This document shows, in pieces, positions 1 through 38,948 of a stretch of DNA of 38,948 nt. The notes beneath the pieces are model-generated. The model made no database searches. It saw only the letters and a program-made list of their open reading frames with translations, and was not told the origin of the DNA. This stretch comes from Candidatus Wolfebacteria bacterium. GTDB lineage: Bacteria > Patescibacteriota > Minisyncoccia > Phycocordibacterales > Phycocordibacteraceae. The stretch is taken from NCBI GenBank assembly GCA_002400985.2, contig NVRX02000007.1:24175-63122 (forward strand), read 5' to 3'. Position numbers and translations under genes: made by a program. The first letter of the stretch is position 1. The number at the start of each line of letters is the position of its first letter.

Positions 1-209
1 GTGTTTGGTGCGTCACCTTCTGAAGCTCCTCCCCCACCAAAGAAGAAGAATCCTCCAATAAGAATCGCCACAACAGCAATAATGAGAAGCACAACTTGTG
101 CTCCTTTCTCATCCTTTGCGAGTCCATATTTAATAACCGTACTACTCAACCCCTTCTTCTTAGCCACAGTATAACTGCTCCTTTGATCTTGAAATTGTAC
201 GTTGCTCAT
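1..209 (-). CDS. Partial small membrane protein (C-terminus runs off window start)
   Basis: Reverse strand from ATG at 209: MSNVQFQDQRSSYTVAKKKGLSSTVIKYGLAKDEKGAQVVLLIIAVVAILIGGFFFFGGGGASEGDAPN..., open to the window edge; one hydrophobic TM segment followed by a Gly-rich stretch. Confidence 0.6.
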   Translation of the reverse strand, partial: MSNVQFQDQRSSYTVAKKKGLSSTVIKYGLAKDEKGAQVVLLIIAVVAILIGGFFFFGGGGASEGDAPN

Positions 210-215
210 ATATCT

Positions 216-1181
216 CTATTGTACTACATGCTTGGGTGTCTTTCCTTTCAGCATGTCAATAATATTCTGTGCTGCAAGTTCTGCCATCTTTCCACGGGTA
301 CTCTCTGTGGCTGATGCAATATGAGGCGTAATGATGACATTTGGAAATTCAATAAGTCCTGGAGCTAGCTTTGGCTCATGCTCATATACATCCAATGCTG
401 CACCACGAATTCTTCCTGCACGAAGCACTTCAACAAGAGCTTTTTCATCAACAACAGGCCCTCTTGAGGTGTTGATAAGGAATGCACTTTCTTTCATAAG
501 CTCTAGTCTCTCTTTTGAAACTAAATGGTGCGTTGCGGGAAGCAATGGTACATGCACTGAGATAATATCTGCTTCTTTAAAAACATCATTGATATCTTTT
601 TTATACACCGCTCCAACTTCTTTCTCTAAGCCTTCATTCTGCTTAATATCATTGTATATAATCTTTGCACCAAAATTATATGCATGCTTTACAACTTGCT
701 GCCCTATGCGCCCGGCACCTAAAATACCAATGGTACTTTCTGCAATATTTTTTCCGAGAAGTAACTCTGGTGCCCATCCCTCATATTTTCCCGCTCGCGT
801 AAATGCATCCGCCTCAGGAATACGATGAAGCAAAGAGAGAATAAGAGAGAATGTATACTCTGCAACTGTTTCGGTAAGAACACCTGGAGTATTTGTGATG
901 GTAATTTTTCGCTTTGTGGCTTCCTCAACATCTATGTTGTTGAATCCAACAGCGTAGTTGGCAAATATCATTGCGGTAGGAACGGCATCAAATACTTCTG
1001 CATCAATCTGATCGGTAAGCAGGCACAACACAGCGTCATAAGGCTTTTCTTGCAAAGCGCTGATAAGCTCTTCTTTACCAAGTACTCCGTCTTTTTTTGA
1101 AACCTCTACCTCATGTCCTGCATCTTTGAGCATATCAATCCCCACCTCTGGAATGTGCCTTGTTACGTATATTTTTGCCAT
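216..1181 (-). CDS. D-isomer-specific 2-hydroxyacid dehydrogenase (glyoxylate/hydroxypyruvate reductase-like)
   Basis: NAD-binding motif GILGAGRIGQQV, LINTSRGPVVDEKALVEVL, ALDVYEHEP, NVIITPHIASAT. Start placed at MAKIYVTRH (ATG at 1181), not at the upstream Met in the ORF track. Confidence 0.9.
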   Translation of the reverse strand: MAKIYVTRHIPEVGIDMLKDAGHEVEVSKKDGVLGKEELISALQEKPYDAVLCLLTDQIDAEVFDAVPTAMIFANYAVGFNNIDVEEATKRKITITNTPGVLTETVAEYTFSLILSLLHRIPEADAFTRAGKYEGWAPELLLGKNIAESTIGILGAGRIGQQVVKHAYNFGAKIIYNDIKQNEGLEKEVGAVYKKDINDVFKEADIISVHVPLLPATHHLVSKERLELMKESAFLINTSRGPVVDEKALVEVLRAGRIRGAALDVYEHEPKLAPGLIEFPNVIITPHIASATESTRGKMAELAAQNIIDMLKGKTPKHVVQ

Positions 1182-1185
1182 AGTT

Positions 1186-2208
1186 TTATAATAGTGCTTG
1201 TAATTCTTCCTCCATCTCACTCCTGTACCGTCCATCGCGCGCCAAAGCAACAAGCTCTAATCTCTTCAAAAAGATATCTTGTGCGTGTGCAATCTTCTCA
1301 TCATCTCCTGCCCAGTACACAAGAGCCTCTCCCTGCAATGCACGTGCAAATGAGAAGGTAAGCTGCCACATAACCTCCTTTCTTTCTGCAATAGCTTGAA
1401 GATTCGCTGTTACGCAAGCTGCAGTTTGTCCTCCAGACAAAAATACAATCCCGGTAACCTCCTCTGGTATTGAATTGTGAAATGCAGATAAAGTATCTTC
1501 TGCAACTTCTTCTGGTGTGTCTTTGCACCCTGAATCAGAGCCAGATATTGCCATACTTGATTTGATAATAAGCGCCTCAGGATCAACACCTTGTGCGGCA
1601 ATTTCTACAAATATCTCTTGCAATACTTCTGTAATAACCTCCCCCGCCCTGGCACGCGTATGACCCCCTTGTAAAAGCACCTCTGGCTCTAAAATGGGAA
1701 CAATGCCTGCCTCTTGGCAATTTTTTGCATACGTCGCAAGACTCACGGCATGCTCGTGTATGTTTTCTGAGGTAGGAAGCTCATCTCCTTCAATAGTTAT
1801 AACTGCTCGCCACTTTGCAAAATGCGCACCTTTCTCTTTAAATACTTTCAGTCTCTCTGGCAACCCAACAAGCCCATCGGTAATAAGTTCTTTTGCCCCA
1901 AACGGCATCACCCCTTGGTCTACTTTAATACCAACAAGAATTCCTTTTTGATTGAGTATATCTATAAATGGAACACCTGACCTAATGTGATCATTGAACG
2001 TCTCTTCATATAAAATGACACCTGAGAGATGTTTTTCAATTTGTGGAGTAGTAAGAAAAACCTCTCTATACACACGCCTCATCTCTGATGTCTCTGCAAT
2101 ACCAACTGCAGCCAGTCTTTTATTTGCTGACTTTGTACTTTCGTCTGCTGCTAAAATCCCCTTTCCTGGAGCCACAAGCGCAGCCGTAATATCTTGTAAT
2201 GTATTCAT
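1186..2208 (-). CDS. Fructose-bisphosphate aldolase, class I (eukaryote-type family)
   Basis: GKGILAADESTKSANKRL, GVILYEETF, GIKVDQGV, KWRAVI, ILEPEVL, GIVFLSGGQT motifs of class I FBP aldolase. Confidence 0.93.
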   Translation of the reverse strand: MNTLQDITAALVAPGKGILAADESTKSANKRLAAVGIAETSEMRRVYREVFLTTPQIEKHLSGVILYEETFNDHIRSGVPFIDILNQKGILVGIKVDQGVMPFGAKELITDGLVGLPERLKVFKEKGAHFAKWRAVITIEGDELPTSENIHEHAVSLATYAKNCQEAGIVPILEPEVLLQGGHTRARAGEVITEVLQEIFVEIAAQGVDPEALIIKSSMAISGSDSGCKDTPEEVAEDTLSAFHNSIPEEVTGIVFLSGGQTAACVTANLQAIAERKEVMWQLTFSFARALQGEALVYWAGDDEKIAHAQDIFLKRLELVALARDGRYRSEMEEELQALL

Positions 2209-2263
2209 TACTCATATCGTATCACGATACAAAAACTGTTTTCCCTAGTGGTATAGTACACAT

Positions 2264-3253
2264 ATGAAAAAGTTAGATTTTTTGGGTATTGGAGACCCTG
2301 TTATAGACGCATTTATTAAACTTAAAAATCCCGAGATAACGTGTGACATTGATGACGAAAACTGTAAAATCTCAATGAACTGGGGTGATAAAATTCCTTT
2401 TGAAGGAGTAACAGTAGTCCCTGCAGTAGGAAATGCAGCGAATGCAACAGTATCTGCACACCGCCTAGGACTTAAGAGTGGTCTTATGGCATGGATTGGA
2501 GATGATAAGTTTGGTGATGAAATCGAAAACCAATTAAAAAAAGAGGGAATTGACACCACGTACCTCACTAGACAAAAAGGCATAGGGAGTAACTACCACT
2601 ATGTACTCAGTTATAAAGCAGAGCGGACAATACTTGTGAAGCATTTTGAATACGATTACAAACTCCCCCGTCTTGCTCCTCCAAAATACATGTACCTTTC
2701 ATCTCTAGCTGAGAACTCTATTCCCTTTCAACATGAAATTGTGGATTTTGTGAAAAGGCACCCAGATGTGCGACTTGCCTTCCAACCAGGAACATTTCAA
2801 ATAAACCAAGGGTACGAGGCACTTAAAGACCTATATCAAGCTTCATATCTGTTCTTTTGTAACAAAGAAGAAGCGCAACGAATCCTAGAAACAAAAGAAA
2901 GTAACATTGAAAAACTTCTTGTAATGATGCACAAGAAAGGACCTAAGATCCCAATCATTAGTGACGGACCACGAGGAGCACATAGCTATGACGGAAATAG
3001 ACACCTCTTTGTGCCCATGTACCCAGACCCAAAACCTCCAATAGACAGGACCGGTGCAGGAGATTCATTCTCTTCAACTGTTGTTGCGGCACTCGCACTT
3101 GGAGAGCCACTTGACCATGCGCTTCTCTGGGGACCTATAAACTCCATGTCTGTTGTGCAATATATTGGCGCACAAGAAGGACTCCTTAAAAGAGGAAAAC
3201 TTCTAGACTTCCTTGAGAATGCTCCTGCAGACTACAAGGTTCAAGAATTGTAA
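2264..3253 (+). CDS. PfkB-family carbohydrate kinase
   Basis: N-terminal GIGDPVIDAF and GNAANATVSAHRLG, C-terminal DRTGAGDSFSSTVVAAL PfkB signature. Confidence 0.88.
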   Translation: MKKLDFLGIGDPVIDAFIKLKNPEITCDIDDENCKISMNWGDKIPFEGVTVVPAVGNAANATVSAHRLGLKSGLMAWIGDDKFGDEIENQLKKEGIDTTYLTRQKGIGSNYHYVLSYKAERTILVKHFEYDYKLPRLAPPKYMYLSSLAENSIPFQHEIVDFVKRHPDVRLAFQPGTFQINQGYEALKDLYQASYLFFCNKEEAQRILETKESNIEKLLVMMHKKGPKIPIISDGPRGAHSYDGNRHLFVPMYPDPKPPIDRTGAGDSFSSTVVAALALGEPLDHALLWGPINSMSVVQYIGAQEGLLKRGKLLDFLENAPADYKVQEL

Positions 3254-3256
3254 GAA

Positions 3257-3418
3257 CTACTCTAGAGTATCTATAATATTAAACACATCATCTGCTGTGT
3301 CACCTTCGTAATATAAAAAATTATCACCTCTGCTTGCTTGAATAATCACAACAACCGCAAACACGGCAAAAATTCCAAACAAAACAGCAATAAACAATTT
3401 GTTCTTTAAAAATGTCAT
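3257..3418 (-). CDS. Small single-TM hypothetical protein (53 aa), below ORF-track cutoff
   Basis: MTFLKNKLFIAVLFGIFAVFAVVVIIQASRGDNFLYYEGDTADDVFNIIDTLE*; start codon overlaps the stop of the transketolase C-subunit gene (TAATG). Confidence 0.55.
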   Translation of the reverse strand: MTFLKNKLFIAVLFGIFAVFAVVVIIQASRGDNFLYYEGDTADDVFNIIDTLE

Positions 3419-4410
3419 TAGATTCTATCAAGTGCTTTACGTACCGCACTTTCAATATGAGACACTCCCATACCATAGTGCTCTATAAGTTCCGCAGGAT
3501 TTCCTGACTGTCCAAACCTATCCTTCACACCAATAAACTCCATTGGCATTGGCTTCACCTGTGCCAAGTACTCGGCAACAGTACTTCCCATACCTCCAGC
3601 AATCTGATGCTCCTCTACGGTAACAATAGCTCCCACCTCATTACTGAGAGCAAGTAATGCCTTTGTATCAAGAGGTTTTATAGTATGTAGATTCAACACA
3701 ATACTTTCTATCCCTTTCTCCTTTAAATTCTTCGCCGCAACAAGCGCGCTATGCAAAAATGGCCCACTTGCAATAATGCCTACCACAGGATCTTTCCCTT
3801 CCCACACCCTAAATGCTTTTCCTATTTCAAACGGAGTATCTTTTGTTGTTATCTCTGGGGTACTCGTCCTTCCAAAACGAATGTACACGGGACCTTCGTA
3901 CTCTGCTGCTGCAATAACAGCCTTTCGTGCCTCCTCTTCATCTGAAGGAACAAGCACTATCATATTTGGCTGCACACGCATAAGGGCAATATCTTCAAGC
4001 TGCTGGTGTGTTGCACCATCTGGCCCCACTGAAACACCTGCGTGCATTCCGCATATTTTTACATTTGCTTTCTTCAGAGAAATAAGCGTACGTATTTGCT
4101 CATTGTTTCTCCCTGGAGAAAATGCTGCATACGATGCAATAAATGGAATTTTTCCAACTAATGATATTCCTGCAGCTACAGATGCAAGGTTTTGCTCTGC
4201 AACCCCCATTTCAATATACCTGTCAGGAAACTTTTCATTGAACCAATGTGAGCGAGTACTTTCCATAAGGTCTGCACACATAACAACAACGTTTTTATCT
4301 TTCTCTCCTGCCTCAACAACACCGTGACCAAATCCATCACGAGTTGAACCTGCTTTCACATTTTCAGGATCAAATACTTTTTCACTCAATTTTGCGTTTG
4401 TATTTAACAT
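3418..4410 (-). CDS. Transketolase, C-terminal subunit
   Basis: RDGFGHGVVEAGEKDKNVVVMCADL, EMGVAEQNLASVAAGISL, GATHQQLEDIALMR, VEEHQIAGGMGS; split transketolase with the adjacent N-subunit. Confidence 0.93.
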   Translation of the reverse strand: MLNTNAKLSEKVFDPENVKAGSTRDGFGHGVVEAGEKDKNVVVMCADLMESTRSHWFNEKFPDRYIEMGVAEQNLASVAAGISLVGKIPFIASYAAFSPGRNNEQIRTLISLKKANVKICGMHAGVSVGPDGATHQQLEDIALMRVQPNMIVLVPSDEEEARKAVIAAAEYEGPVYIRFGRTSTPEITTKDTPFEIGKAFRVWEGKDPVVGIIASGPFLHSALVAAKNLKEKGIESIVLNLHTIKPLDTKALLALSNEVGAIVTVEEHQIAGGMGSTVAEYLAQVKPMPMEFIGVKDRFGQSGNPAELIEHYGMGVSHIESAVRKALDRI

Positions 4411-4411
4411 A

Positions 4412-5269
4412 TTATGAATATTCTTCTGTTACCCTCCCTCCACAACTACGTACAATCTTTAAAAACCGTTCTGCTTCCTCTGGAGTTGGAGGTTTTCCAT
4501 GCCACGTATAATCACCCTCAATCTCTGGAATACCTTTCCCGGGGACAGTTTTAGCAATAATCATTGTCGGCATATCTTTTTGAGCCTTTCCTTCATCTAC
4601 CGCTGCAACAATCTCCTTTATAGAGTGTCCATCAATTTCAATAACATGGAATCCAAATGATTTAAATTTATCTGCAAGTGGCTCAAGCGGCATAACATCT
4701 TGTGTCATTCCATTAATCTGAATATTATTGCGATCAATAACACAAATGAGTCTGTTAAGTTTATTTACCCCAGCAAACATTGCAGCCTCCCAAGTGTTTC
4801 CTGCTTGAAGCTCTCCATCTGAAAGTAGGCAGTACGTATAGTTTTCTTTTCCATCCATATCCAACCCATACGCAATACCTGCGGCTTGCGAAAGTCCTGA
4901 CCCTAGTGGTCCTGAATTTGTTTCTAATCCTGGAAGTCTGTCTGGCTCTGGGTGTCCTTGGAGACGAGTACCAAACTTTCGCAATGTCATTACCTCCTTC
5001 AAAGGAAAATATCCAGCGTGCGCCATTGTCGCATACCGCACAGGAACAATATGCCCATTTGAAAGTATCAATCTATCTCTCTCTTCCCAATCTGGATCAT
5101 TAGCATTGTGTTTTAAAATATGAAAATAGAATGTGGAGAAAACATCTGCCATACCAAGAGGGCCTGCAGTATGACCACTCTTTGCTTCGGTAAGCATCTC
5201 AATAATAGTCTCACGTATATCACGTGCTTTTGATTCTACTTCTGCAATTTGTTCTTTTGTAATAGACAT
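4412..5269 (-). CDS. Transketolase, N-terminal subunit (TPP binding)
   Basis: GHTAGPLGMADVFSTFYF, RDRLILSNGH, GPLGSGLSQAAGIAYG, LLSDGELQAGNTWEAAMFA, VIDRNNIQ. Confidence 0.93.
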   Translation of the reverse strand: MSITKEQIAEVESKARDIRETIIEMLTEAKSGHTAGPLGMADVFSTFYFHILKHNANDPDWEERDRLILSNGHIVPVRYATMAHAGYFPLKEVMTLRKFGTRLQGHPEPDRLPGLETNSGPLGSGLSQAAGIAYGLDMDGKENYTYCLLSDGELQAGNTWEAAMFAGVNKLNRLICVIDRNNIQINGMTQDVMPLEPLADKFKSFGFHVIEIDGHSIKEIVAAVDEGKAQKDMPTMIIAKTVPGKGIPEIEGDYTWHGKPPTPEEAERFLKIVRSCGGRVTEEYS

Positions 5270-5991
5270 TATTCGTATGTACCGTAATGCTCTGATAATT
5301 TCTCAAACTCTTTTATAGTATGACCTACATTCGGTGTATTAAAAAGTGCAGAACCAACAGCAAGTCTGTCTGCTCCCGCAGCAAGCAATGCAGGCGCTGT
5401 CTCCATAGACACTCCTCCATCTACCTGAATGGTCATGTCTGGATACCTCTTGTGGAAATCTTTAACCTTTGCAACCACTCGAGGATCAAATTTTTGACCC
5501 TGCTTCCCTATATCTACAATCCCCATAAACTGAACAAAATCAACATACTGAAGGTAGGGAGCATACTCGGTAAGGTCTAAATCAACAGGAACTGCCATAC
5601 CAACAGACAGTAAATCGGGTGCAAAATCTTTGTCATACCCATACTTACGAGAAATAATACCTACTGTTTTTTTGAAATCTTTCGTACTCTTGAAGTGAAT
5701 AATTATTCGTGTTGCACCGAGCAATATAAAATCTCCAAGCACTTCATCTGGATTAGAAACCATAAGGTCTATGCCGTAATGAATGGTGCCAGCCTCAGGA
5801 AGCAGCTCTCCGCGACGAAACATTTCTTCAATTGTTGGACCTGCACCAGTATATGGCCACGTAGTGTTGTGCACATAATTTCCATCACAAATATCTAACT
5901 GCACTTTTGTAACATGAGGCTGTATTGCCTGTACTTTCTCTTTTAATTCAGAGAAACTTTTAGGAAGTATTGCTGGGATTACAAGTGACAT
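5269..5991 (-). CDS. rpe: Ribulose-phosphate 3-epimerase family protein
   Basis: QLDICDGNYV, DLMVSNPDE, TIQVDGGVSMETAPALLAAGADRLAVGSALF; TIM-barrel epimerase motifs. Confidence 0.88.
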   Translation of the reverse strand: MSLVIPAILPKSFSELKEKVQAIQPHVTKVQLDICDGNYVHNTTWPYTGAGPTIEEMFRRGELLPEAGTIHYGIDLMVSNPDEVLGDFILLGATRIIIHFKSTKDFKKTVGIISRKYGYDKDFAPDLLSVGMAVPVDLDLTEYAPYLQYVDFVQFMGIVDIGKQGQKFDPRVVAKVKDFHKRYPDMTIQVDGGVSMETAPALLAAGADRLAVGSALFNTPNVGHTIKEFEKLSEHYGTYE

Positions 5992-5993
5992 GA

Positions 5994-6446
5994 TTATGGA
6001 TCTATTTTTTCAATACGTCGTGTATGTCTTGTTTCTCCTGGAAACTTTGTTTTCAACCAAAGCTCTGCCGCTTTCTTTGCTTGATCAGCACTTAAGAACC
6101 GTGCACCAAGAGATAGGACATTTGCATCGTTATGCTCTCTGGAAAGCCTAATGATATCTTCATCCCCTCCATAGAACACTGTTGCGCGTACTCCTTCGTA
6201 CTTATTGGCAACCATTGCTTCACCTTGTCCGCTTCCTCCCATGATAACTCCAACATATTTATTTGGTTTTTCAGATATCTTTTGTGCAAGTGGTGCCATA
6301 ATATCTGGATAATCATCACCTTCTTTTTGTTTCTTCGGTCCCATATCTTCTACTTCATACCCAAGGTTCTTTAAATGAGGTAATACGAAATCCCTCAATT
6401 CGAATCCTGCATGGTCTGTCGCGAATAATACTGTTTTATTTTGCAT
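5994..6446 (-). CDS. rpiB: Ribose 5-phosphate isomerase B (RpiB/LacAB family)
   Basis: ATDHAGFELRDFVLPHLKNLGYEVEDMG, GVIMGGSGQGEAMVANK, REHNDANVLSLGARFL. Confidence 0.93.
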   Translation of the reverse strand: MQNKTVLFATDHAGFELRDFVLPHLKNLGYEVEDMGPKKQKEGDDYPDIMAPLAQKISEKPNKYVGVIMGGSGQGEAMVANKYEGVRATVFYGGDEDIIRLSREHNDANVLSLGARFLSADQAKKAAELWLKTKFPGETRHTRRIEKIDP

Positions 6447-7455
6447 ATTTTGCTGTTGTTATTACGTGCTGTACAAGCGTATTGGTATATCCAACTTCGT
6501 TGTCATACCAAGCAAGAACCTTCACAAGGTTTCCGTCTACCACACGTGTCATTTCTAAATCGACAATAGATGCAAACGGGCTTCCTAAGATGTCTGTTGA
6601 TACCAAAGGATCATTGGTAACCGTAAAGATACCTTTCCACCTATCCTCGTGTGCTGCTGCTACTAATACTTCATTTACCGACTCTACCGTCACGTCTTTC
6701 TTTGCAATAAAGGTAATGTCTACAATAGATCCTGAAACTACAGGCACCCGAAGTGCAATCCCATCAAATTTTCCCTCTAATGCAGGGTACGCTTTTGTTG
6801 TTGCAAGTGCTGCTCCTGTTGAGCTTGGAACAATGTTTACCCCTGCAGCTCGCCCTCTACGAATCTTTTTATTAGGGCTGTCTACAATATTTTGACTAGA
6901 AGTATACCCATGAACGGTATTGAGAATAGCTTTTTCAATACCAATCTTTTCATCAAGAATAGTGACAAGTGGTCCTCCTGCATTTGTAGTACATGATGCA
7001 TTTGAAGAAATATCACATGTTTGCAGCTTTTCATCATTTACACCCATGATTACCGTAGCTCCTACAATACCGCTCGGGGGAACATCTTTTACTGGAGCTG
7101 ATACTACTACTCGCTTTGCACCAGCCTGTAAATGCATTTGAGACTTCTCATAGCTTGCAAAAAATCCTGTAGCCTCAAGAGCAACATCAATCTTTAACTC
7201 CTTCCACGGAAGCTTTGATGGATCTTTTTCACTCAAAAGCATAACCTCCGTTCCATTTACAACAAGCTTTCCTTCTCCCACCCTAACATCAAGCCCGCTT
7301 GGCCCATACACAGAGTCATATTTTAAAAGGTATGCCATGTTCTCTGGATCTCCCAGATCATTGATGGCTATAATATCTAAATCTTCTTCCTCTAACGCCA
7401 ATTTAAAAAAGGCCCTTCCTATTCTTCCAAATCCATTTATTGCTATTCGTGACAT
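6436..7455 (-). CDS. gap: Glyceraldehyde-3-phosphate dehydrogenase (type I)
   Basis: MSRIAINGFGRIGRAFFKL, SNASCTTNAGGPLVTILDEKIGI, VHGYTSSQ, WYDNEVGYTNTL. Start placed at ATG 7455. Confidence 0.95.
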   Translation of the reverse strand: MSRIAINGFGRIGRAFFKLALEEEDLDIIAINDLGDPENMAYLLKYDSVYGPSGLDVRVGEGKLVVNGTEVMLLSEKDPSKLPWKELKIDVALEATGFFASYEKSQMHLQAGAKRVVVSAPVKDVPPSGIVGATVIMGVNDEKLQTCDISSNASCTTNAGGPLVTILDEKIGIEKAILNTVHGYTSSQNIVDSPNKKIRRGRAAGVNIVPSSTGAALATTKAYPALEGKFDGIALRVPVVSGSIVDITFIAKKDVTVESVNEVLVAAAHEDRWKGIFTVTNDPLVSTDILGSPFASIVDLEMTRVVDGNLVKVLAWYDNEVGYTNTLVQHVITTAKYAK

Positions 7456-7505
7456 ATACACATAATAATACCACGAACTAAAAACGCCTCTTTGTAGACA
7501 GGTTG

Positions 7506-7751
7506 TTATTTTGGATGGTTAATAATAGAAACAATAATATAGTCTGGACTAACAATATGAAAATAAAAACGCCATGACTTATCTATCCTTCCTTGCCAAA
7601 TATCATCACTGCCTCCATATTTTTTTATATTTAGGGATGGGTGCCTAAAATTTTCTAAAAGATATGTGAATTGTTTATCTATCTTCTTCTTAATTGATTT
7701 AGGAAGTTTTTTATATTGTTTTATGGCATTAGGAGCAAGTTCAATTTCCAT
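7506..7751 (-). CDS. RelE/ParE-family toxin (type II TA)
   Basis: MEIELAPNAIKQYKKLPKSIKKKIDKQ...WQGRIDKSWRFYFHIVSPDYIIVSIINHPK; typical RelE/ParE size and fold pattern; downstream of an AbrB-type antitoxin. Confidence 0.75.
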   Translation of the reverse strand: MEIELAPNAIKQYKKLPKSIKKKIDKQFTYLLENFRHPSLNIKKYGGSDDIWQGRIDKSWRFYFHIVSPDYIIVSIINHPK

Positions 7752-8010
7752 GAATGTCTATTTTTTTATGAAGTTCTTCAATACTCCCAAATCGGATACC
7801 GCGACCCTTTTTAATATCTTCTAATCCCTGCTTTATATCTGCTGCAAGCTGTGCATCAAATGCAGTTACTGGACGCAAAATAATTGACCCATTTTCCTGC
7901 TCAACATTAAATGTTGATCCCTCAGAAAGATTCAGTGCATCACGCACCCTCTTAGGAAGAGTAAGCACACCTCTTTGTTGTAATGTTATATTTTTCATTG
8001 ATTTCAGCAT
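7741..8010 (-). CDS. AbrB/MazE/SpoVT-type DNA-binding antitoxin
   Basis: MKNITLQQRGVLTLPKRVRDALNLSEGSTFNVEQENGSIILRPV (swapped-hairpin AbrB motif); overlaps the toxin gene by 11 bp. Alternative start ATG at 7998. Confidence 0.78.
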   Translation of the reverse strand: MLKSMKNITLQQRGVLTLPKRVRDALNLSEGSTFNVEQENGSIILRPVTAFDAQLAADIKQGLEDIKKGRGIRFGSIEELHKKIDIHGN

Positions 8011-8034
8011 ATCAGTAATTCAGTATTACTGCAA

Positions 8035-8187
8035 TTACTTTTTTGTGATAGGAGATTTTGAAATATTTTTCCATACTTCTTTATGAGAAATAAAAACTGC
8101 ATCTCTTGTATCACGTTCACTTGCAAGAGAGTCCAACATTGCATCTTCTTCAATATCTTTTGAGACACTTATATTTATTGTGACCAT
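8035..8187 (-). CDS. Small hypothetical protein (50 aa), possibly part of the TA locus
   Basis: MVTINISVSKDIEEDAMLDSLASERDTRDAVFISHKEVWKNISKSPITKK*, complete ORF below track cutoff, sits between the two TA modules. Confidence 0.35.
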   Translation of the reverse strand: MVTINISVSKDIEEDAMLDSLASERDTRDAVFISHKEVWKNISKSPITKK

Positions 8188-8234
8188 ATGTGTAAAGCAT
8201 AACACCTCTCAATACTGCTGCGCTATCAATATAT

Positions 8235-8262
8235 TTGACATAATAATACTATTGTATATACT
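8235..8262 (+). promoter_or_regulatory. Sigma70-like promoter for the RelB-like/YafQ-like module
   Basis: TTGACA (8235-8240), 16-nt spacer, TATACT (8257-8262); ATG follows at 8272. Confidence 0.6.
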
Positions 8263-8271
8263 TTGGTATAC

Positions 8272-8547
8272 ATGAACACACACACTATTTTAAATATAAA
8301 AACAGACAAAAAGTTAAAGGAGGAAGCTAAAGACCTGGCTACTGAGCTTGGTGTTCCCTTAAGTACTGTCGTAAACTCTTTTTTAAAGCAGTTCGTACGC
8401 GACAAAGAAATAACTTTTTCTACTGAAAGGTATCGAATGACTCCCTACCTTGAAGAGATGGTTCATTCTGCGCGTTCAGAGTATTCAAGTGGTAAAGTGC
8501 AAAAATTCAAAACTGTTGAATCTTTTATTGCAGACATGCAATCTTAA
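8272..8547 (+). CDS. RelB/DinJ-family antitoxin
   Basis: MNTHTILNIKTDKKLKEEAKDLATELGVPLSTVVNSFLKQFVRDKEITFS; ribbon-helix-helix RelB/DinJ signature. ATG at 8272 preferred over the TTG at 8263. Confidence 0.82.
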   Translation: MNTHTILNIKTDKKLKEEAKDLATELGVPLSTVVNSFLKQFVRDKEITFSTERYRMTPYLEEMVHSARSEYSSGKVQKFKTVESFIADMQS

Positions 8548-8550
8548 TAT

Positions 8551-8811
8551 ATGTACATTGCACGACATAAAAAATTTGATAAACAGTTTAAAAAATTAAC
8601 TCTTGCACAGCAACAATCTTTCACTAAGAAACTTTCTCTTTTTATTAACAAGAAAAACTACGAATCACTTCGCATACACTCACTCTCAGGAAAATACAAT
8701 GGATGTATGAGCATGAATGTTACTGGAAATATTCGAGCAATTTTTGAAACTGTTGATACTGACACTATTTTCTTTATTGCAATTGGATCTCACAGCACCC
8801 TGTATCACTAA
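8551..8811 (+). CDS. YafQ/RelE-family mRNA interferase toxin
   Basis: MYIARHKKFDKQFKKL...LRIHSLSGKYNGCMSMNVTGNIRAIFETVDTDTIFFIAIGSHSTLYH; paired with upstream antitoxin. Confidence 0.8.
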   Translation: MYIARHKKFDKQFKKLTLAQQQSFTKKLSLFINKKNYESLRIHSLSGKYNGCMSMNVTGNIRAIFETVDTDTIFFIAIGSHSTLYH

Positions 8812-11800
8812 ACCGTCTCTGGTGTTGTTGTGGCAACCTCTTCAACAACAACCTCTGAGACAGTAACTATTCGTGATACTGAAGATTCATTCCCTGCAGT
8901 GTCTAGTACTGTGTACGTAAGCGTATATAGTCCTGCAGCACCAGTATCTACTGCCCCACCAACCACAATGTCCGCAGTAATGTCTCCATCAACATCATCT
9001 ATTGCTGTAGCACCCTCATCAATAAATGCATCTCCTACTGAAAGTGCAATTGCTGCGCTTCCTACCAAGCTTATTTCTGGAGCAACAGTATCTGTCTCTT
9101 CAACAACAGGAGGTGTTGTTGTTGCAACTGCAGGTGTGGTACTCGCTGTCTCTGCTGTTGACGTTAGTCCCACGCCTGACCCTACAACCACACTCCTGGT
9201 CTCTGTTACGAGGTTTCCTGCAGTGTCTAGTACTTTGTACGTAAGAATGTGTGACCCTACTGCTGATGTATCCAGAGGATTCGTCTCAGCTGCATACCCG
9301 TCTACAAATAGTGTGTATGAAAGGTTTTCATCCACATTGTCGGTAATAGAAACTCCAGGGTCTACAAACTCAGTTCCTGTAGCAATGTAGTATGGATTTG
9401 CTCCCAAGATAGTAATGACTGGGTTTTCTGTATCTACTACCCCACTCTCTGATGTAGGTTCTACATCTCTCTCCGTCTGAACAATGAAGTAATCAAAGGT
9501 CACGTCTACGGTTTGCACCTGGTCGAGCACCACACGGAAGCTCCCATTTGCTTTGTCAGTGATAAACCAACTTCCAACAACAGGAGATGTGAAGGTAATG
9601 AACACCTTCGCACTTGGCTTTATCTGGCTATTTTCTACATGTACCAATTTATTTCCAGAATAAATTGTTCCATTTCCTGCAGCTGCCTCCCCCGCACTGT
9701 CTTTCTGTGCGATAAGCTGTGTGAAGGCAAGTTTGTCGAACTGTGCGAACCCCTTTTCAATAAGCACTCCAAGTTCTGCAAAGGCACTCTTCAATGTGCT
9801 GGTGCTAAACACTCCTCCAGAACCTGCAATAACTCCAGATGCTTCAAGTGCTGCTATTCTCTCCTCAAGAGTTTCAAGCTGTATTGCAATCTGCTGTACT
9901 GATGCAAGGGTAAATGTCGCAAGCTTGTAGATATCTACACCCTTTCCAGATACTGAAAGTATTTCAGATGGTGCTTCCTCTGCAATAAGTCCAAGGCGCA
10001 ATGGGTTTGAATCACTCTCATAATTGTATCGATACTCTGCAATCTGTACTGCCTTCAATGTTTCAAGAATATCTTCCTTTCGAGCTTCGTCTAAGTATGT
10101 AATACCCTTCTTTGCTTCTCGTGTTGAAATATTTATAAAACTTGTAGCTGCAATATCTCCAAGTACGTGAAGCTTGTACTCAGGAGTACTTGTACCTATT
10201 CCAATGTTTCCAACACCATCAATGCTAAGAGCATCTCCAATCTCCTTTAGAGCAGCAAGAGCATATATTTGTGTTTGCAATCCATACTGTACTGTCTTGT
10301 ATCCATTTTCTGCCACACCTACAAGCTCAGGAAATACTGTCTCAATCTCTTGTGCAATAAATCCATACTGTGTTCCTGATCCATACTGTGTATCGATAAA
10401 CTCAAATGACACAGGATTTAAGTTCGCAATCGTAGCAAGTGCATTAGACACTGAAGCGACATTTGTCTTTAGGTTGATATCTGAAGCACAGGTTCCTGCC
10501 ACACAAGTACCTGCGTCTCGATACCCTCCTGCTACGGTATTAACATCCCCTCCACCAACTTCAAGCTTGTATGCGGGAGAAGTGTCTCCAACACCCACGT
10601 TTCCATTACCTAGAATAGTTAATCTTGCAGTAGCTCCAGTATAAAAAAGAAGTTGATCTGTATTTGCATCAATCTTTGTGTCACCCGCAGCAATGCTAGT
10701 TGTGTCAAATAGAATACGAGCTGCAGCAACGCCAGAACCTACAGTAAGAACATTCGCGCCAACTGCATTATAGACATCTAATATTGTACCTGGAGAAGTC
10801 GTCCCAACACCTACGTTTCCAGAGGCCTTAACTATAAAATTAGTATCCCCCGCATTTGCGTTTACAATGAAATCTTTTACATCAAAATCTATATCTTGCC
10901 AAGCAGTACCAGCATCAATTGATGCAATATACCCTGTAGTACCATCATGCCAAATACCAAGTCCTTCATGAGTTCCACTATTTATACTTGACCCAAGAAA
11001 GACTTCACTTACACCTTCTGTGCCAAACAAGGCATCTCCTGTTACCTCAAGAGGATGACTTGGACTCGCAGTACCAATACCTACGTTTCCAGAGCTATCG
11101 ATAACAAGCCTATCGGTGGTACCGATATAGGTATTATCAGAAATCTTAAAGCTGGTACCAACTGTACCAACAGCAAATGTGTTTGAACCAGAATCAAATG
11201 ATATCTGTGGATTTCCAGAGCTTGAGTTAATATTTATTGTCCCAGTACTCCCTACATCTCGTGTAAATGTAGCAAGATTTCCTCCAGATCCTCCTCCAGT
11301 AACACGGAGTCCTGTACCTGTAGCTGCATCGTCATTTATATCAAGGAGGTGTTCTGGAGTTGAAGTTCCTATACCCACGTTTCCAGTACTTCTGTTAATA
11401 GAAACTGCATCAGTGGTAACGTCTAAATTAACAATCCCGAAATTCAAAACATTATCCGTATCATCAAAGTACACCCTTGCGCCGTAAGCAGTATTACTTG
11501 GGTCAACAAACTTAATGCCTACCTCATTACCTCCACCAGACTTATTCAATGTAAGTAAATCTGACGGTGTTGTTGTACCAATACCTACGTTTCCTCCATT
11601 GAAATAACTATTACCTGCAGTGTTTAACCTAATAGTTTCTGATGCACTAGTGGTATAGAGTCGTAACCATGCATTCTCTGAGCCATCTGAAAATATAGCA
11701 CTTAATAATCCACCATCCGAAGCAAGTACTTGCGATATGTTTAGATTGCTTGCAGACGCTTTTACATCTAATTTTGATGCTGGAACATCAGTACCAATAC

Positions 11801-14800
11801 CTACGTTTCCAGAGGAAGTAATGTGCAGACGGTCTTGTGAGCCTGTTACCAGAGCAAGAGTATCGGAAGCAGGGAAATATAATCCATTATTGTGGTCTGA
11901 ACCATTTGCATATGCTACATCTCCAAGTGTTCCAGCTTTAGAACGAATACGACCAGTTCCTAAAATATTTCCAATAACATTAAGTGCTTCACTTGGACTC
12001 GCCGTACCAATACCTATGTTTCCATTATGGTCTATTCTTAATCGTTCTTGTACCGATGTGTCTGTGTTTGTTAATGTTGAAAATGATAAACCAAACTGAC
12101 TTCCTGTATTGATATTTACTGATGCAATTGTAGATACCACATCATTGATTGCTGGATTATTTGCATCCCCACTTGCTGAAAATGCTAACACTCCACCTAA
12201 TTCTTCTGCAGCAACAAATGCTTGTGTGTTATCAATCAATATTGTTCCTGGTGTAAGTCCTGTAGCACCAGCATCTGCGGTTATGCTGAGTATTTCACTT
12301 GGACTCGTAGTACCAATACCTACGTTTCCACTCTGGTCTATAGTAAGTCTTTCAACAGGGTTAGCATCGCTCTCTCTGTCAGCGGTAAAGAAACCTAGTC
12401 CTGCTCTGGCAAATCCTGAATTAACAAATTGATACGCTCTGATAGATGCTACATTTCCAGCACCTTGCCCAGATGCGTCACTTGAATAAAAATCGAGTTG
12501 CCCAAAGTTTGATGCAGGAGGAATGGTAGCAGCCAACCCTGTTGTCTCGAATGTAAGAATGTTGTTCGAGGTTGTAGATTTTAGCTCGAGTATAGATGAT
12601 GGAGCAGTTTCTCCGACACCTACGTTTCCAGTGTTGTCTATTGTCAAACGTGAAGTAGCACTACTTGTATAGAAGTTGAGCGTGTTAGCTGTACCGCCAG
12701 CAGTACTTCCTGAGTCAAACAATATCTTTGCATATTGTGTCGTTGGAGCCGCTGAGTCTGTAAAGAATAATCCAGACTCAGTTTCTGCAGTGTTGCTTAT
12801 TTCTATGTTGCTGGATGAACCATAGACTTCTAATGCCTCTCCTGGAGCTGTAGTACCAATACCAAAGTTTCCACCCTGCGCATTAAAATAGGTACTTCCA
12901 CCGCTTGAGCTTATTGATGTTTGTATTGTTGAGCCATTAGGTTCAAATAACACAATCTTATTTATACCTGTTGAACCACTATTGAGACCAAACCTATACT
13001 CCCCATTGCTTGTCCCATCTCCAGCTTTTGCTACAAAGTCTATAATTGCACCCCCTGTTGTACGTGTGTAGTTAATGTCGTACTCATCTGTTACCGTATG
13101 AACCACATTAGCCCCACTTCCTGTTAGCTTAAGGTCTGCAGTACCACTTGTTTTTGATAGTTCTAATAATGCTCCTGGCGTAGTAGTACCAATACCTACG
13201 TTTCCAGAACTAACTATAACCAACCTATCATTGGTATCAACAGCCGCACTATCAGAAATCTTAAAGGTAGAACCGCTTGTACCAACAGCAAATGTGTTTG
13301 CAGAAGAAGCAAATGTTATCTGTGGACTACCTCCACTTGAATTTATAGAGATACTCCCTGTAGAACCAACATCCCGCGTAAAGATAGCGAGAGGACCCCC
13401 TACCCCTCCACCAGTAACACGAAGCCCTGCACCTGTAGTTGCATCGTCATTTATATCAAGAAGATATTCTGGTGTAGTGGTGCCAATACCTACACTATCC
13501 GTAAGGGTCGTTGTATATACGTTTGTACCTCCATCAGTCCACCCTCCTGCAGTATTGGAGAATGATGCCCATGATCCTGCATTGTTTTTATACTCAATAG
13601 TTCCTCCATTGTCTCTAAATCCATACCCTGTTGTGCCTGTTGTATCAGCCCAGTTGATATAACTTGAAGCTGAGAGTCCAATGTTTCCTTCTACATCAAG
13701 CTTGTGGTTTGGAGTTGTGTCTCCAATTCCTACATTTCCAGAAGAGTCTATACGTATCCTCTCTCCTCCAGCGGTAAAGAACCCAAAACTGTCTGTTGAG
13801 TTTTCATAGTTAATTCGCCCTGATGTTGAGCTATCAGTATCTCCAAAAAAGATAACTGAACCATTGGTATTTCCAGCAAGGATAGATATTCCTGTTGCAC
13901 CTGCACTTTCAACAACAAGATCATCTGCAAAACTACTCGGAGCTATTGCTGCTCCACTCCATACATGTAGTTTGCCAGCAGGTGTAGAAGTACCGACACC
14001 TACATTTCCACTTCCCAAGATTGTAAGCTTAGGAGATCCTCCCGCAACACTTAAAGTTATTTTCTCATCACTAGCAGTGGCATTGTGTTCATACTTAATC
14101 GATCCTCTTGTTACGTCTGATTTAGTGAAAGTGATTACTGCAGCGCTTGTATCTCCAACCGTGTTGACTGTAAATCCTGTGGTAGTGCTTCCAGAAAAAC
14201 TACTGTCAATTTTGAATACGGTATTTCCAGAAGACTTTAGATGAAGGTTTGCTGCAGGACTCGCAGTACCAATACCTACGTTTCCAGAGGAGTCTATAAC
14301 AAGACGATTACTTGTATTATTTGTGCGGAAACTCAATGCATTCGTACTGTTGTCATATACAACAGCACCAATATCATCATCTGCAATATCTCCAAGCTGA
14401 AGAATGGATTGGTTTGTGGTACCAGAAATAATATCTACACGGGCATTTCCAGATGCACTATTTTGGAATACAGCGATAGTATTTGATGCATCTACAAGAG
14501 AGTTGCTTGTTCCACTTAGCAGAACGTTTAGTTTCGCGTTTGGCGTTGTAGTACCAATACCTACATTTCCGTCAGTATCTATTCTCAACCTCTCTACTTC
14601 GTTACTGCTAGAATCAGCAGTTGAAATTACAAAATCAAACCGACCTCCAAAAGTATCCCTTGCTAACAGTTTGATTGAACCTTTAATACCTGCTCCTGGC
14701 GCTGAACCATCAGCACCATAAAATTCTATACCACTTTGGACATCACCAACTACCCACGTTTTATTGGCTGTAGAAGCAAGTCGTAAAATTGTATTTTCGG

Positions 14801-17800
14801 TGTCACTAATCTCTAGTTTTTTCTGTGGACTCGTAGTACCAATACCTACGTTTCCTCCTGGTGTCCAAGATATAACATCAACATCAACTGTGTCAGATGA
14901 CCCACGAGCTCCTAGAGCCGCATAATCCCCAGTACTTGAACCCTTAAAATAAAACTTGCGACTTGCACCAGTGGTTGAAATACGTTCATTAACAAGGATA
15001 TCACCCTCTACATCTAACATCTCTGCAGGACTCGCAGTACCAATCCCCACCCTCCCTGCTGTAGCATCCACAAACAAAGCATTGCTACTTCCTGCTTCTC
15101 CTACCCTGAAGTCTCCATCTACATCTAGGAGGTATGTAGGTGTTGTTGTGCCAATACCTACGTTTCCAGCATTATCAATACGCACTCGTTCGGCAAGAGT
15201 AGTACCGTTATTAGTGTAAAAACTAAAACGAGTACGCGCGTTCGCATTTGTTCCAGCAGAAGTACTCCATGCTGCGTCAGACTCAACGCGTATTCTTGCC
15301 CCTATTGCTTCATCTCCTGCAGTAATATCAAGTCCTGCAAAATTAATATCTCCTAAAATTGTATCGATACTATTAAAAGCTGTATTTGGCCGTAACTTAA
15401 TATCAGGTGCTGTTGATGCTGCAACAAGCAATGGAGATGTTGGCGCAGTAGTTCCAATACCTATGTTTCCAGTTCCCAGAATGGTAAGTGTATTTACCGC
15501 AGTGCCTGCGGTACGAGCTCTAAACTGGAATGATGTACCTGTAGAGTCCCACCTACTATCAATATATGCTGTGCCACTTCCATTATTCTGATAAATATCA
15601 ATACCTACTGCGTCATCATATCTTCGCAAGAATAGTCCAGTATCCCCACTAGCATCAGTCTGCCCTTGGATAGTAAGCGAACGAGAGTCTGTATCTGCAC
15701 CCGCAAAAGTTGAAGGGTAAACAGTACCTGGAGAAGTAGTACCTACTCCTACGTTTCCAGAAGAATCTATTCTTATGCGTTCTGCTGCGTTTGAATAAAG
15801 AAGCAGAGCATCAATATTATGGTCGTATTCAATTCTTCCTTGTGCCTGAGCAGAAGAATCACCGAACCATATATTTCCTTTGCTGGTTGAACCAGACAGT
15901 ATGGTAATACCTCCATTGCCATTGTTATCAATAAGTAGCTCATCTGCATTTGCATGCGCAACAGTTCCTGTAGCTCCGTTAGAACCTTGAATACTAAGTT
16001 TCGCTCCAGGCGTAGTAGTACCAATACCTACGTTTCCTCCATCGAGAACCGTAAGTACCTCAGTTCCATTATCAAACAAGTTTAGAATATCTCCTGTAGA
16101 TGTCTGGTCTATACTCAATGCAGCAAGTGAAGAAGCTGCCGTAATGTGGAACGGATAGTTTATGTCTACCTCATTATTACTATTATCAAACTGCAGTGTG
16201 GCAAAAGCATTATTTGCCGTGTTGTACAAACGAAGTGCTCCTGCCCCCAACAATCCAAGGTTTCCATTTACGTCTAACTTATTAGATGGGGTTGAAGTGC
16301 CTATTCCTACGTTTCCTGAGGAGTCAATCGACATTCTAGTAGAATTACCTCCCGTCCTAAAATCTAGTCTGTCATTTGGGTGGTTATACAAAACAGCACC
16401 TCTAATGTTTCCACCCTCATCACCAAACAAGACCGCTCCTTCAGCAGAAGACGGCGTTAAGAAAGAAAGGAAGGCATTGCTGTTACTTTCTAAAGTAAGA
16501 ACCGAACCTGCAATAGGTGTAATTCCAGAAAAGCCGTCGGAAACGTGTAGTTTAGATTGTGGACTCGTAGTACCAATACCTACATTTCCTGAAGAATCAA
16601 CCGTTAAAATATCTCCATCATTTGCTGCCGCAGATGAGATATTCAAATAATCACCAGCTGTAGATTGTGCAATTTCTAGTGTTGCATCAGGCGTAGAATC
16701 ATTTAACCCAAATCGTGTCAAGAGTCCATATATATAGTTATCTCCATTACTGTCTTTTAGATTAATTCCACTCACTGAATCCGTAGACTCAACAATAAGT
16801 GGTGCATTACTTGCATTTACTATATGCAATGCATCTGTAGGGCTCGCCGTACCAATACCTACATTGTTTGTAGAGAAGTCATATACAAGTCCTGAGGTTT
16901 CAACTGCAAACCCTCCTGCAAATGTACTTGTTGCAGATGCATCTGTTGCGGTGAAGTATGGTGCTGATATTGATGAAGTTGCTGTAATGCTTGATGCGGT
17001 TAGTGTACCGTCAAAGTACCCATTGCCTGCTACAGACAGTTTAGAGAATGGAGATGTTGTGCCGATACCTACGTTTCCAACAAAAGTTGAATCTCCTGCC
17101 CCAGAAACAATTAGCTTCCCTAGTAGTGTTGCGTCCCCGCCAGTTGTGAGAGTTAGATTGTTAGCACCCCCACTTCGCAACACAAGTGAAGCGCCTGCGT
17201 ATTCAATACCTACTCTACCAAAGCCTGCTGTTAAGTCTGCAATAAGACTTCCTGAGACTGAACGCACATGTGCTGCACGGGATGAATCAGCATTTACATT
17301 GAGGAAACTATCTAGATTGTTACCACCCGTTGTAAATTGATATCGATTTGACACAAAATCATCTTGCAACACAGCGGCAATAGCGCTAGCGTTACCATTA
17401 ACTTCAAACTGTACTCCTGGAGCGATAGTACCAATACCAACCCTCCCTGCTGTAGCATCCACAAACAAAGCATTGCTACTTCCTGCTTCTCCTACCCTGA
17501 AGTCTCCATCTACATCTAGAAGATAGGCGGGAGATGTAGTACCTATACCTACGTTTCCTGAAGAATCTATTCTAAGAGCCTCACTGGCATTTGTTGTAAA
17601 TGCAAGACTGTTGTTTGAGTGAGAGTATACAATACTTCCAATATCGCTATCAGCAGAATCTCCGAATACAATACCTCCAGGCTGACTTGTTCCAGAAAGT
17701 ATGTTGATACCAGAGGATCCATTATCTTCAATAACAAGATTCTTGTAGTTTACATCTGCCGTTCCAACTGGTCCGTCAAATATATGCAGGTTTCCTTCGG

Positions 17801-20800
17801 GAGAAGTAGTACCAATACCTATAGAGCCTGCAATCAATGTTCCACTGATATCAGAAGCTGTGCCATTTCCTACAGCAATCTTAGCGGCACCAAGTCTAGA
17901 AATACCTGAATCTATAGAAAGCAAAGAGCCAGATGAAGAGAACCCAAATACACCACTGCTGGCACCTATAAACCGTGAAGAATTCACCGCAAACCTGTCT
18001 GTGCCCCCTGTTGTAAATGCAAATCTTCCTGCACCATAACTATGTATTCCCGTGTCTAATTCATCGTTGAACGTAATAGACGGTGCTCCTGCAGTACCTG
18101 CTGGCACTGTTAACTGTCCGCTTCCTATTGTTAGAACGCCCTGAGGACTCGTAGTACCAATACCTACATTTCCACTCGTAGCAAGATACAGAGAAGACGT
18201 TGCTGTTAATGTGTTTGTGCCGTTGTAATACGGGAATTGCCCTACTGTTCCTGTAATAGCGGTAATAGCTGATGTACCGTTTCCTTGGAGTAGTCCTGTG
18301 AGTGTTGTTGCTCCCGTACCTCCGTTTGCTACGGGGAGCGTACCGGTAACACCACTCGTAAGCGGAAGTCCTGTTGCATTGGTAAGCACAGCAGCAGACG
18401 GAGTGCCAAGGGCTGGAGTAGTAAATGAAGGAGATGTGCCAAATACCAGAGCTCCTGTTCCCGTCTCATCTGTAATAGAGCTTGCCAGTACAGAGGATGC
18501 TGCCGACACAGAGACATTTCCATTACTGTCTACAAACAAAGACCGTGAAGCGGTAAGTCCTGAAAGGTTTAAAGCTCCTGACACTGAAAGGTTTGTTGAA
18601 GTAGCGTTTGTTGTTGTTCCGTTTGTTGCAGTGAAGTCAGTAAATGAAAGCAGAGACGGAAGAGAAAGTGTTGGATTTCCTGAGACACCGTCTCCATTGG
18701 TTACAGTAATTTCATTTGCAGTACCTGTAATTGTTCGTTGTGCCCATGTATCAGAACCTGTTCGTACTGCAATGCCTGTACTTGCAAGCCCTTCGAGTGC
18801 CGCAAGATCATTTGCGAGTACAAATGTTGGATTTCCTGCTGTTCCGTTAGCATTTGAAATGGTAAGTCCTGCCGCAGGAGCGGTAAGGCTCCGTGCCACA
18901 ACTCCAGAGGCAGCATTTGATGAAAGAAGTCCTGTTAGTCCTGAAAACGTAACGTCACTTGATACTGCAAGATTTGTACTTGTTGCATTAGTTGTTGTGC
19001 CATTTGTTGCATCATAGCTTGCAAAAATTGCAGTACCAGAGAATGTTGGAGATGTTCCAAACACAAGCGCGCCCGTACCTGTCTCATCTGTAATAGAAGC
19101 GGCGAGCACTGATGAAGCCGCAGATACTGCTGCATTTCCTGAAGCATCAAGAAATAGTGCACGTGATGCAGTAAGCCCTGATAGGTTCAAAGTTCCAGAC
19201 ACCGCAAGATTTGTGCTTGTGGCATTTGTTGTTGTGGCATTTGTAAAGAATGCATTTGTTGCAGTAAACAGTGAGCCATCAAATAGAAGGTTTGCACTAT
19301 CTCTCACTAACCCACCTATAGTTACGTATGGAATACGTCCAGAAGTAAGAGAAGTGATAGTGAGGTCTGTGGTAGTAGCGTATGTACTTGTAAGCCGTGG
19401 AAATACTGATGTAATAGAAGTGCTAGTAGCGGTAAAGTACTCTGCAACAGTTTGTCCGACAACTGAAAGCTTTGCATATGGAGAAGTAGTACCAATACCT
19501 ATGTCTCCATTTGAGGTAATGGTCAATCGCGTACTCCCATTTGTTTCAAAAGAAAGATTATTTGAGTCATTTGTTCCGAGGATAGCTTCTTCGCCAAAAC
19601 TGTTTCCACCTTGCTGAAAAAATCCAGATGCGAGTGATGTTGTAGATACAGTAAGTACCCCATTGTCATTTATAAGACCGTTTCCAAGCAGTGAGATGAA
19701 GTAGTTCCCTGTACCAAGACCTAATGTTGAAGTGAACAATGAAGTACTTGTGGCGTTTGTGCTCGTACTGCTTGTAAAGACTGCATCTGTTGCAGTAAAT
19801 ACAGAACCATCAAAGAGAAGATTTGCATTGTCTACAACTAACCCCCCAGTACTCACATACGGAATACGTCCTGACGTAAGACTGCTTATTGCAAGATTAG
19901 TTGTTGTGGCATTTGTAGTAGTGGCATTCGTTGCAACAAGATTTGTAATTGTCGCAGTAACAGCGTCTAATATTGAGGTATAGAAATTAGTACTTGTAGC
20001 GTTTGTAGTAGAAGCGTTTGTGGCAAATAGGTTTGTGCTTGTTGCATTAGTCGCAACCAGGTTTGTAAGTGTTGAAGTCCCTGCAATAAGGATTTCTGTA
20101 TATAAGTTTGTTGAAGTCGCATTTGTTGTAGTACCTGATGTAAACACGGCTGTTGTTCCTGTAAGAGGTCCGGTAAGTGTTGTGGTTGCTGCATTCAAAG
20201 TACCAAAGGTACCAGTATCTGAAGTCACTTTAGTCCCCGAGAAGGTTGATCCTGTTATTTCAGTATTCCTAATTACACCCCCAAGATATTCTCCGTCTCT
20301 AATTATTGTTCCGGTAATATCTTCGATTTTATTTAGAAACTGGAACGTTTGAATGTTTTGAATGATTTGCGCACCATTTGATCCTGTTAGTTTTTCAAGC
20401 TCAACAGAAAGTGCTGCATGTAGCGAGGTAATACTTTGATCAACATATGACTTTGTTACGTCAGTACTTGAGAAGAAGTTTTGTGTGACGTTCCTTGTGG
20501 TAGCGACATACACTGGCTCATCTTCCTTAATAACAATATTGGTTTGAGCAGGCCCCGGGTTCACAAGCAGCACAGGATCACTCTTCCGTCCAAAAATACG
20601 ATCAAACACATTCTGCGCACCACCAACAATACTTCCTAGTACACCCGCTCGTGTATCCTGAGCAATATTAAAAATATCTTTTGTTTGCTCAGAAGTAGAT
20701 ACCGCAATCTGTGAGAGTGTTTCAGTAACCCTACCTCCAGCATTCCTTGGACTTGTTACTGTTACCTGCACAGCTGGAATAAAGACTCTTTCGGCAACGT

Positions 20801-22070
20801 ATATACCTCCTTGTTCAATTTTGCTAACAATAAAATCAACAGCTACATCCAAACCTTTATTTGCAACAGCAAGAGAATCTCCAGGAAGCTCAAATCGAGC
20901 ATACGCATACCCACCGCCAAACTGCTCTCCTGTAAACTCTATAGAATCTTTGTACAGACCCGTAAGTAAATGAGTACTTTCAACAAAGCCGTATATAAAC
21001 CTTACGTATGTGCCCATTATTGCTTGACCAAGCCTTGGAGACGTAACACGAGCAGATTTTCCAATACTTTTACCTGCACTTGGAATAACCTGAGCTGAAC
21101 TCAATATCACATCTCCTGTATTGAGCGTGAGTGCCGCAAAAGTATTTGCAACAGCAAGACTTGCGTCAACAAATGCATATACTATTTCTTCTTCTTTTTG
21201 AGGAATACTCTGAGCAAAAGAAACAAATGTTGTCACACCGCCTGTGTAAGAATTCATGACCATTCGACTTCCTACTTGAGCAATATTTCGTGCAGCAGGT
21301 GCATTAGAAAATGTTTTTTCTCCAAGGAAACTTGCAAGAGCAACATAAGTTTCAACAGAAGACTTTGCTGCAACAATACTATTTTTTCCAATAGATTTAT
21401 ATCCCCTCCAAAGATCTCCTACCTTTGGAAGTTTGATACTTCTATTCTGAACAGAGTATCTAACAGCACTCGTCTGCACTCCTTTGTATTCAAACCTTCC
21501 ACCAAAATCTTCTAAAGCTAAAAATCCTTCTTCAAAAATACTTGGTGCTTCTATACGTAGTTCTCTACTCTGTACATTTTGTGTAGCTACGTAGTTGCTG
21601 TGTGCAATCTCTGGGGTACGCACTGCTCGAGAGAAGTTTCTGTGAATACTTAGAGCTTGATCATTTATGGTGCTAACAATTCTTTCTGGAAGAGTTGCAA
21701 ATCCTGACGCATGCACCAATGAGTATCCTCCAAAAACAATTAATGTTGCCATAACAAAAGAAGCAGCTCCTTCGAATAAAATTCGATCAGCAAATGAAGT
21801 AAAGTGTTTCTTAACTTCAATTTTTGATTTTTGTACACTAGTATATTCTGTCTTTCGTTCTCTTGAGAGTGATTCTTTTTTAATTTCTTTAGAAGCTTCT
21901 CTTAAATCAAAGAAGGCAAGCAGCGCATCTTTTTCTACAGCCCATGTTCGTCCAATTCTTATTGCAGGGATCCTTCCTTGCCGAGCAAGCCTACTTACAT
22001 AATCAGAAGTTCGCCCTATTAAGAGCGAGGCTTCTTTTGTTGAAATGAATTTTTTATTGTCGGCAGACAT
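8808..22070 (-). CDS. Giant surface/adhesin-like protein (4420 aa): N-terminal excisionase-like HTH, TM segment, long repetitive stalk, tandem S74-like intramolecular chaperone domains, C-terminal Ig-like domains
   Basis: Single uninterrupted ORF. FISTKEASLLIGRTSDYVSRLARQGRIPAIRIGRTWAVEKDALLAFF (HTH); FEGAASFVMATLIVFGGYSLVHAS (TM); about 32 GNVGIGTTSP-like motifs; GTLPVANGGTGATTLTGLLQGNG phage-fibre-like motif; SDINLKTNV...YGFIAQEIETVFPELV (S74); DUF5011/HYR-like Ig repeats at the C-terminus. Confidence 0.9.
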   Translation of the reverse strand: MSADNKKFISTKEASLLIGRTSDYVSRLARQGRIPAIRIGRTWAVEKDALLAFFDLREASKEIKKESLSRERKTEYTSVQKSKIEVKKHFTSFADRILFEGAASFVMATLIVFGGYSLVHASGFATLPERIVSTINDQALSIHRNFSRAVRTPEIAHSNYVATQNVQSRELRIEAPSIFEEGFLALEDFGGRFEYKGVQTSAVRYSVQNRSIKLPKVGDLWRGYKSIGKNSIVAAKSSVETYVALASFLGEKTFSNAPAARNIAQVGSRMVMNSYTGGVTTFVSFAQSIPQKEEEIVYAFVDASLAVANTFAALTLNTGDVILSSAQVIPSAGKSIGKSARVTSPRLGQAIMGTYVRFIYGFVESTHLLTGLYKDSIEFTGEQFGGGYAYARFELPGDSLAVANKGLDVAVDFIVSKIEQGGIYVAERVFIPAVQVTVTSPRNAGGRVTETLSQIAVSTSEQTKDIFNIAQDTRAGVLGSIVGGAQNVFDRIFGRKSDPVLLVNPGPAQTNIVIKEDEPVYVATTRNVTQNFFSSTDVTKSYVDQSITSLHAALSVELEKLTGSNGAQIIQNIQTFQFLNKIEDITGTIIRDGEYLGGVIRNTEITGSTFSGTKVTSDTGTFGTLNAATTTLTGPLTGTTAVFTSGTTTNATSTNLYTEILIAGTSTLTNLVATNATSTNLFATNASTTNATSTNFYTSILDAVTATITNLVATNATTTNATTTNLAISSLTSGRIPYVSTGGLVVDNANLLFDGSVFTATDAVFTSSTSTNATSTSLFTSTLGLGTGNYFISLLGNGLINDNGVLTVSTTSLASGFFQQGGNSFGEEAILGTNDSNNLSFETNGSTRLTITSNGDIGIGTTSPYAKLSVVGQTVAEYFTATSTSITSVFPRLTSTYATTTDLTITSLTSGRIPYVTIGGLVRDSANLLFDGSLFTATNAFFTNATTTNATSTNLAVSGTLNLSGLTASRALFLDASGNAAVSAASSVLAASITDETGTGALVFGTSPTFSGTAIFASYDATNGTTTNATSTNLAVSSDVTFSGLTGLLSSNAASGVVARSLTAPAAGLTISNANGTAGNPTFVLANDLAALEGLASTGIAVRTGSDTWAQRTITGTANEITVTNGDGVSGNPTLSLPSLLSFTDFTATNGTTTNATSTNLSVSGALNLSGLTASRSLFVDSNGNVSVSAASSVLASSITDETGTGALVFGTSPSFTTPALGTPSAAVLTNATGLPLTSGVTGTLPVANGGTGATTLTGLLQGNGTSAITAITGTVGQFPYYNGTNTLTATSSLYLATSGNVGIGTTSPQGVLTIGSGQLTVPAGTAGAPSITFNDELDTGIHSYGAGRFAFTTGGTDRFAVNSSRFIGASSGVFGFSSSGSLLSIDSGISRLGAAKIAVGNGTASDISGTLIAGSIGIGTTSPEGNLHIFDGPVGTADVNYKNLVIEDNGSSGINILSGTSQPGGIVFGDSADSDIGSIVYSHSNNSLAFTTNASEALRIDSSGNVGIGTTSPAYLLDVDGDFRVGEAGSSNALFVDATAGRVGIGTIAPGVQFEVNGNASAIAAVLQDDFVSNRYQFTTGGNNLDSFLNVNADSSRAAHVRSVSGSLIADLTAGFGRVGIEYAGASLVLRSGGANNLTLTTGGDATLLGKLIVSGAGDSTFVGNVGIGTTSPFSKLSVAGNGYFDGTLTASSITATSSISAPYFTATDASATSTFAGGFAVETSGLVYDFSTNNVGIGTASPTDALHIVNASNAPLIVESTDSVSGINLKDSNGDNYIYGLLTRFGLNDSTPDATLEIAQSTAGDYLNISSAAANDGDILTVDSSGNVGIGTTSPQSKLHVSDGFSGITPIAGSVLTLESNSNAFLSFLTPSSAEGAVLFGDEGGNIRGAVLYNHPNDRLDFRTGGNSTRMSIDSSGNVGIGTSTPSNKLDVNGNLGLLGAGALRLYNTANNAFATLQFDNSNNEVDINYPFHITAASSLAALSIDQTSTGDILNLFDNGTEVLTVLDGGNVGIGTTTPGAKLSIQGSNGATGTVAHANADELLIDNNGNGGITILSGSTSKGNIWFGDSSAQAQGRIEYDHNIDALLLYSNAAERIRIDSSGNVGVGTTSPGTVYPSTFAGADTDSRSLTIQGQTDASGDTGLFLRRYDDAVGIDIYQNNGSGTAYIDSRWDSTGTSFQFRARTAGTAVNTLTILGTGNIGIGTTAPTSPLLVAASTAPDIKLRPNTAFNSIDTILGDINFAGLDITAGDEAIGARIRVESDAAWSTSAGTNANARTRFSFYTNNGTTLAERVRIDNAGNVGIGTTTPTYLLDVDGDFRVGEAGSSNALFVDATAGRVGIGTASPAEMLDVEGDILVNERISTTGASRKFYFKGSSTGDYAALGARGSSDTVDVDVISWTPGGNVGIGTTSPQKKLEISDTENTILRLASTANKTWVVGDVQSGIEFYGADGSAPGAGIKGSIKLLARDTFGGRFDFVISTADSSSNEVERLRIDTDGNVGIGTTTPNAKLNVLLSGTSNSLVDASNTIAVFQNSASGNARVDIISGTTNQSILQLGDIADDDIGAVVYDNSTNALSFRTNNTSNRLVIDSSGNVGIGTASPAANLHLKSSGNTVFKIDSSFSGSTTTGFTVNTVGDTSAAVITFTKSDVTRGSIKYEHNATASDEKITLSVAGGSPKLTILGSGNVGVGTSTPAGKLHVWSGAAIAPSSFADDLVVESAGATGISILAGNTNGSVIFFGDTDSSTSGRINYENSTDSFGFFTAGGERIRIDSSGNVGIGDTTPNHKLDVEGNIGLSASSYINWADTTGTTGYGFRDNGGTIEYKNNAGSWASFSNTAGGWTDGGTNVYTTTLTDSVGIGTTTPEYLLDINDDATTGAGLRVTGGGVGGPLAIFTRDVGSTGSISINSSGGSPQITFASSANTFAVGTSGSTFKISDSAAVDTNDRLVIVSSGNVGIGTTTPGALLELSKTSGTADLKLTGSGANVVHTVTDEYDINYTRTTGGAIIDFVAKAGDGTSNGEYRFGLNSGSTGINKIVLFEPNGSTIQTSISSSGGSTYFNAQGGNFGIGTTAPGEALEVYGSSSNIEISNTAETESGLFFTDSAAPTTQYAKILFDSGSTAGGTANTLNFYTSSATSRLTIDNTGNVGVGETAPSSILELKSTTSNNILTFETTGLAATIPPASNFGQLDFYSSDASGQGAGNVASIRAYQFVNSGFARAGLGFFTADRESDANPVERLTIDQSGNVGIGTTSPSEILSITADAGATGLTPGTILIDNTQAFVAAEELGGVLAFSASGDANNPAINDVVSTIASVNINTGSQFGLSFSTLTNTDTSVQERLRIDHNGNIGIGTASPSEALNVIGNILGTGRIRSKAGTLGDVAYANGSDHNNGLYFPASDTLALVTGSQDRLHITSSGNVGIGTDVPASKLDVKASASNLNISQVLASDGGLLSAIFSDGSENAWLRLYTTSASETIRLNTAGNSYFNGGNVGIGTTTPSDLLTLNKSGGGNEVGIKFVDPSNTAYGARVYFDDTDNVLNFGIVNLDVTTDAVSINRSTGNVGIGTSTPEHLLDINDDAATGTGLRVTGGGSGGNLATFTRDVGSTGTININSSSGNPQISFDSGSNTFAVGTVGTSFKISDNTYIGTTDRLVIDSSGNVGIGTASPSHPLEVTGDALFGTEGVSEVFLGSSINSGTHEGLGIWHDGTTGYIASIDAGTAWQDIDFDVKDFIVNANAGDTNFIVKASGNVGVGTTSPGTILDVYNAVGANVLTVGSGVAAARILFDTTSIAAGDTKIDANTDQLLFYTGATARLTILGNGNVGVGDTSPAYKLEVGGGDVNTVAGGYRDAGTCVAGTCASDINLKTNVASVSNALATIANLNPVSFEFIDTQYGSGTQYGFIAQEIETVFPELVGVAENGYKTVQYGLQTQIYALAALKEIGDALSIDGVGNIGIGTSTPEYKLHVLGDIAATSFINISTREAKKGITYLDEARKEDILETLKAVQIAEYRYNYESDSNPLRLGLIAEEAPSEILSVSGKGVDIYKLATFTLASVQQIAIQLETLEERIAALEASGVIAGSGGVFSTSTLKSAFAELGVLIEKGFAQFDKLAFTQLIAQKDSAGEAAAGNGTIYSGNKLVHVENSQIKPSAKVFITFTSPVVGSWFITDKANGSFRVVLDQVQTVDVTFDYFIVQTERDVEPTSESGVVDTENPVITILGANPYYIATGTEFVDPGVSITDNVDENLSYTLFVDGYAAETNPLDTSAVGSHILTYKVLDTAGNLVTETRSVVVGSGVGLTSTAETASTTPAVATTTPPVVEETDTVAPEISLVGSAAIALSVGDAFIDEGATAIDDVDGDITADIVVGGAVDTGAAGLYTLTYTVLDTAGNESSVSRIVTVSEVVVEEVATTTPETV
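8850..9445 (-). other. Two tandem Ig-like (DUF5011/HYR-like) domains at the C-terminus of the giant protein (approximate limits)
   Basis: VVDTENPVITILGANPYYIATGTEFVDPGVSITDNVDENLS...SHILTYKVLDTAGNLVTETRSVVV and DTVAPEISLVGSAAIALSVGDAFIDEGATAIDDVDGDIT...LYTLTYTVLDTAGNESSVSRIVTV. Confidence 0.75.
9840..10127 (-). other. Second S74-like intramolecular chaperone domain (approximate limits)
   Basis: STREAKKGITYLDEARKEDILETLKAVQIAEYRYNYESDSNPLRLGLIAEEAPSEIL...ATFTLASVQQIAIQLETLEERIAALE. Confidence 0.65.
10220..10484 (-). other. First S74 (endosialidase/tailspike-type) intramolecular chaperone domain (approximate limits)
   Basis: SDINLKTNVASVSNALATIANLNPVSFEFIDTQYGSGTQYGFIAQEIETVFPELVGVAENGYKTVQYGLQTQIYALAALKEI; conserved SDxxLKxN start and GFIAQE motif. 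Confidence 0.8.
15049..15128. repeat. 80-bp exact direct repeat, copy 1 (within the giant CDS)
   Basis: accctccctgctgtagcatccacaaacaaagcattgctacttcctgcttctcctaccctgaagtctccatctacatctag, identical to 17440-17519. Confidence 0.9.
17440..17519. repeat. 80-bp exact direct repeat, copy 2 (within the giant CDS)
   Basis: Identical to 15049-15128; offset 2391 bp = 797 codons, so in frame. Confidence 0.9.
18560..20180 (-). repeat. N/T/S-rich low-complexity repeats (TTNATSTNL) within the giant CDS
   Basis: TTTNATSTNLYTEIL, ATNATSTNLFATNASTTNATSTNF, ATNATTTNATTTNLAI, NATTTNATSTNLAVSG. Confidence 0.85.
21705..21776 (-). other. Predicted single TM segment of the giant protein
   Basis: aa ~99-122: FEGAASFVMATLIVFGGYSLVHAS, preceded by a K/R-rich cytosolic-looking linker. 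Confidence 0.7.
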
Positions 22071-22155
22071 AGGTTCGTAAGGGCGATTTCCTTATTATTT
22101 TAGCAGTATTTTAGGGATAGTGCGTATACAACATGTGGATACTAATTACAGTAAA

Positions 22156-22171
22156 TACGTAGATTACGTAG
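22156..22171. repeat. Intergenic motif TACGTAG-ATT-ACGTAG (copy 1)
   Basis: tacgtagattacgtag; differs by one base from tacgtagtttacgtag at 29168-29183. Confidence 0.6.
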
Positions 22172-22223
22172 TTGAAGTAATTTACCGAGAAACACAACAG
22201 AAAAGGAGGTTTTGATCTTATCC

Positions 22224-22274
22224 AAAAGTCTTTTGATTGTTAAAATATTAAGTATTTTAGGAAAAAAGACTTTT
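22224..22274. repeat. Nested inverted repeat in leader region of the giant gene
   Basis: Outer arms AAAAGTCTTTT (22224-22234) / AAAAGACTTTT (22264-22274); inner arms TAAAATA (22241-22247) / TATTTTA (22253-22259). Confidence 0.55.
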
Positions 22275-22716
22275 TTTACACAGATAAAGAGTCCTTAAGC
22301 CTTACCTTTCGACAGTAAAACTAATAGACTTAGCTAAAGCACCCTATTGCAATGATCTAATGCTTCAATTTTTATAGCGTTCGTTTTGCGACATAATAAT
22401 TCAAGACAGTACCTGCATACCTAATGTTTTAAACATAAAAATACACTTCTTTTATTGTGCACCCTTTCAGATAAGTCATAAGCATAAAATATTAACTCAT
22501 CCGAGATGCCTCTATACAAAGAATGTTTAATACAAAAATACTCAAGTTTATATACAAATAATATTGCCCTGAATGGCGCACATAAACCAACATTTACCGC
22601 AAAACTTACAAAATCCACAGATCTGACTGATACTATAAAAAAAACTTTGTACGAAGCATCTTCCAAAACCCTTATCTATAGGCAATCTCGCTTATCTCGT
22701 TTAGAATGTTTTCATT

Positions 22717-22743
22717 ATAATAGCCACATATAGTGGCTATTAT
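22717..22743. repeat. 11-bp perfect inverted repeat just 3' of the HTH-TM gene
   Basis: ATAATAGCCAC ATATA GTGGCTATTAT, flanked by outer arms TCGTTTA (22697-22703) / TAAACGA (22757-22763). Confidence 0.7.
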
Positions 22744-22768
22744 CGGCTATCTCGAGTAAACGAAATGC

Positions 22769-23545
22769 TTATTTTGACTCAAATCTTTGAATACCTAAAA
22801 CATAGTCTTCCACTCCTTGGTAAGCACCTGCAAGCGGTGTGTCATCACCTTTTGTAAGAACATACCCTGCTGTTACTGTAATTACTCCCACAAACATAAG
22901 TGCTCCTACTGCAGCTAGCGCAAGCCCTGTCCCCGACCAAGATCTCTGTACCGGCAAAGGACTTAGAATACTTTCTTCCGCAATAATCCCTATCTTTTCT
23001 TCTGTAACTTCTTCTTTAATTTCCTCTATAGGAGTAACTGCTTCTGACTCTGGCTCTGACTTCTTAATTATAGGAACCTCCTGTTCCACAGTAATAGGAA
23101 CAACTTCCCCTCTTTCCTCTTCACTTAAAAAGATTTCTTCCTCCTCAGCAGGAACGCTCTTCTGAGCCTTGTACCACTCCTGCCAAGCACCTTGCATTTC
23201 ATCCAAAGCAACAGGCTCGTCAACTTCTTTTTGTATAGAAACTTCTTCCTCTTTAGACTCAACAATTTTCTCTTCTTCTTCCACAGCTTCTCCCGCAACA
23301 CTAACTAATACTTCAAGTGCTGGAGAGTTCCTCTCTTCTTCATCTTTCTTGAGTAAAATTTTTGCTTCACCAAACTTATGTTTTGTAATTGACTCTTCAC
23401 TTATATACCAATTACGTCCAACAAGTTGAGCATCGATTTTCCCCTGCCGAGCGAGCTGCCCAACATAATCTGTAGTGTACCCAGTAATCTCTGCAGCACG
23501 TTTTGTTGCAAGATATGCCTTCCCGTTTAGTGTTAACTCTTTCAT
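22769..23545 (-). CDS. Membrane-tethered HTH protein (excisionase/MerR-like HTH, acidic linker, C-terminal TM)
   Basis: AYLATKRAAEITGYTTDYVGQLARQGKIDAQLVGRNWYISEESI (HTH), Glu-rich linker, GTGLALAAVGALMFVGVITVTAGYVLT (TM), short tail. Confidence 0.8.
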   Translation of the reverse strand: MKELTLNGKAYLATKRAAEITGYTTDYVGQLARQGKIDAQLVGRNWYISEESITKHKFGEAKILLKKDEEERNSPALEVLVSVAGEAVEEEEKIVESKEEEVSIQKEVDEPVALDEMQGAWQEWYKAQKSVPAEEEEIFLSEEERGEVVPITVEQEVPIIKKSEPESEAVTPIEEIKEEVTEEKIGIIAEESILSPLPVQRSWSGTGLALAAVGALMFVGVITVTAGYVLTKGDDTPLAGAYQGVEDYVLGIQRFESK

Positions 23546-23552
23546 TAGATAC

Positions 23553-23582
23553 AGTATAACCGAGACACATGTGTCTCGGCAA
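23553..23582 (-). promoter_or_regulatory. Putative promoter of the HTH-TM gene with a 20-bp perfect palindrome filling the spacer
   Basis: Minus strand: TTGCCG-N18-TATACT-7 nt-ATG; CCGAGACACATGTGTCTCGG palindrome at 23560-23579. Confidence 0.5.
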
Positions 23583-23608
23583 GAACAGCCTCAATATAAC
23601 CCTATTCT

Positions 23609-25024
23609 TTAACGTATCTCGGCGAGAATAGCCTTCTTCAAAGCCTCTGGATTTGCAGCACCTTTTGTTTTCTTCATTCCCTGCCCAATAAGAAACTGCA
23701 AGGAAGCTTCCTTCCCACTCTTGTACTCAGTAACTACATTTCCATTCTCTGAAATAATTTCAATAGCAACTTTTTTCAAAGCTCCTTCATCCTCTACTTG
23801 GAATAAACTTTTCTCTTCTGCAATTTTTTCAGGATCTCCACCCTCTTTCAAAAGTATCTGTAGAATGTCTTTTGCTCCACGAGAAGAAACCTTGCCTGCA
23901 CACACCATCTCTATAAGTGAGGCAAAAGATTTTGCAGTAAGTATTTCAAACTCAACTAAGTCAGAGTGTTCGTTGTAGTACCCAGCAATATCTGACGTCA
24001 GATAATTCACAGCCCTCTGTATTTTCTTCTCATCTTTAAGATACTCAATTACCTCATCAAAGAATACTCCTCTCTCTAGAGAGGCTACAAGGTCCAAAAC
24101 ATCCTGTTCCTTTATTCCCAACTTTTGATACCGCTCTCTCTTCTCCCACGGTAACTCTGGAAGATTATCTTTTAGAAATTTTTCATTAAGCTCCGGTATT
24201 TCTGAAAGCATTAACTTTGGAAGGTCTGGTTCTGGAAAATACCTGTACTCTGCCGCCCCCTCTTTAATCCTTTGACTAAATGTTTCCTGCTTCCCTTCAT
24301 CCCATCCACGAGTCTCCTGATCAACAGTTCCTCCTGACTCAAGAACTTTCTCTTGCCTAATAAACTCATATGCAATTGCCCTCTCCACTGAACGAAATGA
24401 ATTAAGATTTTTAACTTCTACTTTTGTACCAAATTCCTCTGTCTTACTTATTGAAATATTTGCCTCAATACGCATCTCTCCTTTATCAAGATTTGCATCA
24501 GACACGCCAAGTGTACGAATGAGTAACTGTAACTCTCTAGCAAAGCTTCCTGCCTGCTCTGCACTATGAATAACAGGCTCTGTTACAAGCTCCATAAGAG
24601 CTATGCCTGCACGGTTGAAATCAACATACGACTCTTCCCCTCTATGAGAAGAACGGGCTGTATCTTCTTCTAGATGTACTCGCGTAACATCTACACCATC
24701 AAGTCTTCCTCCACTTACAAGCGGATACTTGTACTGGCTAATCTGATACCCTTTTGGAATATCAGGATAGAAATAGTTTTTCCTATCAAACTCAGTAAAG
24801 TCTGCAATTGATCCACCAAGCGCTGAGCCAACACGGCACACATACTCAACAGCCTTCTTGTTGATAACAGGAAGAGTACCTGGGTGGCCCATACAGATAG
24901 GACACACATTCTTATTTGACTCAGTTTCATCTGGATCATTCTTGGAGTCACAAAACATTTTTGTGTTTGTTTTCAGCTCCGCATGAACCTCGAGTCCAAT
25001 TGTTAGTTTATAGTTCTTCGACAT
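23609..25024 (-). CDS. gatB: Asp-tRNA(Asn)/Glu-tRNA(Gln) amidotransferase subunit B
   Basis: TIGLEVHAELKTNTKMFCDSKN, CPICMGHPGTLPVINKKAVE, FDRKNYFYPDIPKGYQISQY, FNRAGIALMELVTEP. Confidence 0.96.
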   Translation of the reverse strand: MSKNYKLTIGLEVHAELKTNTKMFCDSKNDPDETESNKNVCPICMGHPGTLPVINKKAVEYVCRVGSALGGSIADFTEFDRKNYFYPDIPKGYQISQYKYPLVSGGRLDGVDVTRVHLEEDTARSSHRGEESYVDFNRAGIALMELVTEPVIHSAEQAGSFARELQLLIRTLGVSDANLDKGEMRIEANISISKTEEFGTKVEVKNLNSFRSVERAIAYEFIRQEKVLESGGTVDQETRGWDEGKQETFSQRIKEGAAEYRYFPEPDLPKLMLSEIPELNEKFLKDNLPELPWEKRERYQKLGIKEQDVLDLVASLERGVFFDEVIEYLKDEKKIQRAVNYLTSDIAGYYNEHSDLVEFEILTAKSFASLIEMVCAGKVSSRGAKDILQILLKEGGDPEKIAEEKSLFQVEDEGALKKVAIEIISENGNVVTEYKSGKEASLQFLIGQGMKKTKGAANPEALKKAILAEIR

Positions 25025-26027
25025 CTTCTATTTCTATATTCTCAATAATGGTAGCACGCTCTTCTTCAAGAAGAATAGATAGTTTTTTACTAAATTCCTT
25101 AAGTACCACAGGATCTTCTACCGATAACTCCCACACCTCCCCTGCTACCTCACGCAGCTCTGCCGCATATTTTTTATGTTCTTCAGGGTCCACAAGATCT
25201 ATTTTTGAAAGCACTACTATCTCGCGCTTCTCTGTAAGACCATCTCCATGCCGAGATAACTCACCTCGGATAGTCTTGTACCGCTCTACAACCTCCTCAT
25301 CCTCTGCAGACACGAGATGAAATAAAACACGCGTACGCGAGATGTGCCGTAAAAACTTTCCACCCAAACCTTTCCCGTCTGCCGCCCCTTCAATAAGACC
25401 AGGAATGTCTGCAAGAACATATCCAAAGAAACTCCCCAAATGAGGCTCTAGCGTCGTAAATGGGTATGCACCGATAGCAGACTTCGCATTGGTTAATGCA
25501 TTCAATAGGGACGATTTCCCAGCGTTTGGCAGCCCAATAAGCCCTATATCTGCTACAAGTTTAAGCTCTACATGGAAATTTCCCCTTTCTCCCGGTCTTC
25601 CTGGTGTTGATTGTGTTGGAGACACATTTCTAGAGTTTTTAAACCGTGTGTTTCCAAACCCTCCCATACCCCCTTTTAAAATACGAATACGCTCTCCTTC
25701 ATGCAAAAGCTCGTACACATCATCTGTTTCTGCATTGGTAACAAGAGATCCTATAGGAAACTTTAATATCAAATCTTCTCCATTTTTCCCTTCCATATTT
25801 TTCTTTGTTCCATCACTTCCGTCCTCTCCCGCAAAGCTTTTTGTATGTCGATAGTTTGAAAGATACGCAAAATCACGAACAGCTTCAACATACACATCTG
25901 CGCCTGCCCCACCGTCTCCTCCTGCAGGACCTCCTCTGGGTTTACTCTTATCTACATTCCAACGAACAACGCCGTCTCCGCCGTTGCCTGCTCGTGCAAA
26001 TATTCGTACTTCGTCTACAAATGCCAT
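25008..26027 (-). CDS. obg: Obg-family GTPase
   Basis: MAFVDEVRIFARAGNGGDGVVRWNVDKSKPRGGPAGGDGGAGADVYV; GLPNAGKSSLLNALTNAKSAIGAYPFTTLEPHLG; ADIPGLIEGA. Confidence 0.95.
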   Translation of the reverse strand: MAFVDEVRIFARAGNGGDGVVRWNVDKSKPRGGPAGGDGGAGADVYVEAVRDFAYLSNYRHTKSFAGEDGSDGTKKNMEGKNGEDLILKFPIGSLVTNAETDDVYELLHEGERIRILKGGMGGFGNTRFKNSRNVSPTQSTPGRPGERGNFHVELKLVADIGLIGLPNAGKSSLLNALTNAKSAIGAYPFTTLEPHLGSFFGYVLADIPGLIEGAADGKGLGGKFLRHISRTRVLFHLVSAEDEEVVERYKTIRGELSRHGDGLTEKREIVVLSKIDLVDPEEHKKYAAELREVAGEVWELSVEDPVVLKEFSKKLSILLEEERATIIENIEIEDVEEL

Positions 26028-26130
26028 AATTATTTTTTAATAAAGACTTCTATTAACATAACGTTTTGCCACAATTTCTTGTGTGACCTTAATCCTTTCT
26101 GTAAGTCTACCCTCTTTCATATACACTAAC

Positions 26131-26160
26131 TATATACGGTTGTATACGATTGTATACGAT
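26131..26160. repeat. Three 10-bp tandem repeats upstream of obg / downstream of secA
   Basis: TATATACGGT TGTATACGAT TGTATACGAT. Confidence 0.65.
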
Positions 26161-26170
26161 TACGCAACTA

Positions 26171-28660
26171 TTATTTTTTAACAATCTTCCAACCCTTTGC
26201 CAGAAGTGCTTCTGCTTTCTTAAACTTCATCTCTTTCTCCTCTTCCCCATTTGAAACAATAACAATATCATTTCTCCCATACTCAGGACTCTTTGCTAGA
26301 GCTCCTGTTGAGGCAGTCTCTGATCCCCCACTTGTCTTTAATATAATTGGTTTTGGCTCAGGTTCCTTCTCTTGGATATTTGGTATAAGGGTAATAACCT
26401 TTTCATTAATCGTTGCCTCCATCTCCTTAAAGTAATTGAGTCCCTCTCTACGATACTCTACAAGAGGATCTCTCTGACCATATGCGCGGAGACTTACACT
26501 CCTACGAAGATACTCCATTGTTTCAAGATGATCAATCCATAGTGCATCAAAAAGTTGAAGTAACAAACCACGCATGCCTTTATACAATTTCTCTTTACCA
26601 AACTCTTTCTCTTTTGCAGTAAGCGCCTCTTCTGCACCACTTCCTGCAATAATATCTTTTATATACTTTTCGATATCTTCAACAGAACCAGCAAGCACTA
26701 CATTGCGCTTATCATAGAAAATCTTTCGCTGGTGATTAAGAACGTCATCATATGCAAGCACCTGCTTCCTGGCATCAAAGTTTACCCCTTCAATCTTTTG
26801 CTGTGCGCTTTCAAGTGCACCGGTAATCATTTTGTTTGCAATAGGTTCATCCTCTGGAATACCAAAACGTCCCATCATCTTTTTAATAGAGTCCGTTGCA
26901 AAAATACGCATAAGCTTATCTTCAAGAGATACAAGGAACTGTGTTTCCCCTGGATCACCCTGCCTACCTGAACGTCCACGCAGCTGATCATCGGTACGTC
27001 GTGCCTCATGCCGCTCAGTACCAAGCACAAACAATCCGCCAAGATCCTTAACCTCCTTTTGCTGCTCCAGAGTTGCTGTCTCGCCACCAAGCTTAATATC
27101 TACACCACGCCCGGCCATGTTGGTAGCAACGGTTACATTTCCTTTTTTACCTGCATTGGCAATAATCTCTCCCTCTCTCTCATGATTCTTTGCATTGAGA
27201 ATTTCATGAGGGATACCCGCTTTCGTAAGCACATTTCCAACAACCTCATTGTCATCAATAGAAACGGTACCAATAAGTACTGGCTGCCCTTTCTTATGGA
27301 GCTCCATAACTTTTGTCGCAAGTGCTTTATATTTTCCTGCTTCAGTTTGGAATATAAAATCTTCATGGTCAGATCGACCAATCTCTTTATGTGTGGGAAC
27401 TGGCACTACTTCAAGCTCATACACGGTATATAGCTCTTCTCGAGATGAATATGCTGTACCGGTCATTCCTGCAAGGTTTTCATACATTCGGAAGTAATTC
27501 TGGAATGTAATAGACGCCATGGTACGACTCTCTTTTTGTATCTTTACCTTTTCTCGAGCTTCAACAGCTTGGTGTAATCCTTCACTCCACCTACGTCCCG
27601 GCTGCAACCTTCCAGTAAACTCATCGACAATAACAATCTCTCCATCACGAACCACGTACTCTTTATCTTTACGGAACAATGCTTTTGCACGCACTGCATT
27701 TTCAAGATGGTGTGCATACTTTACTCCTCCTGCTGCATAGAGATTATCTACATTGAGAATCTTTTCTGCCTTATCAATACCACTCCCCTGAATTGAAACT
27801 GCCTTTTGCTTTTCATCAACAATATAATCCTCCTCGGTAAAGGTGCCTACAATCTGCGAGAACACTTCATATAGGTTTTGTGTGTCTTCAACTGGTGCAG
27901 AAATAATAAGTGGAGTACGTGCCTCATCTATAAGGATTGAGTCTACTTCATCAACAAGTGCATAGTGATGCCCCCTCTGCATTTTCTGCTCTAACGTGAA
28001 TGCAGTGTTGTCCCGAAGATAATCAAACCCAAACTCATTGTTTGTTCCGTATGTAATATCGGCAGCATATGCCTCCTTTTTTGTAACAGGACGCAAAAAC
28101 TCTTCATAGATTTTAAAGAACCCTTTCTCGTCTCGCTCTTTATCAATATCTGAATGCCCTGGATCATATATAAAAGCACCAGCCCCTGTAACAACACCAA
28201 GAGTCATCCCAAGACCTGAATACACCTGTCCCATCCATGCAGCATCTCGCTTTGCAAGATAATCATTCACAGTAACCACATGCACCCCCTTCCCTTTTAG
28301 CGCGTGCACATATGCAGGCAGTGTAGCTACAAGAGTCTTTCCTTCTCCTGTGCGCATCTCTGCAACTTTTCCATGAGCGAGGATAAGTCCTCCAATAAGT
28401 TGTACATCGTACGGTCTCAATCCTGTGGCCCTATATGCAACTTCACGTGTATTTGCAAACGCACGAACAATGACATCATTAAAATCTTTCCCATTAGATA
28501 GCTCGTCCTGCAATACTTTTGTTGAAGCTTTTAGCTCATCATCAGTTTTTTCTTTACATTCCTCCTCTAAAGCGTTTATTTCAGCCACAATAGGACGCAA
28601 CCGCTTTATTTCAGCGGCTCCTGGCTCTCCAACAAATAGCTTTGTGAGTCCTTCGAACAT
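26171..28660 (-). CDS. secA: Preprotein translocase ATPase SecA
   Basis: RPYDVQLIGGLILAHGKVAEMRTGEGKTLVATLPAYVHAL, VDEVDSILIDEARTPLIISAP, ATNMAGRGVDIKLGG, DQLRGRSGRQGDPGETQF. Start at MFEGLTKLF (28660); lacks the C-terminal zinc motif. Confidence 0.96.
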   Translation of the reverse strand: MFEGLTKLFVGEPGAAEIKRLRPIVAEINALEEECKEKTDDELKASTKVLQDELSNGKDFNDVIVRAFANTREVAYRATGLRPYDVQLIGGLILAHGKVAEMRTGEGKTLVATLPAYVHALKGKGVHVVTVNDYLAKRDAAWMGQVYSGLGMTLGVVTGAGAFIYDPGHSDIDKERDEKGFFKIYEEFLRPVTKKEAYAADITYGTNNEFGFDYLRDNTAFTLEQKMQRGHHYALVDEVDSILIDEARTPLIISAPVEDTQNLYEVFSQIVGTFTEEDYIVDEKQKAVSIQGSGIDKAEKILNVDNLYAAGGVKYAHHLENAVRAKALFRKDKEYVVRDGEIVIVDEFTGRLQPGRRWSEGLHQAVEAREKVKIQKESRTMASITFQNYFRMYENLAGMTGTAYSSREELYTVYELEVVPVPTHKEIGRSDHEDFIFQTEAGKYKALATKVMELHKKGQPVLIGTVSIDDNEVVGNVLTKAGIPHEILNAKNHEREGEIIANAGKKGNVTVATNMAGRGVDIKLGGETATLEQQKEVKDLGGLFVLGTERHEARRTDDQLRGRSGRQGDPGETQFLVSLEDKLMRIFATDSIKKMMGRFGIPEDEPIANKMITGALESAQQKIEGVNFDARKQVLAYDDVLNHQRKIFYDKRNVVLAGSVEDIEKYIKDIIAGSGAEEALTAKEKEFGKEKLYKGMRGLLLQLFDALWIDHLETMEYLRRSVSLRAYGQRDPLVEYRREGLNYFKEMEATINEKVITLIPNIQEKEPEPKPIILKTSGGSETASTGALAKSPEYGRNDIVIVSNGEEEKEMKFKKAEALLAKGWKIVKK

Positions 28661-28677
28661 TGTGTATGAGCATAGCA

Positions 28678-28705
28678 CAAAACCCTCCATTTCTGGAGGG
28701 TTTTG
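28678..28705 (-). terminator. Intrinsic-terminator-like hairpin after the H1-like gene
   Basis: 12-bp perfect stem CAAAACCCTCCA / TGGAGGGTTTTG with a 4-nt loop (GAAA on the minus strand), T-run at its 3' arm; lies between the H1-like stop (28720) and secA ATG (28660). Confidence 0.75.
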
Positions 28706-28719
28706 ACTCGTGAGAAAAA

Positions 28720-29031
28720 CTACTTTCGTCGCTTTGCTACACGCTTCTTTGGAGCTGCCTTTCGAGAAGATTTCCGTTTTGGAGCTGCCTTTTTCTTCTT
28801 TGCAACCTTTCTTTTCGGAGCGGACTTTTTTACCGTTTTTTTCTTCTTTGCTGGTGCTTTCTTTGTTGCTCGTTTTTTTGGAGCTGCCTTCTTTTTTACA
28901 ACTCGTTTTTTCGCAACCTTTTTAACTACTCGCTTCTTTGTAACTTTCTTTGCTACACGTTTTTTAGGAGCCTTCTTTGCAACTTTTCGCTTTGAAGTTT
29001 TTTTACGTGTAGTTTTCTTTTTTGCTGCCAT
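28720..29031 (-). CDS. Histone H1/Hc1-like Lys/Arg-rich DNA-binding protein
   Basis: MAAKKKTTRKKTSKRKVAKKAPKKRVAKKVTKKRVVKKVAKKRVVKKKAAPKKRATKK...; extreme K/R/A/V repeats such as KKRVVKKVAKKR. Confidence 0.8.
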   Translation of the reverse strand: MAAKKKTTRKKTSKRKVAKKAPKKRVAKKVTKKRVVKKVAKKRVVKKKAAPKKRATKKAPAKKKKTVKKSAPKRKVAKKKKAAPKRKSSRKAAPKKRVAKRRK

Positions 29032-29167
29032 AGATTTGTATATAATTATTTACATATAAACTCGACCCCTTCCCTGCAGGAACTCACCTGCGTGTCCGTA
29101 CTTGTATTATCAAACATGAATAGGAAAACTCAGACATAAAATACAAAGTTTGGGGATAAGTATCATC

Positions 29168-29183
29168 TACGTAGTTTACGTAG
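29168..29183. repeat. Intergenic motif TACGTAG-TTT-ACGTAG (copy 2), inside a 9-bp hairpin
   Basis: ATCTACGTA GTT TACGTAGAT inverted repeat at 29165-29185; near-identical to 22156-22171. Confidence 0.6.
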
Positions 29184-29249
29184 ATATGTTTACAAACAGG
29201 CGCGGGGACGGGTACAAGCTCCACTAATGGTATTTTTATGCGTTGTTTC

Positions 29250-29280
29250 ATTCACGATAATAGCAACCATTATCGTGAAT
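29250..29280. repeat. 12-bp perfect inverted repeat, 3' of the O-antigen ligase-like gene
   Basis: ATTCACGATAAT AGCAACC ATTATCGTGAAT; a further TTCACGAT copy at about 29302-29309. Confidence 0.75.
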
Positions 29281-29308
29281 AGACATGAAAAAAGGGTCTT
29301 TTTCACGA

Positions 29309-31144
29309 TTATCCCCCCAATCTATTCTCTGCTTCCTCATACAATACCCTCACCCGATCATAGGAAGTGTCTAACTCATATGCAGTCTTAAAGACAGACA
29401 AGGCCTCCTCAGCTCTTCCAGAAAATTCTGCAGCAAATGCAAACTCAATTAATACACTCTGTTTATGTGGCGCAACATCTCGCGCATGGGACAACACCTC
29501 ATATGCCAACTCATTATTTCCAAGAAGACGAAGCATGAGTCCATACAATAAATGTACCCGAGCACTCTCTGGCATATATGCAGCCTGCTTCTCTATTTCA
29601 ATAGCTGCATCTACCAATAGCGCAATCTTTGTTTCTACCGGCACGTCTGCCTGCCGCACAGCACTAAGTGCAAACTGAACCATCTGTTCACGAATCTCCT
29701 GGCTCCCAAATGAATTATATGAAAGAGCTTCTTTAAAAAACACTTGCCTCTCACTTATTGCGTACTGAGGGCTTAATGCCCTAAGTAGTGCACCGTTTGC
29801 ATTGAGCGCTGGAACATTAACAATATACATAACAAATAAACCAGCGATAACAATGAGTGATCTTGCAACATCTTTTGGCAGAGTTATACGTGGAATCTTA
29901 TACTCGCGCACTACCCTACTGCTTATCCACGCGGCAATGAATACAAAAAATAAATAGCTTAATAGATTATCAAATACAAAAATATTATTGATTGCATATC
30001 CTGTAAGAAGTCCTATACCTATAGACTTTTCAATAATTGAAAACCTCCCACGAAACAGGAAATATACCAATGACCCAAAAAGGAGAAGGTATGAGCCCAG
30101 CCCAAGTAATCCTCCAGCAACAAGCCAATCAAAGTAGACATTGTGTGCTCGATCAAACCATGGCTCTTGGTCATATAAAAATGGCTTATAGTATTTGCTA
30201 AATATAAGATTGAAATTCCCCTGCCCCCATCCAAGTATTGGATGCTCCATAAACCCCTCTCGAGCAATACCCCATATTGCAAAACGCGTCTCCCCTGCCT
30301 CAAGTGAAATATCAGCAATACGAACAAGCGTTCCATTGCTCGCAACAAACGACGTATCTTTGTATGCAACCAATACACCAAAGGAAAGCACTGCTGCTAT
30401 AGATATACCAAGGAACACCGCAAGAATTTTTTTGCTTCGAGATAATACCGCATACACCAAAAGAGACATTCCCACACCAAACACAAGACCAAGCAGTGCC
30501 CCTCGTGTAGAGGTGAAGTACAGCATTGCTATATTTAATACTCCAATAGCGCCATACAACACTCGCAACTGAATGCTCTTGCTTGTGAAAAGCAGCCACC
30601 CTGCAAAAAATACATGGAAGAGCGTATACACCGCGAGGTATGTAGCATTGCCAAAGTTTGCATCCAGACGAACAGTCCCTTGGTGGATGCTTGCAAGACC
30701 TGCAAGCTGCATAACGCCATGAATACCTACAAGCACAGAAACTCCTAAAGAAATCTGTATCCACCTCTTCCATAAATCAGAAACACTGAGTACGCGCTCA
30801 AACAACAGAAATGCACCAAATAAATGCACGAGCGTAATCCACCCTTCCATTCTTTCAAAATTGCTCCATATGCTTCGAATCACATTTGACCCAAGAAGAT
30901 CTGCAACAAGCATCACTATAACGAACAGACCAAAGAAGATTGTAATTGGCGTAATGCGCGGAATATACCTTTTATCTGCAAGCGCTAATACAAAAAGTGA
31001 AATGAGACCAGTCTCTACCAATATACGAAACAAAAATGCTTTGCTGGTAATAAACGGAAAAAATAATCCATTGAATACAATGAGTGGCAATACCGTGAGA
31101 AGAAATACTGTTCCTATTAAAATATGTGTGAGAATCTTTTGCAT
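29309..31144 (-). CDS. O-antigen ligase/polymerase (Wzy_C family) with C-terminal TPR-like region
   Basis: Multi-TM protein, GWGQGNFNLIFSKYY...WFDRAHNVYFDWLVAGGLLGLGSYLLLF (Wzy_C motif); C-terminal helical repeats LLYGLMLRLLGNNELAYEVLSHARDVAPHKQSVLIEFAFAAEFSGRAEEALSVFKTAYELD. Confidence 0.87.
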   Translation of the reverse strand: MQKILTHILIGTVFLLTVLPLIVFNGLFFPFITSKAFLFRILVETGLISLFVLALADKRYIPRITPITIFFGLFVIVMLVADLLGSNVIRSIWSNFERMEGWITLVHLFGAFLLFERVLSVSDLWKRWIQISLGVSVLVGIHGVMQLAGLASIHQGTVRLDANFGNATYLAVYTLFHVFFAGWLLFTSKSIQLRVLYGAIGVLNIAMLYFTSTRGALLGLVFGVGMSLLVYAVLSRSKKILAVFLGISIAAVLSFGVLVAYKDTSFVASNGTLVRIADISLEAGETRFAIWGIAREGFMEHPILGWGQGNFNLIFSKYYKPFLYDQEPWFDRAHNVYFDWLVAGGLLGLGSYLLLFGSLVYFLFRGRFSIIEKSIGIGLLTGYAINNIFVFDNLLSYLFFVFIAAWISSRVVREYKIPRITLPKDVARSLIVIAGLFVMYIVNVPALNANGALLRALSPQYAISERQVFFKEALSYNSFGSQEIREQMVQFALSAVRQADVPVETKIALLVDAAIEIEKQAAYMPESARVHLLYGLMLRLLGNNELAYEVLSHARDVAPHKQSVLIEFAFAAEFSGRAEEALSVFKTAYELDTSYDRVRVLYEEAENRLGG

Positions 31145-31149
31145 AGGTA

Positions 31150-31884
31150 TCAGAATGCATTATTACACGACTCACTCTTTGTAAAGCCCGCACTCTCTGC
31201 TTCTTTCTCTGTACAGAAGTACGCTTCCCCTTTTCGTATATCAATTTTTATACGATTGTAGTTTGGACATCCTTCAAAAAAGTATAATTTTCCATACCCT
31301 TTCTCTGAGATATTTCCTTTTATAGCGCAAGAATCATCAACAGGCTTTGAATCAGTCTCGCGAAGCGACCTATCTACTGTAATATCACATGCACCCCACA
31401 TACCGCGCTCATTCAATCGCGCATCTTCTTTTGCACTTGAAAACAAGTCTCTATACCTGTTGTCTGGAGCAACAGAAGTATTGAGTGCATACCCTCCACG
31501 AACCAATACTTCTTGCACGAACACATCCGCCTCTTCTGGAGAATCAGATGGAACATATACATACCGTAATAATCTTCCATACCTATCCGCACCACTAATA
31601 TCTTTTTCAAAACGTACATGACTATCTTCTATAAGATCATCTAGGAAATCTTTTGATTCATTATAAAAACATTCTCCTCTCTCGGGAGTATCTACACCCA
31701 ACAATCTAATACGTGCACCACCTTCAATATCAAACGTATCTCCATCTACAACGTGCGTAACTGCATGAATACTGTTTTCGAATACATCTACTCCTCTATC
31801 TTGAATAATCCTATATCCACCCACTGCACCTCCTGCAATAAGAACCGAAAGAATAGCACTGAGTACTTTTGGATTAATTTTCAT
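31150..31884 (-). CDS. TM-anchored thermonuclease (SNase)-family protein with C-terminal Cys-containing 'sunset'-like domain
   Basis: VVDGDTFDIEGGARIRLLGVDTPERGE, DRYGRLLRYVYV, RGGYALN; C-terminus GNISEKGYGKLYFFEGCPNYNRIKIDIRKGEAYFCTEKEAESAGFTKSESC. Start at MKINPKVLS (31884). Confidence 0.88.
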   Translation of the reverse strand: MKINPKVLSAILSVLIAGGAVGGYRIIQDRGVDVFENSIHAVTHVVDGDTFDIEGGARIRLLGVDTPERGECFYNESKDFLDDLIEDSHVRFEKDISGADRYGRLLRYVYVPSDSPEEADVFVQEVLVRGGYALNTSVAPDNRYRDLFSSAKEDARLNERGMWGACDITVDRSLRETDSKPVDDSCAIKGNISEKGYGKLYFFEGCPNYNRIKIDIRKGEAYFCTEKEAESAGFTKSESCNNAF

Positions 31885-32206
31885 ATGGTACGTAATACAA
31901 ACCTTTCCCAGAACCAACCTTTGTAAGTCTCTTCTCTTCGGCTAATTCACGCAAATACTCCCCTGCAGTGTCATCACTAATACAAAACAGATCTTCTGCA
32001 TCATCTATACGAACCTGCCCTTTCTCCTGTGCAAACTTCACAATCCTATCTTTCCGGCGAAGAATACGTGCAGCAATAGATTTTCTACCCTTTTCTCCCA
32101 GCTCTCTTGCCTGTGCACTACTCCAAGGAACTCCAGTTCCTTTCTTCTTAAAAACAAAAGAAACAAAAAACCCAAGAACGAAACCAATTGCTATACCTAT
32201 ATACAT
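31874..32206 (-). CDS. Small membrane-anchored winged-helix protein (N-terminal TM plus C-terminal wHTH)
   Basis: MYIGIAIGFVLGFFVSFVFKKK (TM), then KDRIVKFAQEKGQVRIDDAEDLFCISDDTAGEYLRELAEEKRLTKVGSGKGLYYV (DeoR/MarR-like wHTH pattern). Confidence 0.65.
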   Translation of the reverse strand: MYIGIAIGFVLGFFVSFVFKKKGTGVPWSSAQARELGEKGRKSIAARILRRKDRIVKFAQEKGQVRIDDAEDLFCISDDTAGEYLRELAEEKRLTKVGSGKGLYYVPYEN

Positions 32207-32216
32207 ATGTACTATG

Positions 32217-32236
32217 ATATCAAACAATCTTGATAT
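32217..32236. promoter_or_regulatory. Candidate operator in the 40-bp divergent intergenic region
   Basis: ATATCAA ACAATC TTGATAT inverted repeat, overlapping the TATACT (32234-32239) box of the flippase gene. Confidence 0.4.
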
Positions 32237-32246
32237 ACTTGATTAT

Positions 32247-33485
32247 ATGAAAAGTAAAGCTATACAACTGCTCAAGTGGAGTGAAAAATATACAAAAACA
32301 GATATGATTTACTTCGCGAAAGGTGGATTTTGGCTTTCTATTGGGTCTTTCGTATCTAATGTTTCAGTTTTTGTAATTGCAATTGCTTTTGCAAACCTTC
32401 TTCCTAAGGAAATCTACGGTACATATAAATATGTAATCTCTATTGCGACCATGCTTTCTTTTTTCACACTACAAGGAATGTCTGATTCTGTAACCCAATC
32501 TGTTGCCAGAGGATACGAAAAAATGTTTATCGAGGTTACTAAAACAAAAATGAAATGGGGGCTACTTGGAGGGTTTGCAGGAATAGGGGTTGCTGCATAC
32601 TACTATTTAAATGGAAACATATTGCTTGCAACCTCTTTTGCAATCATTGCTCTTTTTATACCTATTTGGAATACTTTCAACATATACAACCCTCTCCTAA
32701 CTGGACGAAAACGTTTTGATATTTCTTTCAAATATCATTTTGTAAGCCAAGTATTTATATTAATTTCTATTGTGGGAGCCCTCTTTCTTACAGACAATCT
32801 CTTCATTCTATTAATAACGTATTTCTCTTCATGGTCACTTGTTAGAATTTTCTTTTATTTTCGTACATTACGCATCTACCCTCTAAACAACAAGGTAGAT
32901 TCTGATGTTGTTTCTTTTGGTAAACACTTAAGCTTTGCGCAAATAATCTCTGCATTTGCTGAACAGTTAGATAAAATATTACTCTGGCACTTTATAGGAC
33001 CTGTTGGTCTTGCAACATACTTTTTTGCACTTGCTCCCGTAAAAGTGCTTGGAGAACCACTTAAAAATATTGCGTCTCTTGCTTTACCTAAACTAAGTAC
33101 AAAGCATGTTGATCAAATAAAGGAAACGCTCCTTCAAAAGATGTCCATACTTTTCCTTCTCTCTATACCAGTGATTGCTATATATATCTTTTCCGCCCCG
33201 TACATATACTCACTACTATTTCCCCAATATTTAGATTCAATAATCTATTCACAGCTTTTTGCGCTCTCTCTCCTTCTTGCACCAAAAATGTTTATACGCC
33301 AAACACTTGTTGCACAAAAAAAGAAAAAGGAATTGTATCAACTACAAACAATTGTCCCTGTTGTAAAAATTGGGCTACTTCTAATGCTTCTGCCCACCTA
33401 TGGAATACTTGGGGCAGTAGTTACTCTAATTCTTGTTGATTTTATAAATCTACTTACAAATCTATATCTATTTAGAAAAGTTTAA
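32247..33485 (+). CDS. Polysaccharide flippase (Wzx/MATE-like)
   Basis: MKSKAIQLLKWSEKYTKTDMIYFAKGGFWLSIGSFVSNVSVFVIAIAFANLLPKEIYGTYKYV..., multi-TM; the ORF-track N-terminus (31968) is mostly antisense to the wHTH gene, so the start was moved to 32247. Confidence 0.87.
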   Translation: MKSKAIQLLKWSEKYTKTDMIYFAKGGFWLSIGSFVSNVSVFVIAIAFANLLPKEIYGTYKYVISIATMLSFFTLQGMSDSVTQSVARGYEKMFIEVTKTKMKWGLLGGFAGIGVAAYYYLNGNILLATSFAIIALFIPIWNTFNIYNPLLTGRKRFDISFKYHFVSQVFILISIVGALFLTDNLFILLITYFSSWSLVRIFFYFRTLRIYPLNNKVDSDVVSFGKHLSFAQIISAFAEQLDKILLWHFIGPVGLATYFFALAPVKVLGEPLKNIASLALPKLSTKHVDQIKETLLQKMSILFLLSIPVIAIYIFSAPYIYSLLFPQYLDSIIYSQLFALSLLLAPKMFIRQTLVAQKKKKELYQLQTIVPVVKIGLLLMLLPTYGILGAVVTLILVDFINLLTNLYLFRKV

Positions 33486-34103
33486 AATTACGTCAGAAAT
33501 ATTTAAAATTGGAACAACATACTTCTTCATTACTTTATCCGAACCCCAATTATTCCATTTATTTTCAACACCAATAAATTCCGCTTCAATCGATTTTGCT
33601 AACTTATAGTCACCTTCTCCATCACCAATAACGACGTATTGGTGCTTTTTAAGGTTTTCTATTCTTTCAAAGTTTTCTATTTTTGTTCGTGGGTTTCCAA
33701 ATAAATCAGTAAAATATTTCGAGACATTCAAATAATCTGCCTGATATTTTAAATCTTCTTCTTTTGTTGCTGAAATAACAATCATTTTATAACCTTTCTT
33801 CTGCAAAAAGTCTAAGACATTCTGAATGTTCGGCATGAGAGAAATTTCTGCAACACTTTGCTGTAAAACATTTGAAAACTCTTCTGCTATTTTATTTTGA
33901 TAAGATTTACTGCTCTTGGGTGCAATTTTTTCTATCAACTCATACCTGCTTAACGCTCTTCCTTCTGGAGTAGAGAGATACTCAGCCGCAAGTGAAGCTT
34001 TCTCTTTTTCTTTTTTAAAAGTTTTCTTCCAAGCCTCCTCCCATTTAAACGTATTGGAGTCAACAATCACTCCATCCCAATCAAAAATAATCACCCTTTT
34101 CAT
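33468..34103 (-). CDS. HAD-superfamily hydrolase/phosphatase
   Basis: IIFDWDGVIVDSNTFKWEEAWKKTF, MIVISATKEEDL, YVVIGDGEGDYKLAKSIEAEFIGVEN. Confidence 0.87.
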   Translation of the reverse strand: MKRVIIFDWDGVIVDSNTFKWEEAWKKTFKKEKEKASLAAEYLSTPEGRALSRYELIEKIAPKSSKSYQNKIAEEFSNVLQQSVAEISLMPNIQNVLDFLQKKGYKMIVISATKEEDLKYQADYLNVSKYFTDLFGNPRTKIENFERIENLKKHQYVVIGDGEGDYKLAKSIEAEFIGVENKWNNWGSDKVMKKYVVPILNISDVILNFSK

Positions 34104-34828
34104 TGTTTCTTTTCTAAAATCTTTTCAACTTCTTTTACTTGATGCTCTCTATCAACCTCAACCCAATCAACTCCTTCAAGTTCTACTCCTTGTACAAAAA
34201 ACCCATTCATATATAACCTAATAGGATGACTGGACTCAACTTCTTCTATGTTTGAAATGGGCAATTTAGCAAATCTTAATAGTGCTTCTTTTTTCCACAA
34301 ATACAAACCGAGTGTTCTATATCCTGTTTGTATTGGTTGCCTTGTTTGGAAAAGAAGTCTTTCATTTGAATCAACGACTACCTTAAGCACGTCAATAGAA
34401 TTTTCCTGCTCTTTAGTTGCTTTTGCGTACGGAATAACAACATCAATCTCTGAATTTTCCTTTAATTTAAAAATAGCACGAGTTATAAAGTCATTAATCA
34501 CTTCCTTGGTTACAAGAGGTTGATCTCCCTGCATCTCAAAAATATACTCAGCATCAATACCTGCAGCAACTTCTGCAACTCTTTCTGAGCCATTTGGGCA
34601 ATCTTTACTTGTGCAAACATAATTAATATCATGGTCTGAACAGTGCTTAAATATTTTCTCATCATCTGTTGCAACAATTACTTCATTAAAAAATTTTGAT
34701 TCACAAGCATTGTCATATACGCGACAAATCATTGATTTTCCAGAAATGTCTACAAGCGGTTTCCCTAAAAAACGAACCGATTTATATCGTGCTGGAATAA
34801 TACAAGTAAATTTTTCTGGAATGTTCAT
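34100..34828 (-). CDS. CMP-sugar cytidylyltransferase (KdsB/acylneuraminate cytidylyltransferase-like)
   Basis: CIIPARYKSVRFLGKPLVDISGKSMICRVYDNA, VIVATDDEKIFKHC, PNGSERVAEVA, YIFEMQGDQPLV. Confidence 0.88.
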   Translation of the reverse strand: MNIPEKFTCIIPARYKSVRFLGKPLVDISGKSMICRVYDNACESKFFNEVIVATDDEKIFKHCSDHDINYVCTSKDCPNGSERVAEVAAGIDAEYIFEMQGDQPLVTKEVINDFITRAIFKLKENSEIDVVIPYAKATKEQENSIDVLKVVVDSNERLLFQTRQPIQTGYRTLGLYLWKKEALLRFAKLPISNIEEVESSHPIRLYMNGFFVQGVELEGVDWVEVDREHQVKEVEKILEKKQ

Positions 34829-34849
34829 TGTGTATCTAAATGACCAAAA

Positions 34850-35920
34850 CTATTTAAAGACAGGCTGATCTTTGTCTACTGATTTATTGAGAACAACACC
34901 TTCTCCAATGTCTCTTGCAGAATATTGATTCTCTTCAAGAGGAATTGCGAAATAAAAGTCTTCACCTAATGACTCTTTTGTAAGCTTCTGACCTTTTACT
35001 AAATCTTTCTTGGCATACATTCCTCTAGAAACACTCTGAATATAATCTCTTTCTTTTTGTGGAATTTCTCTTTCACCTTCTCCTTCTCCAACCATTTCTT
35101 TTGCTGTAAGAAATGCCTTAAACCAAATGTCTGCTTGTTCTGGAAGAGAACAATACTTAGAAACTGCAATCCCATCTGCATCTATATCAACATGCCTCTC
35201 AAAAGTTCGTGCACCTTTTGCATATGCAATAGTTATAGAAGAAACCCAGTCATTATACTCATGAGTTGAAAGACCAATTACATTATTTGGATACCTGTCT
35301 ACGAGGAAATCAATTTGATGTAAGTGCAGGTCACTGTTCTCTGAAGGATACAGAGAAACACAGTGATTTACCGCAAGAGGTATATTCTTATTTTCAAACA
35401 GCTTAACAATCCTATCAATGTCCTCAATGTCTGTTCCTCCGTTTGAAACAGCTGTTGGGAGATTTGCCTCTACAATTTTATCAAGAAGACTTAGAGCTTT
35501 GGTGTCCTGGCTGGCTATTTTAAGAATTTCAATTCCAAGATCGACACAAAGATCTACTGACTTCTCATCGAATGGAGTTGCCATTGGAATGAGCCCCCTT
35601 TTCTTTATCTCATCAACAAGTTCTTGGAACTCACCTTTTGTAAGCTGCGTTGACAGAGTCTTTTTTATGTATCGAGAATTTTGACCAGGAGGAACCACGA
35701 TTTCGTCAGCACCTTTTTCTAATTTGTTTTCTTGCTGTGATGGATGGATAAACGTTTCCACATCTCGTAACTGTAGTTTAATAGCAGCTTTTATTCCATT
35801 ATTTTCAACAACATCTGCGTAATCACGAATAATCTTTAACCCCCTCTTAACATCGCCCCAATGATTATTCGCTATTTCGAGTACAAATAGATCTTCAAAA
35901 ATATTGCTTTTCATAATCAT
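34850..35920 (-). CDS. N-acetylneuraminate synthase (NeuB)-like protein with C-terminal SAF domain
   Basis: VLEIANNHWGDVKRGLKIIRDYADVVENNGIKAAIKLQ, TPFDEKSVDLCVDLGIEILKIASQD, VIGLSTHEYND, ERHVDIDADG...SVSRGMYAKKDLVKGQKLTKESL...AIPLEENQYSARDIGEGVVLNKSVDKDQPV. Confidence 0.88.
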   Translation of the reverse strand: MIMKSNIFEDLFVLEIANNHWGDVKRGLKIIRDYADVVENNGIKAAIKLQLRDVETFIHPSQQENKLEKGADEIVVPPGQNSRYIKKTLSTQLTKGEFQELVDEIKKRGLIPMATPFDEKSVDLCVDLGIEILKIASQDTKALSLLDKIVEANLPTAVSNGGTDIEDIDRIVKLFENKNIPLAVNHCVSLYPSENSDLHLHQIDFLVDRYPNNVIGLSTHEYNDWVSSITIAYAKGARTFERHVDIDADGIAVSKYCSLPEQADIWFKAFLTAKEMVGEGEGEREIPQKERDYIQSVSRGMYAKKDLVKGQKLTKESLGEDFYFAIPLEENQYSARDIGEGVVLNKSVDKDQPVFK

Positions 35921-35941
35921 TCTATAATATAGACAACTTAG

Positions 35942-37306
35942 TTATTTGCAAACTTCTTTAAAAACAGAATTTGCAAGCCTTTTGCCAGAAAAACCATCAA
36001 ATGGCGTAACAAACATCTCTACAATCTTCTCTCTTCCTTCTTTATCTTTCAGTGGGTCAGAAATATAATCATTTATATTTTGCGCCAACTCTTCAGAACT
36101 CTCTGGTAATGCTACGCCACCAGTACTAACAAGCTTTTCATAATGATCAAAGTGATCATATAAACGTCCCACTTCTTCCCAATAAGAAATCTTTCTATTT
36201 TTTGAATCAAAATTTATACATATTGTCGGCCGACCAAACACTGCAGCATCAATTGAAAGTGTTGAGGCAATGTTTATGATGACATCTGAGTGATACATAA
36301 GATTTATAAACTTTTCAGTGTCAGAAAAAGAAATTTTTGTTTTATCCATAAATATTGGATCTAAAACAACGTGTTTCAGGTTCTCAAGACCGTACTCTTC
36401 AATACTAAACAAAGAGGCAGGATGTGGCCTAAAAATAACTTGTGCAGACTCCTTTATTGCCCTTTTTTCTATAGCTTTATTTAGAATTCCAGGCAATTCA
36501 TCCTCGCTATAATAAAAATCAGACCCTCCAAGAAAAATAAGCTTCTTTGAAGAGTCTAATCCAAGTTTTTTAAAAAAGTCTTTTTTGGACATTAAATATT
36601 TCTGAGAGTTTTTATATAAATCATAGTGAGGTAATCCAATTACTTTTGTCTTAATAAGACTTGTGTTAATACTTTGAAATTTTTCTGCAGCTTCAACAAG
36701 CCATTTGTTTTGAAAAATAAATGTATCCGGGATAACAGCCAACAAACCATGGTTATTTAAATTGTCCCAACTTCTTACCATTCCAATTAAGTTAATTTTT
36801 CTTTTTTTAGCTTCAATTGCAACATGTACATCAAACTCATTATCGATTAGTGACGGGGTAAATACACTATCAAAATTACCGCGTTCAAAGACTTCTTGAA
36901 TTCTTTTTGGGGTAGTAATTTTTAAAACTAATTGCCGTATAAAAAATTGATACCATGCAAATGGAGCGAGCACCTTTCCAATAAAGCTTTTTACCAATGT
37001 AGACGAGAGCCTTGCTTGGTCTTTTTTTAAGGCCCTCATTCTGTATGTTGTAACGCTGTGCGATTGCATTCCTGTCCTTACCAAAAAATTTATAATTTTT
37101 TGGTAAGGAGTTCGTGACTCGTGAACAAATCCTTCCACAATTACATCTGGAGGTGTTTTTTCATTAAAATACTTTATTTTTTCACTCTCTACGAGAAGAG
37201 TAATTTTATTTTCTATGTTTAGTTTTTGAAATTCAGGCCAAAAATCTGTATCAAATATATTTCGACGAATAATATCTTTTGAGAAAACTAAAAGTATATT
37301 TTTCAT
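35942..37306 (-). CDS. Predicted glycosyltransferase (GT-B-like, CDP-glycerol glycerophosphotransferase-like)
   Basis: KLIFLGGSDFYYSEDELPGILNKAIEK...VIFRPHPAS...FINLMYHSDVIINIASTLSIDAAVFGRPTICINFD. Confidence 0.65.
   Translation of the reverse strand: MKNILLVFSKDIIRRNIFDTDFWPEFQKLNIENKITLLVESEKIKYFNEKTPPDVIVEGFVHESRTPYQKIINFLVRTGMQSHSVTTYRMRALKKDQARLSSTLVKSFIGKVLAPFAWYQFFIRQLVLKITTPKRIQEVFERGNFDSVFTPSLIDNEFDVHVAIEAKKRKINLIGMVRSWDNLNNHGLLAVIPDTFIFQNKWLVEAAEKFQSINTSLIKTKVIGLPHYDLYKNSQKYLMSKKDFFKKLGLDSSKKLIFLGGSDFYYSEDELPGILNKAIEKRAIKESAQVIFRPHPASLFSIEEYGLENLKHVVLDPIFMDKTKISFSDTEKFINLMYHSDVIINIASTLSIDAAVFGRPTICINFDSKNRKISYWEEVGRLYDHFDHYEKLVSTGGVALPESSEELAQNINDYISDPLKDKEGREKIVEMFVTPFDGFSGKRLANSVFKEVCK
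37075..37109. repeat. 16-bp perfect inverted repeat inside the glycosyltransferase CDS
   Basis: TCCTTACCAAAAAATT TAT AATTTTTTGGTAAGGA. Confidence 0.9.
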
Positions 37307-38142
37307 ACTGGTTTTTTAGAAGCCTCTATAATATACGTTTTAAATCCATCTGGTTTTTCAGCATTGAGACTAATCTTATATGAAAAACTATTTTTTTCAA
37401 AAAAGTTTAAAATATCAGACAAATTATTATCTTCAACACCAAAGGCGTAATGATACTCCATAAGTATAGACTTGATGTTCTTTGAAGATGCAGCTGCACT
37501 CAAATCCTTAAACACTGATCCTTCTGAAAGTTGTACATCTATTTTTAACAAATCAACATCTTCATCAATATATTCAGAAAGTTTACTTTTTCTTACTGTA
37601 ACTTCTGTGCCTCCTCGTCTCTCTTCTAAAGAGGTTGTCGATGCAAGAGACATTCCTTCTCGAATAAATAAACTAACCGTACCTTCTGAATCTGAAAGAG
37701 CCGTGCTGCACACGCTTACACCCTTCAGGTTATTTGCTTCTATATTTTTCTCTAAAAGGGCAACGACGTCCGGAGAAGGTTCAAATACTTTTATTTTCGC
37801 ACCTGGATACAGGTGTTTGAAATATAATACTGATACTCCTATATTTCCGCCACAGTCATAGATCGTTGGGTTGTTTTTCTTGAATTTAAAATAATACGCC
37901 TCATCTATAAATATTTCTTCTATTAACATCTCTAATTCAGAAATAGTTTTAAAATAAATTTTAAAACCTAAAAATTTAATTGATTTTAAATGTAAAATAC
38001 GACCATTTAAAAAATTAGCAAAAGCAATCTTTGTATAGAAATAGAACAAAGAAACCTTCTCCAAAATTTTTGTATTTTTGCTAAAAAAGATTTTGGCTAT
38101 GTTTAAAAAATATTTCTTTATTCTGTGTTGAATATTTTTCAT
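37303..38142 (-). CDS. FkbM-family methyltransferase
   Basis: IYDCGGNIGVSVLYFKHLYPGAKIKVFEPSPDVVALLEKNIEANNLKGVSVCSTALSDSEG, DLLKIDVQLSEGSVFKDL. Confidence 0.87.
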   Translation of the reverse strand: MKNIQHRIKKYFLNIAKIFFSKNTKILEKVSLFYFYTKIAFANFLNGRILHLKSIKFLGFKIYFKTISELEMLIEEIFIDEAYYFKFKKNNPTIYDCGGNIGVSVLYFKHLYPGAKIKVFEPSPDVVALLEKNIEANNLKGVSVCSTALSDSEGTVSLFIREGMSLASTTSLEERRGGTEVTVRKSKLSEYIDEDVDLLKIDVQLSEGSVFKDLSAAASSKNIKSILMEYHYAFGVEDNNLSDILNFFEKNSFSYKISLNAEKPDGFKTYIIEASKKPV

Positions 38143-38145
38143 ATA

Positions 38146-38948
38146 TTATTTCTTAAGAGCAACTAACATAATGTGAGAAAAGCTTCGCGCATTCAAGTCA
38201 ATTACCCTACTCACGTCACTTACAAAAGATATTTTAAATTTAGCTTTTTCAAGACTGGAGACTATACCTGAAAGTAAGTTTGTCTCTCCAGAAATAGAAT
38301 GGTACTCCATCGTTATACGTCTTATTTTTTGCAGCACATTACTTTCTGAGAGTTCCTCAATAACTTGACCTTCTGCACCCTCTATATCTATCTTGAGAAA
38401 GTCTACTTCTTTTGTAATGTAACTAGATAATTTTACTACACAAACTTTGATACTCTTTTTCATGTTTGATTTATCATGAGTGTCGGTCATTCCTTTAGAA
38501 ATAGTTGCAGCCCTTTTGTCTCCAAACATCTCAATTTCTCCCTCCTCTGCGCCAACAGCCTTTGTAATTATCTCAACATCAACTAAATTATTATTTGTAA
38601 TATTTCTTTGTAAGATTTCAGCATTTTCAGGAAGCGCTTCAAACACCTTAATGTGTGCGCCTGGGTATAGGTATTTAAAATACAGTACTGACATTCCAAT
38701 ATTTCCACCACAATCTATTATACAAGGACTTTCTTTTTCAGAATCAAAATAATAATTATCTTCTAAAAATATTTCCCTAAATGTCCAATAGAAATCTGAA
38801 AAGTCATCGAATTCAATAACAAAAGAAAGAAAACGTTGTTTTTTAACATTAAGAAATCTTCCGTCAAAAAACCTATTAAAAATGATGAGAACATACGAAT
38901 AGAAAAATATTAATTTTTGGGAAAATAAAAGATATTTTTTGGAAAAAA
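38146..38948 (-). CDS. FkbM-family methyltransferase, partial (5' end beyond window)
   Basis: The ORF-track Met at 38694 is internal. The frame stays open to the window edge: ...SYVLIIFNRFFDGRFLNVKKQRFLSFVIEFDDFSDFYWTFREIFLEDNYYFDSEKESPCIIDCGGNIGMSVLYFKYLYPGAHIKVFE, aligning with the adjacent paralogue; DFLKIDIEGAEGQVIEEL. Confidence 0.87.
   Translation of the reverse strand, partial: FSKKYLLFSQKLIFFYSYVLIIFNRFFDGRFLNVKKQRFLSFVIEFDDFSDFYWTFREIFLEDNYYFDSEKESPCIIDCGGNIGMSVLYFKYLYPGAHIKVFEALPENAEILQRNITNNNLVDVEIITKAVGAEEGEIEMFGDKRAATISKGMTDTHDKSNMKKSIKVCVVKLSSYITKEVDFLKIDIEGAEGQVIEELSESNVLQKIRRITMEYHSISGETNLLSGIVSSLEKAKFKISFVSDVSRVIDLNARSFSHIMLVALKK

Follow-up and report, generated by a model that had tools for sequence, protein, structure and literature searches.

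The window analyzed here (a 38,948-nucleotide stretch of a Candidatus Wolfebacteria bacterium genome) carries two neighboring minus-strand genes whose products begin with a winged helix-turn-helix (HTH) domain. The smaller gene (positions 22769 to 23545; identified from its open reading frame and domain matches) encodes a 258-amino-acid (aa) membrane-anchored protein, referred to here as the small protein. The larger gene (8808 to 22070; open reading frame and profile matches) encodes a 4420-aa fibre-like surface protein with an N-terminal HTH of its own, referred to here as the giant protein.

The original prediction of a 258-aa open reading frame with an HTH, an acidic linker, a C-terminal transmembrane helix (TM), and a short outer tail proved correct in all parts. 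In the small protein, an N-terminal winged HTH leads into a long acidic linker, which is followed by a single TM and an outer tail of 27 aa. The winged HTH (aa 10 to 57; 23375 to 23518, minus strand; delimited by AlphaFold, Foldseek, and invariant residues) has a pLDDT of about 95 in an AlphaFold model built from 32 sequences, and its recognition helix spans aa 25 to 35 (TDYVGQLARQG). Outside the HTH, a short helix, the TM, and an outer helix, the model is mostly unstructured. The part after the HTH is acidic (47 D/E versus 19 K/R), and the linker includes a conserved amphipathic helix (aa 112 to 129; 23159 to 23212, minus strand; AlphaFold and relatives) with the motif MQGAWQEWY, which recurs as [AST]W..[WL][FY] in 62 of 76 relatives. 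The TM (aa 205 to 231; 22853 to 22933, minus strand; AlphaFold, hydropathy, and relatives) is present in all 76 complete relatives, as is an outer tail with a median length of 27 aa (here 22772 to 22852, minus strand, with an AlphaFold helix at aa 237 to 250). Across these 76 proteins, K/R averages 4.8 in the 20 residues that precede the TM and 1.0 on its other side, a topology bias that, by the positive-inside rule, indicates an N-in/C-out orientation with the HTH inside the cell.

The giant protein has its winged HTH at aa 8 to 53 (21912 to 22049, minus strand; above the TIGR01764 cutoff, pLDDT 91 to 94) and a TM at approximately aa 97 to 119 (21714 to 21782, minus strand; hydropathy and a low-confidence AlphaFold helix). 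Both proteins are thus ordered HTH (inside), TM, outside, and the inverted layout formerly ascribed to the small protein is not seen. What differs between giant and small is the length of the linker (approximately 45 versus 150 aa) and of the outer part (approximately 4300 versus 27 aa). Toward the C terminus of the giant protein, the fibre repeats end in S74 (endosialidase-chaperone-like) and Ig-like domains. One S74 stretch lies at the Pfam threshold, and the PHROGs match is to phage tail fibres; a second S74-like stretch is degenerate and was recognized by eye.

Both HTHs are of the HTH_17/excisionase type and matched only HTH_17/excise-type families. The giant HTH scored above the cutoffs of PF12728 (E = 2e-7; 31.6 bits; cutoff, 27) and TIGR01764 (E = 1e-8; 35.4; cutoff, 28.8), and the small HTH scored below those of PF12728 (E = 0.0013; 19.4 bits) and the NCBIfam profile (19.1; cutoff, 28.8). 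When the 592-kb genome was searched with the small HTH, the sole match besides the query was the giant HTH (38% identity across 50 aa; E = 3.7e-10), so that the likeness is not due to chance; the HTH core said to be common to the two proteins was thereby confirmed, and by sequence the small HTH is a paralogue of the giant HTH. In Foldseek searches, the small protein matched Xis (4J2N), BldC (6AMA), RacA (5I44), and TraN (4P0Z) at probabilities of 0.98 to 0.99, with E values of 0.12 to 0.28 and TM scores by target length of 0.70 to 0.77, in keeping with the winged-HTH fold seen in Xis and BldC. With RdfS included, the range was 0.96 to 0.99, the E values being 0.04 to 0.3 for a query that is mostly disordered. 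A profile of the HTH had TraN as its sole sequence match in the PDB (E = 9e-5), and phmmer with the small HTH alone gave only chance matches there.

In lambda Xis, Glu19 makes the main base contact, one conformer has Arg23 touching bases as well, and Gly38-Arg39 of the wing insert in the minor groove (PMC7145599). In BldC, a guanine is read by Arg30, and Lys26 also contacts bases (PMC5859096). These residues (Xis Glu19, Arg23, and Gly38-Arg39; BldC Lys26 and Arg30) correspond in the alignment to Asp26, Gln30, and Gly43-Arg44 in the small protein, positions that are invariant or nearly so among 33 relatives. The Xis sequence used for the alignment was taken from a database, and the numbering of the BldC sequence agrees with PMC5859096. 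All 33 small-protein relatives have the same Asp, Tyr, Gly, Gln, Leu, and Arg in the recognition helix and the same Gly and Trp in the wing. At the key recognition-helix position, Gln occurs in 33 of 33 small proteins versus Arg or Lys in 33 of 37 giant proteins. Judged from these alignments, the two HTHs have a common scaffold and differ in a group-specific residue predicted to set specificity.

Orthologues of the small gene with 65% identity are found in two genomes (G001 and G002). The nearest relatives are UBA2103 and UBA3533, and most of the remaining named relatives are records of Kaiserbacteria, Parcubacteria, and Paceibacterota. The gene order in relatives is secA, obg, gatB, small, giant, with gatB directly ahead of the small gene in 79 of 80 named Patescibacteria loci. 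Synteny in relatives had been set beforehand as the test on which the proposed pairing could fail, and it is conserved: among 60 relative genomes, a second HTH gene lies behind the small gene in nearly every family member having either, and 65 of the 80 loci have a second HTH-TM gene downstream of the small gene in the same orientation (in 8 the contig ends first; 7 are without one). Four of these seven (L140, L168, L185, and L197) have a surface-type gene without an HTH at the position of the giant gene.

In the wider class, this HTH was found in 99 of 191 genomes, usually as a single copy; its reading frame is often between 500 and >6000 aa long, and the HTH often stands at the start of very long ones (up to 6621 aa). 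Some class members have tandem HTHs (examples across the class are G165:C1:3275, G140:C6:37182, and G144:C3:172011). In an HTH tree, which rests on a short domain and leaves many forks unsettled, the small copies cluster (98/90) with the single HTH genes found in other families and most giant copies stand apart. Such a grouping would be expected from duplication of a gene for an HTH-TM-surface protein with loss of the outer part from one of the two copies, a route by which the small gene probably descends from single genes of the kind present elsewhere in the class.

The small gene appears to be nearly leaderless, with a −10-like TATACT (23553 to 23558, minus strand) 7 bp before the ATG and a putative −35-like TTGCCG (23577 to 23582, minus strand). 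The 18-bp spacer between them contains most of a 20-bp perfect palindrome, CCGAGACACATGTGTCTCGG (23560 to 23579), a single-copy candidate operator whose CCGAGA class is conserved. In relatives, TATA[CA]T lies within 25 bp of the small start in 72 of 80 cases, with a CGAGA word just upstream of it. The word [AC]CGAGA occurs 68 times upstream of the small gene versus 7.4 in shuffled sequences (57 of 80 loci), and control noncoding DNA of the same loci gave 22 versus 15.6. Among 37 genomes searched, the full pattern CCGAGAYN6RTCTCGG is single in each of three genus members, each time at the small promoter. Its sole occurrence outside the genus (G041; L110) has no adjoining HTH gene and was taken as chance. 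In 20 further class members, CGAGAT was found upstream of the HTH gene 13 times (1.0 expected), in 8 of the 20.

Words of this type also occur past the small gene. In the window, CGAGAT words lie just 3′ of it (22749 to 22754, 22694 to 22699, and 22685 to 22690), around a putative terminator-like hairpin, ATAGCCAC-N5-GTGGCTAT (22720 to 22740). CGAGA or TCTCG occurs within 70 bp past the small stop codon in 57 of 65 loci, and TATCCGA is strongly enriched in the small-giant intergenic DNA (92 versus 5.1 shuffled; control DNA, 3 versus 1.8). The stretch just 3′ of the small gene often combines TATCCGA with CGAGACGAGA, a composite arrangement that may leave room for cross-talk between the small and giant proteins.

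The giant promoter carries different words. Most giant genes have AATTCGGATATCCGAC between the −10 element and the start, and the usual promoter order is TTATCCACA, CCGAAAT..TTATTATTTAGTTAATTCGGATATCCGAC, start. The word TCGGATATCCGA was found in 4 of 37 genomes, once each and always ahead of an HTH gene, one of these being in another family. With the operator counted as present at up to three mismatches, it accompanied 45 of 49 canonical giant HTHs versus 5 of 20 diverged or absent ones (Fisher p = 7e-8, ignoring kinship); four of those five cases have an HTH that is near-canonical by eye. The four giants without an HTH have no intact operator, one of them (L185) passing the loose three-mismatch threshold, and their small promoters retain a CGAGA-type word. 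The giant HTH and its candidate operator thus appear to be lost together. After correction for kinship, the six supported independent pairs (approximately 3 concordant, 0 discordant; median p, 0.25) point in a consistent direction, and the test is underpowered and not significant alone. The common giant operator is absent from the genus of the window (the two genus relatives have 4 mismatches), although the giant HTH there is helix-canonical. For this reason, the giant half of the model presented below is best supported in relatives rather than in the genus of the window.

The giant promoter of the window has two further elements, a GTATCCACA box of the TTATCCACA family (22134 to 22142, minus strand), which usually lies 68 to 79 bp before giant starts, and a genus-conserved TACGTA-N3-TACGTA element (22156 to 22170) in common with the secA-region promoter (29168 to 29182). 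The latter element occurs at two places per genus genome, one being the giant promoter and the other that of a histone-like, lysine-rich protein of 103 aa encoded just before secA. A third match in the window's genome lies in a duplicated contig end (G000:C3:1000-5500; L202) that repeats the secA-upstream region with its 103-aa and 611-aa genes and is probably an assembly overlap. The box TTATCC[AC]CA is the classic DnaA-box word. Its distances ahead of most giant starts (loci L119 to L198) cluster near 69 and 79 bp, values that differ by one helical turn, and secA is also preceded by it in many loci (second window copy, 29151 to 29159). In the window's genome, it further occurs before pilin-like gene clusters and is clustered between dnaA and dnaN. 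DnaA, or a factor that has this word in common with it, may be connected with surface and secretion genes. An HTH operator role for the box was rejected given its presence upstream of secA and pilin-like genes, and an oriC in the small-giant intergenic region was rejected given the three boxes between dnaA and dnaN on another contig.

The original prediction was that the two proteins form a regulator pair, as a heterodimer or as competitors for the same operator. The proposed pairing survives, since synteny with the giant gene is kept across the family; neither a heterodimer nor competition for one operator finds support. A heterodimer or a shared operator, at which the small protein would titrate or block the giant one, would fit the same HTH scaffold, the strict neighborhood of the genes, and the composite stretch 3′ of the small gene. 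We nevertheless consider it improbable, because the recognition residue is split between Gln and Arg/Lys by group, the two promoters carry different and mostly locus-specific words, and the giant-type word erodes along with the giant HTH, whereas the small-type word persists.

The conserved words could be bound by another factor. RodZ has a membrane-anchored HTH that binds protein, and on this precedent the HTHs here might be protein-binding modules, with the words serving another transcription factor. The positions that contact DNA in Xis and BldC are, however, among the most conserved, the clearest of the words are confined to a single copy at this locus, and loss of the operator tracks loss of the HTH, all of which make such an arrangement quite unlikely. 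Slightly less remote, though still unlikely, is a role in tethering the chromosome to the membrane, by analogy with RacA, which holds origin regions at the cell pole: the HTHs would anchor this locus, or the gene whose giant product is being synthesized, to the membrane near Sec, with regulation being secondary. RacA is among the best fold matches, secA is three genes away and has a promoter element in common with the giant gene, and the sites are cis to the HTH genes, at their own promoters. Yet these sites overlap −10/−35 elements, as those of regulators do, and are single or few rather than arrayed, and oriC is elsewhere, between dnaA and dnaN.

We therefore favor, at a probability of roughly 60%, a model in which the two proteins are membrane-tethered autoregulators with separate candidate operators, forming linked feedback loops that meter the fibre. 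The small protein's cytoplasmic BldC/Xis/TraN-like winged HTH would bind CCGAGA half-sites that overlap its own promoter between −35 and −10, most likely controlling its own gene, and the CCGAGA-type words past its stop codon suggest that it possibly acts on the downstream giant gene too. In most relatives, the giant HTH would act on its own operator, where binding should repress, given the location between −10 and start. Both proteins, being membrane anchored, could report on membrane-inserted protein, with the state of the membrane or of the fibre as the presumed signal, and the two linked loops would set the amount of surface fibre. A broader scenario, which we put forward tentatively and at slightly less than even odds, is that the Paceibacteria-type giant fibre is its own membrane-tethered regulator, with its N terminus on its own promoter; that in the Kaiserbacteria-like family a duplicate lost the fibre and became a dedicated membrane regulator with different operators; and that fibre number, or host contact transmitted by the fibre, feeds back on transcription.

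Membrane-bound one-component regulators and cytosolic regulators beside adhesin genes are already known. Among the open-access papers searched, we found none on HTH-bearing adhesins or on an HTH-bearing giant protein or fibre in Patescibacteria, nor a precedent for a fibre that has its own candidate operator-binding domain and is conserved with its twin in at least 65 loci. If correct, the model would offer a testable route to how the mostly uncultured Patescibacteria control their largest surface protein, and the predicted operators could be used in Escherichia coli tests without culturing the organism.

Among known systems, ToxR and CadC likewise have an N-terminal cytoplasmic winged HTH, a single TM with N-in topology, and a C-terminal outer part. 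Their winged HTH is of the OmpR/PhoB type, whereas the proteins described here gave no Trans_reg_C match and matched HTH_17/excise-type families only; moreover, the small protein lacks a periplasmic sensor domain, the outer part being 27 aa or, in its neighbor, the giant fibre. RacA has a related winged-HTH fold and links DNA to the cell pole, but it is a soluble coiled-coil protein that acts in chromosome anchoring. BldC, Xis, and RdfS (HTH_17) are alike in fold, recognition helix, and wing positions, and the BldC site AATTCGGTC (PMC5859096) is similar to the giant operator AATTCGGAT. The known members are, however, small, free proteins without a TM, and the BldC site consists of direct repeats, unlike the palindromic candidate site of the window's small gene. 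By analogy, the closest parallel is TraN/TraO of the conjugative plasmid pIP501, in which TraN, an Xis/MerR-like winged-HTH protein, controls its own gene and that of the putative surface adhesin TraO (PMC10877727). TraN is cytosolic with tandem winged HTHs, in contrast to the single winged HTH plus TM found here, TraO is not described with an HTH (PMC10877727), whereas both proteins here carry an HTH and a membrane anchor, and the pIP501 pair lies on a plasmid. In both systems, the gene of a regulator (here, a putative one) adjoins that of a surface protein and has a site (here, a candidate by sequence) in its own promoter.
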